A stretch of DNA of 64,000 bases from an uncultured Pontibacter sp. (lineage in GTDB: Bacteria > Bacteroidota > Bacteroidia > Cytophagales > Hymenobacteraceae), in NCBI RefSeq assembly GCF_947495565.1, contig NZ_CANLZM010000011.1:124001-188000 (forward strand), written 5' to 3'. Shown piece after piece: positions 1 to 64,000 of the stretch. The position numbers and the translations under genes were made by a program. Positions within the stretch are counted from its first letter, which is position 1. Each line of letters opens with the position of its first letter. Under the pieces are notes generated by a model. It saw only the letters and a program-made list of their open reading frames with translations, was not told where the DNA came from and made no database searches.

Positions 1-105
1 GCGCTCCAGGTCGGAATATACAGTGGCAGCACCTTCCTCAAAAACATTCGGGTTGGGGCTATCGAAAGCAGTTTCTAGTAACAGTTCAAAGCTTCTGGCG
101 CTCAT
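1..105 (-). CDS. Partial CDS, N-terminal 35 codons of an unrecognised protein
   Basis: An open frame on the reverse strand starts with ATG at 105 and stays open to the left edge of the window. The visible peptide begins MSARSFELLLETAF and is acidic and soluble-looking, with no signal peptide or membrane segment. A perfect Bacteroidota -7 element (TACCTTTG on the reverse strand, 147-140) lies 35 nt upstream of the ATG, which supports a real gene start. I do not recognise the family from 35 residues and assign no function. The rest of the gene is outside the window. Confidence 0.5.
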   Translation of the reverse strand, partial: MSARSFELLLETAFDSPNPNVFEEGAATVYSDLER

Positions 106-139
106 GGCTGGTCTGGTTTAGTATCTGAAAATAAGACTG

Positions 140-147
140 CAAAGGTA
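140..147 (-). promoter_or_regulatory. Candidate -7 promoter element for the left-edge gene
   Basis: The reverse strand reads TACCTTTG, an exact match to the Bacteroidota TAnnTTTG element. It shares the longer string TTACCTTTGCAG with the promoter upstream of rpsF (32748-32755). No clear TTG was found at the -33 distance, so this is a half-site match. Confidence 0.5.
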
Positions 148-779
148 ACAGTTTATACTTTCTTTCACCACGTCTAGTTAAGGCAGCGCAATTAGGCGAT
201 GTATCTACTGCACCTACTCATACTAATAGCACCACATTTCAGAGATAGTAGCAGCTATACTTATTTGCTTTGTAGGATTTTAATAAGGGGATATAATTTC
301 TTGATTGCAGGATAAAACATTCAATAAGTTCTATGTTATAATTCGAGTGTTAGAAGGTTTGTTTTACTTTTTGAAGAAGTGAGGCAGGCTTGTTTATGCT
401 TGTATATCTCGGTGATGTATTTTATTTATTGAAAAAATTATAGTTACGAAAACACTATATTCTGCATTGCGGCAAAAAAAGTGATTGTGTTAATTGCTCA
501 GGTGTAAATATATTTCCGCCTCCTTATTACTGCTTAATAGTGTTTTTCGTGTTGTTAAGGAGCTTAAGGCTTGTGTTTATTTTGATTTATGGTTTCCAGA
601 TTAGCAATAGTTGTGTGAACGTAATACTGCTTTAGGAATCGCTGTGTTACATGCATAAATAAATTAAATTCAATAACACTTGGATGTTTATTTGCTGAGT
701 TTTTTAAGTATGGATTTGTACAAATAAGGTGCTTTAGCTTATGATAGAAAGTTTGATTTGAGTGTTTATTCTATCATAT

Positions 780-814
780 AAAAAGTATATAATAAAATAT
801 AGATTATACTTTTT
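780..814. repeat. Inverted repeat built from the AAGTATA motif
   Basis: AAAAAGTATA (780-789) and TATACTTTTT (805-814) are exact reverse complements separated by 15 nt. The pairing can be extended imperfectly outwards by TATCA (772-776) with TGATA (816-820). It lies about 300 bp upstream of the giant adhesin gene, with no gene end close by, so an ordinary terminator role is not obvious. Confidence 0.6.
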
Positions 815-1113
815 CTGATAACCTGAAGCCCTAAACGTAATGCGGAATTGCACCTGAAAAAAAGAGATAGCTGCCTGGTGCTACTCAGAACGAATGTGTT
901 AGGGCAGTATCCTGCAAAATTTGAAGTATAAAATTGATTTCGCTAAAACCGGTAGCTTATGAAAATAAACTTTACGCTAAAACTCACTTCTTTCTTTGCC
1001 TTTTGCCAATACATAGTGTTGCGGTTCGCGACAGCCCTTGGCGCGTTTAGGCAATCAAAATAATTGCTTCTCTGCTTTTAATCTCGCTACACTACCACTC
1101 TACATCTTACTAT

Positions 1114-4100
1114 ATGCATAGACTTTTAGCCCTTTTCTCAATTATCTGCCTAAGCTTCTTCTATAGCCTTACGGTTATGGGGCAGGATATCAGCTGGGTA
1201 GAAACCGCTGGAGGTACCAGCAACGACCACGGCCGGGCTGTGCAAGTTGACGGCGCCGGCAATTTGTATGTCTTGGGGTATTTTTCGGCTCCATCCGCTT
1301 GGTTTGGTTCTGCCAGCCTGAGTACTTCCGGCACGGGCACCTATCTTACCAAGTATAGCAACGCCGGCAATTTTCTGTGGGCGCGTAAAATTTCTGACAC
1401 TAACGTGGCAGATGCTTACGGGCTTAAAACCGATGCTGCCGGAAACAGCTACGTGGTCACCACTTTTACGGGCACAACTACCTTAGGCACCGCAACCCTG
1501 ACGAGCAGCGGCGCCAGCGACATCGTTATTGCCAAGTATACTACCAGTGGCGATGTTGTTTGGGCTACTAAAGCAGGCGGCAGTGCAGTAGACAAGGGAA
1601 TAAGCATAACAACAGACGCGGCCGGGAATAGCTACATAACTGGTAGCTTATCAGGAACAGCCGTTTTTGGAAGTACTATCCTGAGCAGTGCTGCCAGCAC
1701 AGATGGCTTTGTGGCTAAACTAAATGCGAACGGCAGCTTTGCCTGGGCGCAAAAAATGGGAGGCAACAGTGCCGATGAAGGTGTGAGCGTTGTGATTGAT
1801 GCCAGCGGTACGGTGTATGTGGCCGGCAACTTTTCAAGTTCTTTCTCTCTTGCAGGTGCAAACCTAGCGTACTCCGGCAATCAGGATATCTTTTTGGTAG
1901 CTTACAGTAACGCAGGTACAGCCCAGTGGGCAAGAAGTGCGGGCGGTAGTTATGCAGACAAAGTAAGCAGCTTAACTATTGATGGAGCTGGTAATTTATA
2001 CTTGGGAGGCCATTTTAACAGGTCAGCAAATTTTGGATCGGTCTCTTTAGCCAGCAGTGGCAATAGCCAGGATATTTTCCTAGCAAAATATACCAATACT
2101 GGCGCAGGCGTATGGGCAACGTCGGCAGGAGGAACAGGCTTGGACGAGCTAAGCATCCTGCATGCAGACACTGATGGAAATTTATACTTGACGGGCAGCT
2201 TTAGCGGAAGGGCTACCATCGGTGGAGCCACACTAAACTCGGTAGGGAGTCTGGACATTTATGCAGCGCACTATGCAAGCAACGGTGCAGCGCAGTGGGC
2301 TATAGGTGCCGGTAGCGCCAGAGACGACCGTGGTTTAGGCATCGTATCAGATGCGGCTCGTAATGTATACGTTACCGGCTATTTCCAGGAAAACACGACT
2401 AATTTCGGTGGTATCGTTATACCGAACAGAGGAGGCGAGGAAATTTTTATCTCAAAATTGATTCCTGCTTTAGTGACCACTAGCGTTACTGCTGGGCCTT
2501 ATTGCGCGGGGCAGGCTGTAATCGTTAACTACAAGGCAACAAGAAACTTCAGGTATTACAGCGCGCAGCTGTCTGATGAAACGGGCAGCTTTGCCAGTCC
2601 AGTGCAGATTGGCACTGTTACGAGCAACAGCACGACAGGTTCGATTGCTGCTACTATCCCTGCCAACACGCCTGCAGGAAGCAAATACCGCATTCGTGTG
2701 GTGGCATCTGCCGCAAACTTAGCTGGCACCGACAACGGCACAGATCTACGTATAAACCAAGTGCCGGCAGCGCCTGCGCTCACAGCCAGCAGCCCTGGCT
2801 TGGGTGGCACGCTTTTCCTTACTGCGTCAGATATACCGGGCGCTACTTACAGCTGGACTGGCCCGAGAGGATTTACCTCAAATTTGCAAAACCCTAGCCG
2901 CTCCGGCATAACTGATGGTGATGTAGGTACTTACACGGCAACCGTCAATGTAAACGGATGCACCAATACAGCCTCTGTTACTATGGCGCTATCAACAGTT
3001 CCGACTTTTGATGTAGACCTGAGAGGACAGCCGAATGGGTACTGGGATTCTCCTTCCGTGAAAAGATCCGGGTCTGTGTGCGGTGACGATAACTGTATTG
3101 TATTTAATGTGATACTGGACCCAGGGGCAGCCGGATTGGAACTGGAGCTTTTGAGCGGTGCAATGCCGGGAGGGGCAATGTACTATAAGCTGAACTGTGG
3201 TACGCAAGCAGCGGTGGGAGAACCAATTTGCGTTGACAACTCAGGTATTATTACCATCAGCATGTGTAAGCCGGGCAATAACGCAAACGCCTTCCGAATT
3301 AAATCAATTTCCCCTTACGACCCTCAGGACGATCTTTCCGTGACAGCAGGGTGCTCTGCCACGCTGAGAGCACCGTTAGCTTTCCATGAGGAGTCTATCA
3401 TATGGAAAGACCTTACCGGCGGGGGAGAGTACCTGAAATACCTGGACTACACCACCGGAAAAAGAGAAGTAACCGTTTCGCCGGACAATAACGCACCAGC
3501 CTATGTAGACTATGAGGTAACAGGCACTTCGATGCAGTCGCCGTGTTCCAGCACACCTTATGCCGATGTTATCAGGGTATACTTTTATCCGCCACCTACC
3601 ATTGCCATCGGTCCTGCGCCTGCTATTATCTGCCCTGCCGGCAGCGGCGTAGCACTTAGCGGCACGGTAACCGGAGGCGACGGTGATTTCAACTATATCT
3701 GGACGGATCCGGCAGGAAAAGTAGTGTCTAACCAGTTGAGCTATACAGCCACGGCAGTAGGAACTTACAAGCTGCAGGTGGTGCCTAAGAACTCCAGCAA
3801 CTGCCGCGAGTTCTCTGCTACAGTAGCGGTTGTGTCTAACCTATCAGCTAATGCCGGGCCTGACCAGCTGGTGTGTTCGCAGCGCCCTGTGCAGCTGGCT
3901 GGTGCCATAACAGCGGCTACCGGCGGCGTGTGGAGTGGGGGCGGAGGAACTTTCAGCCCAAGCAACACGGCGCTGGATGCAGTTTATACTCCAACTGCTG
4001 CCGAAATAGCGGCTGGTTCTGTCAAGTTAACCCTTACCTCAACAGGAAACGGCTCTTGTGCCGCCGTGAAGGATGATGTGCTGCTGACATTCTACCCGTT

Positions 4101-7100
4101 TGATGTAGAACTGGCGGGAACGCCTGTAATCTGTAGCGGAACCTTGGGCACAGTTACGGCCAAAGCACTAGGCGGCAGCGGCACGATCTCCTATAAATGG
4201 AGCTCCGGCGAAACCACAGCCACTATTTTAGACAAATCTGCTGGTACTTACACAGTAACAATTAATGACAGTAAGAGCTGTGCCATCTCAAAATCGTTTA
4301 CGATATCAGAAGTGGCTGGCCCAACTGGTTTTACTGCCAGCGCCCAACCCGAAACCTGCGGCGCCAGCAACGGCAGCGTAACAGTGAGCGGCGTAACTAA
4401 CGGCACGGCTCCATATAAGTATAGCATAGATGGCACGAAATATCAGTCAGCTACAACGTTTTCAGGTTTGGCAGCTGGTAACTATACTATCTATGTGCAG
4501 GACGCTAACGGCTGTACTGTTGCCAAAAATATAACGATCACGAATTTAGCTGGTCCAACTGCTGTTGCTGCCTCTACGCTGGCTACATCTTGCGCTAACA
4601 ACGACGGCAGTATTACAGTCGGGGCCGTGATAGGTGGCGCAGCGCCTTATACTTACGCAATTGACGGCACGAATTTTCAGAACGCTACCAGCTTTGCAGG
4701 CTTGGCCTCTGGAGTTTATACTTTAACGGCGAAGGATAATAACGGCTGTATCATCACAACCACTGTAACAGTCAACCAAAACGTACCGACTAACTTTGCC
4801 AGCACCACGGTAGCTTCTACCTGTGGCGCGAGTAATGCAAGTATACATATTGGTGCAGGAACGGGTGGCACGGCTCCTTATACTTATAGCATAGACGGTA
4901 CTAATTTTCAGGCCTCAGCCACACTTCAAAACCTGAGTGCCGGAACACATACCGTCACGGTAAAAGATGCCAAAGGCTGTACTTTTAGCAAAGCGGTAAC
5001 GGTATCAAATACCGCTGGGCCATCTGCTATAAACTTATCCGGAAGCAACTCAACCTGCGGGGGCGCAAACGCCACTATCGCGGTGAAGGGTGTTACCGGC
5101 GGAACCGCTCCTTATACTTATAGCCTAGACGGTACAACTTTCCAAAGTGGTGCGAGCTTCGGCTCTCTTTTGGCTGGTGAGTATGAAGTGACGGTGAAGG
5201 ATGCCAACGGTTGCGTGGTATCACAGTCCATTTCGTTGGAAGATATTGCTGGTCCGGCGATGTTTACTGCCTCGGCCACTGTCTCAAGCTGTGGGCGTGC
5301 CAACGGAAGTATAACTGTGGGCAGCGTTACCGGCGGCACTTCTCCTTATACTTACAGTTTAGATGGCGCTAATTTCCAAGCGTCTAACACCCTAGCCGGT
5401 CTTTTGGCCGGAGAGCATACCATCACCATAAAAGATGCTAACGCTTGCGTAGTTTCTCAGAAAGTGATACTGGAAAATGTGGCTGGCCCAACAGAGTTGG
5501 AACTGGCAAGCATCGCCTCTACCTGTGGCGCGGCCAACGGCAGCATTACCATCAATAATGTTGCAGGCGGAACCGCTCCTTATACTTACAGTCTGGATGG
5601 TTCAGGTTTCCAAAGCAGCCCTGCATTTACCGGGCTTTTGGCGGGAGCGTATTCCATTACGGTAAAAGACGCCAACGGCTGCAGGTTCTCTGCCGAAACC
5701 ACGGTAGAAAACGTTGCCGGGCCAACTAACCTGACTGCCTCTACTACTTCTGCTGCCTGCGGTACCAGCAACGGCGCAATAAGCATAACCAACGTAAGCG
5801 GCGGAATTGCACCTTATACTTATAGTATAGACGGTACAAATTTTCAGGCTTCTGCTGCCTTTACAGCACTGGCTGCCGGCACACATACTACTAGCGTAAA
5901 AGATGCTAACGGCTGTATTTATGTAAAAGCCATAGAGGTAACAAACCAGGGTGGCCCAAGCACTATAGCGGCAACCACACAGCCGGCCAGCTGCCAGAAC
6001 AACGACGGCAGCATCTCGGTAGGCAACATTACCGGCGGTACGGCCCCTTATACTTACTCCATCAACGGCACGAGCTTTCAGAGCGACAACAGCTTTGCAG
6101 CGTTGGCCTCCGGAGAGTATAATATCACGGTGAAGGATGCCAACGGTTGCGCGGCTACTAAAACCGTGCAGGTGGGCAAGCAGGGTCCGGCAGGTTTTGC
6201 CAGCACAACCCGTGGCGCTGCCTGCGGTGCAGAAAACGGCCAAATCTCGGTAGTGTCTGTGGATGGAGGTGCTGCGCCTTATGCTTATAGTATAAACGAA
6301 GGCAGCTTTCAGAGTTCAGCTGTCTTTACGTCGCTTCCTGCCGGCACTTACAGCATCACCATACAAGATGCCAATGGCTGTACTTTTGCGGATGAGGTGG
6401 AAGTGGCCAATATCGAAGGTCCGGCAGACCTGACAGCCTCAGTCGGCAAGACTACTTGCGGCAACAGCAACGGACAGATTAAAGTTGATGCCGTAATCGG
6501 AGGCACAGCGCCTTATACGTATAGCTTGGATGGCGTGAGTTTTCAGGGTGCCACCACTTTTGCTGGCCTTGCTGCCGGCGAGTACCAGGTAACGGTGAAG
6601 GATGCCAACGGCTGTACAGAGGCAAAAGCAGTAACGGTGGCCAATACCTCAGGCCCGAATGGGTTTACTGTGGCAGGCAAAGCATCTACCTGCGGTGCCG
6701 CTAACGGCGAGGCCATGGTAAGTGCGGTAACGGGTGGCACGGCTCCTTATACCTACAGCAAGGATGGCGCAAACTTCCAGCCGGAGAATACGCTAACAGG
6801 GTTATCCGAAGGTACGCATACTATCACGGTAAAAGATGCCGGCGGCTGTACCTTCACAAAGCAAGTAGTCATTGAAAGTATAACCGGGCCAACGGCCTAC
6901 AACCTGGCTTCTGTTGCTGCAACCTGTGGCGCTGCCAACGGGGCAATTACGGTGAGCGATGTAACAGGCGGAACCGCTCCTTATACCTATGCGCTTAACG
7001 AAGGCGCTTTCCAAACTTCTGCTGCCTTTGCTGAAGTAACTGCCGGCGAGCACACCATTACCGTGAAAGACGCCAACGGCTGCACGCTGTCGCAGCAGGT

Positions 7101-8784
7101 AACGGTAACAGGCATTGCAGGCCCTGCTGCTATAGCGGCCGCTGCTACACCAACTGCCTGCTCGGCTGACAACGGCACTATTACGGTGAGGGATGTAACC
7201 GGCGGCACGGCTCCTTATACTTATAGTTTAGATGAAAAAGAGTACCAGGCAGCGGCAAGCTTCAGCGGACTGGCGGCAGGTGTTTATGACGTATCCGTGA
7301 AAGACGCCAACGGCTGCAGCACCTCAACAACAGTAACAGTAAGCCTGAAAGGCCCGAAAGAGGCAGTGCTTACAGCCGCAGCCGCTACCTGCGGAGAGGA
7401 GAACGGTTCCATCACTATCACGTCCGTAAACGGTGGTACAAAGCCATTTGCTTATGGTATAGATGGCAGTGACTTTCAGTCGGCGGCTACTTTTACTAAC
7501 CTGGCGGCGGGTACCTACACTGTCACTGTTAAAGATGCAGAGGGATGCACGCTGGTGATGACGCAGCAGGTAAGCGGAAGTGGCGGCGCTATCTTTACTG
7601 CCACCGGCACCAGTGCCAGCTGCGGCAGTTCTAATGGCAAAGTTGCGGTTAGCAACGTAAGCGGCGGCCTAAGCCCTCATGCTTATAGTATAAACGGAAC
7701 CACTTTCCAAAGCTCCCCTGAATTTAGAGGCCTGGCCGAAGGCGAGTACCAAGTATGGGTAAAAGACGCTGCCGGTTGCCTAAGCTCCAAAACAGTAGAA
7801 ATCAGCAGCACGCCACCTGTATCCGGCGTTAAAGCCGCTGTTGCTGCGCCAAGCTGCGGCAAGGCTGCCGGCCAGCTAACGATCAGCGAGGTTACTGGCG
7901 GAACGGCTCCTTATACTTACTCCCTAGATGGCACCAATTTTACGAGCGCTACCACTCTGGAAGATGTGGTGCCTGGGACTTTTACACTCACGGTAAAGGA
8001 TGCCAGCGGCTGTACTTACAGCACACAGGTGCAGATGCCAGAGAGCGTCAGCAGCGCCATCGATTACGTGCAGCACCCGAACTGCTTCGGTACTCGTACC
8101 GGCGAGGTCGCCTTGAAGGCAACAGGAGCCAACGACCAGACGCAGTACAGTATTGATGGCGGCAAAACCTTCCAGAAATCAGCTGTCTTCAAAAACCTGG
8201 CGGCAGGCACTTACCAACTCATCACCTCTTTCTCTGCCACCTGCTCAGTTAACGTGGGCACAGTAGAGCTAAAAGAGCCAAGTGAGTTGAAGGTGGAAGT
8301 AACGCCACTTACCAAAGCTGCCGGCCTAGAGAAATCTGGCAGTGCAGCGGTAACGAAAATCAGCGGGGGAGTGGGACCATTTACCTACTCACTCGACGGA
8401 GGCAGCTTCTCTTCTGATTCTGTGTTCACGAACCTGAGCAGCCGCGAATATACCCTAACTATGAAAGACAGCAGAGGCTGTATGGCTACCATCACTTTTG
8501 TAATAGAAGGCCAGGGCGACATCGACATACCGAATGGTTTTACGCCAAACGGTGACGGCATCAACGATAAATGGATGCTGAAAAATGTGGCTAAGCTGTA
8601 CCCTAATTGCAGCGTGACGGTTTACAACCGCTGGGGTAGCGAGGTGTTTGCATCCAGAGGTTACACCACGCCTTGGGATGGCACATTTAAAGGCAAACGA
8701 CTGCCGGATGGTACTTACTACTGTATCATTGAGCTAGGCGACGGTACGGCACCAATCAAGACATCAGTGACCATTATGCGATAA
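1114..8784 (+). CDS. Giant SprB-like surface adhesin with T9SS type B sorting domain
   Basis: 2,556-residue secreted protein. A signal peptide (about residues 1-24, ending VMGQ) is followed by SBBP-type beta-propeller repeats (about 25-450, recurring AGG...D..GN.Y..G.F units), Ig/PKD-like domains (about 455-1060), then roughly 16 full and 2 divergent SprB-type repeats of about 77 residues (about 1068-2467, each with a core like TAPYTYSLDG and a KDANGC stretch). The end (about 2468-2556, with NGFTPNGDGIND, YNRWGSEVF and PDGTYYC) is the gliding-motility-associated type B sorting domain. Family knowledge: SprB of Flavobacterium johnsoniae is the mobile gliding adhesin, exported by T9SS and dependent on a neighbouring SprF. 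The next gene here is PorP/SprF-like, which fits. Whether this cell glides is inference. The start is the first ATG giving a full signal peptide. Confidence 0.93.
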   Translation: MHRLLALFSIICLSFFYSLTVMGQDISWVETAGGTSNDHGRAVQVDGAGNLYVLGYFSAPSAWFGSASLSTSGTGTYLTKYSNAGNFLWARKISDTNVADAYGLKTDAAGNSYVVTTFTGTTTLGTATLTSSGASDIVIAKYTTSGDVVWATKAGGSAVDKGISITTDAAGNSYITGSLSGTAVFGSTILSSAASTDGFVAKLNANGSFAWAQKMGGNSADEGVSVVIDASGTVYVAGNFSSSFSLAGANLAYSGNQDIFLVAYSNAGTAQWARSAGGSYADKVSSLTIDGAGNLYLGGHFNRSANFGSVSLASSGNSQDIFLAKYTNTGAGVWATSAGGTGLDELSILHADTDGNLYLTGSFSGRATIGGATLNSVGSLDIYAAHYASNGAAQWAIGAGSARDDRGLGIVSDAARNVYVTGYFQENTTNFGGIVIPNRGGEEIFISKLIPALVTTSVTAGPYCAGQAVIVNYKATRNFRYYSAQLSDETGSFASPVQIGTVTSNSTTGSIAATIPANTPAGSKYRIRVVASAANLAGTDNGTDLRINQVPAAPALTASSPGLGGTLFLTASDIPGATYSWTGPRGFTSNLQNPSRSGITDGDVGTYTATVNVNGCTNTASVTMALSTVPTFDVDLRGQPNGYWDSPSVKRSGSVCGDDNCIVFNVILDPGAAGLELELLSGAMPGGAMYYKLNCGTQAAVGEPICVDNSGIITISMCKPGNNANAFRIKSISPYDPQDDLSVTAGCSATLRAPLAFHEESIIWKDLTGGGEYLKYLDYTTGKREVTVSPDNNAPAYVDYEVTGTSMQSPCSSTPYADVIRVYFYPPPTIAIGPAPAIICPAGSGVALSGTVTGGDGDFNYIWTDPAGKVVSNQLSYTATAVGTYKLQVVPKNSSNCREFSATVAVVSNLSANAGPDQLVCSQRPVQLAGAITAATGGVWSGGGGTFSPSNTALDAVYTPTAAEIAAGSVKLTLTSTGNGSCAAVKDDVLLTFYPFDVELAGTPVICSGTLGTVTAKALGGSGTISYKWSSGETTATILDKSAGTYTVTINDSKSCAISKSFTISEVAGPTGFTASAQPETCGASNGSVTVSGVTNGTAPYKYSIDGTKYQSATTFSGLAAGNYTIYVQDANGCTVAKNITITNLAGPTAVAASTLATSCANNDGSITVGAVIGGAAPYTYAIDGTNFQNATSFAGLASGVYTLTAKDNNGCIITTTVTVNQNVPTNFASTTVASTCGASNASIHIGAGTGGTAPYTYSIDGTNFQASATLQNLSAGTHTVTVKDAKGCTFSKAVTVSNTAGPSAINLSGSNSTCGGANATIAVKGVTGGTAPYTYSLDGTTFQSGASFGSLLAGEYEVTVKDANGCVVSQSISLEDIAGPAMFTASATVSSCGRANGSITVGSVTGGTSPYTYSLDGANFQASNTLAGLLAGEHTITIKDANACVVSQKVILENVAGPTELELASIASTCGAANGSITINNVAGGTAPYTYSLDGSGFQSSPAFTGLLAGAYSITVKDANGCRFSAETTVENVAGPTNLTASTTSAACGTSNGAISITNVSGGIAPYTYSIDGTNFQASAAFTALAAGTHTTSVKDANGCIYVKAIEVTNQGGPSTIAATTQPASCQNNDGSISVGNITGGTAPYTYSINGTSFQSDNSFAALASGEYNITVKDANGCAATKTVQVGKQGPAGFASTTRGAACGAENGQISVVSVDGGAAPYAYSINEGSFQSSAVFTSLPAGTYSITIQDANGCTFADEVEVANIEGPADLTASVGKTTCGNSNGQIKVDAVIGGTAPYTYSLDGVSFQGATTFAGLAAGEYQVTVKDANGCTEAKAVTVANTSGPNGFTVAGKASTCGAANGEAMVSAVTGGTAPYTYSKDGANFQPENTLTGLSEGTHTITVKDAGGCTFTKQVVIESITGPTAYNLASVAATCGAANGAITVSDVTGGTAPYTYALNEGAFQTSAAFAEVTAGEHTITVKDANGCTLSQQVTVTGIAGPAAIAAAATPTACSADNGTITVRDVTGGTAPYTYSLDEKEYQAAASFSGLAAGVYDVSVKDANGCSTSTTVTVSLKGPKEAVLTAAAATCGEENGSITITSVNGGTKPFAYGIDGSDFQSAATFTNLAAGTYTVTVKDAEGCTLVMTQQVSGSGGAIFTATGTSASCGSSNGKVAVSNVSGGLSPHAYSINGTTFQSSPEFRGLAEGEYQVWVKDAAGCLSSKTVEISSTPPVSGVKAAVAAPSCGKAAGQLTISEVTGGTAPYTYSLDGTNFTSATTLEDVVPGTFTLTVKDASGCTYSTQVQMPESVSSAIDYVQHPNCFGTRTGEVALKATGANDQTQYSIDGGKTFQKSAVFKNLAAGTYQLITSFSATCSVNVGTVELKEPSELKVEVTPLTKAAGLEKSGSAAVTKISGGVGPFTYSLDGGSFSSDSVFTNLSSREYTLTMKDSRGCMATITFVIEGQGDIDIPNGFTPNGDGINDKWMLKNVAKLYPNCSVTVYNRWGSEVFASRGYTTPWDGTFKGKRLPDGTYYCIIELGDGTAPIKTSVTIMR
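4318..8514 (+). repeat. Tandem in-frame DNA repeats (about 231 bp unit) encoding SprB modules
   Basis: About 18 units recur with a spacing of roughly 231 bp; for example the CCTTATACTTA core lies near 4644, 4876 and 5109. The units are diverged but share strongly conserved nucleotide strings around the Tyr-Thr-Tyr-Ser core, usually TAT-ACT-TAT or TAC. This core carries the TATACTT motif that is abundant elsewhere in the window. Such arrays can expand or shrink by recombination, so unit number may differ between strains. Confidence 0.85.
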
Positions 8785-8811
8785 TTGCCCATTTACCAAA
8801 CAACACGCGTT

Positions 8812-9759
8812 ATGAAGAATTACATTTTACTACTTTGCTTTCTACTCGTAAGTTCGGTAGCTGTGGCGCAGCAGAAGGCGCTATACAGCCAATATATGAC
8901 CAATTACTTTCTCCTGAACCCGGCAGTAGCCGGGGTGGAGAAGGACTGGAACGTAAAAGCAGGCTACCGAAACCAATGGACAGGTTTTGAAGGTGCACCC
9001 AAAACTTTTTACCTGAGCGCCGAAACAGCCCTATTTAAACGCACCATCGGGAAAAGGATAGCACGGCCTTACCACGGCGCAGGCGGCTACATCTACAAAG
9101 ACCAAACTGGCCCTATCTCACAGACGGGCGTGCTTTTCTCTTACGCCTACCATGTGCCCATAAACAGAAGCATCTACCTATCGTCTGGGGTGTTTGCGGG
9201 AGTGCAGCAGTATAAGTTTGACGAGGATAAGATTCACTTGGCAAATGGCTCCAACGAGCGCGACCCGGTAACGCAGCAAGGAAGTATAAACGCTTTTATG
9301 CCAGACCTGAGCGTGGGTACTTACCTGCATTCCGAAACGTTTTTTGTAGGAGCGTCGCTGTTCCAGGCGCTGGGTAATAAGATCAACAAAAACAATGAGA
9401 TTGAAGACCCAGCCCGCTTGTCCAGGCATTTTTTTGTGTCGGGCGGCTATAATTTTGATGTGAACAGGAACATCACCGTTACGCCTTCTGTGTTGATAAA
9501 ATATGTTTCTCCGGCTCCGGTGCAGGCAGATTTTAACGTGCGGGGCCAATACCACTTTACCAAGCGTAGAAAAACGGTTTACGATGATATGGTGTGGGCA
9601 GGTGTGTCTTACAGAACGCAGGATGCGGTGGTCGGGCTGGTAGGTGTGCAGTTTAAAGAGCAGTACCGCCTGAGTTATACGTATGATATCACGGTATCCC
9701 CGATGCGCCACCACAGCGCCGGCTCCCACGAAATTGTGCTTGGTTTTAGAATGCCGTAA
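8812..9759 (+). CDS. PorP/SprF family type IX secretion membrane protein
   Basis: 315-residue protein with a signal peptide (MKNYILLLCFLLVSSVAVAQ) and the family's opening signature QKALYSQYMTNYFLLNPAVAG. The remainder has alternating strands typical of an outer-membrane beta-barrel. I chose ATG 8812, 27 bp after the adhesin stop, because it begins a clean signal peptide; an upstream in-frame TTG at 8785 would add nine polar residues before it. Family knowledge: SprF-type proteins are partners of SprB-type cargo carrying type B sorting domains and are needed for export or surface attachment of that cargo. The tight spacing and downstream terminator indicate a two-gene unit with the adhesin. 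Confidence 0.93.
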   Translation: MKNYILLLCFLLVSSVAVAQQKALYSQYMTNYFLLNPAVAGVEKDWNVKAGYRNQWTGFEGAPKTFYLSAETALFKRTIGKRIARPYHGAGGYIYKDQTGPISQTGVLFSYAYHVPINRSIYLSSGVFAGVQQYKFDEDKIHLANGSNERDPVTQQGSINAFMPDLSVGTYLHSETFFVGASLFQALGNKINKNNEIEDPARLSRHFFVSGGYNFDVNRNITVTPSVLIKYVSPAPVQADFNVRGQYHFTKRRKTVYDDMVWAGVSYRTQDAVVGLVGVQFKEQYRLSYTYDITVSPMRHHSAGSHEIVLGFRMP

Positions 9760-9775
9760 GTATTATTTAAAGTAT

Positions 9776-9818
9776 AAAAGAGAATGTCCAGCACGTTTGC
9801 GCTGGACATTCTCTTTTT
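9776..9818 (+). terminator. Rho-independent terminator after porP/sprF-like gene
   Basis: A perfect 17-bp stem (9776-9792 with 9801-9817), an 8-nt loop and a T run follow the stop codon by 16 bp. The left base of the stem overlaps an AAGTATAAAA motif copy (9770-9779). Confidence 0.9.
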
Positions 9819-9849
9819 ACAAGACTAACTATTGAGGCTATTTCTGGCG

Positions 9850-9896
9850 CGAGTTTTCAACTCGTGTCTTCATATGATGTTGAGTTTGCAACTCAA
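9850..9896. repeat. Pair of short palindromes, REP-like
   Basis: Two small perfect palindromes lie 15 nt apart: CGAGTT-TTC-AACTCG (9850-9864) and TTGAGTT-TGC-AACTCAA (9880-9896). Both share the GAGTT/AACTC core. Paired small palindromes in intergenic DNA are typical of REP-type elements mobilised by RAYT transposases, but no such transposase is in this window, so the class assignment is inference. Confidence 0.5.
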
Positions 9897-10174
9897 TTGG
9901 TTTCAAAAGCCATACTTGCTATAGCTATACTTTTCAAGCTGCTGCTGGCAACTTGAACCAAGGCTATACTTGCTAGCTGCTGTTTATCCACGGCTTTACC
10001 ACCTGCTCGTTTCATTTTATACTTTGGTTCCCTCAAGGCGGGGGTAGGGGCCCTCGATAAGGGTATCGCGCTGTGTTCCCTCCTGCCTCCGCTGCGCTGC
10101 GGCTGCCCTTGGCGGGCACCGCATCAATACAAGGCGCTCAACCCAAGGACTGGGGATCATTTCGATAGCCACCT

Positions 10175-10335
10175 CTGACGGAGCTTGAACAGAACTCCCT
10201 CTCCTGTTTTTAGGAGAGGGTGGGGGTGAGGTAAGAATTCCCCGCCTTTGACAAGGAGGGGCAGGGGTGGTTGGACCCGGTACTGCAGAACTGGAGGGTT
10301 GGGGTAGGGTGAAATTAAAGGAGTGGTTGCACCCG
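10175..10335. repeat. Cluster of G-rich imperfect repeats with inverted segments
   Basis: Four related G-rich stretches follow each other: near 10212-10231 (GGAGAGGGTGGGGGTGAGG), 10255-10278 (GGAGGGGCAGGGGTGG), 10292-10310 (GGAGGGTTGGGGTAGGGTG) and 10320-10334. The first is the right arm of a perfect hairpin CCCTCTCCT/AGGAGAGGG (10197-10205 with 10212-10220). Open frames crossing this region look like by-products of the composition. It resembles the small non-coding interspersed repeats of many bacterial genomes, but I cannot check copies elsewhere. Confidence 0.55.
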
Positions 10336-10355
10336 CATTGCAAAATTCCACTAAA

Positions 10356-10391
10356 ACAGAAGAAGCCGTCCATAACTTGGGCGGCTTCTTC
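10356..10391 (-). terminator. Terminator of the M14 peptidase gene
   Basis: The arms AAGAAGCCG (10360-10368) and CGGCTTCTT (10382-10390) pair, extended inwards by TCC/GGG with one G:U pair. Read on the reverse strand the stem is followed by a T-rich tract. It lies about 30 bp beyond the stop codon at 10420. Confidence 0.8.
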
Positions 10392-10419
10392 AACTAATAA
10401 TTCATACTAATACTTTCTC

Positions 10420-13008
10420 TTAATGCGCATCCTCCTCCGCGCGGGCAGAACCGTTGCTGATAATCTGGCCGAAGAAGATACTGTTAAGGAACAGCTTATT
10501 AGTACCGTACCAGAAAGCGCGGAAGTTCGGGTTGTCTGGCATCGCGATCACTTTGCCTGCGCCAACAGAAGATACGTCTACAGCGGCCGTATTTTTTACC
10601 TGCTGCAGGTTAGGCTTTGATATGTAACCGGCCATCAGCGGCTCCGAAGTATACATGACAGGGTTTGCGTACGGGCTTTTCGATCGCTCCATAAACAAGG
10701 TGTTGCTACGGAAAATAGGCAGCTGCGTATCTGTGTAGCCATAAGCCAGCGGGTGCGTCAGGTCCAGTTTCGTTTCGAAGATAGCGCCTCCTATTACTTG
10801 CGCCCCTTCTGTGTTGGCTATATCAGCGTAGGCTTTCTGAGCAACAGTGTCAGGTTTTGTTTCCCTGAAGGTGATGTTGCCTATGCCGTTGCTGGATAGC
10901 CACTTTGCGGCGCTGCCCATACCTATTACTGTGCCGCCCCGCTGCACCCAGCTTCGCAGCTTGTCTTTGGAAACATTGCTGTACGAGCCTTCCGCCATCA
11001 CAAGCACATTATACTTGTCGATGGATGCCCGGTTAAAATCATTCGTCTTGATCAAAACCGGTCGCATACCGAAGCGGTCGTCCATCAGGTGCCATGCCTC
11101 TCCGGCATCGTAGCTATTTACGCCATCGCCAATCAGCATCATAATTTTGGGCTGCTCCAGGCTACGCACCATAGGGCTGCCCAATTTAATGCCTTGCGGG
11201 TTAAAGCCGGTGCTCATGGCGTATACTTGCAGCGCGTTTTTCTGTGCTACTTCTTGCAGCACCTGGTGCAGCTCATCAGCCTTTACCGGCTGGCCAGCCA
11301 CCGGAATAAGTATGGTGCCGTAGTCGTATTGCTTGCCATCTGCGGTGCTAAACTTATCTGTAGCCACGCGCGTCACAATGCCGCGGTCCATCAGTTGGTT
11401 CAGGGCGCGTGGGGCGTAATAGCCGTGCCACTCAAACGTATAAGCGTAGTCGCTTTTGCCTCCCACTATCTTACCTTCCGGAAAGCTCAGGTCTGCTACT
11501 TTCTGCCCCAGCTGCCCGCTTTTGAAGTTTCGGGAGGAGAGAGCTGCGTGCTCCAGGTCAAATGCCAACGGGAAAGTCCAGGCAGAGATGTCGTAGAACA
11601 GGCTATCCTGGAAAGTGGTGCGCTTCTCAAACATTGCCTCAATAAGCCTGTGCTGCGGCTGCTCCATCGGAACAATGTAGGCGTTCTCCGGCGTGTAGGT
11701 CACATTATCAACCTTAAAGCTTTCTTTAGGGCGATATACCTCTATCTGGTGTTGCTTAATGATCTCGGCCAGGTGGTAAGCACGGGCTTTATCTTTTTCG
11801 GAGCCGAATACATAAGCTTTAGTCTTAGATTTTTTGGACTCGTTCACCGCATTTTTGTAGAAGTCGCGCTGGTGCGCCAGCAGTTCTTCGCGCATGGCCT
11901 GCGCCGCCTCCAGCGTAGAGAGGGTAGTGGTAAACTGGTTGCGGATAGTGAACGGGAAGGTCAGCACGCCGTTTGTGCTTTCCTGCGCATGGCCTCTGGA
12001 GCTGGCCTGCTCAAAAAGTATACCTACCGAGCCGTTTACGTCCGGGTAAGTAGAGCCTTTGCCATAGTAAAAGTCGTCGTAACTCTCTTCGGTATAGTAA
12101 AAGGAGCCGATCTTATCCAGTGCCTTGGCGTGGTAAGTGCCTATCTTCTGCGTCAGTTTAAAGTTGCTCTCCGGGGTAAGCGGGTTGTTGCGGCTCGGGA
12201 TGCCGGGCTGAAAGAAGAAGGTGGCGTTGGTGCCCATTTCATGGTGATCGGTCAGTACGTTTGGCTTCCACTCGTGGAACTTCGCCAGCCTGCCTTTCGA
12301 CTCCGGGTGCTGCAGCGGCAGCCAGTCGCGGTTCAGGTCAAACCAGTAGTGGTTGGTGCGGCCGCGCGGCCATACTTCGTCAAACTCGGCGCTGTTAGCG
12401 TCGGTAACAAGATTCTTGCTGCGGTGCGTGTTTACCCAGCTCGCAAAGCGGTTCAGGCCGTCCGGGTTAATAGATGGGTCTATCAGAATCACCGTTTCAT
12501 CCAGCAGCTTTTCTATTTCCGGGCCTTGCGCTGCCGCCAGGTGGTACACAGCCAGCAGCGAGGCGTTGCTGCCGCTCGGCTCGTTGCCGTGCACGCTATA
12601 GCCCATCCAAACCACAGCCGGCATATCCTTCAGGTTAAGCTTGCCAGACTCGGCAGGGTTGGTCAGCTGCACGTGCTGCTGCTTTATCTGCTCTATGTTC
12701 TGGTGGTTTTTAGGCGATGTAACCGTAAGCAGGTAGAGCGGGCGGTTTTCGTGGGTGCGGCCATACTCTATTATGCTGATGCGGTCGGAGAGACTGGCCA
12801 TCTGGCGCATGTACATGGCCAGTTGGTCGTGGCTCACGTGCCACTCGCCTACGTTATAGCCCAGTATGTCTGCTGGCGTTGGTATGCTGCTGTTATAAGA
12901 TACCTCAGCAGGCAGGTAATAGGAGAGTGGGGTTTCGGTCTGCTGGGCCTCTGCCAGTGGGCCAAAGCCCAGCAAAGCCGCCACAGCAAGTACACGTAGG
13001 TTTCTCAT
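10420..13008 (-). CDS. Secreted M14-family zinc carboxypeptidase
   Basis: 862-residue protein with an N-terminal signal peptide (about 1-21, ending AEAQ). The M14 fold covers roughly residues 50-380: zinc ligands H140 and E143 in VHGNEPSG, NPDG at 181-184, the substrate-binding Asn-Arg pair in FDLNRD (about 223-228) and a later zinc-ligand histidine in TDHHEMG (255-256). The family cleaves C-terminal residues or peptide crosslinks from proteins or peptidoglycan. The remaining 480 residues form a long C-terminal region, including a glutamine amidotransferase-like stretch (about 630-700), whose role I cannot state. It is probably periplasmic or secreted and stands as a single-gene unit with its own terminator. 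The substrate is not predictable here. Confidence 0.9.
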   Translation of the reverse strand: MRNLRVLAVAALLGFGPLAEAQQTETPLSYYLPAEVSYNSSIPTPADILGYNVGEWHVSHDQLAMYMRQMASLSDRISIIEYGRTHENRPLYLLTVTSPKNHQNIEQIKQQHVQLTNPAESGKLNLKDMPAVVWMGYSVHGNEPSGSNASLLAVYHLAAAQGPEIEKLLDETVILIDPSINPDGLNRFASWVNTHRSKNLVTDANSAEFDEVWPRGRTNHYWFDLNRDWLPLQHPESKGRLAKFHEWKPNVLTDHHEMGTNATFFFQPGIPSRNNPLTPESNFKLTQKIGTYHAKALDKIGSFYYTEESYDDFYYGKGSTYPDVNGSVGILFEQASSRGHAQESTNGVLTFPFTIRNQFTTTLSTLEAAQAMREELLAHQRDFYKNAVNESKKSKTKAYVFGSEKDKARAYHLAEIIKQHQIEVYRPKESFKVDNVTYTPENAYIVPMEQPQHRLIEAMFEKRTTFQDSLFYDISAWTFPLAFDLEHAALSSRNFKSGQLGQKVADLSFPEGKIVGGKSDYAYTFEWHGYYAPRALNQLMDRGIVTRVATDKFSTADGKQYDYGTILIPVAGQPVKADELHQVLQEVAQKNALQVYAMSTGFNPQGIKLGSPMVRSLEQPKIMMLIGDGVNSYDAGEAWHLMDDRFGMRPVLIKTNDFNRASIDKYNVLVMAEGSYSNVSKDKLRSWVQRGGTVIGMGSAAKWLSSNGIGNITFRETKPDTVAQKAYADIANTEGAQVIGGAIFETKLDLTHPLAYGYTDTQLPIFRSNTLFMERSKSPYANPVMYTSEPLMAGYISKPNLQQVKNTAAVDVSSVGAGKVIAMPDNPNFRAFWYGTNKLFLNSIFFGQIISNGSARAEEDAH

Positions 13009-13307
13009 GCGTAAAGGTGAAGAATAGGTTAGATTTAGATTTATGTTGTACCTGCAATTTCCTGTTTTAAGCAGGCTTTTGCAAATATTAGGGAGCTGAG
13101 TTATAGATGATTTTGTAGAGATAGCTTAAAAACTGCTCAAACCATTCCCTTCACCATCGCTCCGGAAAACACATTAGGCAGTGCTTCTACCAGCAAGACG
13201 AGCAACAGCAGGTTCTGTGTTTTGGCTAAAGGCGGAACATGTGTATGGCTCGGCCAAAACAAAGTATAAATCAGCGTTGGCTGCCGGACTATGTTATACT
13301 ATAGGAC
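13009..13307. other. Intergenic region, 299 bp
   Basis: It contains the upstream region of the M14 gene and the 3' side of the PepSY gene. An 8-bp inverted repeat GTTTTGGC/GCCAAAAC (13219-13226 with 13253-13260) has no T run and is not a convincing terminator. AAGTATA occurs at 13262-13268. I found no gene. Confidence 0.4.
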
Positions 13308-14087
13308 TTAAACCAGCGCCTTCGGCTTGGGTGAGCCCGCTTGCCTGGCTTTTCTTCTCCCTCCCCGGAAGCTTATAAAGTATAAACCGAAGCCTGAAAG
13401 TATGGTAACGAGCCCCACCACAGAGAACAGGCGCAGCAGCAGGTTGCCAAAATTGTCGCGGCCCTGGTAATCCATGGTGTGCAGCATCCACAGGAAATCG
13501 AACACGCGCCACTTGTTGTTTCGGAAGCTGGTTACCTCGCCCCGGTCGGCGGCCACATATACGGTGGTGTTGGTTGGGTGCTGCATGGTGACGGCATAAG
13601 CCGGCAATGCGCCCTGACGGTATTCGTGGTGGTTGCCGGTAGCGCCAGCTGTTAAATACTCTACCTGCGTTACCTCTGCGGGCTCATTAAAGCTGTTTTG
13701 CGCCATCTGCACCGCTTCCTGCTCTGTAATGGCCTCGCGGAGCTGGCCTGTGGCGGCTACAGCCAGTTGCGTAACAGGTATGGCATGGCCCGCTTCATTT
13801 ACAAAGTATACAACCTGGTAGTGCGGCTCGCCCAGCACATCCACCAAACGCACTGATTTAACTGAATCTGCCTGCGGAAGCTTTGCCAGCACTGTAGCAG
13901 GCGATACCAACTCCATGGCTGCATTAAAGTTTGCAGGTGCTTTTCGCTGAAAGTCGCCATGTATTTCATCAATATCTGACCAACTAAAGTATAAACCGCC
14001 CGCCGTCCAGAGTACAAACTGTATTCCTGTGATTAAGCCCAGGTAGCGGTGCGCCTTGCGAATGAAAAGATGCGTACGACGATTCAT
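13308..14087 (-). CDS. PepSY domain membrane protein
   Basis: 259-residue protein with an N-terminal transmembrane segment (about residues 14-36) in the context HRYLGLITGIQFVLWTAGGLYFSW, a periplasmic PepSY-like region (about 60-200) and a second membrane segment (about 220-243) after the FDFLWMLHTMDY motif. The His-rich helix starts and the DFLWMLHTMDY stretch are typical of PepSY-associated transmembrane proteins. Members are found in iron-uptake or metal-reductase contexts and as protease-inhibitor-like modules, but no neighbour here fixes the role. No recognisable promoter or terminator was seen. Confidence 0.8.
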   Translation of the reverse strand: MNRRTHLFIRKAHRYLGLITGIQFVLWTAGGLYFSWSDIDEIHGDFQRKAPANFNAAMELVSPATVLAKLPQADSVKSVRLVDVLGEPHYQVVYFVNEAGHAIPVTQLAVAATGQLREAITEQEAVQMAQNSFNEPAEVTQVEYLTAGATGNHHEYRQGALPAYAVTMQHPTNTTVYVAADRGEVTSFRNNKWRVFDFLWMLHTMDYQGRDNFGNLLLRLFSVVGLVTILSGFGLYFISFRGGRRKARQAGSPKPKALV

Positions 14088-14607
14088 GTTGTTTTAATGC
14101 AATTTTTAGTGGCCATAAGTATGCCTGAGGCTGATTAAGCTGCTAATATAGCCAGATAGCTGTAAAAGAGCATCTTAACACATGTTAAAATTAGTGCAAT
14201 TTTAGAATGTTATATATAATTTATATAATAAATAATTAAGATCTGGTGCAACAATTTATACTTGGCAAAGTATATTTTATTTGAATAGTAAAGTTTATTA
14301 TTAAAATAGATCATTAATACATATGTATTTTACAATATATAACAGACGCAGCACTCCTTAAAGCCAGCAGATGTGAAGTAGCCTTTAAAATTCATTTTTT
14401 CCCGCGCTTCTTTCACTCTTTTAAAGCAGGTTAATTGTGTTTAGCCTGTCTGCAATATGGTTTTAGCTTTTAAAAACGGCTAATAGACCTATTGCAAAGT
14501 CTTGTTTTGCCCTACTGTAAAGTTACAAGCTTTCGTTCCTCCTGACCTTTATGAAAACCCAAGGCCAAAACGGCGCAGCCTTAAACCCAAACCTTATCCC
14601 AAAGTTT
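14088..14607. other. AT-rich intergenic region, 520 bp
   Basis: This is a divergent region between the PepSY gene and the first of two paralogous T9SS cargo genes. It carries a palindrome TATACTT-GGCA-AAGTATA (14257-14274), a 7-bp inverted repeat around 14186-14204, and the 14-mer AGTGCAATTTTAGA (14193-14206), which recurs upstream of the second paralog (16917-16930). The promoter of the cargo gene should lie here, but I could not assign it. Confidence 0.5.
14257..14274. repeat. Palindrome TATACTT-N4-AAGTATA
   Basis: Two 7-bp arms (14257-14263 and 14268-14274) are exact reverse complements around GGCA. It lies 334 bp upstream of the chosen start of the first T9SS cargo gene. Confidence 0.6.
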
Positions 14608-16719
14608 ATGAAACAACGTTTTACTCATTTGATTGCCAAAGCTGTAAACACCCGATTTGGCAAGGCCTACTTTACCAGTTGCTTGCTTCTCCTGTTCCTG
14701 ATGATGGGGCATGTGGTTTGGGGGCAAAGTATAACTTCTATAAGCCCAACCTGTGCCACAGTAAACCAAAGTATTAATTTAACCATTCAGGGAAGCTTTA
14801 ATAATAGAGCTAATAGTAACTATATTCAATTTTCCCGCGATAGTGAATTTAATACATTTATTGAAGTTGGGCCTTTTAGTTCTCCTAGTCAGGCATCTGT
14901 GACAGGTGTACCTGTTCCTACTAATTATCTTTCTACTCCGGGCACGATCTATATTAGGGCTCGCGTACGGAATGGTAACAGTGCTAACTTTACTATAGGA
15001 AGTGCAGTGACATTGCCTGTTTACCTATTGCCTACACAACCTAGCCCGATCAGCGGTCCAGCAACCGTCTGCTCCGGCTCGTCAGTAACGTATAGTGTAA
15101 CACAGGTAACAGGAGTAAATTATCAGTGGACAGTTCCAGAGGGAGCCACAGTAGTTGGCAGTTCAAATACAAACAGCATCACGTATAACTTTGGAGCAAA
15201 CGCGGAACCAGGCCAACGTACTATATCCGTAGCAGCGGTAAATGCTTGTGGTACAGCGGGTACTCCGAGAGAAAGAACTATTATAGTTAATGCTACGCCA
15301 GCAGCACCTACTATGATTTCAAACGAAAGATGCGGCCCTGGGTTTATCCCTTTAAGCGTTGCTAATCCTCAACCCGGCTATACTTATTTCTGGTATGATG
15401 CAGATGGCGATCTTGTGTATACAGATACAGATCCCAGTGAATCCTCTGTGTACACACCATTCTTAGAAGATGATGCTGTTTTTTATGTATCAGCTGTAAA
15501 TACCTCGGGTGGTGGATGTATAAGTGGTCAAACACCAGTAACAGCTATCATTATTCCGTTAGCTACTTCTACAATAGAAGCTGAACCTGAAGGTGCTCAA
15601 TGTGCGTTTGGGGATAATACTCCAGTGGTGTTCGTTCTAACAGGAGAATTAGAAAATGCTGATACACCAGCATGGGAAATTGTAGCAGGAGAAAATATAG
15701 CAACTTTAACTGTTGATGGAGGAAATCCTCAAGTCGCTACGTTAGAAGTAAATAGCAGTGGTACAGTAACTGTACGATTTTCTGGGCAAAGCTTGAATGA
15801 AAGTTGTGGCGAAACTGCTCAGACACTTGACATAGTTGTTAATCCTCTTATTACAACCACAGCTGAATTTGAGACAGATGTGCCTATAACAATTGGGGAG
15901 GCCGTTACATTTACAGCTTTATCAAATATTATTGATAATGATGATGCTGTTTTGTACCAGTGGTATATACGGCAAGGTACAGGCCCCTATTCACCCCAAG
16001 GAGGTTTAGTGGATGAAAACACTTTCACGATTGAAGAGGTACCAGAAGATTTATCTGGAGTGCGTGTTGATATTGTTACAGAGGAGGGAGTATGTTACAC
16101 AGAATTGAACAGCAGTGGAGGCTTTACTTATTACACGCTTGAATCTGGTGCGCTAACACCGCTCCCGGTAGAAATCATCTACTTTAACGCGGCCAAGCAG
16201 GGGCACAACGTGCTGCTGGAGTGGGCCACCGCCTCCGAAGAGAACAATATGGGCTTTGAAGTGCAGGTGTCGCAAGACGGGTTTAATTTCCGGAAGCTAA
16301 GCTTCGTGCCAACCAAAAACGGTAACACTTCGCAGAAGCAACTATACCAATACACCGACAAAGAGAACGGCAAGCACGGTACCCGCTACTACCGCCTGAA
16401 GCAGCTTGATGAAGATGGCAGGTTTGAGTATTTTAATACTAAAGCGGTAACCTTCAGCGAAGTAGCCAGCCAGGTAAAAGCGTTTCCGAACCCTTTCTCC
16501 GACGAAATAACCTTAGACATTGCAGTGGATAAAGGTGGTGTAGCGGCGATAACGATGTACAATACTGCCGGAAGAAAGGTAGCTGAGCAAGTTATAAACA
16601 TAGATAAAGGATTTAATACCAATAAACTCAAGCCAGATGCTACTCTCCCTCCGGGCATGTACTTCGTGAAGGTTTATGTAGATGGGAAGCTGTACAACTT
16701 GAAGCTATTGAAGAAATAA
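14608..16719 (+). CDS. Secreted multidomain protein with T9SS type A sorting domain (paralog 1)
   Basis: 703 residues from ATG 14608. I prefer this start over the upstream in-frame ATG at 14551 because it begins a signal peptide (MKQRFTHL..., hydrophobic LLLLFLMMGHVVW) and because the bases and residues around it match the start of the paralog at 17237 (MKRNFTQF). After the signal come an IPT/TIG-like module (about 40-140), PKD- and Ig-like modules (about 145-430), a linker with SNIIDNDD, then the LPVEIIYFNA...EWATASEENN module and the type A tail (NPFSDE, then GMYFVKVYVDGK, ending KLLKK). It should be exported by T9SS and attached to or released from the surface. Its ligand or activity is unknown. 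The body is more AT-rich than its C-terminal module. Confidence 0.85.
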   Translation: MKQRFTHLIAKAVNTRFGKAYFTSCLLLLFLMMGHVVWGQSITSISPTCATVNQSINLTIQGSFNNRANSNYIQFSRDSEFNTFIEVGPFSSPSQASVTGVPVPTNYLSTPGTIYIRARVRNGNSANFTIGSAVTLPVYLLPTQPSPISGPATVCSGSSVTYSVTQVTGVNYQWTVPEGATVVGSSNTNSITYNFGANAEPGQRTISVAAVNACGTAGTPRERTIIVNATPAAPTMISNERCGPGFIPLSVANPQPGYTYFWYDADGDLVYTDTDPSESSVYTPFLEDDAVFYVSAVNTSGGGCISGQTPVTAIIIPLATSTIEAEPEGAQCAFGDNTPVVFVLTGELENADTPAWEIVAGENIATLTVDGGNPQVATLEVNSSGTVTVRFSGQSLNESCGETAQTLDIVVNPLITTTAEFETDVPITIGEAVTFTALSNIIDNDDAVLYQWYIRQGTGPYSPQGGLVDENTFTIEEVPEDLSGVRVDIVTEEGVCYTELNSSGGFTYYTLESGALTPLPVEIIYFNAAKQGHNVLLEWATASEENNMGFEVQVSQDGFNFRKLSFVPTKNGNTSQKQLYQYTDKENGKHGTRYYRLKQLDEDGRFEYFNTKAVTFSEVASQVKAFPNPFSDEITLDIAVDKGGVAAITMYNTAGRKVAEQVINIDKGFNTNKLKPDATLPPGMYFVKVYVDGKLYNLKLLKK

Positions 16720-16743
16720 AGTAAATAATAGGGTTTAAAGCTG

Positions 16744-16775
16744 AAAGAGCCGGGTATATTACCCGGCTCTTTTTA
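16744..16775 (+). terminator. Rho-independent terminator after paralog 1
   Basis: A perfect 12-bp stem AAAGAGCCGGGT/ACCCGGCTCTTT (16744-16755 with 16761-16772), a 5-nt loop and a T-rich tail. Its arms resemble the terminator of paralog 2. Confidence 0.9.
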
Positions 16776-17236
16776 TTTTTTTAAATATTTTTTGATACAA
16801 TTTAACATTGGGTATTTATGAGAATTAAATAAGCTATATATAGCTTTTAATATACAAACGCTCAGCTAAATAGCTATTGATCTTAAGTATTAATAGATTT
16901 TGTTTTTCCCAGTTTCAGTGCAATTTTAGATTGGTTGCATGTAAAAAACAATTTTACCTGTATATGCAGTATCATTTTTTTGCTTTATACTTGCAATGAT
17001 ATATAGAATGTTTCTGTTAATAATAGGTAAATTTTCAGGGTGGCAGAGGCTGGAAGAAGTGCAAATTAATACCGCCAGCACTAACAGCTAATTTTACACT
17101 TTATAAGACTGGTATAATTCATTTTTAAAATAGCACGCTAAAAGCGTGGGTGGATTTTTATTGCCTAAAAAGTACAGAAACATTAAGCCTGATAACATAC
17201 AAACCTATACAACCATAACCCTATAAACCCTTATTT
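16776..17236. other. AT-rich intergenic region, 461 bp
   Basis: It lies between the two paralogous cargo genes. It carries the 14-mer shared with the upstream region of paralog 1 (16917-16930) and a TTTATACTTGC motif copy near 16984. No open frame or clear promoter pair was recognised. Confidence 0.45.
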
Positions 17237-19231
17237 ATGAAACGAAACTTTACTCAATTTGCCTGCTTGTTCTGGGCGATGTTATTAGTCGCTGTGTTTA
17301 ATGGCGGTTCTGCTGTTGCGCAACAAGTAACAGGTTTTACTTTAGATAAACCCTGTATTGAAACAGGTGATGCTGTTACAATAACTATAAATGGATCAGG
17401 GTTTACCAATGGAAATGGTAATAATGCTGCAAGAGTAGAAGTTAACAATAACGGAGTTACTGTAGTAAGTGTCGTACCTAATAGAATTGTTGCAACCACA
17501 ACGGCAGAAGTGATGAATACAGCAGGTCAAAAGACTATAAGACTGTGGCAGAAAGATGGAGGGAACAAGGGGTATTATAATGTAGGTACGTTTACAGTTT
17601 ATCCACCTACTTCTGCTCCATCAGTAGTTAACGGCCAAAACTGCGGCGAAGGTACTGTAACACTTACTGCCTCTGGCGCTCCTAGTGACGGTAGTTATAG
17701 ATGGTATACGATGCCAACAGGAGGCACTGCTATCACCGGAGCAACGGGAGCTAACTATACTACGTCCTCTTTGACAAAAAGCACAACGTATTATGTCGCA
17801 GCTGTTCCTGCGACTGGCTGTGAAAGCTCAAGAGTGCCTGTAGAAGCAATCATTAACAATATTCCTGCTGCTCCATCAGTAGTTAACGGAGAGAAATGCG
17901 GGGCAGGCTCCGTGACACTTACTGCCTCTGGCGCCCCTGCTGGTGGAAGTTACAGATGGTATTCAACTAGCAGTTCAATAAATCCTATAGCTAACCAAAC
18001 AACAAGCACCTTTAATACACCTTCCCTTAATAACAGTCGAAACTACTTTGTTAGCATTGTCAGCGCTGCAGGCTGTGAAAGCCCTAGAACTGCAGTGAGA
18101 GCTACAATCAAACAAGTTCCTACTTTAAGCAGCTCATTAACTCCGGCTGCCATATGCAGCGGTTCCGCATTTAATTACACTCCTACAAGTGCCACAACTG
18201 GTACTACTTTTACCTGGACAAGAGCAGCTATTGGGGGAAATGCAGCTAATAGTGGCTCAGGCTCTATTTCTGAGACTTTAGTCAACACAGGTTCAAACCC
18301 TAATACTGTAACCTATGTTTATACTTTAACTGCCAATGGCTGCAGCAATACTCAGAATGTTACAGTGACAGTTAATAATCCAATCAGAGTAACTGGAGAT
18401 ATTTCTTCTAACCCTGCTGAGCCTAAGATTAATGAAGAAGTAACTTATAGCGTGTCATCAAATATCATTGATAATGCAGATCAGGCATCTATTGAGTGGT
18501 TCATGGTGAAGGGAACTGAGAGAACCGCAATTGATAGAACTGGTAAAACTTCGGTTACTATTACTCCTACCTCAAAAGAAGAATTCGAAATTGAATGTAT
18601 AGTGCAAGCTAAGTCAGGCACTTGCTACGAGGAGCCTAACAAGACATTTACTACTCAAAGAATCATTCCACTGCCAGTTGAGATCATCTACTTTAACGCA
18701 GCCAAGCAAGGCAAAAACGTGCAGTTGGAGTGGGCCACGGCCTCTGAGGAGCACAACGCAGGCTTTGAGGTGCAGGTGTCGCAAAATGGGTTTGACTTTA
18801 GCCAGCTAGGTTTTGTAGCCACTAAAAACGGCAATACCTCGCAGAAGCAGGTGTACCAGTTTGTTGATGCTGAAAACGGCAAGTACGGCACACGCTACTA
18901 CCGCCTGAAGCAGGTTGATACAGATGGCGCTTTTGAGTACTTCACAACCAAAGCGGTAAGCTTCGGTGAGGTGAGCAGCTACAGCCTGAAAGCTTTTCCG
19001 AATCCGTTTGAAAGTGAAGTGAGCCTGGAGCTGAATGCAGACCAAGCTGGCAAACTGAACGTGCAGGTGCTGGATGCCATGGGTAAATCAGTACAGGCGC
19101 AGCAGATTGAGGTTAGCAAAGGTCACTCTCTGGAGAAAATAATATTAGGGCAGTCTCTGCCACAAGGTATCTATTTCGTACGCACCGAAATGAATGGCAT
19201 CGCCAACAATTTCAAGCTGTTGAAGAAATAG
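17237..19231 (+). CDS. Secreted multidomain protein with T9SS type A sorting domain (paralog 2)
   Basis: 664 residues. Signal peptide about 1-28 (ending SAVAQ), an IPT/TIG-like module (about 30-125), two tandem Ig-like modules that are near copies of each other (about 130-210 and 213-295; both contain APSVVNG..CG.G.VTLTASGAP), a PKD-like module (about 300-385), a linker with SNIIDNAD, the LPVEIIYFNAAKQGKN...EWATASEEHN module and a type A sorting tail (FPNPFESEV, GIYFVRTEM, ending KLLKK). It is a paralog of the preceding gene, with which it shares the linker, the C-terminal modules and the 3' untranslated region, while the ligand-binding modules differ. Predicted to be a T9SS cargo; function otherwise unknown. 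Confidence 0.85.
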   Translation: MKRNFTQFACLFWAMLLVAVFNGGSAVAQQVTGFTLDKPCIETGDAVTITINGSGFTNGNGNNAARVEVNNNGVTVVSVVPNRIVATTTAEVMNTAGQKTIRLWQKDGGNKGYYNVGTFTVYPPTSAPSVVNGQNCGEGTVTLTASGAPSDGSYRWYTMPTGGTAITGATGANYTTSSLTKSTTYYVAAVPATGCESSRVPVEAIINNIPAAPSVVNGEKCGAGSVTLTASGAPAGGSYRWYSTSSSINPIANQTTSTFNTPSLNNSRNYFVSIVSAAGCESPRTAVRATIKQVPTLSSSLTPAAICSGSAFNYTPTSATTGTTFTWTRAAIGGNAANSGSGSISETLVNTGSNPNTVTYVYTLTANGCSNTQNVTVTVNNPIRVTGDISSNPAEPKINEEVTYSVSSNIIDNADQASIEWFMVKGTERTAIDRTGKTSVTITPTSKEEFEIECIVQAKSGTCYEEPNKTFTTQRIIPLPVEIIYFNAAKQGKNVQLEWATASEEHNAGFEVQVSQNGFDFSQLGFVATKNGNTSQKQVYQFVDAENGKYGTRYYRLKQVDTDGAFEYFTTKAVSFGEVSSYSLKAFPNPFESEVSLELNADQAGKLNVQVLDAMGKSVQAQQIEVSKGHSLEKIILGQSLPQGIYFVRTEMNGIANNFKLLKK

Positions 19232-19250
19232 AGTAATAGGGTTTAAAGAA

Positions 19251-19281
19251 AAAAGAGCCGGGCAACTTGCCCGGCTTTTTA
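19251..19281 (+). terminator. Rho-independent terminator after paralog 2
   Basis: Stem AGCCGGGC/GCCCGGCT (19256-19263 with 19269-19276), an upstream A run and a downstream T run. It follows the string AATAGGGTTTAAAG, which is also found after paralog 1. Confidence 0.9.
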
Positions 19282-19532
19282 CATTTATAAGAGTAGTTAA
19301 CTTATAAGGACGATTAGCGGCCAAATGCAGTTTGCTTTAGGCAAAGCTACCATTTAGACCTACGAGAGAAGCCCGTGGTGTTACTTATACCTTACTGCAG
19401 ATATCCTTTTGCCGTTGTTGTGTGTTCTCACCAATAACTTGCTGGTAAAAAGACACAGCAAGGGCGTTAAAACTGTCTGCGCATATTTAGCCAGATAGCG
19501 ACTTGTCCTTGCAAGTGAATTCCATAAAACAG
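19282..19532. other. Intergenic spacer between convergent units
   Basis: The spacer sits between the terminator of paralog 2 and that of the reverse-strand CocE-like gene. I see no gene, repeat or promoter in it. Confidence 0.4.
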
Positions 19533-19567
19533 ATGAGCCCGCTGCTCTTTGGGGGCAACGGGCTCAT
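19533..19567 (-). terminator. Hairpin terminator of the CocE/NonD hydrolase gene
   Basis: Arms ATGAGCCCG (19533-19541) and CGGGCTCAT (19559-19567) are exact complements with a 17-nt loop. Read on the reverse strand the stem is followed by CTGTTTTA. It lies 22 bp past the stop codon, with two TATACTT copies (19572-19578 and 19584-19590) beside it. Confidence 0.7.
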
Positions 19568-19589
19568 ACTTTATACTTGCAACTATACT

Positions 19590-21479
19590 TTACAGCACCT
19601 TCACCTTCAGGCTGGTAGGTTGCTGCGGCGTGTGGTATACTTTGTGCGTGGCTTTGATGAAATCCTCCTCGTTTGCCTCAAAGATATTGTCCACATACTT
19701 CTGCGGGTTGCGGTCTACCATCGGAAACCAGGTGCTCTGGATTTGCACCATCACGCGGTGGCCTTTCTTAAAAGTATACAGCACGTCCTGCAGCTCCACG
19801 TTTACGGGCGTTACCTGGTTGGGCGTAAACGGCTCGGGCTTTTCAAAGCTGTTCCGGAAGCGACCCCTGAATACCTCGCTGCGCACCATAGCCTGGTAGC
19901 CACCCATTTTTCTGTTAGGCTGATGCGGGTTTGCCTGTGCAGAATCCGGGTATACGTCAATCAGCTTTACTACCCAGTCGGCATCGGAGCCGGTGGTAGC
20001 AACTTTCAACTGGGCCAAAATCTCTCCGGCTAAAGTCAAGTCCTCTGTCAGCACATCCGTCTGGAAGGTCAGCACATCGGGGCGGCGGCTGGCAAAGCGC
20101 TGGTCATCAGTCATGTACTCGCGCGTCATGCCGGTGGCTACTGCCTCAGTAAACGGCACTGGCTTGGCAGGGTCAGAGATGTACTCGCTGGCTTCTGCTT
20201 CTCCTGCTTTCGGAGCTTCAAAGCTCAGTTTCCCGTTGGCATGAAAGTATAGCGTACGCTCCTGCACCTGCTTTGGCGGCCATACTTCAAACTCGCGCCA
20301 GGTGTTGTTGCCACCCTCAAACATGACAGCCTCCGGCAGCTTTACCGGCTGTTTGGCATCGCTTTTCAGGTAGTGGTTAAAGAATCTGGCTTCTACTTCC
20401 TGCTGGTACCACGGCGAGTTTTTCTGGCCAAAGTATACATTGCCGATGTTAGAGCCGTCCGTGCGAGCCCAGCCGCCGTGCACCCAAGGCCCCATCACGA
20501 TCATGTTTGTCAGCTTGGGGTTGTTCTTCTCGATGGTCTGGTAAATCTTAAGCGGGCCATACAGGTCTTCGGCATCATACCAGCCGCCTACTGTCATCAC
20601 GGCCGGGCCTTTGATGTTTTTAAGGTGCGGCAACAGGTTGCGAGCCTGCCAGAATGCGTCGTAGTTAGGGTGATCTATAATGTCGTTCCAGAAGGCTACG
20701 TTGCCTTTTAGATACTTTTCGTTAGCGTTTTTGAGCGGGCCCATGCGCATAAAAAAGTCATAGCCATCGGGTGTGCCGTGGTCGAAACGCGGGTTGCGCT
20801 CTGTGGTAGGCTCGGGGCGCGGCAGGCCAAAGCTGGCCAGAAAGTTAAAAGCGTGCGGCAGAAAAAAGGCGCCGTTGTGGTGGAAATCATCCCAGAACCA
20901 GTCGGCAATAGGAGCCTGCGGCGACACCGCTTTTAAGGCAGGGTGGTTGCTCATGAGTCCGGCTGCAGCATAAAAACCGGGGTAGGAGATGCCCCACTGG
21001 CCCACACGGCCGTTGTCGTTGTCGAGCTTTTTCACCAGCCAGTCTACTGTATCGTAGGTATCGGTGCTTTCGTCCACGTCCTTTTTGCCTCTTTTGTTGG
21101 CCAGGTGCGGCGTCATGTTCACAAATTCACCCTCCGACATATAAGTGCCGCGCACATCCTGGTACACAAAAATATACCCTTCGCGCAGCAGGGTAGGGCT
21201 GGGGCCGAGGCTGGTTTTGTAGCCTTCGCCGTAGGGGCCAACCGAGTAAGGCGTGCGGTTCATCAGGATAGGGTATTTTTTACCTTTCTCCTTTGGCGAG
21301 TAGACGATGGTAAACAGCTTTTTGCCGTCGCGCATGGGTATGTTATACTCCGCTTTATCGTAATGCTGCCGGATGTACAAAGAGTCTTCGTTTACCTGTT
21401 GTGCCATACTTTGAGCGGCGTACAGGCAAAGCGCCAGCAGCAGCGCAAGTGGCCGGAGCAGGTTATTTGTTTTGGTCAT
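19590..21479 (-). CDS. CocE/NonD (X-Pro dipeptidyl-peptidase S15) family hydrolase, secreted
   Basis: 629-residue alpha/beta hydrolase with a signal peptide (about 1-27, ending SMAQ). The catalytic triad is visible: S165 in WGISYPG, D302 in GWYDAED and H334 in PWVHGGW. The C-terminal third (about 390-620) has the jelly-roll-like region of the S15/CocE family, with ...DVLTFQTDVLTEDLTLAG and a substrate-pocket fold. Members cleave acyl esters, amino-acid esters or X-Pro dipeptides; the exact substrate cannot be read here. Probably periplasmic. It stands as a single gene with its own terminator, transcribed towards the T9SS cargo genes. Confidence 0.9.
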   Translation of the reverse strand: MTKTNNLLRPLALLLALCLYAAQSMAQQVNEDSLYIRQHYDKAEYNIPMRDGKKLFTIVYSPKEKGKKYPILMNRTPYSVGPYGEGYKTSLGPSPTLLREGYIFVYQDVRGTYMSEGEFVNMTPHLANKRGKKDVDESTDTYDTVDWLVKKLDNDNGRVGQWGISYPGFYAAAGLMSNHPALKAVSPQAPIADWFWDDFHHNGAFFLPHAFNFLASFGLPRPEPTTERNPRFDHGTPDGYDFFMRMGPLKNANEKYLKGNVAFWNDIIDHPNYDAFWQARNLLPHLKNIKGPAVMTVGGWYDAEDLYGPLKIYQTIEKNNPKLTNMIVMGPWVHGGWARTDGSNIGNVYFGQKNSPWYQQEVEARFFNHYLKSDAKQPVKLPEAVMFEGGNNTWREFEVWPPKQVQERTLYFHANGKLSFEAPKAGEAEASEYISDPAKPVPFTEAVATGMTREYMTDDQRFASRRPDVLTFQTDVLTEDLTLAGEILAQLKVATTGSDADWVVKLIDVYPDSAQANPHQPNRKMGGYQAMVRSEVFRGRFRNSFEKPEPFTPNQVTPVNVELQDVLYTFKKGHRVMVQIQSTWFPMVDRNPQKYVDNIFEANEEDFIKATHKVYHTPQQPTSLKVKVL

Positions 21480-21606
21480 AGGTTATGTATGCGTTAGTGA
21501 ACTTAGGTTTGAAACCATAAGATAAGCATTCTACGCTATATATAGTATAGCCATACAAGCAAGAGGGGCAGAAGTATAAACTGGGAATTATATAGTATAA
21601 TCCTAA

Positions 21607-21614
21607 TAGTTTTG
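21607..21614 (+). promoter_or_regulatory. Possible -7 element (TAGTTTTG) upstream of the small membrane gene pair
   Basis: TAGTTTTG matches TAnnTTTG and lies 50 bp upstream of ATG 21665. No TTG was found at the expected upstream spacing, so support is limited to one half. Confidence 0.35.
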
Positions 21615-21664
21615 CATAGGATTTATTATATTGAGCTTGTTAAACGTCTAAAAATAAATCGCCT

Positions 21665-21919
21665 ATGAAAACACAAAAATTCTTGATTAACCTGATCGTG
21701 ATAAGTGCCGTGTTAATTACGGTAGCTGCTGTTTACCTCACCGGAGAAAGATTTGGCCGTTTTCTGTACGGTTTAAAAGGGCAAACAGACATGACCTTTG
21801 CCGATGTAGGATACAATATTGGCTACACCCTGGGGTACTTTTCTGTGCCTATTGTTGGTTTGTTGCTGCTGTACGCTGCTTACCGTTTCCTGGTGAAACA
21901 CAATAAGAGCCAAGCTTAA
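21665..21919 (+). CDS. Small two-helix membrane protein, unknown
   Basis: 84 residues with two predicted membrane helices (about 8-25 and 52-76) separated by a short loop (GRFLYGLKGQTDMTFADVGY), ending with a basic tail KHNKSQA. I do not recognise the family. The next gene (21946) follows after 26 bp with no terminator between, and a terminator lies after it (22125), so the two are likely co-transcribed. A function cannot be stated; both are small hydrophobic proteins. Confidence 0.65.
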   Translation: MKTQKFLINLIVISAVLITVAAVYLTGERFGRFLYGLKGQTDMTFADVGYNIGYTLGYFSVPIVGLLLLYAAYRFLVKHNKSQA

Positions 21920-21945
21920 AAATAATCAAGTATAAACCTGCCATC

Positions 21946-22104
21946 ATGAAAAAACTTACTCTGCGAGATCTTAAATTCTTTTTGTTGGGGATAGTTTTTG
22001 TGATTGGTGTAGCTAACGATTGGGAGGCGCACAAAGCTGCGTTTACAGAAGGCATAGAAGCGGCAAAAGCAGATAAACCTTACAGTTATAACGAAGAAGA
22101 GTAA
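21946..22104 (+). CDS. Very small membrane-anchored protein (52 aa), unknown
   Basis: The frame encodes MKKLTLRDLKFFLLGIVFVI... then VANDWEAHKAAFTEGIEAA and an acidic tail ending YNEEE. It has one hydrophobic segment (about residues 10-24) and an amphipathic charged C-terminal half. It starts 26 bp after the preceding small gene and ends 20 bp before a terminator. Short length makes it uncertain, but the ATG, hydrophobic segment and tidy position in a two-gene unit support it. Confidence 0.6.
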   Translation: MKKLTLRDLKFFLLGIVFVIGVANDWEAHKAAFTEGIEAAKADKPYSYNEEE

Positions 22105-22124
22105 TATATAGTGAACATTGGAGG

Positions 22125-22157
22125 AAGCGGTAGCCTGAACAGGCGCCGCTTTTTTTA
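22125..22157 (+). terminator. Rho-independent terminator after the small membrane gene pair
   Basis: Imperfect stem AAGCGGTAGCCTG with CAGGCGCCGCTT (22125-22137 with 22140-22151, unequal bulge TA/G), followed by a run of T. Confidence 0.8.
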
Positions 22158-22245
22158 TGAGCGCCTCCAAGCTTCAGCAGCTATAAATCTAACAGCATAC
22201 TGCATAAACCGTACGCATTAAAACTTAAATTAAAGATACACTTCT

Positions 22246-23190
22246 ATGAATGCGATATTTTACGAGAGTTACGGCGATGCCAGTGTGCTACAGTATGGCG
22301 AGCAGCCAAAACCAACGCTAAAAGATAACCAACTGCTGGTGCGGGTGCATGCCTCCAGCGTAAACCCCGTGGATTGGAAAATACGCTCAGGACATTTGCT
22401 GCCGGTGTCAGGTTTAAATTTTCCGAAGATACCAGGCCGGGACATAGCCGGAGAGGTAGTAGAAGTAGGCAGCAACGTACTGACTTATGCTGTTGGCAAC
22501 CGCGTGTTCGGCATGACGGAGGGAATTGGAGGTGCAAATGCCGAGTTTGCTGTTATCTCTGAGGATACTGCCGTAACCATACCTTTCAATCTGAGCTATG
22601 CACAGGCCGCTGCCGTTCCGCTTGCCGCCCTCACAGCGCTGCAGGCTCTCCGCGATAAAGGTGAGTTGCAGCAGGGAGAGAAGGTGCTGGTAAACGGTGC
22701 CTCTAGTGGCGTAGGCTCCTTTGCTGTGCAAATTGCCAAAGCGTTAGGAGCAGGAGAGGTAACAGGCGTTTGCAGCGCAAGCCACATTGATCTTGTCAAG
22801 AGCCTCGGCGCAGACTATGTAATTGATTATGGAAAAGAGGATTTTACCAAAGCCGAAAATTGTTACGACCTGATTTTTGACGCAGTAGCCAAAAGCAGCT
22901 ACCTCAGCAGCAAAGACAGCCTGCATCACCATGGCCGCTACGTTACCACAGTGCCCAACCCTAAAGACATCGCCCTGGGTTTTGCCATCTCTGCTTTTTC
23001 CGATAAAAAGGTAATAGCCATGTTTACCGACGATAAAGGGGAGGACCTGAAGCTAATCAGCTCCTGGATTGAGGCAGGAAAGGTAAAACCGGTTATAGAC
23101 AGAGAATATGCCTTAAGCGAAGCCGTTGAAGCGCACCTTTACAGCGAGCAGGGACACGCAGCAGGTAAAATAATTTTAGTGGTAGATTAG
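22246..23190 (+). CDS. Zinc-independent quinone oxidoreductase (MDR family)
   Basis: 314-residue medium-chain dehydrogenase/reductase. The N-terminal GroES-like part (about 1-115) carries VNPVDWKIRSG and PGRDIAGEVVEVG, and the Rossmann part carries the nucleotide-binding motif GASSGVG (151-157). The four structural-zinc cysteines are absent, which fits quinone oxidoreductase-like members that use NADPH. Such enzymes reduce quinones or alpha,beta-unsaturated carbonyls in the cytoplasm. It is a single-gene unit following a terminator. The exact substrate is not predictable. Confidence 0.9.
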   Translation: MNAIFYESYGDASVLQYGEQPKPTLKDNQLLVRVHASSVNPVDWKIRSGHLLPVSGLNFPKIPGRDIAGEVVEVGSNVLTYAVGNRVFGMTEGIGGANAEFAVISEDTAVTIPFNLSYAQAAAVPLAALTALQALRDKGELQQGEKVLVNGASSGVGSFAVQIAKALGAGEVTGVCSASHIDLVKSLGADYVIDYGKEDFTKAENCYDLIFDAVAKSSYLSSKDSLHHHGRYVTTVPNPKDIALGFAISAFSDKKVIAMFTDDKGEDLKLISSWIEAGKVKPVIDREYALSEAVEAHLYSEQGHAAGKIILVVD

Positions 23191-23548
23191 ATAGAGCTCA
23201 ACTTTCAACCTTATTAACAATGCAAAGTTGTAGAGCTAATCCATCTAGAAACCGCCGTTGTTGGTATTATCACCAACAATACTCACTGCAGCAGCCTTCG
23301 CAAGCCGCTATAGCAATGGGTAAAGTATAAAAGGTGTCGGTAAGCTAACACGGCTCGTATCTTTTATACTTTCAGGTTCAAAGTGCACCCCGAAGCGTTT
23401 ACTCTGTTTATGCTTTATCGTCTAACTGCCGGATTACTTTGCTGTATTTCCTGGAGATACCGCAGCAGCGAAGCGAGCTTTGGCTGGTTTTAGGATAAGC
23501 TTATAGTAACCAGTTATTTTTTATAGATTGTAGCGTAATTTCATATAT
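23191..23548. other. Intergenic region, 358 bp
   Basis: No open frame is seen. It contains a long inverted repeat built around the AAGTATA motif (23322-23372). That repeat could act as a terminator for the preceding gene, but it starts 132 bp past the stop and lacks a T run, so I leave the role open. Confidence 0.5.
23322..23372. repeat. 12-bp inverted repeat AAAGTATAAAAG / CTTTTATACTTT
   Basis: The arms at 23322-23333 and 23361-23372 are exact reverse complements, 27 nt apart. Inside the spacer GTGT and ACAC can also pair. This is one of several inverted pairs of the same motif in the window. Confidence 0.65.
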
Positions 23549-24739
23549 ATGCTAAAACATACTTACATAGCGCTGGTTCTGGCGTTGGGCTTAGCAGCCT
23601 GCCAGCCGCAACCGCAGCAAACCACTTCTGCCGAAGTGCAACAGCAGCAGCAAACCACTACTGCTTATTACTATCCGGGTGCCGGTGATAACTGGGAGCG
23701 CCGCAACTCTGAAGAACTCGGGCTGGACGCTGCAAAGCTGCAGGAGGCTGTAGAATGGGCTAAACTGCAGGAAACAACTCAGATCCAGAAAGACTTCTCT
23801 ACCCAAAAAGACATTTTCGGCGAACCTTTAGGCTCCTTGCCAGCTACCCGAGCTAATACCAACGGCATCATTTTAAAAGACGGCTTTATTGTAGCAGAGT
23901 GGGGCGATACCAAAGCAGCAGATCCAACTTACAGCGCTGCCAAAAGCTTTCTGTCCACCATACTGGGGTTAACGCTAGACAAAGGCATGATCCAAAGTAT
24001 AAACGATCCGGTGGCAAAGTATGTGCAGGACGGCGGGTATGATTCTGAGCATAACAGCAAAATAACATGGGAGCACCATGCGCGTCAGACATCGGAATGG
24101 CAAGGTGAGATGTGGGGCAAAAAAGACGACTTTATCGGTAAAGAAGCCTATGGCCGAGGGGAGCGAAAGCCGCGCGAACTGCAGGAGCCGGGTACTTTCT
24201 ATGAGTATAACGACACCCGCATTAACCGGTTTGCTCTCTCACTGCTTCGCCTCTGGGAAAAGCCGCTGCCAAAGGTGCTGGAAGATGAGATTATGGATCC
24301 GATAGACGCTTCTGAAACCTGGCAATGGGTGCCTTACAGAAACTCGGTTGTAGAAATAAACGGCCAGCAAATGCCATCGGTTAGCGGTGGTACACGCTGG
24401 GGCGGCGGCCTCTGGATAAGCGCCCGCGACGAAGCCCGCTTCGGTTACCTTTTCCTGCGCAACGGCCGCTGGAAAGATAAGCAGCTGATTTCAAAAGAAT
24501 GGGTGCAGGAAGCTACTACCCAGCGCGGTAAAGTTGGCCCAGACTACGGCTACCTTTGGTGGCTGAACACAGGAGGAGAGGCTTGGCCGGATGCTCCTAA
24601 AACAAGTTACGCGGCGCTTGGTGCCGGCCAGAACACCGTTTGGGTAGACCCGGAACATGATATTGTAATAGTATGGCGCTGGCACGATGGCAAACAAAAT
24701 GAACTGTTTAAGCGTGTGCTGGCGGCGGTGAAGGAGTAA
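23549..24739 (+). CDS. Beta-lactamase family serine hydrolase, lipoprotein
   Basis: 396 residues. A lipobox (LGLAAC, C18) marks it as a lipoprotein, followed by a Gln-rich linker. The class C/serine hydrolase fold shows the SxxK motif as S129-AA-K132 (YSAAKSF), a YxN motif in FYEYNDTR and a final region LGAGQNTVWVDPEHD. These residues form the acyl-enzyme machinery of penicillin-binding proteins, esterases and class C-like hydrolases. A beta-lactamase resistance role cannot be concluded from this; an esterase or peptidase role in the envelope is as likely. Confidence 0.88.
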   Translation: MLKHTYIALVLALGLAACQPQPQQTTSAEVQQQQQTTTAYYYPGAGDNWERRNSEELGLDAAKLQEAVEWAKLQETTQIQKDFSTQKDIFGEPLGSLPATRANTNGIILKDGFIVAEWGDTKAADPTYSAAKSFLSTILGLTLDKGMIQSINDPVAKYVQDGGYDSEHNSKITWEHHARQTSEWQGEMWGKKDDFIGKEAYGRGERKPRELQEPGTFYEYNDTRINRFALSLLRLWEKPLPKVLEDEIMDPIDASETWQWVPYRNSVVEINGQQMPSVSGGTRWGGGLWISARDEARFGYLFLRNGRWKDKQLISKEWVQEATTQRGKVGPDYGYLWWLNTGGEAWPDAPKTSYAALGAGQNTVWVDPEHDIVIVWRWHDGKQNELFKRVLAAVKE

Positions 24740-24772
24740 TATAATTCTTAGCAAGCACTGTACTGCTAAAGC

Positions 24773-24817
24773 AAAAAAAAAAAGTGGCTGCCCCATCCGG
24801 AGCAGCCACTTTTTTTT
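24773..24817. terminator. Bidirectional terminator between convergent genes
   Basis: Stem AGTGGCTGC/GCAGCCACT (24783-24791 with 24802-24810) with an A run on the left and a T run on the right. It can end transcription from both the serine hydrolase gene and the amidohydrolase gene. Confidence 0.9.
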
Positions 24818-24828
24818 ATACTTTAACC

Positions 24829-27800
24829 TTAATGGCGGCAAGTGCAGTGTTCACCGGCAATACCTTCAAAGCGGGTGTCGGTGCCTTCGTGCCAGTCAAA
24901 GGCGGTGGCGTACTTGTCGTTTTCCCACCAGAATGTGCCTGGTTGCTTGTTGTAGTTGCCGATTTCAGCCATGGTAGCGGCATCGTACAGGCGGCCGTTA
25001 ATCATAGTATACTTCACGTGCTCAGAGTTTTGGATGTTCTCCAGCGGGTTCTGGTCCAACACAATCAGGTCGGCCAGTTTACCGGTTTCCAGAGAGCCAA
25101 TTTCGTGGCCCATGCCAATGTATTCCGCACCGTTTAACGTGGCTGCGCGCAAAGCTTCGTGGTTGGTCATGCCGCCTTGCTGCAGCATCCACAGTTCCCA
25201 GTGCGCACCTAGCCCCTGCAACTGCCCGTGGGCACCCAGGTTTACCTTAACGCCATTATCCGCCAGGGCTTTGGCAGCTTTAGAAGTGGCAATGTGGCCC
25301 TGCTCATACTCTTCGTCTGGCACAAGCGTTACGCGGCGCGAGCGTCCATCAATAATAGAGCGAGGCGTAAACTTGAGCAGGCGGTCTTTCTCCCAAACAT
25401 TGGTTTTTTGGTACCAGTAGTACTCACCGGTTACACCACCGTATCCTACAATTAGAGTTGGGGTATAGCCTACCTCAGAGGCTTTCCATACTTCCAGTAC
25501 ATCTTTATAAAGCGGGGCAACAGGTATGTTGTGCTCTACACCGGAGTGCCCGTCCAGTACCATGGTCATGTTGTGGAAGAAGGTTGAGCCACCCTCCGGA
25601 TACACGCTCATGTCCAGTTCGCGGGCAGCCTGTATTACCTGCTGGCGCTGCTCACGACGTGGCTGGTTATAACTTTTCACCGAGAAGCCGCCTACGGCTT
25701 TGATGCGGCGCAGGTGTGAGCGGGCATCGTCCAGGCTGTTAATCTCGGCTTTAAAGTTACCATCAGCTCCGTAAAGTATGGTGCCCGTAGAGTAGATGCG
25801 CGGACCTGCCATGGCCCCCGACTTTACGGCTTCCGACTGGCTAAATACCATTTCGGTGGTGGAAGATGGGTCGTGGGTGGTAGTAACGCCATAGGCCAGG
25901 TTTGCAAAGTACGACCACTGCTTCTGCGGGCTCATACCTAAACGGAACGTACCTAGGTGCGCATGCACATCCACAATGCCAGGCATGATGGTTTTGCCGG
26001 CTGCGTCAATCACTTTTGCATCTTTCGGTACGTTTACGCCTTTGCCAACTGCCACAATGCGGTTGCCGTCTACAACAATAGTACCTCCTTCAATCACTTC
26101 ATCGCCTTTCATGGTAATGATGCGGGCGTTGGTGAAGGCTACTTTACCTTCCGGAATATCGGTTTTCAGCTCCAGACCTATTTTTGTGCCTGTCGTGTCG
26201 ATGGCTGGCAATTCTTCAGGAGCACCGGCCACAAACGTAAAGCGGTTTTTCAGGTCGTTAGAGAAATACTCGTCACCCAACACCCAGTTGATTTTCTTGC
26301 TGTCGGCTGACCAGTGGATACTGGTGCCGGCATCGCGGGTGAAGCGGGCAACTGGAACAGCCTTGGTATCCTTGTTCAGGTCCAGACCAGATCCGTTGGC
26401 CGTGAACGGTGCTATGTAACCGTTGAACAACTCCATAAATCCAATCCATTTGTTATCCGGGCTAGGGAAGAACTGGTCGGTATACTTAGAAGTATAATGC
26501 GTCTGCTCGTTTTTGCCGTTCAGGTCCACACTTTTAAAGGCGTATTTTTCGCCCTCGCGTCCGGTGAAGAAGATGCGATCTGAAGTAGCGTTGAACTGCG
26601 GCGAAGAACCGCGCTCCTGCACCAGAGTCGCTTTGCCTCCGTTGGCTGGCATATAAAAAATGCCTTTCTCCTTGCCGTGCGCATAACCCATGTGGCTGTT
26701 GCCGCCTTCTTTGCTAAACACAATGTGCTTGCCGTCTGGCGAATAGCTTGGGTTAGCGTAAAAGCCTTTCTCAGTTGTCAGCTTGGTTGGCTTTGCGTTT
26801 TTCTTGCGGATGTCGAGCTTGTACAATGCGCTGAAATTATCGTCGTTCCAGGTGGCGTATACGATTGATTTTCCATCCGGTGAAAAAGACGGGTAGAACT
26901 CAAAATCCTGGCTGTTGGTGATTCGCTGAGGTTTTCCGTTCGGCAGTTCTTTTTTATAGATATAGCCTGCTGCGTTAAAAACCAGCGTTTTACCATCCGG
27001 AGAAGTAACGGCATGACGTATAGCCTTGGCTGTAAACTGCTTCGGCGAAACGCCTCCGTTCTTGCTGTGGTCGTGGCGCACAGCACCTGTCAGGTAGTGC
27101 GTAGCCGAGGCCTCAAACGGAATGTTAGAAACCTGCTTAGAGGCTACATCCACCTTATTGATTTTACCATCCGCCCAAAACACAATGTTTTTGTTGTCCG
27201 GAGTCCAGGAGAAGTATGGATAGGCACCGAAAATGGCCCAGGCTTCCTGCTGGTCATGGTTTAGCTTATCGTAGATCGGCCATTCTTCACCAGTTTTCAG
27301 GTCATGTACAAAAAGTACAGATTTGGTACGCACGCGGCGCACAAAGGCCATGTACTTGCCATCTCTGGATAGAACAGGGCGTACAGCACCGCCGTTGCCT
27401 GTTACAATGTTATCAATCTCGCCGGTGCTGCGGTCTACTCTACGGATGACATAGATTTGGCCGTTCGGGTCTTTGTTATACTCAAAAGAAGAGCCTCCGC
27501 TCATGTCCTCCGAGAAGTATACATACTTGCCGTCCGGCGATGCAAATGGCTCGCCTGCATCCTGCTGGTCGTTTTTGCGCTTTGTTAGCTGCACGCCCGT
27601 TCCGCCTGTTCTGTGGTACATCCACATTTCGCCGGCACCCAAGGAGCGGGTGTTGGTAAAGTGCTTTCGCGCAATCAGATACTCGCCGTCCGGCGTCCAG
27701 ACAGCATTGTTCAGCAGTCGGAAGCTTTCGTTCGTGATCTGCTTGGCATCTGAGCCATCGCGCTCCATTACCCAGATGTTATCGCCGCCACCTGCATCTG

Positions 27801-28134
27801 AAGTGAACGAGATATACTTGCCGTCAGGGCTGAAACGTGGCTGCACCTCGTACGGGCGGCCGGTTCTGAGGAGCTTGGCTTTACCTCCGGAAATCGGCAT
27901 AATGTAGATATCACCCAGCATGTCGAATACAATGTCCTTGCCGTCCGGACTTACATCCACACTCATCCAGGTGCCCTCATTAGTTGTAAACGAGATTTCT
28001 TTTTGTGGACCATGCTCGGCATCAACCTGCCATTTAGCATCTTCCTTCTTTTTGTCCTGAGCATGAGCCGCGCCGAAAGGGAGAGCAAGCGCCGCAGCCA
28101 GTACTACACTCAGGTAGGTACGTTTCGTCATCAA
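24829..28134 (-). CDS. Secreted TolB-like propeller / amidohydrolase fusion protein
   Basis: 1,101 residues. A signal peptide (about 1-26, ending AAHAQ) is followed by repeated WD40-like PD40 units (about 50-640, many copies of SPDGK.I.F), which form a TolB-like propeller, then an amidohydrolase domain (about 660-1080) with the metal-binding HAHLG motif near 722-726, a later VKSYN with a candidate carbamylated lysine, and the C-terminal GSLETGKLADLIVLD. The family hydrolyses amides or related C-N bonds with one or two metals; the substrate is not predictable. The last residues, GEHCTCRH, add an unusual Cys/His cluster. Likely periplasmic. Single-gene unit. Confidence 0.9.
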   Translation of the reverse strand: MMTKRTYLSVVLAAALALPFGAAHAQDKKKEDAKWQVDAEHGPQKEISFTTNEGTWMSVDVSPDGKDIVFDMLGDIYIMPISGGKAKLLRTGRPYEVQPRFSPDGKYISFTSDAGGGDNIWVMERDGSDAKQITNESFRLLNNAVWTPDGEYLIARKHFTNTRSLGAGEMWMYHRTGGTGVQLTKRKNDQQDAGEPFASPDGKYVYFSEDMSGGSSFEYNKDPNGQIYVIRRVDRSTGEIDNIVTGNGGAVRPVLSRDGKYMAFVRRVRTKSVLFVHDLKTGEEWPIYDKLNHDQQEAWAIFGAYPYFSWTPDNKNIVFWADGKINKVDVASKQVSNIPFEASATHYLTGAVRHDHSKNGGVSPKQFTAKAIRHAVTSPDGKTLVFNAAGYIYKKELPNGKPQRITNSQDFEFYPSFSPDGKSIVYATWNDDNFSALYKLDIRKKNAKPTKLTTEKGFYANPSYSPDGKHIVFSKEGGNSHMGYAHGKEKGIFYMPANGGKATLVQERGSSPQFNATSDRIFFTGREGEKYAFKSVDLNGKNEQTHYTSKYTDQFFPSPDNKWIGFMELFNGYIAPFTANGSGLDLNKDTKAVPVARFTRDAGTSIHWSADSKKINWVLGDEYFSNDLKNRFTFVAGAPEELPAIDTTGTKIGLELKTDIPEGKVAFTNARIITMKGDEVIEGGTIVVDGNRIVAVGKGVNVPKDAKVIDAAGKTIMPGIVDVHAHLGTFRLGMSPQKQWSYFANLAYGVTTTHDPSSTTEMVFSQSEAVKSGAMAGPRIYSTGTILYGADGNFKAEINSLDDARSHLRRIKAVGGFSVKSYNQPRREQRQQVIQAARELDMSVYPEGGSTFFHNMTMVLDGHSGVEHNIPVAPLYKDVLEVWKASEVGYTPTLIVGYGGVTGEYYWYQKTNVWEKDRLLKFTPRSIIDGRSRRVTLVPDEEYEQGHIATSKAAKALADNGVKVNLGAHGQLQGLGAHWELWMLQQGGMTNHEALRAATLNGAEYIGMGHEIGSLETGKLADLIVLDQNPLENIQNSEHVKYTMINGRLYDAATMAEIGNYNKQPGTFWWENDKYATAFDWHEGTDTRFEGIAGEHCTCRH

Positions 28135-28314
28135 TAGATTAGCTGTTAGTTAGTGCCCCTAAATTACACATTTACAGGAACAGACGAAAACACCTTAGCC
28201 GAAGTAACAACAGAAATAGACAAGCAGCAACAGATTTGCGCTTAATCACAACTGTTGAGCGGTAGATAGATTTGGCGATGTATTACAATCTTAGGTATGC
28301 TACTCTGCGGCAAC

Positions 28315-30381
28315 CTATAGCGACGGGAATTTCGGTTGCTGCTCAGCTTCCTTCAGTTGCTTTAGTGCCTCTGCAGCCGTGTGTACCGGAAACTGACAGG
28401 TTCTGTTATAGCAGACGTACACAGTAGTTTTTCCGTTGATGGCCACCCTGTGCTCTAACAGCGGGATATTGTTACTTTCAGGAGTAGTGGTGCCTGCCAT
28501 AATGGTATTAGGAAGGTAGAACGAGGTGAGTTCAGCGCGCATTTCAGGTGCTTCAGGGCCAACAATCGCTATCTCGGCGGTAGGTGTAAGCTTGTGAAAG
28601 TATAAACTAGCCCAATTGCTCAGGTGTGAAGGCTCTTTTAGCAGCAAATCTTTTACCCTTGTCAGCATTTCGGTTGAGAGAGCCGCGTAATGCTCTTCAT
28701 CAAAGTATAAATGTAGCATGTGCAGGTTTGTCGCCATCACGGAGTTGGAGGAGGGAATCACATTATCAAACAACTCTTTCTTGCGGGCGATTAGTTGTGC
28801 TGTGTTTTTATCTGTGTAGAAAAACAGCTTTTCTGTCTCATCAAAGAAGTTTTCTAAAGTATAATCGGTCAGATGTTTAGCCTCCAGCAGCCACTTCTTA
28901 TCAAATGTCACCTCGTACACACGCATAAAAGCACGAATCAGCAGCGCGTAGTCATCCAAAAAACCATCAATGGTGGCTTTCCCGTTTTTATAGTTGTGGT
29001 AGAGTTTATCTTCTTTTTTGAGGTGCTCAAGTATAAAATGGGCATTTTTAAGTGCCAGCTCCATAAAATGCTTGTTCCCGAAAACATAGTATGCATCTGC
29101 CAGCCCTTTAAGCATCAGCGCGTTCCAGGAAGTGAGCACCTTGTCATCCAAACCGGGGCGGATGCGGTTGGCGCGGACATCCATCAGCTTCTGTTTCCAG
29201 GTTTGCACCATCTCCTCCAGCACATCCATCTCCAGCTCATTTTCTCTGGCAAACTTCTCGTCTGTAATGCGGCGGTATAGGATATTACGGCCGTGCTCAA
29301 AGTTTCCGGAGGCTGAGGCGTGGTAGTATTTCGAGAAAATAGGCTCCTCATCACCTAAAATTTCGTGCAGCTCATCCTTCGTGAAAGTATAAAACTTACC
29401 TTCCTCGCCCTCACTATCAGCATCCAAAGAAGAGTAGAAGCCTCCTTCTGGGCTCATCAACTCACGTTCCACAAAGTTTATCGTTTCGTAAACCACATCG
29501 TGGTACAGCGGTTCGCGGGTTGCCTGGTAAGCTTCTGCATACAAGCTTATTAGTTGCCCGTTGTCATACAGCATCTTTTCAAAATGCGGCACAAGCCAAT
29601 CTGCATCTACTGAATAGCGCGCAAAGCCACCACCAATCTGATCATAAATGCCGCCATATGCCATTTCGCGCAGCGTGAGGTGCAGGTGGTTAAGTATGGT
29701 CTGGTCGCTGGTGTGATGATGGTAACGGAGCAGAAAGAGGTAGTTGCTGGGCATCGGGAATTTAGGCGCATCGCCTAAGCCGCCCTTTTTTCTGTCGAAC
29801 TGCTTGCTCAGATTATGACCGATCAGTTTAAAGTCCTCCTCCCGGATGTGGTGATTCTGTTGCTGCAGCCCGTGCTTCTCCAACTCGTTCCGGTTAAGAT
29901 GCTGCACAAACTGTTCAGCGGATTCGTTCAGCTCACTGCGGTTTTTCTCGTAAGCCTGCGCAATACTGTGGAGTAGCGCCTTCCACTGCTGAGGAGGAAA
30001 GTAAGTGCCTCCATAAAAAGGCTTTGCCTCTGAGTTTAGAAACACATTGAGCGGCCATCCGCCTTGCAGTCCCATCGCATGCAGCGCATCCATGTACACA
30101 GCGTCCACGTCAGGGCGTTCTTCCCGGTCCACTTTTATGCACACAAAATGCTTATTCATGACTTCGGCTATACTTTTCTGCTCAAAGGACTGATGCTCCA
30201 TTACATGGCACCAGTGGCAGGCTGCGTAGCCAATGCTAACTAAAATCGACTTTTCTTCCTGACGGGCTTTCTGAAGCGCTTCTTCGCCCCAAGGGTACCA
30301 GTCTACAGGGTTGTAAGCGTGCTGCAGCAGGTAGGGGCTGCTCTCATGTATAAGTCGGTTGGTTTTTGTGTCTCCTGCCAT
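28315..30381 (-). CDS. DUF255 thioredoxin-like protein (YyaL / SPATA20 family)
   Basis: 688-residue protein. The N-terminal thioredoxin-like domain (about 1-170) has CHWCH with C55 and C58, in the context [15 protein letters not shown] that typifies DUF255, and the body (about 190-660) is an alpha/alpha-barrel-like region resembling sugar epimerase or glycosidase folds, with [19 protein letters not shown]. No signal peptide is seen. The family is widespread (YyaL in Bacillus, SPATA20 in animals), with a redox or N-acylglucosamine-2-epimerase-like role suggested but not settled. Single gene; no terminator was recognised in the 180-bp gap downstream. Confidence 0.9.
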
Positions 30382-30418
30382 AGCTCTAGTCGGTTAGCGG
30401 AAAGGCACAGGAGGTGGC

Positions 30419-30498
30419 TATACTTGCCAATTCTGATAGTTGGGAATGTTGCCTTACTTACAGTGGCTCAACTGATTTTAAGCTGCGCCGCAAGTATA
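30419..30498. repeat. Inverted motif pair TATACTTGC ... GCAAGTATA
   Basis: Two exact 9-bp reverse complements (30419-30427 and 30490-30498) lie 62 nt apart in the gap between the DUF255 and GSCFA genes. Confidence 0.5.
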
Positions 30499-30560
30499 AA
30501 ACCTGTGCCTTTTGCTTTATTTCTACGCACAAGACAGGTAAAAGTGTTTAGCCGGTAAAG

Positions 30561-31541
30561 CTAATGGGTAAGTTGTTTCTGGAGAACCTCGGTTTCGCTT
30601 TTAACATTGATTTTGTACTGCTGCTCCAGGGCCTTTACCTGTGCTAAAGTACTGTGAAGGAATTTTTGGTGCGCGTCTGAGTGAGGGTGGAACGGCCTGT
30701 GCGCCACGGCACGCTGTATTTTCTCCCATTTCAGCATAAACTGACGGAACTCTAAAGTATAAAAAGCATCCACAAATTTCTGCCAGATGTAATCTTCTGC
30801 CAGTGGGGTAGGGTGCAGCATGTCCTCCTTGTAAAAGCGGTAATCGCGCAGGTCATCCATCATGATTTCGTAAGCCGGGAAGTATAAAACCTCCTGGTGC
30901 GCCTCTTTCAGCCGGTGGCACAGCAGCCGCAGACTCGCCTTACTCACGCTGTTCATTTCTATAGACTCCTTAATGTGCCTGACCGGACTCACTGTTAGCA
31001 GCACTTTTATACTTGGGTTTACCTGCTTTATCTGGCCTAGCATTTCATCAAAAGCATGTTGCATTTCCTCCATGGAGAGCAGCTCACGCTTAAAGTTGCT
31101 GGAAGGTAACTTATGGCAGTTTGCCACTACCTTTCCTGTGCTATGCAACCGGTAGGCGATAGCTGTACCCAAGGTTATGATCAGGAGCGATGCTGTTTGC
31201 AGCTGCTGTGCGCTTTGCTGTAGCCGCTCCTGTATTGTTTGCAGCAGCTCTGCCTTATTTGTATTAGAGAGGGAGGAGTGCAGATCGTAAGCATACCAGA
31301 TGCCGTTTTGCTGCACGAGGTGCTCTTCAAAAGTATAAGTTTGGCCAGCAGCGGCTTTCAGCAGTAGGGCAACAGAATTTGGGTTAAATATGGTGCCAAA
31401 GGGATTTACCACTACATCAGCCTTGTGCTGCTGCAACTTACTACCAATAACATCTGCAAAACAGGAGCCAACGGTAAGCACTTTGTGCTGCAAGGAAAGA
31501 TCAAGGCCAGCGTGTGGCACCTGTACTTGGGTCCGGAACAT
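30561..31541 (-). CDS. GSCFA domain protein
   Basis: 326 residues from ATG 31541. I prefer this to the upstream ATG at 31583 because family members usually begin with MFRT and because the extra 14 residues are polar and unlike the family. The GSCFA signature is at about residues 25-29 (VGSCFAD), followed by a region rich in alpha/beta structure of the SGNH-hydrolase-like kind, including the HPTPLAEDYIW stretch, which could supply a catalytic His. GSCFA proteins are widespread in Bacteroidota; their substrate is unknown. Its position just downstream of the rplI terminator means it needs its own promoter, which I could not assign. Confidence 0.85.
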   Translation of the reverse strand: MFRTQVQVPHAGLDLSLQHKVLTVGSCFADVIGSKLQQHKADVVVNPFGTIFNPNSVALLLKAAAGQTYTFEEHLVQQNGIWYAYDLHSSLSNTNKAELLQTIQERLQQSAQQLQTASLLIITLGTAIAYRLHSTGKVVANCHKLPSSNFKRELLSMEEMQHAFDEMLGQIKQVNPSIKVLLTVSPVRHIKESIEMNSVSKASLRLLCHRLKEAHQEVLYFPAYEIMMDDLRDYRFYKEDMLHPTPLAEDYIWQKFVDAFYTLEFRQFMLKWEKIQRAVAHRPFHPHSDAHQKFLHSTLAQVKALEQQYKINVKSETEVLQKQLTH

Positions 31542-31585
31542 ATAGTGGTGGCTTTTAAACTGATTATACGTGTAATATGGCAAAA

Positions 31586-31618
31586 AAAAGCGTCCTGCCG
31601 GTGGGGCAGGACGCTTTT
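31586..31618 (-). terminator. Terminator of the rpsF-rpsR-rplI operon
   Basis: A perfect 14-bp stem AAAAGCGTCCTGCC/GGCAGGACGCTTTT (31586-31599 with 31605-31618). On the reverse strand it is followed by a run of T (complement of 31582-31589). Confidence 0.92.
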
Positions 31619-31640
31619 GAAATGTTATCTTCAGTAAAGC

Positions 31641-32084
31641 TTATTCAGCAACTACCTTAAAGTTAACCTGGTGCTTCACTTCTTTGTGCAGGTTCAGCGT
31701 AGCGGTGTAGTCGCCGGCTGTTTTCACGTCCTGGTCAAAAGAAATACGCTTGCGGTCTACATCAAATCCTTTGGCCTTCAGGGCTTCAGAAAGTTGGTTA
31801 GTAGTTACAGAACCGAAAATTTTACCAGTTTCACCTACTTTAGCAGGAAGCTCAAGTGTGATGCCGCCGATGCTGTTAGCCAGCTCCTGCGCGTCATTCT
31901 GGATTTTCTCAGCTTTGTGAGCAGCCTGACGAATGTTCTCAGCCACTACTTTTCTGCTTGATTTATCAGCGATAACTGCCAGACCCTGTGGGATAAGGTA
32001 GTTACGGCCGTAACCTGGCTTTACTTCAACAATGTCGTTTTTGTAGCCGAGGCCTTTAACGTCGTCTCTAAGTATTACTTCCAT
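31641..32084 (-). CDS. rplI: 50S ribosomal protein L9
   Basis: 147 residues, close to the usual length of about 148. The N-terminal lobe has MEVILRDDVKGLGYKND and the conserved PGYGRNYLIPQGLA; a long basic helix and the C-terminal lobe (VGETGKIFGSVT) follow. L9 binds 23S rRNA at the base of the L1 stalk. It is the last gene of the rpsF-rpsR-rplI operon, 12 bp after rpsR, and is followed by the terminator at 31586. Confidence 0.97.
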   Translation of the reverse strand: MEVILRDDVKGLGYKNDIVEVKPGYGRNYLIPQGLAVIADKSSRKVVAENIRQAAHKAEKIQNDAQELANSIGGITLELPAKVGETGKIFGSVTTNQLSEALKAKGFDVDRKRISFDQDVKTAGDYTATLNLHKEVKHQVNFKVVAE

Positions 32085-32096
32085 CGTTCGACCTCC

Positions 32097-32348
32097 TTAT
32101 TTTAAAGAATCCGTTACATAAGGTAAAATGGCAAGGTGTCTTGCTCTGGCAACCGCCTGAGACACTTTGCGCTGAAACTTAAGGCTAGTGCCTGTAAGTC
32201 TTCTTGGAAGGATTTTACCCTGCTCGTTCACGAACTTAAGCAGGAAGTTACCATCCTTATAGTCGATATACTTAATACCGCTCTTCTTGAAACGGCAGTA
32301 TTTCTGACGGTTTTCTTGTTTGTGTACTCTTTCGTTAACTAAGCTCAT
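32097..32348 (-). CDS. rpsR: 30S ribosomal protein S18
   Basis: 83 residues with the family motif near [17 protein letters not shown] and the C-terminal [25 protein letters not shown] region. S18 pairs with S6 on the platform of the small subunit. Its ATG (32348-32346) overlaps the rpsF stop by one base (TAATG), so the two are likely translationally coupled. Confidence 0.97.
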
Positions 32349-32716
32349 TATCCTTTTACCTCCTCTTTTTTAGCTTGTGATTTGAACTCGCCATTTCTTC
32401 TGCGCTCGTTGTAAGCCACAGCGTGCTTATCAAGGGCAGTTGTTAAGAAACGAACTACTTTTTCATCACGGCGATAAGCCAGTTCAAGAGCGTCTATAGC
32501 GTTTGTAGGCGCTTTGAATTCAACCAGGTGATAAAAACCTGTAGACTTCTTCTGGATAGGATAAGCCAGTTTACGAAGACCCCAGTTTTCTTCGTGAATA
32601 ATGTCGGCGCCATTTTCCTTTAGCACCTCTCTGAACTTCTCGACCGTTTCCTGCATCTGAGTCTCGTTCAGCAACGGAGTCAGGATGAAGACAGTTTCGT
32701 AATTTCTCAATTCCAT
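32348..32716 (-). CDS. rpsF: 30S ribosomal protein S6
   Basis: 122 residues; [18 protein letters not shown] and the later [23 protein letters not shown] are conserved family stretches. S6 forms a heterodimer with S18 in the small subunit. It is the first gene of the operon, with a promoter matching the Bacteroidota consensus at 32748-32778. The frequent fourth gene priB (or ssb) is not present between rpsF and rpsR. Confidence 0.97.
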
Positions 32717-32747
32717 CGGTTCGATTTATGGTTATAATTTTAGCCTG

Positions 32748-32778
32748 CAAAGGTAAGGGACTAATCTCAAATTAACAA
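32748..32778 (-). promoter_or_regulatory. Promoter of the rpsF operon
   Basis: On the reverse strand a -33 TTG (32778-32776) is followed after 20 nt by a -7 element TACCTTTG (32755-32748), an exact TAnnTTTG match. The start of rpsF is at 32716, giving a leader of about 25-30 nt. The string TTACCTTTGCAG here is the same as at the left-edge promoter. Confidence 0.65.
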
Positions 32779-32930
32779 TAGCTAAGTATATAATTAAGTA
32801 AAGCGTGAGCAAAAGCGAGTAAGCATATGTAGCAAAATTACACCTTATATATATAGGAGTATAAATGATGCATCAAGTAAAGGCACCTTATCGAATATCA
32901 TTTTAACTTTTACAGAATAATTCTGTTCAA

Positions 32931-32958
32931 TTTATACTTAAGTAAACACAAGTATAAA
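32931..32958. repeat. Inverted pair TTTATACTT-N10-AAGTATAAA between two divergent promoters
   Basis: The 9-bp arms (32931-32939 and 32950-32958) are exact reverse complements, 10 nt apart, centred about 170 bp upstream of the rpsF -7 site and 220 bp upstream of the respiratory promoter. It could be an operator or simply another copy of the genome-wide motif. Confidence 0.6.
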
Positions 32959-33162
32959 TAACCCAAATAAGGTTATAGATGATTGTGATAAAGTTGTATG
33001 GTATATGATTTTTTTTATAAACAAGTATGAGCCGGGAAGGTTGACCTATTTAGAAAGGTTATAAATAAAGATGCCCTAAATGCTTGAAAAATGGCTTTTT
33101 TGCTACTAAAGTATGGCTTGGGAGTGGGCGCCCCTGCTGATGCCAAATAATAAACTATTCTG

Positions 33163-33193
33163 TTTGAATAATGGAATTCGCATAGTAGATTTG
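33163..33193 (+). promoter_or_regulatory. Promoter of the alternative complex III / cytochrome oxidase operon
   Basis: TTTG (33163-33166), then 19 nt, then TAGATTTG (33186-33193), an exact match to TAnnTTTG with ideal spacing. Transcription would start near 33200, giving a leader of about 47 nt to ATG 33247. Confidence 0.75.
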
Positions 33194-33246
33194 TGCCCGT
33201 AAAGTAATTTCACCATATCATATACTAAACACAAGTGATCTTGGCT

Positions 33247-34554
33247 ATGATTAGCTGTATACTTAAAACTCAATCCAAAATTTTGTACACCTTCCTGTTG
33301 GCCCTGGTGGTTTCGTTTGGTGCATTTGCACAAGAAGCCAGCGAGCAGGCAGAGATAGCTCAGAAAGGCGTTACGCCCGGAGCTACAGAAGGTGCGGAAG
33401 TGTCTACCGGAGATCCAGCAGTAATTTCAGCAGGGGAGGCTCTTTTTAAAAACAACTGTGCCGTTTGTCACTCTGCCGGAGGCGACGTTATCGTAGGCCC
33501 TGGCCTGCAAGGCGTAACAGACAAACGCAGCGAATCTTGGCTAATCAGCTGGATCAAGAACTCTCAGGCGCTAATCCAGTCAGGAGATGCTGACGCAGTA
33601 GCTGTTTATAACGAGTACAACAAGCAGGCAATGCCTTCTTTTGCGTTCTCTGATGATGAGGTGAAATCTATACTTGCTTACATCGAGTCTGGGCAAGGCG
33701 TAGTTTCCGCTCCGTCAGAAGGAGTGCCTGGCGCTACTGCCGGTGAGAACGTTGGCACAGATGCTATTGGTGCCGTTGGCGGTTACCTGGATATCGTGTT
33801 GGTAGTGTTGATTATCGTGCTGATCGTGCTGGTGGTAACACTCTTGCTGATCGCGTCTTTAATGAAGAACTACCTGAACCAAAACCGCAAGCTTAACGAG
33901 TATGATGCCGAGATCGTTAACCAGCGTTTTGACTTCTCTAAAATATATAAGTCGAAAGCTGTTCGTACGCTTGTTGTGCTGATTTTTGTCGTGGTTCTCC
34001 TGGACCTGACAATTGATAAGGTGATGGGTGTTGGTATTCAGCAAGGCTATGCGCCGAAGCAGCCAATTGCTTTCTCGCACAAACTGCACGCCGGTGAGCA
34101 TCAGATCAACTGTAACTACTGCCACACAACTGTATACGAAAGCAAAAGCGCAAGCATCCCTTCTGCCAACATCTGTATGAACTGCCACAGCCAGATTAAA
34201 ACGGAGTCTGCTGAGATTCAGAAGATTTACAGAGCGATTGAGCGCAATGAGCCTATTCAGTGGGTGCGTATACATAACCTGCCTGACCTGGCATACTTTA
34301 ACCACTCTCAGCACACGCAGGTGGGTGGCGTAGAGTGCCAGACATGTCATGGTCCTATTGAAGAAATGGATGTGGTTTACCAGTATTCACCACTTACAAT
34401 GGGTTGGTGTATCGACTGTCACCGTGAAACGCCTTTGAACACAGAGGGTAACGGTTACTACGATAATTTAGTGGAACTGCATGAGGCTTCATCTAAAGGT
34501 GCCTTCACGGTGTCATCTAACGGTGGTACGGAGTGTTCTAAGTGTCACTACTAA
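33247..34554 (+). CDS. actA: Alternative complex III subunit ActA with extra N-terminal heme c domain
   Basis: 435 residues from ATG 33247 (an upstream in-frame GTG at 33235 would add four residues). Signal peptide about 1-28. Six CXXCH heme c motifs are visible: CAVCH (71-75) in a separate N-terminal mono-heme domain with a candidate Met ligand in AMPSF (129), and CNYCH, CMNCH, CQTCH, CIDCH and CSKCH (about 289-434) in the C-terminal penta-heme domain. Two membrane helices lie between (about 182-205 and 239-256). Family knowledge: ActA is the penta-heme subunit of alternative complex III, which takes electrons from menaquinol and passes them towards the oxidase. The N-terminal extra heme makes this a fusion. 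First gene of a 16-gene operon with a consensus promoter. Confidence 0.9.
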   Translation: MISCILKTQSKILYTFLLALVVSFGAFAQEASEQAEIAQKGVTPGATEGAEVSTGDPAVISAGEALFKNNCAVCHSAGGDVIVGPGLQGVTDKRSESWLISWIKNSQALIQSGDADAVAVYNEYNKQAMPSFAFSDDEVKSILAYIESGQGVVSAPSEGVPGATAGENVGTDAIGAVGGYLDIVLVVLIIVLIVLVVTLLLIASLMKNYLNQNRKLNEYDAEIVNQRFDFSKIYKSKAVRTLVVLIFVVVLLDLTIDKVMGVGIQQGYAPKQPIAFSHKLHAGEHQINCNYCHTTVYESKSASIPSANICMNCHSQIKTESAEIQKIYRAIERNEPIQWVRIHNLPDLAYFNHSQHTQVGGVECQTCHGPIEEMDVVYQYSPLTMGWCIDCHRETPLNTEGNGYYDNLVELHEASSKGAFTVSSNGGTECSKCHY

Positions 34555-34598
34555 TCAATCTCTATTTCAACTAAGCATTCGAGTTTTCTAGATATAAT

Positions 34599-37586
34599 AT
34601 GCAAGACAGAATAAAATACTGGAAAGGAATTGAGGAGCTGGAAAATGCTCCGGAATTCGAGAAGCATGCTCATAATGAGTTTCCAGAATTCCTGCCGGTG
34701 AACGAACTGGAGGGAGGAGAGTCTTCAAATGGCAAAACACGCCGCCGCGATTTCCTGAAGCTGTTAGGATTTAGTATGGCAGCCGTATCACTGGCCTCTT
34801 GCGAAGCCCCGGTACGTAAAGCTATTCCATACTTAAACAAACCAGTAGATGTGGAGCCGGGTGTTGCGAACTGGTATGCCTCTACTTTTTACCTGAATGG
34901 AGATTACAACAGTATACTTGTAAAGACCCGTGAAGGAAGACCGATTAAGATTGAGCCAAACCCAAGCTCAGGGTTAACGCCACTAGGCACTAGTCCGAAA
35001 GCACAAGGCTCTTTAATGGGCTTATATGACAATAACCGCCTGCGCTTCCCGCTTATTGCCGGTAAAGAGGCTAAATGGGAGGATGTAGATAAGCAGATTA
35101 AGTCTCGCCTAGCCAACGTGAGTGGCAAAGTGGCTTTTGTATCTTCTACTATCATCAGCCCTTCTACTAAGAGATTAATTGATGAGTTCGGATCCCGCTT
35201 CGGCAATTTCGAACATGTAACGTATGACGCAAATTCTGCCTCAGCTCTATTACAGGCTAATGGCGGCGTTATACCTGGCTACGACTTCAGCAAGGCTAAC
35301 ATCATAGTTGGTATCAATGCTGACTTCCTTGGAACGTGGGTAGCCCCTGTTCCTTTCGCAAAGCAGTACATCCAAACCAGAAAGGTAGATGCGGATAACC
35401 CGTCTATGTCACGTCACTATCAGTTCGAGACAATGCTGTCGCTGACTGGTTCTAATGCTGACGTACGTGTTCCGATCAAACCATCTGAAGAAGCTGCTTT
35501 TGTTACGGCGCTACACAATGCAGTAACAGGGCAAGGTGCTTCTTCAGGGTCTGCAGCTGATGCCAAAGTAATGGCAGCTGTTGTTAAAGACCTGCAGGCA
35601 AACAGAGGCAAAGCGCTTGTAGTATGCGGTTCAAACGATCCGGGTATTCAGGCGATGGTGAAAGCTATCAATACTGCTCTAGGTGCTGAAGGAACTACAA
35701 TTGACACTGCTGCTCCTTACTTTGTTAAACAAGGTAACGATGCTGCTATGATTCGCCTGATTGAAGAGATGAATGCTGGTTCTGTAGGAGCTGTGTTCTT
35801 CTTCAACGCGAACCCAGCTTATAACCACCCGCTTGCCGCAAGAGTGGTATCAGGATTGAAAAAAGTAGGCTTGAAAGTATCTTTTGCTGATAGAGTAGAG
35901 GAGACGGCCAAGTTTGCAGATTTTGTAACTCCGGATCATCATTACCTGGAGTCTTGGAACGATTTTGAGCCGAAGCGTGGCTATATCAGCCTTTCTCAGC
36001 CAGTAATCAGCCCTATCTTCACAACACGTCAGATGCAGGACAGCCTGTTAGTGTGGAGTGATCAGCAAACAAACTTCTACGAGTACATGCGCAACAACTG
36101 GAGATCAGTTGCGAGCGGAGACTTTAATAAGTTCTGGGAGAAAGCTGTGCATGATGGTGTGCTTGAGAACGGCACAAGCATGCTTCAGGTAAGCACCTCT
36201 ACGGCTACAGCTTCTACTTCAGTAAGAAAAATACAACCGGCTGGTGTTGAGGCTGTGCTTTATGAGAAAGTAAGCATCGGTACTGGCGAAATGATCAACA
36301 ACCCTTGGCTGCAGGAACTTCCGGATCCGGTTTCCAAAGCAACTTGGGGCAACTATGTGGCCGTTCCTCGTCTAATGGCTGAGGAAATGCAGGTTGTACA
36401 AGGAGATGTACTGAAAGTTACTTTTGCTAACAACGAAAGCATAGAACTGCCTGCGTTAATACAACCAGGTCAGGCAAACGGTACTGTAGCTATTGCCATG
36501 GGTTATGGCCGTGATTTGGAAGCTATGCCAGTTGCAAACGGTTTAGGTGCAAATGCTTATCCTATAGCAACGGTTGCTGATAACGCAGTATTGTATACCA
36601 GCGGAGTTAAGCTTGAGAAAACAAATGCTACGTCTCCGATTGCACAAACACAAACGCACCATACTATTATGGATCGTATTGTTGTGCAGGAAAACACCTT
36701 AGCTAAGTATAAAGAAAATCCTAAAGAGGTAACTAAGTATATTCGTCTTGCCACGCATGAAGGCCCGGCGAAACCAGCTACCATCTCACTATGGGATGAT
36801 TATGAGTACAAAAACCACCATTGGGGAATGGTTATCGACCTTAACTCATGCATTGGCTGTGGTTCTTGTACTATGAGCTGTAATGTAGAAAACAACATTC
36901 CGGTAGTAGGTAAAGCAGAAGTGCTGAACAGACGCGAAATGCACTGGATGCGTATCGACAGGTACTACAGCGCAAAAGAGCATGAAGAGAAAGATTATGC
37001 TGAAATGGAGCATCCCGCGGATAATCCTTCAGTTATCTTCCAGCCAATGCTTTGCCAGCACTGTAACCACGCTCCTTGCGAAACTGTTTGCCCGGTAGCT
37101 GCTACTATGCACAGCTCAGAAGGTATCAACCAAATGGTTTATAACCGTTGCGTTGGTACACGTTACTGCGCTAACAACTGCCCATACAAAGTACGTCGCT
37201 TTAACTGGTTCGCTTACGCCAACAACGACAAGTTCGGTTTCAACGAAACTATGAACAACGATTTGGGCAAGATGGTGCTGAACCCAGATGTAACTGTTCG
37301 TACTAGAGGTGTAATGGAGAAATGTTCTTTCTGCGTGCAGCGTGTACAGCTAGGTAAGCTGGAAGCGAAGCGCGAAAACAGAAGACCACAAGATGGAGAT
37401 ATCGTGACCGCCTGTGCACAATCTTGCCCAACAGAAGCTATTGTGTTTGGTGACATGAAAAACCCGGAAAGCCGAATTTCAAAGATTCTGGCTAGACAGC
37501 AGGGTGAGCGCGCATTCCACGTTCTGGAGGAGTTAAATACCCAGCCAAACGTAACGTACCTGACTAAAATAAGAAACTTAGCTTAA
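34599..37586 (+). CDS. actB: Alternative complex III subunit ActB (iron-sulfur / molybdopterin-like)
   Basis: 995 residues. The N-terminus has the extended TAT-variant signal of the complex: [12 protein letters not shown]..., then a long stretch to [11 protein letters not shown], ending near LASC (about residues 47-70). The centre is molybdopterin oxidoreductase-like, and the C-terminal third holds ferredoxin-type cysteine clusters: CIGCGSC...SC (about 751-761), CQHCNHAPC...C (about 818-830), [11 protein letters not shown] (about 850-860), CSFC (about 909) and CAQSC (about 938). Family knowledge: the molybdopterin-like part of ActB binds no molybdenum cofactor and the Fe-S clusters carry the electrons. 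It lies 44 bp after actA in the same unit. Confidence 0.93.
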
Positions 37587-37606
37587 CATTAAATACTGAG
37601 AGCTTT

Positions 37607-39037
37607 ATGCAGCATGTATCTCCGATAAGAGAGCCTCTGGTAACAGGGGGGAAAACATACCACGACATCACCGAAGATGTCTGCAGACAAGTGGAGGCAA
37701 AGCCCAACGTGCGTTGGGCTGCTGCCCTTGCCGTTGCACTGGTAGGCTTAGCTATATTTATCTACTCTGTTTACCGCACTCTATGGTACGGTATAGGAGA
37801 GTGGGGACTTAATAAAACTGTAGGTTGGGCATGGGATATCACCAACTTCGTATGGTGGGTAGGTATCGGTCACGCCGGAACACTAATCTCAGCCATTCTT
37901 CTCCTTTTCCGTCAGAAATGGAGAACTTCAATTAACCGTGCGGCTGAGGCGATGACAATTTTTGCCGTAATCTGCGCCGCGATGTTCCCGGTACTACACA
38001 TGGGCCGCCCATGGTTGGCTTACTGGGTGCTTCCATTGCCAAACACATTCGGTTCATTATGGGTTAACTTTAACTCACCACTACTTTGGGACGTATTCGC
38101 GATCTCAACTTATTTCTCAGTATCACTAGTTTTCTGGTACATCGGTCTTATTCCGGATTTCGCAACTATCCGAGACCGTGCGACAGGTCCTATTGCTAGA
38201 AGAGCATACGCTGTTCTTTCATTTGGCTGGACTGGTTCTGCTAAAGCTTGGTCGCGTTACGAAACAGTTTCCCTGATTCTTGCTGGCCTTGCTACTCCGT
38301 TAGTACTATCTGTGCACACAATCGTATCAATGGACTTTGCAACATCTGTGATTCCAGGCTGGCACACAACGATTTTCCCTCCATACTTTGTGGCTGGTGC
38401 GATCTTCTCCGGCTTTGCGATGGTACTTACCTTGATGATTATCACTAGAAAGGTGTTCTTCCTAGAGCATTATATTACCCTTGAGCACGTGGAGTCGATG
38501 AACAAGGTAATTATCCTGACGGGGTCAATCGTAGGTGTTGCATACACAACTGAGTTCTTCATTGCTTGGTACTCAGGTGTAGAGTATGAGCAGTACGCCT
38601 TTATTAACCGCGCTTTCGGACCTTACTGGTGGGCTTACTGGTCAATGATGACATGTAACGTTATTACTCCTCAGCTTTTCTGGTTCAGAAAAATTAGAAG
38701 AAGCTTAACAGCCACATTCATCATCTCAATCTTCGTAAACATTGGTATGTGGTTCGAGCGTTTCGTGATCATCGTAACCTCCCTGCATAGAGATTACCTG
38801 CCATCATCGTGGGCAATGTTCTCCCCAACCATGATTGACATTGGGGTTTATGTAGGAACAATTGGCTTGTTCTTTACACTTTTCCTGCTGTTTACCAAGT
38901 TTTTCCCAGTAGTGAACATGGCAGAGGTGAAATCTATTCTGAAGTCTTCTTCAGAAGTGAACGCCCACCATGGTAAAGCTGCAACAATGCATGCTACGGA
39001 CAAGGATTTGAACTCTAATACACATCGCAATGAATAA
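37607..39037 (+). CDS. actC: Alternative complex III subunit ActC (NrfD/PsrC-type)
   Basis: 476 residues, about ten hydrophobic helices, with the typical opening [19 protein letters not shown] and a [28 protein letters not shown] helix bearing the menaquinone-site histidine. NrfD/PsrC-type subunits bind quinol in the membrane and conduct protons. It starts 20 bp after actB, and its 3' end overlaps actD by 8 bp, which suggests translational coupling. Confidence 0.93.
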
Positions 39038-39554
39038 GAAGTTTGTTCTAGGTATTTATGATGATGAAGATGTGCTGTTAACAGCCATCGAAAATATCCG
39101 CGCGGCCGGAACTAATATTTATGAAGTGTTTTCTCCTTACCCAGTACACGGCATTGACGATGTATTAGGCATAAAACGATCAAGATTACCGATTGTAGCA
39201 TTTTTTGGAGGATTAACCGGAATGTCTTTCGCACTATGGATGCAAATATGGATGATGGGCTTTGACTGGCCGATGATAATTGGTGGTAAACCACACATCT
39301 CCCTGCCGTCTTTCATACCAGTTACATTTGAGCTTACGGTTCTTTTCAGTGCCTTCAGCATGGTGATCACATTCTTTATTGTATCTAAACTAAGGCCATC
39401 GTTAAAAGTTAATGTATTTGACAAACGCTCTACAGACGATAAATTTGTAATGGCGATAGAAGTGAAGGATGGAGTTACTAATATGGATGCTCTGAATGAT
39501 CTGCTTCGCTCTAACGGTGCAATTGAAGTTAATGAGAAGGAGGTAGTAAAATAA
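39030..39554 (+). CDS. actD: Alternative complex III subunit ActD (DUF3341)
   Basis: 174 residues. A cytoplasmic N-terminal region with [23 protein letters not shown] and [12 protein letters not shown] is followed by two membrane helices (about 55-75 and 95-115) and a C-terminal domain. DUF3341 is the ActD family; in the complex it is a membrane-bound subunit with a structural role. It overlaps the end of actC by 8 bp (ATG inside the last codons) and its stop overlaps the actE start by one base (TAATG). Confidence 0.92.
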
Positions 39555-40219
39555 TGAAAAGATTAATAAGAACAGGCTTTAAAGCCTCAGCTATACTTTT
39601 CTCTGCTGCAGTTCTCATTTCCTGCAGCAATGAGCAAGACCCAGGGCTGGAATATGCTCCGGATATGTATCATTCAGTTCCACTTGATCCATATTCTCAG
39701 ATCAAGGAGAACAAGTTTAACCCTGCCGGCATGAATATGCGTGAGCCTGCAAAAGGCTCAGTAGCCCGTGGAAAGCAAGGTTATAACGTCTACCTGACTG
39801 AAGATAATGCTGAAACGGCTGGAGTAGAGTTGAAAAACCCACTCACAAAGAATGCAGAAACTCTTGAAGAAGGTAAAATCCTTTATACCCGTTTCTGCTC
39901 TCCATGCCATGGCGCAGAAGGAGATGGGCAAGGCCTTGTTGGACAAAAGTTCAAAGGGGTGCCTTCTTATACTGCAGGCCGCGTAGCTGAACTTACAGGA
40001 GGCCATATCTATCACGTAATCACTTATGGTAGAGGCCGAATGATGCCTCACGGCTCACAAGTAGACCCTACAGAGCGCTGGAAAATAGTTATGTATGTTC
40101 AGCAGCTCCAAAAAGGTGAAACAGGTGCTCCTGTTTCTGATGATGCTTCGGAAGAGGCCGCTAGCGAAGCTGCGGAAACTGGTACCGAAAATCCTGTAAC
40201 CGGAACTCCTAATAACTAA
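39554..40219 (+). CDS. actE: Alternative complex III subunit ActE, mono-heme c lipoprotein
   Basis: 221 residues. A lipobox (LISC, C24) places it on the periplasmic face, and a single heme c site CSPCH (115-119) with a candidate axial Met in GRGRMMPHG (about 150-158) marks a cytochrome c domain. The C-terminal tail is rich in Ala, Glu and Thr. Family knowledge: ActE is the mono-heme subunit that hands electrons on from the complex. Starts on the last base of actD. Confidence 0.9.
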   Translation: MKRLIRTGFKASAILFSAAVLISCSNEQDPGLEYAPDMYHSVPLDPYSQIKENKFNPAGMNMREPAKGSVARGKQGYNVYLTEDNAETAGVELKNPLTKNAETLEEGKILYTRFCSPCHGAEGDGQGLVGQKFKGVPSYTAGRVAELTGGHIYHVITYGRGRMMPHGSQVDPTERWKIVMYVQQLQKGETGAPVSDDASEEAASEAAETGTENPVTGTPNN

Positions 40220-40244
40220 GTCTAAGGCATAATAATAAAGGATA

Positions 40245-41516
40245 ATGACAGAAGAAAGACTCATCATTTCCAGAAAAACGAACAATAAGTTTTTCTTAAT
40301 GATAGCTGTAGGTGTAGTTCTACTTATAGCAGGCATCATTTTTATGGCTGCAGGCGGGGGAGCAGAGCATCATGCAGAAGGCCATGGTGAGGCCGCTGCC
40401 GCAGGTCATGAAGCTGTTTCATGGACAAAACGTTTGTTCGTGAATCTATGGCTTAATAACGTGTATTTTACAGGTATAGCCCTGGTTGGAACATTCTTCG
40501 TAGCAGTACAATATGTCGCTTACGCCGGATGGTCTGTATTGATAAAAAGAATACCCCTGGCATTAAGCTACTTCCTGCCAATCGGAGGTATTGTTATGCT
40601 GGTAGTTTTCTTGTTCGGAGGCCATGATGTTTTCCACTGGACACATGAATATCTTTATGATGTAAATGATCCACGCTATGACCCAATCATTGCTGGTAAA
40701 TCAGGGTATTTGAACTTCTGGTTCTTCCTGATCAGAATGGTTATCTACTTCGCTCTGTGGATTTATTTCTCCATGTGGTTGAGAAGAGAATCAAACAACG
40801 AAGACCTGAATGGCGGAACTAACTATTACCACAAGAGTATCCGCATCTCAGCAATGTTCCTGGTAATTTTCGGTATTACTTCTTCAACTGCAGCTTGGGA
40901 CTGGGTATTGTCAATTGATACACACTGGTTCTCAACAATGTTTGGTTGGTATGTGTTCGCCAGCTGGTGGGTATCAGGCCTTGCCGCTATTACATTAACA
41001 GTAATTATACTTAAGCAGAACGGTTACCTGAAAATGGTTAACTCAAACCACCTGCATGACCTTGGAAAGTTTGTATTTGCATTCTCAATTTTCTGGACAT
41101 ACATCTGGTTCTCTCAATTCCTGCTTTACTGGTATGCAAACATTCCGGAGGAGTCGATCTATTTCATTGAAAGACTTAGCGGAAACGAAGGTCACTATAC
41201 TTGGATCTTCTTTATGAATCTGATTGTAAACTTTGTATTCCCATTCCTTGTTCTGATGACGAGAGATGCAAAGCGTCAGATGATCATGCTAAAAATAGTT
41301 ACTATTGCTATTCTTGTGGGGCACTGGTTTGATTTCTACCTGATGATGATGCCTGGAACATTACGTACCGGCGCAGGGTTAGGATTCATGGAATTGGGTA
41401 CTGCACTTATCTTCTTAGGCGTGTTCTTGCTGGCTTTCACCAAAGGACTTTCAAAAGTTTCTCTGGTGCCTGTTAATCACCCGTTCCTGGAGGAGAGTGT
41501 TCACCATCATGTTTAG
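40245..41516 (+). CDS. actF: Alternative complex III subunit ActF (quinol-binding membrane subunit)
   Basis: 423 residues, about ten membrane helices, NrfD-related like ActC. It carries the characteristic FLMIAVGVVLLIAGIIF start, a short His-rich loop (AEHHAEGHGE), a THWFSTMFGWYVFASWWVSG helix and the HDLGKFVFAFSIFWTYIWFSQF stretch. It is the second NrfD-type subunit and forms part of the membrane core. Follows actE by 25 bp; the next gene is the first oxidase subunit. Confidence 0.9.
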   Translation: MTEERLIISRKTNNKFFLMIAVGVVLLIAGIIFMAAGGGAEHHAEGHGEAAAAGHEAVSWTKRLFVNLWLNNVYFTGIALVGTFFVAVQYVAYAGWSVLIKRIPLALSYFLPIGGIVMLVVFLFGGHDVFHWTHEYLYDVNDPRYDPIIAGKSGYLNFWFFLIRMVIYFALWIYFSMWLRRESNNEDLNGGTNYYHKSIRISAMFLVIFGITSSTAAWDWVLSIDTHWFSTMFGWYVFASWWVSGLAAITLTVIILKQNGYLKMVNSNHLHDLGKFVFAFSIFWTYIWFSQFLLYWYANIPEESIYFIERLSGNEGHYTWIFFMNLIVNFVFPFLVLMTRDAKRQMIMLKIVTIAILVGHWFDFYLMMMPGTLRTGAGLGFMELGTALIFLGVFLLAFTKGLSKVSLVPVNHPFLEESVHHHV

Positions 41517-41540
41517 AGACTATACTAAAAGCGTTATAAA

Positions 41541-42611
41541 ATGATTACGATCGCCATTGGTTTATCCATTGTTCTATTACTGGTTATTCTTTTCCTGCTT
41601 TTCAGGATTGGAACGCTGTCATCAATCTTTAGAGGTTCTTCAGAGCGTGCGGCCGGTACAACAAAAATAAGTAACCGTGTTAACGGTACACTTCTTCTGC
41701 TCTTCCTGATTTTAGGAGGAGCGGCGTTTGCATGGTCTTTTGCAGATGCTTGGGATGAAATGAATCTTCCTTTGGGCTCTGTGCATGGAGAATGGACAGA
41801 TAACCTGTTCTGGACTACTATGATCATCATCGGAATAGTGTTCATTATCACGCAAGTGCTATTATTCTTATATTCATATAAGTATCAGCACCAAGATGAT
41901 AAGCGCGCTTATTACTACCCTCATAACAACAAACTGGAAATTATCTGGACGATGATTCCTGCAGTTGTAATGGCAGTATTAGTTTTCGGCGGCTGGAAAA
42001 CCTGGACAAATATAACTAGTGCAGCTCCTGAAGATGCTGTTGTAGTTGAAGTAATGGGGAAGCAGTTTAACTGGATGGTTAGATACCCAGGTGCTGATGG
42101 CAAGCTTGGTGTCGCAAAACATACATTGATCGATGCCACAAACGAAATGGGTGTTGATTTCAGTGATCCAAATGCTATGGACGACTTTATGCCACGTGAG
42201 ATCCACGTTCCAAAGGGAAAGCCGGTCCTGTTGAAGATCAGATCTAGAGACGTAATCCATAGTGTTTTCATGCCGCACTTCCGCCTTAAAATGGATGCTG
42301 TACCAGGCATGCCAACCAAGTTCTGGTTTGTACCGACTAAAACAACTAACGAGATGGCTAACGAGACAGGAAACCCTGATTTCAAGTATGAGCTAGCTTG
42401 TACTGAAATCTGCGGACGCGGTCACTTTGCGATGCGTTTTATAGTTGTAGTTGATGAGCCAGAGGATTACGAAGCTTGGTTAGCTGATCAGACTCCTTTT
42501 GTAGAGCAGAATCCACAGGTGTTAGCTAAGTTATCAACTAAAGCATCTAAAGAACTTGTAGCTGAAGCACACTCGGAGGAGAAGGCTGAAGTAGTAAAAA
42601 CTGAGTTGTAG
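41541..42611 (+). CDS. coxB: Cytochrome c oxidase subunit II
   Basis: 356 residues. Three hydrophobic segments (about 3-22, 50-69 and 92-111) precede a periplasmic cupredoxin domain with the CuA ligands H240, C287, E289, C291, H295 and M298 (in VIHSVFMPHF and CTEICGRGHFAM). The extra N-terminal helix compared with classical two-helix subunit II is common in Bacteroidota. The C-terminal tail lacks a heme c site, so this is not the caa3 fusion type. Accepts electrons for the oxidase. Starts 24 bp after actF. Confidence 0.95.
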   Translation: MITIAIGLSIVLLLVILFLLFRIGTLSSIFRGSSERAAGTTKISNRVNGTLLLLFLILGGAAFAWSFADAWDEMNLPLGSVHGEWTDNLFWTTMIIIGIVFIITQVLLFLYSYKYQHQDDKRAYYYPHNNKLEIIWTMIPAVVMAVLVFGGWKTWTNITSAAPEDAVVVEVMGKQFNWMVRYPGADGKLGVAKHTLIDATNEMGVDFSDPNAMDDFMPREIHVPKGKPVLLKIRSRDVIHSVFMPHFRLKMDAVPGMPTKFWFVPTKTTNEMANETGNPDFKYELACTEICGRGHFAMRFIVVVDEPEDYEAWLADQTPFVEQNPQVLAKLSTKASKELVAEAHSEEKAEVVKTEL

Positions 42612-42631
42612 CATTTTAATTAATACTGACT

Positions 42632-44458
42632 ATGTCTAGTACAGATATTTCGATTAATAAGGATGTGCATCATGCTCATGAAGAGCATGACCATCATCAT
42701 GATCAAAACTTTTTTGAAAAGTATGTATTTAGCCTAGACCATAAGGTAATTGCTAAGCAATTCCTCTTCATGGGTATTTTCTGGGCTTTTGTAGGTGGAT
42801 TCCTATCTATACTTTTCCGACTCCAGTTAGGCTGGCCAGAAGCTACTTTTACATTTTTAGAGCCTATATTAGGCGGCTGGATTGAAAACGGTAAGCTGAA
42901 TCCAGAATTTTATCTTGCGTTAGTGACAATGCACGGTACCATCATGGTGTTCTTCGTGTTGACAGCAGGATTAAGTGGTACATTCAGTAACTTTCTGATT
43001 CCGCTTCAGCTTGGTGCCCGTGATATGGCATCAGGGTTCATGAACATGCTCTCTTTCTGGATTTTCTTCTTGTCGAGTGTGGTTATGTTTATCTCTCTGT
43101 TCTTAGAAACTGGCCCTGCGGCTGGTGGATGGACAGTGTACCCGCCTTTAAGTGCTCTACCAGAAGCTATTCAAGGTTCTGGAGATGGTATGAGCATGTG
43201 GCTTGTAGCAATGGCTCTTTTCATTGTATCTCAGCTTTTAGGTGGTGTAAATTATATCACGACAATAATCAACCTCCGTACAAGAGGTATGTCCATGACT
43301 AAAATGCCTCTTACAATTTGGGCATTTTTCCTGACAGCTATTTTAGGACTTCTTGCTTTCCCGGTACTGTTCTCTGCAGCTCTTTTGCTGATTTTTGACC
43401 GTAGCTTCGGAACTAGTTTCTTCCTATCAGATATTTTCATTGCCGGACAAGCATTGTCAAACACAGGTGGTAGCCCGATTCTTTTCCAGCACTTGTTCTG
43501 GTTCCTGGGTCACCCAGAGGTATACATTGTAATTATGCCTGCCATGGGTCTAGTGTCTGAAGTAATTGCTACTAACTCGCGTAAGCCAATCTTTGGCTAT
43601 AGAGCAATGATTGGTTCCCTAATAGGTATCTCTGTTCTATCGTTTGTAGTTTGGGCACACCACATGTTCGTAACAGGTATGAATCCTTTCCTAGGATCTG
43701 TATTTATGTTCCTGACATTGATTATTGCTGTGCCTTCTGCAGTTAAAGTGTTTAACTGGATAGCAACTTTGTGGAGAGGTAACATTCGATTCACTACGGC
43801 TATGATGTATGCTATTGGTTTCGTGTCTCTTTTCATCTCAGGTGGTTTAACGGGTATTATCTTAGGTAACTCTGCTCTTGATATCCAGCTACATGATACG
43901 TACTTTGTTGTTGCCCACTTCCACTTAGTAATGGGTGCTGCAGCGTTCTTTGGTATGTTCTGCGGTGTTTACCACTGGTTCCCTAAGATGTTTGGGCGCA
44001 TGCTGGATGAAAAGCTAGGATTTGTACACTTCTGGTTGACATTCATTTCAGTTTACCTTGTGTTTATGCCAATGCACTACATTGGTATCGCAGGTTTCCC
44101 AAGAAGATACTATAACTGGACTGGTTTTGAGACCTTCAACATCTTTACTGATATGAACACTTTCATCAGTATTGCTGCTATACTAGGCTTTACAGCACAG
44201 TTTATATTCCTGTTTAACTTTATCTACAGCATATTTAAAGGTAGAAGAGCTACAGAGAACCCTTGGCATTCAAATACGCTGGAGTGGACTACACCGGTAC
44301 TTCCTGGACACGGTAACTGGCCAGGCCCACTACCAACTGTATACAGATGGCCATATGACTATAGCAAGCCAGGTGCTGCTGAAGATTACATTCCACAAAC
44401 AGTCCCTTATTCGCAGACGCAGTCTTCAAACCTGCCAAACGAGAGAGACTTTGAATAA
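42632..44458 (+). CDS. ctaD: Cytochrome c oxidase subunit I
   Basis: 608 residues, about 12-14 membrane helices. It has the low-spin heme ligand H101 (MHGTIMVFF), the His-Tyr crosslinked pair H294/Y298 (GHPEVY), the CuB histidines in WAHHMFVTG, and H429/H431 (VVAHFHLVMG) for heme a3 and heme a. The N-terminus is His- and Asp-rich (HHAHEEHDHHHDQN). This is the proton-pumping catalytic subunit reducing O2. Starts 20 bp after subunit II. Confidence 0.97.
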   Translation: MSSTDISINKDVHHAHEEHDHHHDQNFFEKYVFSLDHKVIAKQFLFMGIFWAFVGGFLSILFRLQLGWPEATFTFLEPILGGWIENGKLNPEFYLALVTMHGTIMVFFVLTAGLSGTFSNFLIPLQLGARDMASGFMNMLSFWIFFLSSVVMFISLFLETGPAAGGWTVYPPLSALPEAIQGSGDGMSMWLVAMALFIVSQLLGGVNYITTIINLRTRGMSMTKMPLTIWAFFLTAILGLLAFPVLFSAALLLIFDRSFGTSFFLSDIFIAGQALSNTGGSPILFQHLFWFLGHPEVYIVIMPAMGLVSEVIATNSRKPIFGYRAMIGSLIGISVLSFVVWAHHMFVTGMNPFLGSVFMFLTLIIAVPSAVKVFNWIATLWRGNIRFTTAMMYAIGFVSLFISGGLTGIILGNSALDIQLHDTYFVVAHFHLVMGAAAFFGMFCGVYHWFPKMFGRMLDEKLGFVHFWLTFISVYLVFMPMHYIGIAGFPRRYYNWTGFETFNIFTDMNTFISIAAILGFTAQFIFLFNFIYSIFKGRRATENPWHSNTLEWTTPVLPGHGNWPGPLPTVYRWPYDYSKPGAAEDYIPQTVPYSQTQSSNLPNERDFE

Positions 44459-44463
44459 GTAAA

Positions 44464-45540
44464 ATGTTAGTCAAATCTTTTCAGTATAAAAGATTTAGAA
44501 ATATTGGATTACTGACAGTCTTTGCTGTCTACTTTCTAATATTAGTCGGAGGAGTCGTTAGAAGCACTGGGTCAGGCATGGGATGCCCTGACTGGCCTAA
44601 ATGCTTCGGCAGTTGGGTTCCTCCGACTGATGTTAGTCAACTTCCGGACGATTACCTGGAAACTTATAAGCAGAAGCGGATTGAGAAGAATCAGAAACTT
44701 GCTGGTTTTTTAGAAGATCTAGGGTTTGACAAGGTTTCAGAAACTATCTTTTCTCATCCAAGCCAATATATAGAAACGGAATTTAACGTTACTAAAACTT
44801 GGATAGAGTACATCAATCGCCTAGTAGGTGCCTTGATCGGTATATTCATATTTTTAACAGTTGTATATGCTATACCATACCTAAAAGGCGATAAAAGTAT
44901 TTTCTATCTTGCTTTTGCAAGTTTTCTATTAGTTGGTTTTCAGGGGTGGTTAGGTTCAATTGTAGTTTCTACGAACTTACTGCCAGTAACAATTACAATA
45001 CACATGGCTTTGGCTCTTGTTATTGTCGCCATGTTACAATACGCAGTCGCCCGGGCTAATAAAGAGATTGAGAAAGCTGACTATAAGTCTTCTCCTAAAA
45101 TTTACTTATCCCTTTGGGTACTTGGAATATTAACCTTTATTCAAATACTCATCGGAACACAGGTTCGTGAAGAGGTAGACCTAATTTCAACTATGTTGGG
45201 AGGTGTTGATAGAGAGCTTTGGGTTGATAGATTGGGGTTAAGTTTTTACATACATCGTTCTTACTCTATATTTTTACTTGCCTTGCACATTTATGTAGCG
45301 CTACTGTTGTATAAACTGCAAAACCGAAAGCTGAATAGATTAACAAGTATTATGTTAATTTTAGTAGGTGCAGAAATAGTAATCGGAGTTATGATGGCAT
45401 ATTTTGCTATCCCTCCAATGCTTCAACCACTACACCTTACTTTTGCCGCATTATTGTTTGGTGTACAGTTTCAGCTTCTGATTATTTACAACTATGCCTC
45501 TAGCAAGGCTAAAACATCGCGAGTAGTAATTCATAATTGA
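44464..45540 (+). CDS. ctaA: Heme A synthase (CtaA/Cox15)
   Basis: 358 residues, eight predicted membrane helices, with the paired cysteines in GCPDWPKC (C41 and C47) and conserved histidines such as EYINRLVGALIG, TIHMALALV and HRSYSIFLLALH. It oxidises the methyl group of heme O to the formyl of heme A, needed by the oxidase encoded upstream. Starts 5 bp after ctaD; its stop shares one base with the next start (TGATG). Confidence 0.95.
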   Translation: MLVKSFQYKRFRNIGLLTVFAVYFLILVGGVVRSTGSGMGCPDWPKCFGSWVPPTDVSQLPDDYLETYKQKRIEKNQKLAGFLEDLGFDKVSETIFSHPSQYIETEFNVTKTWIEYINRLVGALIGIFIFLTVVYAIPYLKGDKSIFYLAFASFLLVGFQGWLGSIVVSTNLLPVTITIHMALALVIVAMLQYAVARANKEIEKADYKSSPKIYLSLWVLGILTFIQILIGTQVREEVDLISTMLGGVDRELWVDRLGLSFYIHRSYSIFLLALHIYVALLLYKLQNRKLNRLTSIMLILVGAEIVIGVMMAYFAIPPMLQPLHLTFAALLFGVQFQLLIIYNYASSKAKTSRVVIHN

Positions 45541-46436
45541 TGTACACTGGTAATTCTGAGATACTACTGCAGTTTTCTACTATGGCTAACAAAGCAACAG
45601 CATATTTTCAACTTTTAAAGTTCCGATTAAGTTTAACTGTTGCTTTCTCTAGTGCCATTGGCTTTATATTAGGTTTCCCGAACGCGAGGTGGTATGATAT
45701 CGCTTTGGTTATGATGGGAGGCATGTTAGTTACGGGTGCTGCCAATATAATTAATCAGATTCTGGAAAAGGATTTGGATAAGCATATGAAACGTACAGCC
45801 AAGCGCCCATTACCTACAGGTAGAATTACTGTAGCAGAAGCTGTGGTATTTTGTATTGCACTGGCTGTAGCAGGTACCGTGCTGCTGAGCATTTACTTTA
45901 ACCCGCTAACTGCTGCCCTGTCTTTGCTGTCCCTAGTACTTTATGGTTTCATCTATACTCCGCTAAAACGTATAAACCCAATATGCGTGTTTGTAGGGGC
46001 AATTCCAGGAGCTATGCCTCCACTAATTGGTTGGGTTGCGGCTACAGGTGCTATTGAGATTGAAGCTGTCATATTATTTGGAATTCAATTTTTCTGGCAA
46101 TTTCCTCATTTTTGGGCAATAGCATGGGTGCTAGATGATGACTATAAAAAGGCTGGTTTTAAGATGCTGCCAATGGCTGGTGGTAAAAACCTTAAAACTG
46201 CTATCCAGATAATGAGTTATACATTAGTATTGATACCCATGAGCCTTTTACCTCTGCAATTTGGTATGACAGGTATAACATCAGCTATGATTGCCGTAAT
46301 TTGTGGAGTCTTGTTCTTGGCTCAAACCTTTTACCTGATGCGTACATGCTCTAAAAAAGCAGCGATGAGTATCATGTTTGGTTCATTTTTATATTTGCCG
46401 ATAGTGCAGATAGCCTTTGTTTTAGATAAAATTTAG
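45540..46436 (+). CDS. cyoE: Heme O synthase (protoheme IX farnesyltransferase)
   Basis: 298 residues from ATG 45540, which overlaps the ctaA stop (TGATG); an ATG at 45582 would give the shorter MANKATAYFQLLKFRLSL, which is also compatible. The UbiA-family motif NQILEKDLDKHMKRTAKRPLPTG is present, with the second Asp-rich region in DDDYKKAGFKMLP. It attaches a farnesyl group to heme B to make heme O, the substrate of ctaA. Membrane-embedded with about nine helices. Confidence 0.95.
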   Translation: MYTGNSEILLQFSTMANKATAYFQLLKFRLSLTVAFSSAIGFILGFPNARWYDIALVMMGGMLVTGAANIINQILEKDLDKHMKRTAKRPLPTGRITVAEAVVFCIALAVAGTVLLSIYFNPLTAALSLLSLVLYGFIYTPLKRINPICVFVGAIPGAMPPLIGWVAATGAIEIEAVILFGIQFFWQFPHFWAIAWVLDDDYKKAGFKMLPMAGGKNLKTAIQIMSYTLVLIPMSLLPLQFGMTGITSAMIAVICGVLFLAQTFYLMRTCSKKAAMSIMFGSFLYLPIVQIAFVLDKI

Positions 46437-46444
46437 GAATAGCC

Positions 46445-47029
46445 ATGGCTAATTTTCCAATAGAAGATCAAAACAGCCGTACTGGGGTTCACCCATTAAA
46501 ATTTTCGCTGTGGTTGATTATTATAAGTATTATTATGATGTTTGCAGCTTTTACAAGCGCTTACATTGTAAGAAGAGAAGAAGGGAACTGGTTAGAATTT
46601 AATTTACCTAACATTCTGCTGATAAATACCTTCATCATTGTATTAAGCTCTGTTTCTATGCAATTGGCTCATAATGCAGCAAAGCATAACAACATGGGTA
46701 AGTTAAAGCTAATGCTTCTTATAACTTTAGGTCTGGGCACTGCTTTTCTGGTAGGGCAGTGGTATGGTTGGGCTGATTTAGTGCAGAATAATATCTATTT
46801 CGGAGGCACTGGCAGTAACCCTTCCGGCTCATTTCTGTATGTTCTGACAGGAGTCCATGGATTTCACCTTGTAACAGGGTTAATCTTTGTGCTGATTGTT
46901 TTCATGAGTAGTCTAAAGTTTAAGATACATTCTAAAAATATGCTGCGTATACAATTGTGCACGGTTTACTGGCATTTTTTAGGCGGACTTTGGCTATATT
47001 TGTACATATTCTTAAGAATAAATCACTAA
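46445..47029 (+). CDS. Cytochrome c oxidase subunit III family protein (first copy)
   Basis: 194 residues, about five membrane helices, with GVHGFHLVTGLIFVLIVF and VYWHFLGGLWLYLY, the conserved subunit III signature. It is one of two adjacent subunit III-family genes; the other (47053) is longer. Having two neighbouring subunit III-type genes is common in Bacteroidota oxidase clusters. It starts 8 bp after cyoE. Confidence 0.88.
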   Translation: MANFPIEDQNSRTGVHPLKFSLWLIIISIIMMFAAFTSAYIVRREEGNWLEFNLPNILLINTFIIVLSSVSMQLAHNAAKHNNMGKLKLMLLITLGLGTAFLVGQWYGWADLVQNNIYFGGTGSNPSGSFLYVLTGVHGFHLVTGLIFVLIVFMSSLKFKIHSKNMLRIQLCTVYWHFLGGLWLYLYIFLRINH

Positions 47030-47052
47030 ACACGTTTTTCATTATATAAACT

Positions 47053-47799
47053 ATGTCTACTTCAACTACGCTGGAAGCACCTAATACAGGTACATGGGAC
47101 GGTGGTAACGAGCCAATGAAAGCGAGCTACGGTAAACTCATGATGTGGTTTTTCCTGCTCTCTGATGCGTTTACTTTTGGTGCCTTTCTAATCGTTTATG
47201 GCCTAGCCCGCCACTCACATCTGCCTTACACAGGCGAGCCTGAGGCATTTACATTCTCAACTGAGTGGTGGCCAATACCAGAAAAGGTATTTAATGCCTT
47301 CCCTGGGTTTCACGGGGTAGATCTTCCGCTTGCGTTTGTGGCTTTGATGACGATGATTCTCATTCTTAGCTCTGTTACGATGGTGTTAGCTGTAGAAGCT
47401 GGTCACCGCATGGATAAGAACGACGTGCAGAAGTGGTTGCTTTGGACAATCTTATTTGGCGCCACGTTCCTTGGATGCCAGGCTTGGGAGTGGAGTCACT
47501 TTATATCAGGTACTGAAGAAGGAATGTTACTGGCAGATGGTACACGTATTTTCGGCGCCAATTTAACTGTAAATCAGTATGGCCCTCCATTGTTTGCTGA
47601 CCTTTTCTTCTTCATCACCGGTTTCCACGGGACACACGTTTTCACAGGATGGATACTTTTGCTTATCATCTTTATCAACACTGTGAACGGAGTTTACCAG
47701 AAGCGAGGTCATTATGAAATGGTTGAGAAGGTTGGTCTGTACTGGCACTTTGTAGACCTTGTGTGGGTATTCGTTTTCACATTCTTCTATCTGATCTAA
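47053..47799 (+). CDS. Cytochrome c oxidase subunit III (second copy, longer)
   Basis: 248 residues, about seven membrane helices, with FFFITGFHGTHVFTGWILLLIIFI and YWHFVDLVWVFVFTFFYL matching subunit III and an extra N-terminal helix pair. Subunit III stabilises the catalytic core and the proton uptake path. It follows the first copy by 23 bp. The two copies differ clearly in length and loops, so they are likely to have different roles in the complex. Confidence 0.92.
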   Translation: MSTSTTLEAPNTGTWDGGNEPMKASYGKLMMWFFLLSDAFTFGAFLIVYGLARHSHLPYTGEPEAFTFSTEWWPIPEKVFNAFPGFHGVDLPLAFVALMTMILILSSVTMVLAVEAGHRMDKNDVQKWLLWTILFGATFLGCQAWEWSHFISGTEEGMLLADGTRIFGANLTVNQYGPPLFADLFFFITGFHGTHVFTGWILLLIIFINTVNGVYQKRGHYEMVEKVGLYWHFVDLVWVFVFTFFYLI

Positions 47800-47869
47800 T
47801 ATACAGCAATAGAGTAGTAGCACTGCATGTAAAGCTTGAAGTGCGCCACTTAAAAAATATAATTTGATT

Positions 47870-48214
47870 ATGGCACATCATCATACAGAAAACGATTTTC
47901 ATAAAGCAGGCGATATTCCAAAGCCGCAGACAAAAGCGATCTGGAAAACATTTGGTATTCTGGTAGGACTAACAGCTGTGGAGTTTCTTTTTGCATTCAC
48001 TATGGATGCCGGAACTGCTCGTAACGCGATTTTTATTATCCTGACGCTGTTCAAGGCTTTCTATATAGTAGCTGAATTCATGCACCTAAAGCATGAAGCC
48101 AAGTCACTTATCTGGTCTATCATTATTCCACTTGCATTAGTTATATGGCTAATGGTAGCCTTGTTGGCAGAGGGTAGCTACTATTACGAGTCTATCACGA
48201 ATTACTTTAATTAA
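47870..48214 (+). CDS. Cytochrome c oxidase subunit IV family protein
   Basis: 114 residues from ATG 47870 (an upstream in-frame TTG would add two residues). The His-rich MAHHHTENDFHKAGD start precedes three membrane helices, with the central FIILTLFKAFYIVAEFMHLKHE stretch typical of subunit IV (CyoD-like). It is an accessory subunit of the terminal oxidase and lies 70 bp after subunit III. Confidence 0.85.
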   Translation: MAHHHTENDFHKAGDIPKPQTKAIWKTFGILVGLTAVEFLFAFTMDAGTARNAIFIILTLFKAFYIVAEFMHLKHEAKSLIWSIIIPLALVIWLMVALLAEGSYYYESITNYFN

Positions 48215-48227
48215 GTATATTTTCTTG

Positions 48228-48863
48228 ATGAAACCATTAAAGGCACTAATACTAGGTATCCTATTATTAGTGCCTATTCTTATTTTTATCTTTATCAGTA
48301 TCTTCGGTACGCATCATTTTTCGCTAAAAACTTATTACCCTAAATTAGATGATGCGGGTGGCGTAGTTTATAATGCAGCGGGTGATACGGTTTTTCAGCA
48401 AATGCCATACTTTGAGCTGAAGTCTTCTGTAGGCGAAAGTATAACACAGACTGATTTAGATAGCAACCTATATGTTGCCAGTTACTTTTCCCTACCTTGC
48501 GCAGATTCCTGCCAAAAAGTTTTTTCTCAATTGGTACGGGTGCAGGAGGTGTTTGCGAACAATCCTGAGTTGAAAATTGTTTCTATAGCAGTCAACGCTA
48601 CCCCGGATACGCTACAAGTGCTTGATGGCTTATCTCAAAAGTTTAGTGTGAAAGACAAGAGCTGGTATCTTTTATCAGGAGATGAAGCTGCTATACAAAA
48701 TGCAACTAAAATACCCAGCGACTCAATTACTTCGCAACGATTATTGTTAGTCGATAAACAAAAACATATTCGTGGAGTCTATGATGGGACAAACACGGAG
48801 GATGTTGATAGACTTATACTTGAAATAAACGTCTTACTGGATGAATACAGTAAAAGAAAGTAA
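48228..48863 (+). CDS. SCO1/SenC-like membrane-anchored protein, copper histidine missing
   Basis: 211 residues from ATG 48228. One membrane helix (about 7-28) anchors a thioredoxin-like domain with the CxxxC pair C91/C95 (LPCADSCQKVF). In SCO copper chaperones a later His is the third copper ligand, within HTDRFVLVD-like strings; the aligned position here is T168 (ITSQRLLLVD). The neighbouring residues match the family, including IRGVYDG, so this looks like a SCO fold without the usual His. It may then act as a thiol reductant for CuA rather than as a copper carrier, or bind copper differently. Starts 13 bp after subunit IV; overlaps the next gene by 23 bp. Confidence 0.85.
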   Translation: MKPLKALILGILLLVPILIFIFISIFGTHHFSLKTYYPKLDDAGGVVYNAAGDTVFQQMPYFELKSSVGESITQTDLDSNLYVASYFSLPCADSCQKVFSQLVRVQEVFANNPELKIVSIAVNATPDTLQVLDGLSQKFSVKDKSWYLLSGDEAAIQNATKIPSDSITSQRLLLVDKQKHIRGVYDGTNTEDVDRLILEINVLLDEYSKRK

Positions 48864-49395
48864 CCTTACCAGCGATAAAGACCGTAAGTTTTTAACACTT
48901 ATCGCTATTCTGTCTGTTGCTATACCAGTGGTAGTGGCTGTTCTGTTTTTTATGCCAAAGTCGGGTACTTCTAGTATTGATGTATCCTATTTGCCAGCTT
49001 TCCATGCCATACTAAACTCTATGACTGCTGTTGCTCTGGTTATAGGGTTTTACTTTGTAAAGCAGGGTAATTCTAAAGCCCATCGCGCTGCAATGTTAGT
49101 TGCTTTCGGGCTCTCCTCCATATTTCTTGTTTCTTATGTTACGTACCACTTTTTAGGGCAGAGAACGAGTTACGGAGGAGAAGGGATTTTGATGTACATC
49201 TATTACTTTATACTATTGACTCATATAGTATTAGCTGTAGTTATTGTGCCTTTGGTGCTTTTATCTGTATATTTTGGTATTACTAATCAACTGAAACGCC
49301 ACCGCCGTATATCTAACTGGACTTTCCCTATTTGGCTTTACGTAGCGGTTACAGGTGTTTTAGTTTACTTGATGATTTCGCCTTATTACGTTTAA
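48841..49395 (+). CDS. DUF420 (CtaM-like) oxidase assembly membrane protein
   Basis: 184 residues, five predicted membrane helices, with FHAILNSMTAVALVIGFYFVKQGN and HRAAMLVAFGLSSIFLVSYVTYHFL, the DUF420 pattern. Family knowledge: CtaM (YozB) in Bacillus is a DUF420 protein needed to form an active aa3 oxidase. It overlaps the SCO-like gene by 23 bp, so it is translationally coupled to it. No CtaG/Cox11-type CuB factor is in this operon, so CtaM may fill part of that role. Confidence 0.85.
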   Translation: MNTVKESNLTSDKDRKFLTLIAILSVAIPVVVAVLFFMPKSGTSSIDVSYLPAFHAILNSMTAVALVIGFYFVKQGNSKAHRAAMLVAFGLSSIFLVSYVTYHFLGQRTSYGGEGILMYIYYFILLTHIVLAVVIVPLVLLSVYFGITNQLKRHRRISNWTFPIWLYVAVTGVLVYLMISPYYV

Positions 49396-49423
49396 AAGGC
49401 TTATTACTATAAACATTAAAGTG

Positions 49424-49690
49424 ATGAGACAGAAGTTTAATAAAATATTATCGGCAGTGGCTTTAGCGTTTATACTAATGTTCGCTACTTCAGATGCATT
49501 TAGTCAGTGTGCTATGTGCCGAGCTACTGTAGAGTCTAATGTTGGTACCGGAAGTAAGGAGCCAGAAAATGATGTAGGCAGCGGCTTGAATACAGGTATA
49601 CTTTACCTGATGATCGTTCCTTATGTGCTGATTGGCACTGTGGGTTTTTTGTGGTACAAAAATAGCCGCAAGAACGCCAGCAAAGCATAA
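49424..49690 (+). CDS. Small secreted-domain membrane protein with CxxC, last gene of the oxidase operon
   Basis: 88 residues from ATG 49424; an in-frame GTG at 49421 directly before it would add one residue. A signal-like hydrophobic segment (about 8-24) precedes QCAMCRATVESN with the C29-x-x-C32 pair, a short polar stretch, and a second helix (about 52-74), then a basic tail. The CAMCR pair faces the periplasm if the first segment is cleaved. It is the last gene of the respiratory operon, followed by a terminator. I do not know a function; metal or thiol handling in oxidase assembly is inference from position and the CxxC. Confidence 0.75.
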   Translation: MRQKFNKILSAVALAFILMFATSDAFSQCAMCRATVESNVGTGSKEPENDVGSGLNTGILYLMIVPYVLIGTVGFLWYKNSRKNASKA

Positions 49691-49712
49691 AAAGATATAC
49701 TAGATTCATAAG

Positions 49713-49755
49713 AAAGCCTTTACAGAGTTAAATCATGCTCTGTAAAGGCTTTTGC
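49713..49755 (+). terminator. Terminator of the respiratory operon
   Basis: Perfect 15-bp stem AAAGCCTTTACAGAG/CTCTGTAAAGGCTTT (49713-49727 with 49738-49752), a 10-nt loop and a following T tract. Confidence 0.88.
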
Positions 49756-49924
49756 TTTTACTTATATTTTTGAATGGTATTAAGGCCTTCACATTTAGGC
49801 TTACACAAACATAAGTATAACTTCCATTTGGAGTGGCAGGAAATGTACCCGATTGCAGCACGGTTCTTGAGACTCTAGTGCTTATGCTACGTTTTGCTTA
49901 CATTCGTAGATAAAATGTTTTGCT

Positions 49925-52900
49925 TTGAATCAGAGGTTTACCCCATTTATTCTATTATTCGCTTCCCTACTTTGTTTTGTAGTGATGGCAGGGCTGTATT
50001 TTAATGTACTGTCCTCACATGGTGCAACACTAGACCACAGCAAAGACGTCGAAACTATTTCTGAGCGTGTACATGGCTGTATTGGTAAAGCGAAACTACA
50101 GGCAGAGTCCATTGCTCCTGTTTTAAACGATAACACTATATCTTTCTCAAAGCTGCTTAAAGATGGGGAATATCCCATGTTTATCTATAGAGCCGGGAAG
50201 CTTGTTTTTTGGTCTAATCATACTATTGCGCCTCAACCAGACATCCCGGAAAGCTTAAGCGGAACCATTGCTATTGAAAATGAGTATGGCCGTTTTATAC
50301 TTGTGCGGCAGCATGTCAGGAGGTATACTGTTGATGTATATGTACCGCTTCAGGTTGACTACAGAATTAACAATGCCTACCTCACTCCGAAACTTGAAGA
50401 GGAAGTTTTTAAACAAGACAATCTCCAGCTAATTTTAAATTCAGATGTGGCTTTGCCGAAGGTGTATTCTCCGGAGGGGCAGTTTCTGTTTGCGCTAAAA
50501 TTTGAGGAAGCCCATAAAACAGCCGATTATGTAAGGCTACAATTAGGTTTGTTTGTTTTGGGGTTGTTGCTGTTTATCTTTTTTGCTGTTGCCATTAGCA
50601 GATACTTCTTCGGCCGCCGCGAATACAGCCGGGGTGTTCTGCTGCTCCTAGTTCTACTAGGTGGTATGCGTGTAGCGCTTCTGCTCCTGAATTTGCCCTT
50701 TTCCCTTACCGAAGCTGAACTGTTCGATCCTAAGCTGTACGCCGCATCATTTTGGTCTCCGTCTGTCGGCGACCTCTTGCTGAACGTAATTCTGTTGGCA
50801 ACAGTAGCGGGTGCAAGTATATACTTGTTCCGGAAAAACCGTGTGGCGGCTAAGTTATTAGCTTTGCCGGAGAGTAAATCACGCTCTTTGCTTATACTCA
50901 GCATATTTATCTTTTTCTTCCTGTTGCTGCTGCTGTTCAGGTTTTACTACAGCATATTCCATAATTCGCCGCTGCTGCTGGATATAACGCAGTCATTAAG
51001 CTTCTCGAAGTATAAGGTTGTGCTTTATGGTATAATGCTGGTGCACACAGTGGCCCTATGCATGTTTACTTATATGCTGGCTACAGTTGTGTCTCTTTTG
51101 GTACCCAGAGAAACGACATACTGGCCTTACAAAATGCTGCTGGTTGTAGCGGTTGTACTTTTTGTGTTTACTGGTCTTTTTGTGGCGGAACTCTTTGTTG
51201 TTGTGCTGCTGGGGCTTATTTTCTGGGCAATTATCATACTTGCTGCACAGCACCAATACGCTGTAAGTGTGGCATATCGTACTTATTTGCTGTTCTTCCT
51301 GGTGATAATAGTAAGTGCGTTAACAGGAGCTATAGCGCAATTCTCACACTACCACAACGATCTCAAAACTTATAAGCAAAATCTTGCATTCAACATTTTA
51401 CAGGATAACGATATACTTGGGGAGTATCAGCTGAACCAAGTTGCCGGGCAGATTGCAGAAGATGAACTTATCCAGATGAAGATGATGGGGCCATACGTGG
51501 ATGCCTCCTTTATCAAGCGCAAAATTACGCGGCAGTACCTCAGCGATTATTTTGACAAGTATGAAATAAACGTCATGCTGTTTGACGGGCAGGGCAGGAC
51601 ACTCGAAAGCGCGGATACAACTGTCGTCACACTTCAGGAGCTAAGAAGGTTATATGACCAGCCGCAGACGCGCACGGAGCATGAGGAGCTTTTTCTGTTA
51701 AAAGACCCGGCCAGGTATAACGCCCGCACTTATCTTAAACTCATTCAGGTGCCAATCAGCAATGTGCAGAAAGGTACTATCGCGCTACAACTCACCCTGA
51801 AGAAACTCCTGCCGAACAGTGTTGTGCCGGAGCTGCTTGTTGATCAGAAGTATAACCAGCCTTTTGGACAGGATATGCTAAGCTACGCTATCTACAGCGA
51901 TAATAAGTTACGCTACAGCGAAGGAGAGTATGATTATGCCACAAACTTTAACCGGGACCTTTTAGGCAAAACTGAGCTTTACCGGCAGGGCTTACCGCAG
52001 GATGAATCGCATCATTACGGAGTTCTGAATAACTATGGCCAAACGCTTATCATCACTACTGATAAGTATGGCGGGCGTGAAGTGCTTTCCAATTTTTCGT
52101 TTCTGTTTCTGGCTTTTATTTCCGGCATGCTAACTATAGGATTATTTTACCTGCTTTTGCAAAGGCACAGGCTGCGCGACTTCAGTCCTAATTTCAGCGC
52201 AAAGATCCAGCTGTTTCTAAACTTCGGAATACTGCTGCCAATGCTGCTGGTAAGTATAGCCACTGCCGGTTTGGTAACCGCCTCTTATAAAAAAGATCTC
52301 TTGATGATGTATGAGCAAAGGGGCGAAGCCATACAGGAGCATTTGGCGAAACAGCTAAGCAAAAGGTTGCTTCAACGGCCACGACAGCTGCAGCGACACA
52401 TAGCTGAAATTGCTGCTATCGCTGAGACGGATGTAAATATCTATGACCGTAACGGGAAGCTGTTTGTAACAAGTCAGCCTCTGATTTTTGAGACGGGCCT
52501 GCTTTCTTACCTAGTAAATCCGGAGGCATTTGCAGCCATTTCAGAGCGGCAGGCGCTTCGAGTGATGCTGCAGGAGCAGGCTGGAAACCTGAGTTTCAAC
52601 TCCATCTACTTGCCTCTCCGCGACGAGGACCATCCGGCGGAGCTGGCAGGCTTTATCGGTATCCCATTTTTTGACTCTGAAAAAGAGCTGGACCTGAAGC
52701 TGATCGAACTGGTTACCACCACCATGAATATCTTTACGGTGATGTTCATCTCGTTTATGGTGCTCACTTTCTTTGCCTCGCGTGCCTTAACAGTGCCGTT
52801 ACGAATGCTCGCCGATAAGCTGAAACGCACTTCTCTCACCGGGAAGAATGCAATGCTGGCCTACGAAGGTGCTGATGAGATTGGCATGCTGGTAAATGAG

Positions 52901-53635
52901 TATAACCGGATGCTGCTTACGCTGGAGCAAAACAAGCAGGAGCTAGCCATGCAGGAAAAAGAAGCGGCCTGGCGTGAGATGGCCAGGCAAGTAGCGCATG
53001 AGATAAAAAACCCGCTTACCCCTATGAAGCTCTCGCTGCAGTACCTGCAAAAAGCTATCGCAGAGAAAAGGCCGAACACCGAGCAACTGATTGATAAGAT
53101 TTCACATACGCTTATTACGCAGATTAACATTCTGAACGATATTGCCTCTTCGTTCTCCAGCTTTACCGCTATGCCGGAGCCAAAACCTGAGCCTATGGAT
53201 GTAGCTGCCGCCCTGCATAAAGCTGCCGACCTCCACAATGACCCCGCCACCGCCACGCTTACGAAAGATATACCAGAGCAGCAGGTGGTTGTGAAAGCGG
53301 ATGAAAGTTTGATGGTGCGGACCTTCAACAACTTGCTGCTGAATGCTATTCAGGCGGTTCCGACAAGCCGAAAGCCACAGATAAAGGTATGTTTGGAACT
53401 GCAAGGCAATCAGCATGTGTTGATTTCGATCAGAGACAATGGCAGCGGTATTCCGAAAGATATTCAGGACAAGGTGTTTATCCCCAACTTCAGTACAAAG
53501 TATACTGGGTCTGGGATCGGGCTTGCCGTGGCTAAGCGGGGCATCGAAAACGCCGGAGGCAAGATCTGGTTTAAGACGGATGAAGGGCAGGGAACCACGT
53601 TTTTTATTCAGTTACCGCTGGCGGATGAGCAGTAA
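49925..53635 (+). CDS. Very large NtrY-like sensor histidine kinase
   Basis: 1,236 residues. Start: TTG 49925 is the only in-frame start that keeps the first helix (MNQRFTPFILLFASLLCFVV) whole; the next in-frame ATG would cut into it, and ATG 49915 is in another frame. An extracytoplasmic sensor domain (about 30-200), about eight helices (about 205-475), a second periplasmic region (about 480-730), two more helices, a HAMP-like linker (about 945-990), the HisKA H-box H1025 (HEIKNPLTPMKLS), and HATPase N box (about 1137), G1 (DNGSGI, about 1170) and G2 (GSGIGLA, about 1194). The H-box is NtrY-like. No response regulator lies next to it. It overlaps the next gene by 11 bp. Confidence 0.88.
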   Translation: MNQRFTPFILLFASLLCFVVMAGLYFNVLSSHGATLDHSKDVETISERVHGCIGKAKLQAESIAPVLNDNTISFSKLLKDGEYPMFIYRAGKLVFWSNHTIAPQPDIPESLSGTIAIENEYGRFILVRQHVRRYTVDVYVPLQVDYRINNAYLTPKLEEEVFKQDNLQLILNSDVALPKVYSPEGQFLFALKFEEAHKTADYVRLQLGLFVLGLLLFIFFAVAISRYFFGRREYSRGVLLLLVLLGGMRVALLLLNLPFSLTEAELFDPKLYAASFWSPSVGDLLLNVILLATVAGASIYLFRKNRVAAKLLALPESKSRSLLILSIFIFFFLLLLLFRFYYSIFHNSPLLLDITQSLSFSKYKVVLYGIMLVHTVALCMFTYMLATVVSLLVPRETTYWPYKMLLVVAVVLFVFTGLFVAELFVVVLLGLIFWAIIILAAQHQYAVSVAYRTYLLFFLVIIVSALTGAIAQFSHYHNDLKTYKQNLAFNILQDNDILGEYQLNQVAGQIAEDELIQMKMMGPYVDASFIKRKITRQYLSDYFDKYEINVMLFDGQGRTLESADTTVVTLQELRRLYDQPQTRTEHEELFLLKDPARYNARTYLKLIQVPISNVQKGTIALQLTLKKLLPNSVVPELLVDQKYNQPFGQDMLSYAIYSDNKLRYSEGEYDYATNFNRDLLGKTELYRQGLPQDESHHYGVLNNYGQTLIITTDKYGGREVLSNFSFLFLAFISGMLTIGLFYLLLQRHRLRDFSPNFSAKIQLFLNFGILLPMLLVSIATAGLVTASYKKDLLMMYEQRGEAIQEHLAKQLSKRLLQRPRQLQRHIAEIAAIAETDVNIYDRNGKLFVTSQPLIFETGLLSYLVNPEAFAAISERQALRVMLQEQAGNLSFNSIYLPLRDEDHPAELAGFIGIPFFDSEKELDLKLIELVTTTMNIFTVMFISFMVLTFFASRALTVPLRMLADKLKRTSLTGKNAMLAYEGADEIGMLVNEYNRMLLTLEQNKQELAMQEKEAAWREMARQVAHEIKNPLTPMKLSLQYLQKAIAEKRPNTEQLIDKISHTLITQINILNDIASSFSSFTAMPEPKPEPMDVAAALHKAADLHNDPATATLTKDIPEQQVVVKADESLMVRTFNNLLLNAIQAVPTSRKPQIKVCLELQGNQHVLISIRDNGSGIPKDIQDKVFIPNFSTKYTGSGIGLAVAKRGIENAGGKIWFKTDEGQGTTFFIQLPLADEQ

Positions 53636-56600
53636 AAGTCTGGGCGTACTGCTGCTGTGGCTGCTGTGCCTGCCGCTGCTCGCCCAGACTCCTCTCAGCA
53701 ACAAACGTTGCAAATGGTTGCCGGTAAACAGTTTTCCGCAGCAGCTCGACTCTCTCACGCTTGTGCCGAGCTCTATTTCGTTGCAGCATCCTAAAAAAGA
53801 ACAATTCAGCTACGATTACAATTTTACTTTTAACGAATTTAAGTTTACACGCTTTCCGTCTCCTGATTCTGTAGCGGTAGATACACTGGGCACTATGCGG
53901 GCTTTGCCGGATTCAGTACTGGTTTGCTTTCGGGTAATGCCCCTGAACCTGACGCAGCCGGTTTTTAAGCGAGATGTAGCGAGGCTGGATATAAATACAA
54001 ATCAGGATAGGTTTTACAAGGAGGATATCAGCACAAAAGAGGAAATCTTCCGGACCCCCGGACTGAACAAAACAGGCAGCATTTCGAGAGGCGTCTCGTT
54101 CGGAAACACACAGAATGTATTTGTTAACTCAGCTCTAAACCTGCAGCTGGACGGCAAACTAACGGATGATATAAGTATAACAGCAGCTATTACAGACCAA
54201 AACATTCCTTTTCAGCCGGAGGGTAATACACAGCAGCTACAGGAGTTTGATAAAGTATACATTACGCTTCAGCACAAGCGATGGCAGCTAACTGCCGGCG
54301 ATGTGGTTCTCAAAAGCAAGCCTTCGTACTTTATGCAATTTTATAAAAACGTGCAGGGTGGTGCTTTCAGTTATATATCAGGTAAGGATGCGGAGCGGCA
54401 GGGGGTTACAACAGTAGCAGCTTCGGTGTCTAAAGGAAAGTTTGCCTCCCAAACCATACAGCCGCAGGAGGGGGTGTTGGGGCCGTACCGTTTGCGCGGG
54501 CCAAACAATGAGCTGTTTATTATTGTGCTGGCAAACTCGGAGCGTGTTTTCCTGGATGGGGTGCTGCTGCAGCGGGGGTATGATTATGACTATGTAATTG
54601 ACTACAATCAGGCTGAAATCACATTTACCACCCGGCATGTGATCACTAAAAACTCGAGGCTAAGAGTAGATTTTGAATACTCGGACCAAAACTATAGCCG
54701 GGGCATCTACCACCTCAACCATTACCAGAACCTTGGTAAACTGAAGGTGTACGGAAACTACTATAACGAAAGCGACAACCCCAACAGCCTTCTAAACCTT
54801 AACCTGAACTCGGAGCAGAAGCGTTTGCTGGCAAGTATAGGCGATAGCCTGAACCAGGCCATTTCCTCTGGTGCCGACAGTGTAGCTTATGACCCGGGGC
54901 AGGTGCTGTATGCCCGCATCGATACTTCTTACAACAACGGCCAAAACCTGGACCGCATATACGTATACTCTACCAGCCCGGAAGATGCGCATTATAGCGT
55001 TAGCTTTACCAATGTTGGCTCAGGAAACGGAGACTATGTGGCTATAAACGGCGCAGTAAACGGGCGGGCTTACCGTTGGGTGGCTCCTGTTAACGGGGTG
55101 CGACAGGGGAGTTATGCACCTGTGCGCGTATTGCCTACACCACGAAAGAAGCAGCTGATAACCTTTGGCAGCAGTTATGAACTACAGAAAAGCATTAGTT
55201 TTTTTGCTGAAGCCGCTGCATCAGAGCATGACTTAAACCGTTTCTCGGACCGTGATGCAGGAGATGATAACGGCAAAGGCTTACGGTTAGGCTATGTAGT
55301 GCAGGATAAGCTTATTCCTTTTATGGGGAAGTATAAGTTAAACAGCAGCCTGAACTATGAGTATACAGATGAGTTTTTTGAGCCGATAGACCGCTACCGC
55401 CCCATCGAGTTTGACCGTGACTGGAGTTTAACAAATACTGAGAAAACCGAAGACCACATTTTTAATTTTTCGGTGGGGGCAGCCCAGGACGCAGCAAATC
55501 TTGTAAACTACCGCATCAGTCGCCGCTACAGGCAGGAGCAGTTAGATGGTGTGCAGCACCACCTGGACTTGATGAAAAGGTTTGGCAAGCTGGAGTTTCG
55601 GAACCGTTTTTTTATACTTAACAACACACAGCAGGAGCGGGAGTCGCAGTGGTACCGGGGCGATATGAATGTAGAGTATGCTATAGGTAAAGTTTCTCCG
55701 GGTTATACTTACAGCTTTGATAAAAATCGCCTTACAGCTCTAAACACTGACTCTGTGGTTGGTTCCGCGCAATATTTTGAACAGCACCAGTTTTACCTCG
55801 AAAGCGGCGATACCACTAAAACAAAGTTCCGGGTAGACTATAGCCACCGCAGAGACAGATTTGCGACAGGCTACGGAACAATGGGCAACCTGGAAGTGGG
55901 GCAGACATATAACGCCATCGTACAAACGCGGCTGAACCAGGAGCAAACGCTGGCGGTGCAGGCCACTTACCGTAAGCTGGATGTCAGAAATAATAAAGAT
56001 GAGGAAACGATACAATCGCGTGTAGACTATAACGGCACATTTGCAGACGGCGCTTTCCGTTCGGAGCTGAGTTATGCTACCGGCACCGGGCGGGAGCTGA
56101 AGCGCATCTATGTTTTTCAGGAGACACTGCCGGGGCAGGGAACGCACTACCTGCGCGAGGGCGGTGACCCCAATAACCTGAACGACTACCTGGAGGCACA
56201 AACAGTAGACCAGCGGCGCTATATCAAGATATATCTGCCCACTGATGAGTACGTAAATGCCTATACAAACACTTTTACCTACCGCCTTACTACAGCAACT
56301 CCACGCAGCTGGCGCAGCGAACCGGGTATAAAAGCCAAGCTTTCCAACTTCTCGATGCTCAGTTTTGTGAGCATCAACAAAAAAACAACCGACAGTAACC
56401 TGAGTCAGCGCTTTAACCCTTTTAGCGAAGACGTGGAGGATGCTTTTCTGATTTCGTTGGTGAAGCAGCTTCGCCATACGGTATACTTTAACCGCAGTAG
56501 CCCAAAGTATGGCATGGAGTACACCGTGCAGCAAAACGAGCAGAAGCAGCTGCTAACAAACGGCACCGAAACACGCAACGTGCTTAGCCATGTGCTGATA

Positions 56601-57110
56601 GGTCGGCTGAACCTGAACGAGGTGCTGAGCTCGCAGATGACCTTGGGTTATAATGTGCGGGAGAATCAGTCAAACTTTCTGAGCTCAAAAAACTTTAAAA
56701 TTCAGGCGCGGGAGCTGTCGCCGGAGCTGGCTTACCAGCCAAATACGAAGCTGCGCTTTACGGGTAAGTACCAGCTGTCGCTGAAACAGGATGTGCTGGA
56801 GATTTCCGAAGTAGAGCAGGAGGGCACTTTTCATGAGCTGGGGCTGGAAACAAAGCTGAGCCAGGTGGGCAAACGAACCATCACAGGCAATATTAAATAC
56901 GTGAACATTGATTTTGATGGGCTTGAGACTTCTTATGTTGGCTACGAAATTCTGAACGCCCTTCGCCCCGGCAACAACATGACCTGGTCTTTAGTGATGC
57001 AGCAGCGCCTGAGTAACGGCCTCAATATATCCCTGAACTATGACGGCCGCAAAGCTAATGGAGTGGGGGCAGTGCATACCGGACGTACGCAGGTATCGGT
57101 GTTGTTTTAA
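53625..57110 (+). CDS. Large predicted outer-membrane protein, unknown function
   Basis: 1,161 residues from ATG 53625, which begins a signal peptide (MSSKSLGVLLLWLLCLPLLAQ) and overlaps the kinase gene by 11 bp; the frame stays open upstream inside the kinase gene, but that extension has no signal peptide. The body has many alternating aromatic/hydrophobic strands, a domain around NTQNVFVNSALNLQLDGKL and QPEGNTQQLQEFDKVY, and a final strand ending VLF, typical of an outer-membrane barrel. I do not recognise a named family. Its overlap with the kinase suggests the kinase monitors, or shares control with, this envelope protein. Confidence 0.75.
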   Translation: MSSKSLGVLLLWLLCLPLLAQTPLSNKRCKWLPVNSFPQQLDSLTLVPSSISLQHPKKEQFSYDYNFTFNEFKFTRFPSPDSVAVDTLGTMRALPDSVLVCFRVMPLNLTQPVFKRDVARLDINTNQDRFYKEDISTKEEIFRTPGLNKTGSISRGVSFGNTQNVFVNSALNLQLDGKLTDDISITAAITDQNIPFQPEGNTQQLQEFDKVYITLQHKRWQLTAGDVVLKSKPSYFMQFYKNVQGGAFSYISGKDAERQGVTTVAASVSKGKFASQTIQPQEGVLGPYRLRGPNNELFIIVLANSERVFLDGVLLQRGYDYDYVIDYNQAEITFTTRHVITKNSRLRVDFEYSDQNYSRGIYHLNHYQNLGKLKVYGNYYNESDNPNSLLNLNLNSEQKRLLASIGDSLNQAISSGADSVAYDPGQVLYARIDTSYNNGQNLDRIYVYSTSPEDAHYSVSFTNVGSGNGDYVAINGAVNGRAYRWVAPVNGVRQGSYAPVRVLPTPRKKQLITFGSSYELQKSISFFAEAAASEHDLNRFSDRDAGDDNGKGLRLGYVVQDKLIPFMGKYKLNSSLNYEYTDEFFEPIDRYRPIEFDRDWSLTNTEKTEDHIFNFSVGAAQDAANLVNYRISRRYRQEQLDGVQHHLDLMKRFGKLEFRNRFFILNNTQQERESQWYRGDMNVEYAIGKVSPGYTYSFDKNRLTALNTDSVVGSAQYFEQHQFYLESGDTTKTKFRVDYSHRRDRFATGYGTMGNLEVGQTYNAIVQTRLNQEQTLAVQATYRKLDVRNNKDEETIQSRVDYNGTFADGAFRSELSYATGTGRELKRIYVFQETLPGQGTHYLREGGDPNNLNDYLEAQTVDQRRYIKIYLPTDEYVNAYTNTFTYRLTTATPRSWRSEPGIKAKLSNFSMLSFVSINKKTTDSNLSQRFNPFSEDVEDAFLISLVKQLRHTVYFNRSSPKYGMEYTVQQNEQKQLLTNGTETRNVLSHVLIGRLNLNEVLSSQMTLGYNVRENQSNFLSSKNFKIQARELSPELAYQPNTKLRFTGKYQLSLKQDVLEISEVEQEGTFHELGLETKLSQVGKRTITGNIKYVNIDFDGLETSYVGYEILNALRPGNNMTWSLVMQQRLSNGLNISLNYDGRKANGVGAVHTGRTQVSVLF

Positions 57111-57571
57111 GGCTTTATCTTCTCAATTTTACGATGCGTTTCTAAGTATAAAGGCAGCGCAGCGGAACCATACCATGGGTAAAGCTCTACATCAAAAATC
57201 TTAGCCTTAACAGCCGGGTCGGTCCCTACCATTTCCTGAGCTTCCTCTACTGTCTTGGCATCAAGTATAAAAATGCCTCGGTAAGCTTTGTCGTTTTTGC
57301 CAAGCGGGCCAGCTACAATTAATTTCCCCTCGTTTGCCAGCCTGTTAATGTTCTCCATGTGGCCCCGGAAGTACTCGTTCAGCTTATTTTTGTCGGTGGT
57401 GGTGTTGGAGCCGGTTTTAAGTATAACCAGCACATACTGCTTCATGCCGTAGTCATCGGCACCGAGCGAGTCGGCGAGGGCTTTGCTGTAGCTCAGGTTC
57501 TGTGTTTGCGCCTGGGCATGGGCAGCAAAGCAACCCAAACAAAGTATGGTAAGGGCGAAAAACTTTTTCAT
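57107..57571 (-). CDS. Secreted YciI-like domain protein
   Basis: 154 residues with a signal peptide (about 1-20, ending AHAQ) and a YCII-like ferredoxin-fold domain (about 45-140, MKQYVLVILKTG..., then HMENINRLANEGKLIVAGPL and EEAQEMVGTDPAVKAKIFDVELYPW). The family is loosely linked to small-molecule metabolism; here the signal peptide is unusual. Its stop overlaps that of the converging outer-membrane gene by 4 bp. The next gene (57581) lies upstream on the same strand, 9 bp away, so the two are probably one unit. Confidence 0.85.
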   Translation of the reverse strand: MKKFFALTILCLGCFAAHAQAQTQNLSYSKALADSLGADDYGMKQYVLVILKTGSNTTTDKNKLNEYFRGHMENINRLANEGKLIVAGPLGKNDKAYRGIFILDAKTVEEAQEMVGTDPAVKAKIFDVELYPWYGSAALPLYLETHRKIEKIKP

Positions 57572-57580
57572 AAGTATAAA

Positions 57581-58135
57581 TTAGCCGGCGTTTTGGTAAG
57601 CAGTTTTTAACCAGTTGATAACTTCCGGGGTGATTTGATCTTCTGAGGTAAGTATGATTTTGTGTGAGCACATGGCGTTTGCTTTGTCTATAGATTCCAG
57701 AATACCTTGTGCTCCTTGGTTTTTGAGGTTGAGGCCGACTTCAAAGCGGGTTTTGGTGGCAGCCTGAAGTATGGCAAACTGCTTTTTGCGGCGCAAGCTC
57801 ACGTAAGCGTTTTTAGGGGCAAGTTCCACATCCTCTCCAAACTTCTGAATCTCTGATAGCAGTGTTTCATACAAAGGTTTAAAATGCTCCTTGCCCTTGT
57901 ACTGTTTTGCGATCAGGTCATCCTTGTTCTCTGCAGACCCGGCATCCGAGCCTTTTGATTTGTGCGCCACCAAGTTTGCAAAGCCATGGGTAAAGCCGTG
58001 CTCTTCTTTCAGAAACTTAATAATCTCGCCATGCTTGGCAAAGCTTTTACTGCGCACCAGTTCTACCCATTGCTCCAGCGTTTTGCCTGTATTCTTGTGC
58101 AGGTTATCAATCATGGTTTTTTCTGCCTGATCCAT
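57581..58135 (-). CDS. DUF4287 / DUF5655 domain protein
   Basis: 184 residues, no signal peptide. The N-terminal half (EKTMIDNLHKNTGKTLEQWVELV, then GEIIKFLKEEHGFTHGFANLVAHKSKG) is DUF4287-like, and the C-terminal half (KEHFKPLYETLLSEIQKFG, then AYVSLRRKKQFAILQAATKTRFEVGLNL) is DUF5655-like. Both are cytoplasmic domains of unknown role, often found together. It is the upstream gene of a two-gene unit with the YciI-like gene (9-bp gap). Confidence 0.85.
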   Translation of the reverse strand: MDQAEKTMIDNLHKNTGKTLEQWVELVRSKSFAKHGEIIKFLKEEHGFTHGFANLVAHKSKGSDAGSAENKDDLIAKQYKGKEHFKPLYETLLSEIQKFGEDVELAPKNAYVSLRRKKQFAILQAATKTRFEVGLNLKNQGAQGILESIDKANAMCSHKIILTSEDQITPEVINWLKTAYQNAG

Positions 58136-58183
58136 CTCTTTTATATTTTAAGTATGAAAACCTTAAGATACAGCATCTAACGA

Positions 58184-58220
58184 AAAGAGCAAGTATAGCA
58201 CCTAGCTATACTTGCTCTTT
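58184..58220 (-). terminator. Terminator of hldD whose stem is two AAGTATA motif copies
   Basis: Perfect 16-bp stem AAAGAGCAAGTATAGC/GCTATACTTGCTCTTT (58184-58199 with 58205-58220) and a 5-nt loop. On the reverse strand the tail is TTTTCGTT. Its central part is an exact inverted pair of AAGTATA (58191-58197) and TATACTT (58207-58213). Confidence 0.8.
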
Positions 58221-58259
58221 ATCTAGTTCCGTAGCCAGAACCGATCTTTAGGTAGTATG

Positions 58260-59225
58260 TTAGTAATAGCTCCCCTGCATCAGGTAGTTCTGTACGTAAT
58301 CTTTTACGCCTTCTTCTAAAGTATAAAATGGCCTGTCGTAACCAATGGAGCGCAACTTGCTCATGTTGGCCTCGGTAAAGTATTGGTAGTTGTCGCGCAG
58401 GTTCTCCGGCGTATCCATAAAGTCGATGTTCGCTTCCACACCCATGGCATCGAAGGTGTTGAGCGTCAGTGCCATAAAAGTGCGAGCCTCTCCAGAGCCG
58501 AGGTTGTAGATACCCGAGTTTTTGCGGTGATGCATCAGGAACATACACACCTCTATTACATCCTTTACATACACAAAATCGCGCATCTGCTCACCGTCGG
58601 CGTACTCCGGGTTGTGCGAGCGGAACAGCTTCATGCTGCCTTTTTCCTTTACCTGGTTATAAGCATGGAAAATAACCGAAGCCATTTTGCCTTTGTGGTA
58701 CTCGTTTGGCCCGTACACGTTAAAGAACTTCAGGCCGGCCCAGAAGAATGGCTTAGCTGTTTGCTGCAGCGCCCAGATATCGAAATCGTTTTTAGACTCG
58801 CCGTAAGGGTTAAGGGGCTTCAGCAGCGGAATAGTCTCCTCATTATCATCATAGCCGAGGGTACCGGAGCCGTAGGTGGCCGCAGAAGAAGCATAAACCA
58901 GCGGAATCTGATATTCGGCGCAGGCGTTCCACATCTGTTTAGAGTAGTTCAGGTTCAGGAGGTCGAACACATCCTTGTTAAACTCAGTGGTATCGGTGCG
59001 GGCACCCAGGTGGAAGACAAACTCTACTTCTTCGTAGTGATCGTTCAGCCAGTCGAAAAAGTTCTCGCGGTCTACGTACTCTTTTATTACTTTACCTTTC
59101 AGGTTATCTTCTTTTTTGGCGACAGAAAAATTATCTACCACCACTATATCGTTGAAATTGTCCTGGTTCAGCCTGCTTACGAGGCAACTGGCAATAAAGC
59201 CTGCGGCACCTGTTACTACTATCAT
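58260..59225 (-). CDS. hldD: ADP-L-glycero-D-manno-heptose 6-epimerase
   Basis: 321-residue extended SDR enzyme. NAD(P)-binding GAAGFIAS (6-13), catalytic S114 (YASSAATYG), Y141 and K145 in YGESK, and the family string NVYGPNEYHKGKMASV. It converts ADP-D-glycero- to ADP-L-glycero-D-manno-heptose, a precursor for the inner core of lipopolysaccharide. Cytoplasmic. Followed by its own terminator (58184-58220). Confidence 0.95.
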   Translation of the reverse strand: MIVVTGAAGFIASCLVSRLNQDNFNDIVVVDNFSVAKKEDNLKGKVIKEYVDRENFFDWLNDHYEEVEFVFHLGARTDTTEFNKDVFDLLNLNYSKQMWNACAEYQIPLVYASSAATYGSGTLGYDDNEETIPLLKPLNPYGESKNDFDIWALQQTAKPFFWAGLKFFNVYGPNEYHKGKMASVIFHAYNQVKEKGSMKLFRSHNPEYADGEQMRDFVYVKDVIEVCMFLMHHRKNSGIYNLGSGEARTFMALTLNTFDAMGVEANIDFMDTPENLRDNYQYFTEANMSKLRSIGYDRPFYTLEEGVKDYVQNYLMQGSYY

Positions 59226-59310
59226 ACTTCTTTGTTAAGCCTGTATCTAAAATTGCGTTAAATTTACGAAAATAAACCGAGCCGCCTGCTTTGTGTAAGG
59301 CATCTATACT

Positions 59311-60201
59311 TTGAGACAAGCCAGATTCATACTTCATACTGTACTTTGCCTGCTGGTGTTTTCGTGCAGCCAGCCAGAGAAGCAGGCGCAGCAAACGTTG
59401 GTGCTACAAGACGATCTAGGTCGTGAACTGACACTGCCAAAAAAACCGGAGCGCGTGTTCTCCTTTGCCTCCTCCATGACGGAAATGCTATTTGGCGTAC
59501 TCGACACGAGCTCCATCATCGCCCGAACCCCTCACGACGATTTCCCGGCTGCCGTGCAGCAGAAGCCCATAGTCAATAACTACCCGGTGGATTATGAGCA
59601 GGTGCTGGCCCTGAAGCCGGATTTGATTTTTACTGTGGAAGGAATTACGCCGCTGGAGGTGGCCGAGCGACTGAAGGAACTGGGCGTGCCGGTGTATTAT
59701 CAGAAGTATAGATCAGTGGAAGATATTTTTACGGGTCTGGAAGATATCGGGCGCATTATGGACCGGGAGCAGGAGGCAAAGCAGCTGACGGATTCGCTGC
59801 GGCAGGAGGTGGCGCAGCTAAAGCAGCAGCATCAGAAATCAGAAAATCCGCAGCAGGTCTTGGCTATTACCTGGCATGATCCGATTTATGTGTACGGGCA
59901 GAACACTATTTTTACCGATAAGCTGCGCATACTTGGCGCCGAGAACGCGGTGCAGGAAGTATTTGAGCAGCCTTACCCGGCACTGACGCGCGAATACATT
60001 CTGAAGCTGAACCCCGACGTGCTGATTGGCGGCACTAAAGAAGAATTGGAAGAGAGCTTCTTTAAACTTTATTCTGAACTGCGCAAAATCAAAGCTTACC
60101 AAAACAATCGGATATACAAACCAACAGATAACCTGATGTCGCGGCCGGGCCCACGAGTGGTGGAGTCGCTGCGGGAGCTGGAGGGCTTTATTTATCCATG
60201 A
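59311..60201 (+). CDS. ABC transporter substrate-binding lipoprotein (BtuF/siderophore type)
   Basis: 296 residues. The start is TTG 59311: a stop (59296-59298) precedes it with no in-frame ATG between, and the resulting N-terminus gives a lipobox (LVFSC) within the first 20 residues. The periplasmic binding protein fold of the FecB/BtuF family shows ERVFSFASSMTEMLFGV, PVDYEQVLALKPDLIFTVEG and PRVVESLRELE. It likely binds cobalamin or an iron chelate on the outer face of the inner membrane. The permease starts on the last bases of this gene (ATGA overlap, 60198). Confidence 0.88.
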   Translation: MRQARFILHTVLCLLVFSCSQPEKQAQQTLVLQDDLGRELTLPKKPERVFSFASSMTEMLFGVLDTSSIIARTPHDDFPAAVQQKPIVNNYPVDYEQVLALKPDLIFTVEGITPLEVAERLKELGVPVYYQKYRSVEDIFTGLEDIGRIMDREQEAKQLTDSLRQEVAQLKQQHQKSENPQQVLAITWHDPIYVYGQNTIFTDKLRILGAENAVQEVFEQPYPALTREYILKLNPDVLIGGTKEELEESFFKLYSELRKIKAYQNNRIYKPTDNLMSRPGPRVVESLRELEGFIYP

Positions 60202-61208
60202 TGCGGCGCGGTTCATACTTTATACTTGCCCTGTTGCTGATTCTGGTGGTGATGCTGCTGGGGCTGCAGGTCGGCTCTTTTGATACAGATGCGGCTACTA
60301 TTCTGCAGGTATTCAGCAACTACAACCCAGCCGATACCACGCATTTTGCGATACTTCATCTGCGGTTGCCGCGCCTGCTGCTGGCACTGACTGTGGGAGC
60401 CTCGCTGGCCTTTTGCGGTTACTTAATGCAGGCGATGGTAAACAACGGGCTGGCCGATCCATACTTACTGGGAACGGCCTCGGGCGCATCGTTAGGCGCG
60501 GTGATCGTTTTCTTTGGTTTTGTGCCCATGACGGTGGCCGGTTTATACTTGCCGCCCGTGTTTGCGCTGGCCGGAGCCTTTTTGGTAACGCTGGTGGTGG
60601 TGATATTGGGCTACCGGAAGCGGCAGATTATCCCAGCGCAACTTTTGCTGGCAGGTATTGCCCTTAGTTCTTTAGTTACCTCCATCGTTGGCCTGCTCAC
60701 GTTTCTGTCTGATTCCGAAGGAAAGCTCAGGTCTGTGGTGTTTTGGTCAATGGGGAGTTTTGAGCGGGCCAGTTGGGAGATGGTGCCCTACCCGGCGGCG
60801 GCCTTGCTGGCGGCTCTGCTGCTTTTTATTTTCTATCAGAAACAACTCAACATACTTTTACTGGGGGAGGAGCGGGCGCAGGCGCTGGGTATACAGGTGG
60901 CGCAAACGCGTTGGGTTATACTAGCCACAGTATCAGTGGTTACAGGTTTTGCCGTTGCGACATCAGGGCCAATCGGATTCGTCGGTTTGATTATACCCCA
61001 CGTCACCCGCGGACTGCTGGGCGCAACGGGTAAAGGCAACCTGCTGCTGTGCGCTTTCATCGGCGGTTTGTTCATGCTTGTCTGCGATCTGCTCTCCAGG
61101 ATAATATACCCTCCCGCCGGACTGCCAATCGGAATTATTACTTCGTTCTTTGGTGTTCCTTTCTTTGTATATTTGCTGTTCAAAAAGAATTACAATTTTA
61201 GAGGATAA
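60198..61208 (+). CDS. FecCD/BtuC-family ABC transporter permease
   Basis: 336 residues, about ten membrane helices. It has RLPRLLLALTVGASLAFCGYLMQAMVNNGLADPYLLG and GPIGFVGLIIPHVTRGLLG, the FecCD signature. It pairs with the binding protein upstream (4-bp ATGA overlap) for cobalamin or siderophore import. The ATP-binding subunit usually encoded next is missing; the next gene is a PTPS/QueD enzyme starting at the very next base. Confidence 0.92.
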   Translation: MMRRGSYFILALLLILVVMLLGLQVGSFDTDAATILQVFSNYNPADTTHFAILHLRLPRLLLALTVGASLAFCGYLMQAMVNNGLADPYLLGTASGASLGAVIVFFGFVPMTVAGLYLPPVFALAGAFLVTLVVVILGYRKRQIIPAQLLLAGIALSSLVTSIVGLLTFLSDSEGKLRSVVFWSMGSFERASWEMVPYPAAALLAALLLFIFYQKQLNILLLGEERAQALGIQVAQTRWVILATVSVVTGFAVATSGPIGFVGLIIPHVTRGLLGATGKGNLLLCAFIGGLFMLVCDLLSRIIYPPAGLPIGIITSFFGVPFFVYLLFKKNYNFRG

Positions 61209-61631
61209 ATGATTTACGTTAGCAGGTTAGAGCACTTCAATGCAGCTCACAAGCTTTTCAACCCGAACTGGTCGTTGGCTAAGAATAAGGAGGTTTTCGG
61301 GCCATGCGCCAACACAAACTGGCATGGGCACAACTACGAGCTGATTGTAACGGTAAAGGGCAAACCCGATCCGGATACAGGCTTTGTCATTGACCTGAAA
61401 AAGCTCAGTACACTCATCCGCACCCACATCATCGATAAAGTAGACCATAAGAACCTGAACCTGGATGTGGCTTTTATGGAAGATAAGCTGGCCAGCACAG
61501 AGAATCTTGTAGTGGAGTTTTGGAAAATACTGGAGCCTTGCGTAAAAGAAATCTCAAACAATATTGCCACGCTGCACAGCCTGAAGCTTTACGAAACCCC
61601 ACGAAATTACGTGGAGTATTTTGGAGAATAA
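61209..61631 (+). CDS. 6-pyruvoyl/6-carboxy-tetrahydropterin synthase family
   Basis: 140 residues. Zinc ligands H14, H39 and H41 (FNAAHKL and NWHGHNY), catalytic C33 (GPCANTN), and LYETPRNYVEY with E129. The family makes 6-pyruvoyl- or 6-carboxy-tetrahydropterin; in bacteria the QueD member feeds queuosine and 7-deazaguanine synthesis. I leave the exact product open; the Cys and nearby residues fit both. It starts on the base after the permease stop, so the three genes are one unit. Confidence 0.85.
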   Translation: MIYVSRLEHFNAAHKLFNPNWSLAKNKEVFGPCANTNWHGHNYELIVTVKGKPDPDTGFVIDLKKLSTLIRTHIIDKVDHKNLNLDVAFMEDKLASTENLVVEFWKILEPCVKEISNNIATLHSLKLYETPRNYVEYFGE

Positions 61632-61697
61632 TTTAGTGAGCGGTTTATACTTTACATCCGCTATACTTATTTTACCAACTCCATAAGAACTTACCCC

Positions 61698-62819
61698 ATG
61701 AAGTATTACATTATAGCCGGGGAGCGCTCCGGCGACCTGCACGCATCCAACCTCATCAAGCAGCTCCGCAAGCAAGACCCGGAGGCGCAGATCAGGGGCT
61801 GGGGCGGAGACATGATGCAGGCTGCCGGTATGGACTTGGTGCGCCATTATCAGGAAATGGCTTTTATGGGTTTTGCGGAGGTTTTTAAGAGCCTGCGCAA
61901 GATTCTCGGTTTCCTGAGTGAGGCAAAATCGGATATAAAGCAGTACCAGCCAGATGTGGTGATACTGGTAGATTATGCCGGGTTTAATATGCGTATTGCC
62001 AGGTTTGCCAAAAAGCAGGGGATGAAGGTGTTTTACTACATCTCGCCAAAGATCTGGGCTTGGAACCAGGGGCGCGTGCATGGCATAAAAAAAGTAGTAG
62101 ACCGCATGTTTGTGATCATGCCTTTTGAGGAGGAGTTTTACGGCCGGTTTAACTACAAAGTAGATTATGTAGGCAACCCTGTAAACGATTCTGTAACAGA
62201 CCATGTGCCGACCACAGATTTTAGAGCTAAGAACAAACTCTATAACAACAAGCCTATCATTGCTCTGCTTCCGGGCAGCCGGCGGCAGGAGATTGAGAAC
62301 ATGCTGCACGTCATGCTGAGCGTACTGCCAAATTTTCGGGATTACCAGTTTGTGGTGGCGGGAGTGAGCAATTTCTCTAAGGAGTATTACGAGCAGTACA
62401 ACAAAGACTCCAACATCAAGATCATCTACGACCAAACCTACGACCTGCTCTCACATGCGAAGGCCGCACTGGTTACATCAGGTACTGCCACTTTAGAAAC
62501 GGCTTTATTTGGCGTGCCGCAGGTGGTGTGCTACAAAACAAGCTCCATATCTTATACTATCGGCAAGATGGTAATTAAGGTGCCGTACATTTCGTTGGTG
62601 AACCTGATCGCTAACAAGCCTGTGGTAACGGAGCTGATTCAGGATGATTTTACGGCGAAGCAAATTGTAGCGGAGCTGAAGCGAGTGTTGTTTGATCAGC
62701 ACTTCATGAAGCAGCAGCAGGAGGGATATACACTTGTCCGGAAGAAGATTGGCGATTTTAGAACGGCGGAGCGTGCCGGCGAGTTGATGGTGAAGTATCT
62801 GAAAGAGGAGAAAGTCTAA
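61698..62819 (+). CDS. lpxB: Lipid-A-disaccharide synthase
   Basis: 373 residues, GT19 family. It shows the N-terminal GERSGDLHASNLI, the acceptor region ISPKIWAWNQGRV, LLPGSRRQEIENM and VTSGTATLETALFGVPQVVCYK. It joins UDP-2,3-diacylglucosamine and lipid X to the disaccharide of lipid A, showing a lipid A-bearing outer membrane. A peripheral inner-membrane enzyme. It lies 66 bp after the PTPS gene; no terminator was recognised between. Confidence 0.96.
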   Translation: MKYYIIAGERSGDLHASNLIKQLRKQDPEAQIRGWGGDMMQAAGMDLVRHYQEMAFMGFAEVFKSLRKILGFLSEAKSDIKQYQPDVVILVDYAGFNMRIARFAKKQGMKVFYYISPKIWAWNQGRVHGIKKVVDRMFVIMPFEEEFYGRFNYKVDYVGNPVNDSVTDHVPTTDFRAKNKLYNNKPIIALLPGSRRQEIENMLHVMLSVLPNFRDYQFVVAGVSNFSKEYYEQYNKDSNIKIIYDQTYDLLSHAKAALVTSGTATLETALFGVPQVVCYKTSSISYTIGKMVIKVPYISLVNLIANKPVVTELIQDDFTAKQIVAELKRVLFDQHFMKQQQEGYTLVRKKIGDFRTAERAGELMVKYLKEEKV

Positions 62820-62929
62820 CCCAATTTACCAGCAAACTTCCTATAACCTGCCGCTAGTCCTTTGCCGTATAGACATAGACCTTGCTACGCTAGCGAGGCT
62901 TTATAATGCTATATATAACTAACAAGACT

Positions 62930-63049
62930 ATGAAATCTATATTTATCGCCTTAGGCCTTACAGGATTATTGATATCAGTGCTGTTGATCCGAGAATCTTC
63001 TGCTGGCCCATTCGTGGAAAAAGATGCCTACGCTGACCTGGAGTTTTAA
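62930..63049 (+). CDS. 39-residue peptide with a hydrophobic segment, unknown
   Basis: The frame encodes MKSIFIALGLTGLLISVLLI, then RESSAGPFVEKDAYADLEF. The hydrophobic stretch (about 4-20) with a basic start looks like a signal or single membrane anchor. It lies 110 bp after lpxB and 21 bp before a strong hairpin (63071-63117) that terminates clpX from the other side. A clear ATG and a tidy position support it, but the length makes it tentative. Confidence 0.45.
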   Translation: MKSIFIALGLTGLLISVLLIRESSAGPFVEKDAYADLEF

Positions 63050-63070
63050 ATAATACACTTACTATAGTAT

Positions 63071-63117
63071 AAAAGCACGAGAGGCTTACCTGTAAAAGGT
63101 AAGCCTCTCGTGCTTTT
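63071..63117. terminator. Bidirectional terminator between the small peptide gene and clpX
   Basis: A perfect 20-bp stem (63071-63090 with 63098-63117; arms begin AAAAGCACGAGAGGC) and a 7-nt loop. AGTATAAAA on its left and TTTATACTTGC on its right (63125-63131) flank it as an inverted motif pair. Confidence 0.9.
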
Positions 63118-63134
63118 ATGGGTTTATACTTGCC

Positions 63135-64000
63135 TTAAGCCACTTTTAGCTGCTTCAGGCTCGATTTTTCAAATTTTTCGCGGGCATAGTCACCAGTGAT
63201 CACCAGTTCTTTTGTTCCCTCCTCAGATGGTAGCTCAAACATGGCATCCGTCATGATTCCTTCGCAGATAGAGCGCAAACCACGTGCTCCTAATTTATAC
63301 TCTGCTGCTTTCTCCACAATATACTCCAGCGCACCTTCATCAAAAGAAAGGTTGATGTTTTCCATCTCGAACAGACGCTTGTACTGCTTCACAATAGAGT
63401 TCTTTGGCTCCAGCAAAATCAGGCGAAGTGTCTCCTTATCCAGCGGGTTCAGGTGCGTGACTACCGGCAAGCGGCCGATAAGCTCTGGTATCAAACCGAA
63501 GTTTTTCAGATCCTGGGCAGTCAGGTATTTTAGGAAGTTTTCGTTTTCCTCAGCCTCATCCAGCTTAGACTTAGAAAAACCTATAGGGCGCGTGTTCAGG
63601 CGGTTCTTAATCAGCCTGTCAATGCCAACAAAGGCGCCACCGCAGATGAACAGGATATTCTCAGTGTTTACCGTGATCATTTTTTGCTCCGGGTGCTTGC
63701 GGCCACCTTGCGGCGGTACGTTTACCGTAGTGCCTTCCAGCAGTTTCAGAAGGGCCTGCTGCACACCTTCGCCGCTCACGTCGCGCGTAATAGACGGGTT
63801 ATCGCTCTTGCGGGCAATCTTGTCAATCTCATCGATGTATACAATGCCACGCTCTGCAGCCTCTACGTTGTAATCTGCGGCCTGCAGCAGGCGGGTAAGT
63901 ATACTTTCCACGTCCTCGCCAACATAACCGGCTTCGGTAAGTACAGTAGCATCGGCAATACAGAAAGGCACCTGCAGGATGCCGGCCATCATACGCGCCA
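63135..64000 (-). CDS. clpX: ATP-dependent Clp protease ATP-binding subunit ClpX (C-terminal part)
   Basis: The frame is open through the right edge (codons GCG-CGT precede the visible [10 protein letters not shown]), so the N-terminal zinc-binding domain and Walker A lie outside the window. About 287 residues are visible: [11 protein letters not shown], Walker [26 protein letters not shown], pore and sensor stretches, [13 protein letters not shown], and the sensor-2 region [10 protein letters not shown]. ClpX unfolds proteins and delivers them to ClpP in the cytoplasm. ClpP is usually upstream and would be outside the window. Confidence 0.96.

Follow-up and report, generated by a model that had tools for sequence, protein, structure and literature searches.

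Downstream of an hldD-like gene in a Pontibacter genome (4.52 Mb in 44 contigs), a hairpin stem contains the heptamer AAGTATA facing its own reverse complement. Two questions follow from this arrangement: whether the hairpin is the transcription terminator of hldD, and what a facing pair inside it says about AAGTATA itself, which had been suspected of being an uptake-like motif. Positions given without a contig refer to the window, the whole 64,000-nt stretch of contig that was analyzed.

The hairpin downstream of hldD

The gene (58260–59225, minus strand) encodes an NAD-dependent epimerase (Epimerase match, E = 6e-39) whose closest relatives, at 94% identity, are the HldD proteins of P. mangrovi, P. 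chinhatensis, and P. anaerobius. A perfect inverted repeat with a 16-bp stem and a 5-nt loop occupies 58184–58220, and the edge of its stem lies 39 nt past the hldD stop codon at 58260. On the plus strand the left arm reads AAAGAGCAAGTATAGC (58184–58199) and the right arm GCTATACTTGCTCTTT (58205–58220); in the hldD transcript these become the 3' arm and the 5' arm of the stem, respectively, with the loop between them at 58200–58204. All three elements are assigned to the minus strand from pairing and folding, the left arm also from covariation of the outer stem in relatives. By motif search, one AAGTATA sits in the stem on the plus strand (58191–58197) and the facing copy on the minus strand (58207–58213, TATACTT on the plus strand), so that the preliminary description of AAGTATA opposite its reverse complement in a 16-bp stem was accurate in both position and pairing. 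Read in the direction of hldD, a terminator-like run of four T's, GCTCTTTTCG, marks the 3' edge of the hairpin (58183–58186, minus strand). The next gene on the same strand, with DUF4287 and DUF5655 domain matches (57581–58135), starts after the hairpin, at 58135. Two further plus-strand copies of AAGTATA were found by motif search close by, one within the 3' end of hldD (58319–58325) and one in the gap between genes 57107–57571 and 57581–58135 (57572–57578).

At this position the hldD-strand RNA is far more stably folded than its shuffled versions (z = -5.1; none of 200 shuffles was as stable). Seven relatives have a hairpin after hldD built around the same facing motif pair, either exact or with one change, and the outer stems of these hairpins differ (AAAGAGC, AGGGC, AAGGTC, GGC, AATGCTG, and AAAGCGC). 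Across six distinct stems, 94% of pairs are standard and four pairs are altered on both sides. With loops excluded and the alignment built around the motif, the covariation score was 0.371. Shuffles gave 0.169, none of 500 reaching the observed score, and slid partners gave no more than 0.097. Because the outer stem changes with compensation in relatives, we conclude that this is a real hairpin.

Judged as an intrinsic terminator, the element has the stem, the position, and the covariation, and a T-run of only 4–5 nt, which recurs at the same edge in all hairpin-bearing relatives except one (L070). In the likeliest reading, it terminates hldD transcription. The short T-run, together with a generic terminator scan that did not list this hairpin, could instead point to an mRNA-stabilizing or attenuating stem in which the motif occurs by chance. 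However, the T4–T5 run at the same edge in most relatives, and the compensation of the outer stem around a retained motif pair, speak against this, and we consider it unlikely. What the preliminary description called the hldD terminator thus stands as a real, recurrent hairpin after the stop codon, and, given its short T-run and its absence from the scan, as a probable rather than a certain terminator.

Inverted pairs of AAGTATA across the genome

DNA uptake sequences (DUS) of the Neisseriaceae occur as inverted pairs at terminators (PMC3630211), and one report puts the share of inverted repeats among such sequences at about 10% (PMC1939737, where the figure is cited as unpublished). The facing pair after hldD had been taken, on this analogy, to add weight to an uptake motif, but the genome-wide counts lend this argument little strength. 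Inverted AAGTATA pairs with gaps of 0–25 nt number 95, compared to about 94 expected from random placement of the 3975 and 4120 copies on the two strands, and are fewer than everted pairs at the same gaps (122). Close inverted pairs that follow stop codons were also at expectation (13 observed, 13.1 expected). With pairs of this spacing at chance level, we dropped the close inverted pair as a functional unit. Gene-context counts, which cover 1.264 Mb (28%) of the genome with genes called by a simple script, gave a similar picture for the tally of inverted pairs after stop codons that had been proposed as a check: of 27 such pairs, 18 are found in the first 100 nt past a stop, where the local density of single copies predicts 17.3. 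The single copies themselves peak directly after stops, where a TAA contributes the motif's opening bases, with a second peak on the opposite strand at about +60.

At wider gaps of 20–60 nt, intergenic pairs showed a modest excess of the inverted arrangement (52 inverted versus 30 everted and 35 direct). Among intergenic stems of at least 10 bp, 20 of 222 carry the motif in both arms, at 1.65 times the flank density, and in other species that use AAGTATA the motif is present in 17 of 131 long hairpins, at ~2.7 times the flank density. The species that use the related words described below had the motif in 0 of 51 hairpins (AGGTATA) and 1 of 19 hairpins (AACTATA), and motif-free genomes in 0 of 56. 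The association of motif and hairpin is therefore real but small, and confined to the AAGTATA dialect. Because the hairpins of AGGTATA species carry no motif, the link to terminators seems incidental, a consequence of how readily AAGTATAAA...TTTATACTT fits into A/T-flanked terminators. On whether inverted pairs are frequent in terminators, as in known uptake sequences, the evidence is mixed: where the word is AAGTATA, long hairpins have the motif in modest excess, whereas short gaps show no excess and AGGTATA species have no such hairpins.

A different possibility is that the inverted pair is itself the functional unit, the motif having spread within terminator or REP-like hairpin elements. 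The 20 stems with a motif in both arms would fit such spread, as would the retention of the pair in the hldD hairpin of several species and the presence of one stem, AATGCTGAAGTATAA, at two loci in two species (identical at C2:11647–11686 of this genome and after hldD in P. oryzae, L072). Yet only about 40 of the 2389 motif copies in the 1.264 Mb, less than 2%, sit in long hairpin stems, and two-thirds of copies are coding and most are single. Given also the chance-level frequency of close inverted pairs and the empty hairpins of AGGTATA species, we give spread by hairpin elements almost no credence.

A genome-wide word and its dialects

AAGTATA is strongly over-represented, with 3975 + 4120 = 8095 copies genome-wide compared to 217 + 219 = 436 for the reversed control, and 121 copies in the window compared to 9.8 expected, a number that 0 of 100 shuffles reached. 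The core of the motif is sharp and 7 bp long, its A flanks are soft, and no context extends beyond them; its character is that of a DNA-level word, present in all six coding frames and on both strands. Its density is 1.41/kb in coding and 4.17/kb in intergenic DNA, each ~14 times the order-1 expectation. Of the words one mismatch away, AAGTATG is enriched 5.8-fold and the others 0.7- to 2.9-fold. No strong orientation bias was found, either between the whole-genome strand counts or in 40-kb blocks of constant GC skew, where the counts are near-equal. Spacing is clustered (CV 1.33). The word is depleted in a prophage (C2:124000–160000, L028–L029, with PHROGs matches to a portal, head protease, tape measure, and integrase), where its density is 0.5/kb, compared to 1.89/kb overall, as measured on this one island. 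It is also sparse (0.37/kb) in a cluster of many small genes resembling a ribosomal-protein operon, and occurs throughout the remaining sequence.

Several local features of composition and spacing were observed alongside these counts. The low-GC (0.33) island that follows the prophage (C2:160000–188000) is motif-poor too, and the cytochrome oxidase genes COX1, COX2, and CtaA (window 41541–47000) lie in a low-GC, motif-poor stretch. Copies exactly 234 bp apart at 4648–6055, inside an ORF of 2556 aa (1114–8784), probably reflect repetition within the encoded protein rather than separate gains. The palindrome TCCGGA is also over-represented in the window (56 versus 13 expected).

Pontibacter genomes split into those with some 1000–3500 copies of AAGTATAA per strand and those with 93–614; in other genera of the family its excess is at most ~2- to 2.5-fold. 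The idea that half of the genus had simply lost the motif was dropped once word counts revealed dialects. Most of the low-count genomes are not motif-free: among named species, the P. lucknowensis clade uses AGGTATA(G) and the P. burrus/fetidus clade AACTATA(G), and whole-genome counts assigned 12 genomes to a AGGTATAG dialect (1397–2713 per strand) and five to a AACTATAG dialect (3115–4160 per strand). Some genomes are mixed, such as G033 with 2215/2261 copies of the A word and 1004/998 of the C word, and G027 with 1983/1928 and 1307/1310, respectively; the mixed genomes group with the AACTATA genomes in a ComEC tree. About 11 genomes lack a strong signal for any of the three words. One of these (G042; L165, L176–L182) has TATATAG enriched fivefold, with 138 copies versus 26 expected in 160 kb, and another (G037; L163, L183–L187) has a relaxed GGTATA word, each a possible further dialect. 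In a separate case, at G020:C1:1944098–1946626, AGGTATAG recurs every ~66 bp over 2.5 kb in what looks like a CRISPR or other tandem array with the word inside the repeat.

The dialects, when tested, followed the phylogeny, and they occupy shared sites. AAGTATA sites are exactly conserved in about 46–64% of comparisons among AAGTATA species, compared to 18–34% for control 7-mers. At these same sites, AGGTATA species have AGGTATA in 17.4% of cases and AACTATA in 0.4%, and AACTATA species have AACTATA in 8.9% and AGGTATA in 1.1%. The share of AACTATA in AACTATA species is likewise 8.9% at AGGTATA sites, despite the two-base difference between these words. The word at a conserved site has thus switched between dialects, each clade often bearing its own word at the shared place. 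In low-count species, 55% of residual AAGTATA copies fall on AAGTATA sites of the clade to which the present genome belongs, compared to 16% for controls, and P. ruber, which is basal in the genus in a seven-gene tree, has AAGTATA. The residual copies are consistent with descent from an AAGTATA ancestor.

Transformation genes and the uptake-sequence reading

In the Bacteroidota, a transformation screen in R. anatipestifer yielded ComEC, DprA, ComF, RecA, an outer-membrane protein, a surface protein, and a helix-hairpin-helix protein, of which ComEC, DprA, and the helix-hairpin-helix protein are required for transformation there (PMC8459023). The same ComEC, DprA, and helix-hairpin-helix (ComEA-like) Pfam families are present in 50 of 50 Pontibacter genomes; the sections of the R. 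anatipestifer report that were compared describe no uptake sequence. In the genomes read, from A, G, and C species that are not independent samples, the transformation genes are dense in the word of the host's own dialect: 3.65/kb in comEC versus 1.16/kb in other genes of the same loci, 6.01/kb versus 1.74/kb for comEA-like, and 2.63/kb versus 1.45/kb for dprA, the last test having been fixed before the dprA sequences were obtained. Among 717 coding sequences of at least 600 bp in this genome, motif enrichment is strongest in the comEA-like gene, which also ranks first in motif among 32 orthologous genes. Because its conservation is average among those 32, low conservation does not explain its enrichment. 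The motif density of the transformation genes could have a cause other than uptake.

Two genomes suggest a joint loss of transformation, as read from their gene sequences. Stops or frame changes interrupt each of comEC, comEA-like, and dprA in G022 (L171, L208, L230) and G009 (L175, L219, L231); elsewhere among the genomes read, all three genes are open, save for a frame break in comEC of G018. Of 11 genomes, G022 is the one with the most near-miss motifs per exact motif (2.67). Its retention of shared sites (0.58) is low but within the range of intact genomes (G020, 0.46; G032, 0.38), and G022 was set aside as a clean natural experiment, and is suggestive only, as its retention is no outlier. 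G009, with its genes broken, still has a high AGGTATAG count. Loss of comEC was rejected as the cause of motif absence, since motif-free genomes keep intact comEC and dprA, and competence genes alone therefore do not predict the motif.

A candidate receptor was sought in several places. The receptor predicted for the uptake signal sequence (USS) of Pasteurellaceae belongs to the type IV minor pilins (PMC12616744). A search of the 50 Pontibacter genomes for the ATPase of type IV pili or type II secretion gave no full-length hit; T2SSE matches were partial (~60 residues, 19–26 bits), with three of the 50 above the cut-off. Because this search gave no full-length ATPase, the known type of DUS receptor, the minor pilin ComP, is unlikely in Pontibacter. 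A DUF5689 surface protein, proposed by analogy with R. anatipestifer, was rejected, as it occurs in 22 of 50 genomes and does not track motif presence, and so was the DUF5689 copy of this genome, which lies in a SusC/SusD locus beside glycerol-phosphate-like genes. The neighborhood of comEC held nothing suggestive of a receptor gene, the outer-membrane and surface partners known from R. anatipestifer were not identified in Pontibacter, and these inquiries yielded no sequence-specific receptor.

Two explanations that do not involve DNA uptake have to be weighed against these results. The word could be the binding site of an abundant chromosomal protein (a nucleoid-associated, segregation, recombination, or Chi-like factor), kept by selection on the chromosome. 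Such a site would occur genome-wide and be conserved, and a change in the specificity of the protein could even produce coordinated switching. However, unlike Chi or KOPS, the Pontibacter word has no strong strand or replication-linked orientation bias, its spacing is clustered rather than regular, and it is missing from whole clades that are otherwise normal; nor does a chromosomal-protein site predict its concentration in comEC, comEA-like, and dprA. We regard this explanation as rather improbable. The other explanation draws on HIP1, a highly iterated palindromic word of cyanobacteria that occurs in coding and intergenic DNA and is not known to have dialects, and holds that methylation, repair, or mutational bias enriched the word independently of uptake. 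The density of the Pontibacter word (~1 per 560 bp) and its neutral-looking placement in both coding and intergenic DNA are similar in kind to HIP1. But AAGTATA is non-palindromic, its one-mismatch neighbors other than AAGTATG are mostly near background, and mutational bias poorly explains either three dialects at the same sites or a 2- to 3.5-fold density in transformation genes, and we find an origin of this kind very unlikely.

We think it probable, instead, that AAGTATA is a DNA-uptake-sequence-like signal spread by natural transformation, and that the hairpin is the hldD terminator, invaded by this word on both arms. In such a system, DNA bearing AAGTATA would be preferentially taken up or recombined during transformation, and copies would spread by biased gene conversion into permissive places such as intergenic DNA, TAA stops, the A/T tracts of terminators, and tolerant codons. 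Both arms of the hldD terminator stem would have come to be occupied by the dominant word of the genome, AAGTATA(A/G). A change in the recognizing protein would let the whole genome drift to a new dialect, such as AGGTATA or AACTATA, and with recognition lost the word would decay. Preferential uptake, its receptor, and termination at the hairpin are inferred in this account. The suspicion of an uptake-like motif in the preliminary description is thus well supported, mostly by dialects, conserved sites, prophage depletion, and transformation-gene density, which lay outside that description; its argument from the inverted pair is weak. With less assurance, we lean toward a broader proposal, that Pontibacter has an independently evolved, pilus-free uptake-sequence system with at least three genome-wide dialects, in which a surface receptor other than a type IV pilin would read a 7–8 bp word, and in which switches and losses have been repeated and the mixed genomes are in transition.

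The hldD hairpin on its own is ordinary; what matters is the motif, whose system of dialects is of high interest. The two facing copies in the terminator would be explained by a word that invades any A/T-flanked site able to tolerate it. In the literature we compared, uptake sequences have been described only for the Neisseriaceae and Pasteurellaceae, both with type IV pili, and a system in Pontibacter, if true, would be a third, unrelated case, in the Bacteroidota and with several dialects within one genus. Such a case would serve as a replicate for studying the origin, spread, and switching of these words, and would offer a handle on the outer-membrane DNA receptor of the Bacteroidota. The mixed A + C genomes and the motif-free genomes make the dialect switch directly testable. 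Our literature searches, limited in coverage and not proof of novelty, returned no paper joining Pontibacter with an uptake sequence and none joining DNA uptake sequences, Bacteroidota, and natural transformation.

Among known systems, the USS of Haemophilus and other Pasteurellaceae resembles the Pontibacter word in having a short core (AAGTGCGGT in PMC1939737), many coding copies, and variant forms between lineages, and differs in the word itself, in belonging to a distant group, and in its predicted type IV minor-pilin receptor, the machinery of which was not found in Pontibacter. The likeness to the Neisseriaceae DUS is closer. DUS dialects are one or a few bases apart, follow the core-genome tree, and may coexist in one genome (PMC3630211), and DUS copies are better conserved than the sequence around them and occupy permissive regions (PMC2397512). 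Both are short, non-palindromic words that occur thousands of times, on both strands and inside as well as between genes, with conserved sites, one-base dialects that follow phylogeny, genomes with two dialects, some inverted pairs at terminators or terminator-like hairpins, and fewer copies in foreign DNA. Unlike the DUS, which is 10–12 bp long, the Pontibacter word is 7–8 bp, belongs to the Bacteroidota, comes without a detected type IV pilus ATPase, and is enriched in hairpin stems only in its AAGTATA dialect and with few of its copies. Apart from the pilus and the weight of inverted pairs, the Pontibacter word thus agrees with the DUS in all genomic features that were tested.
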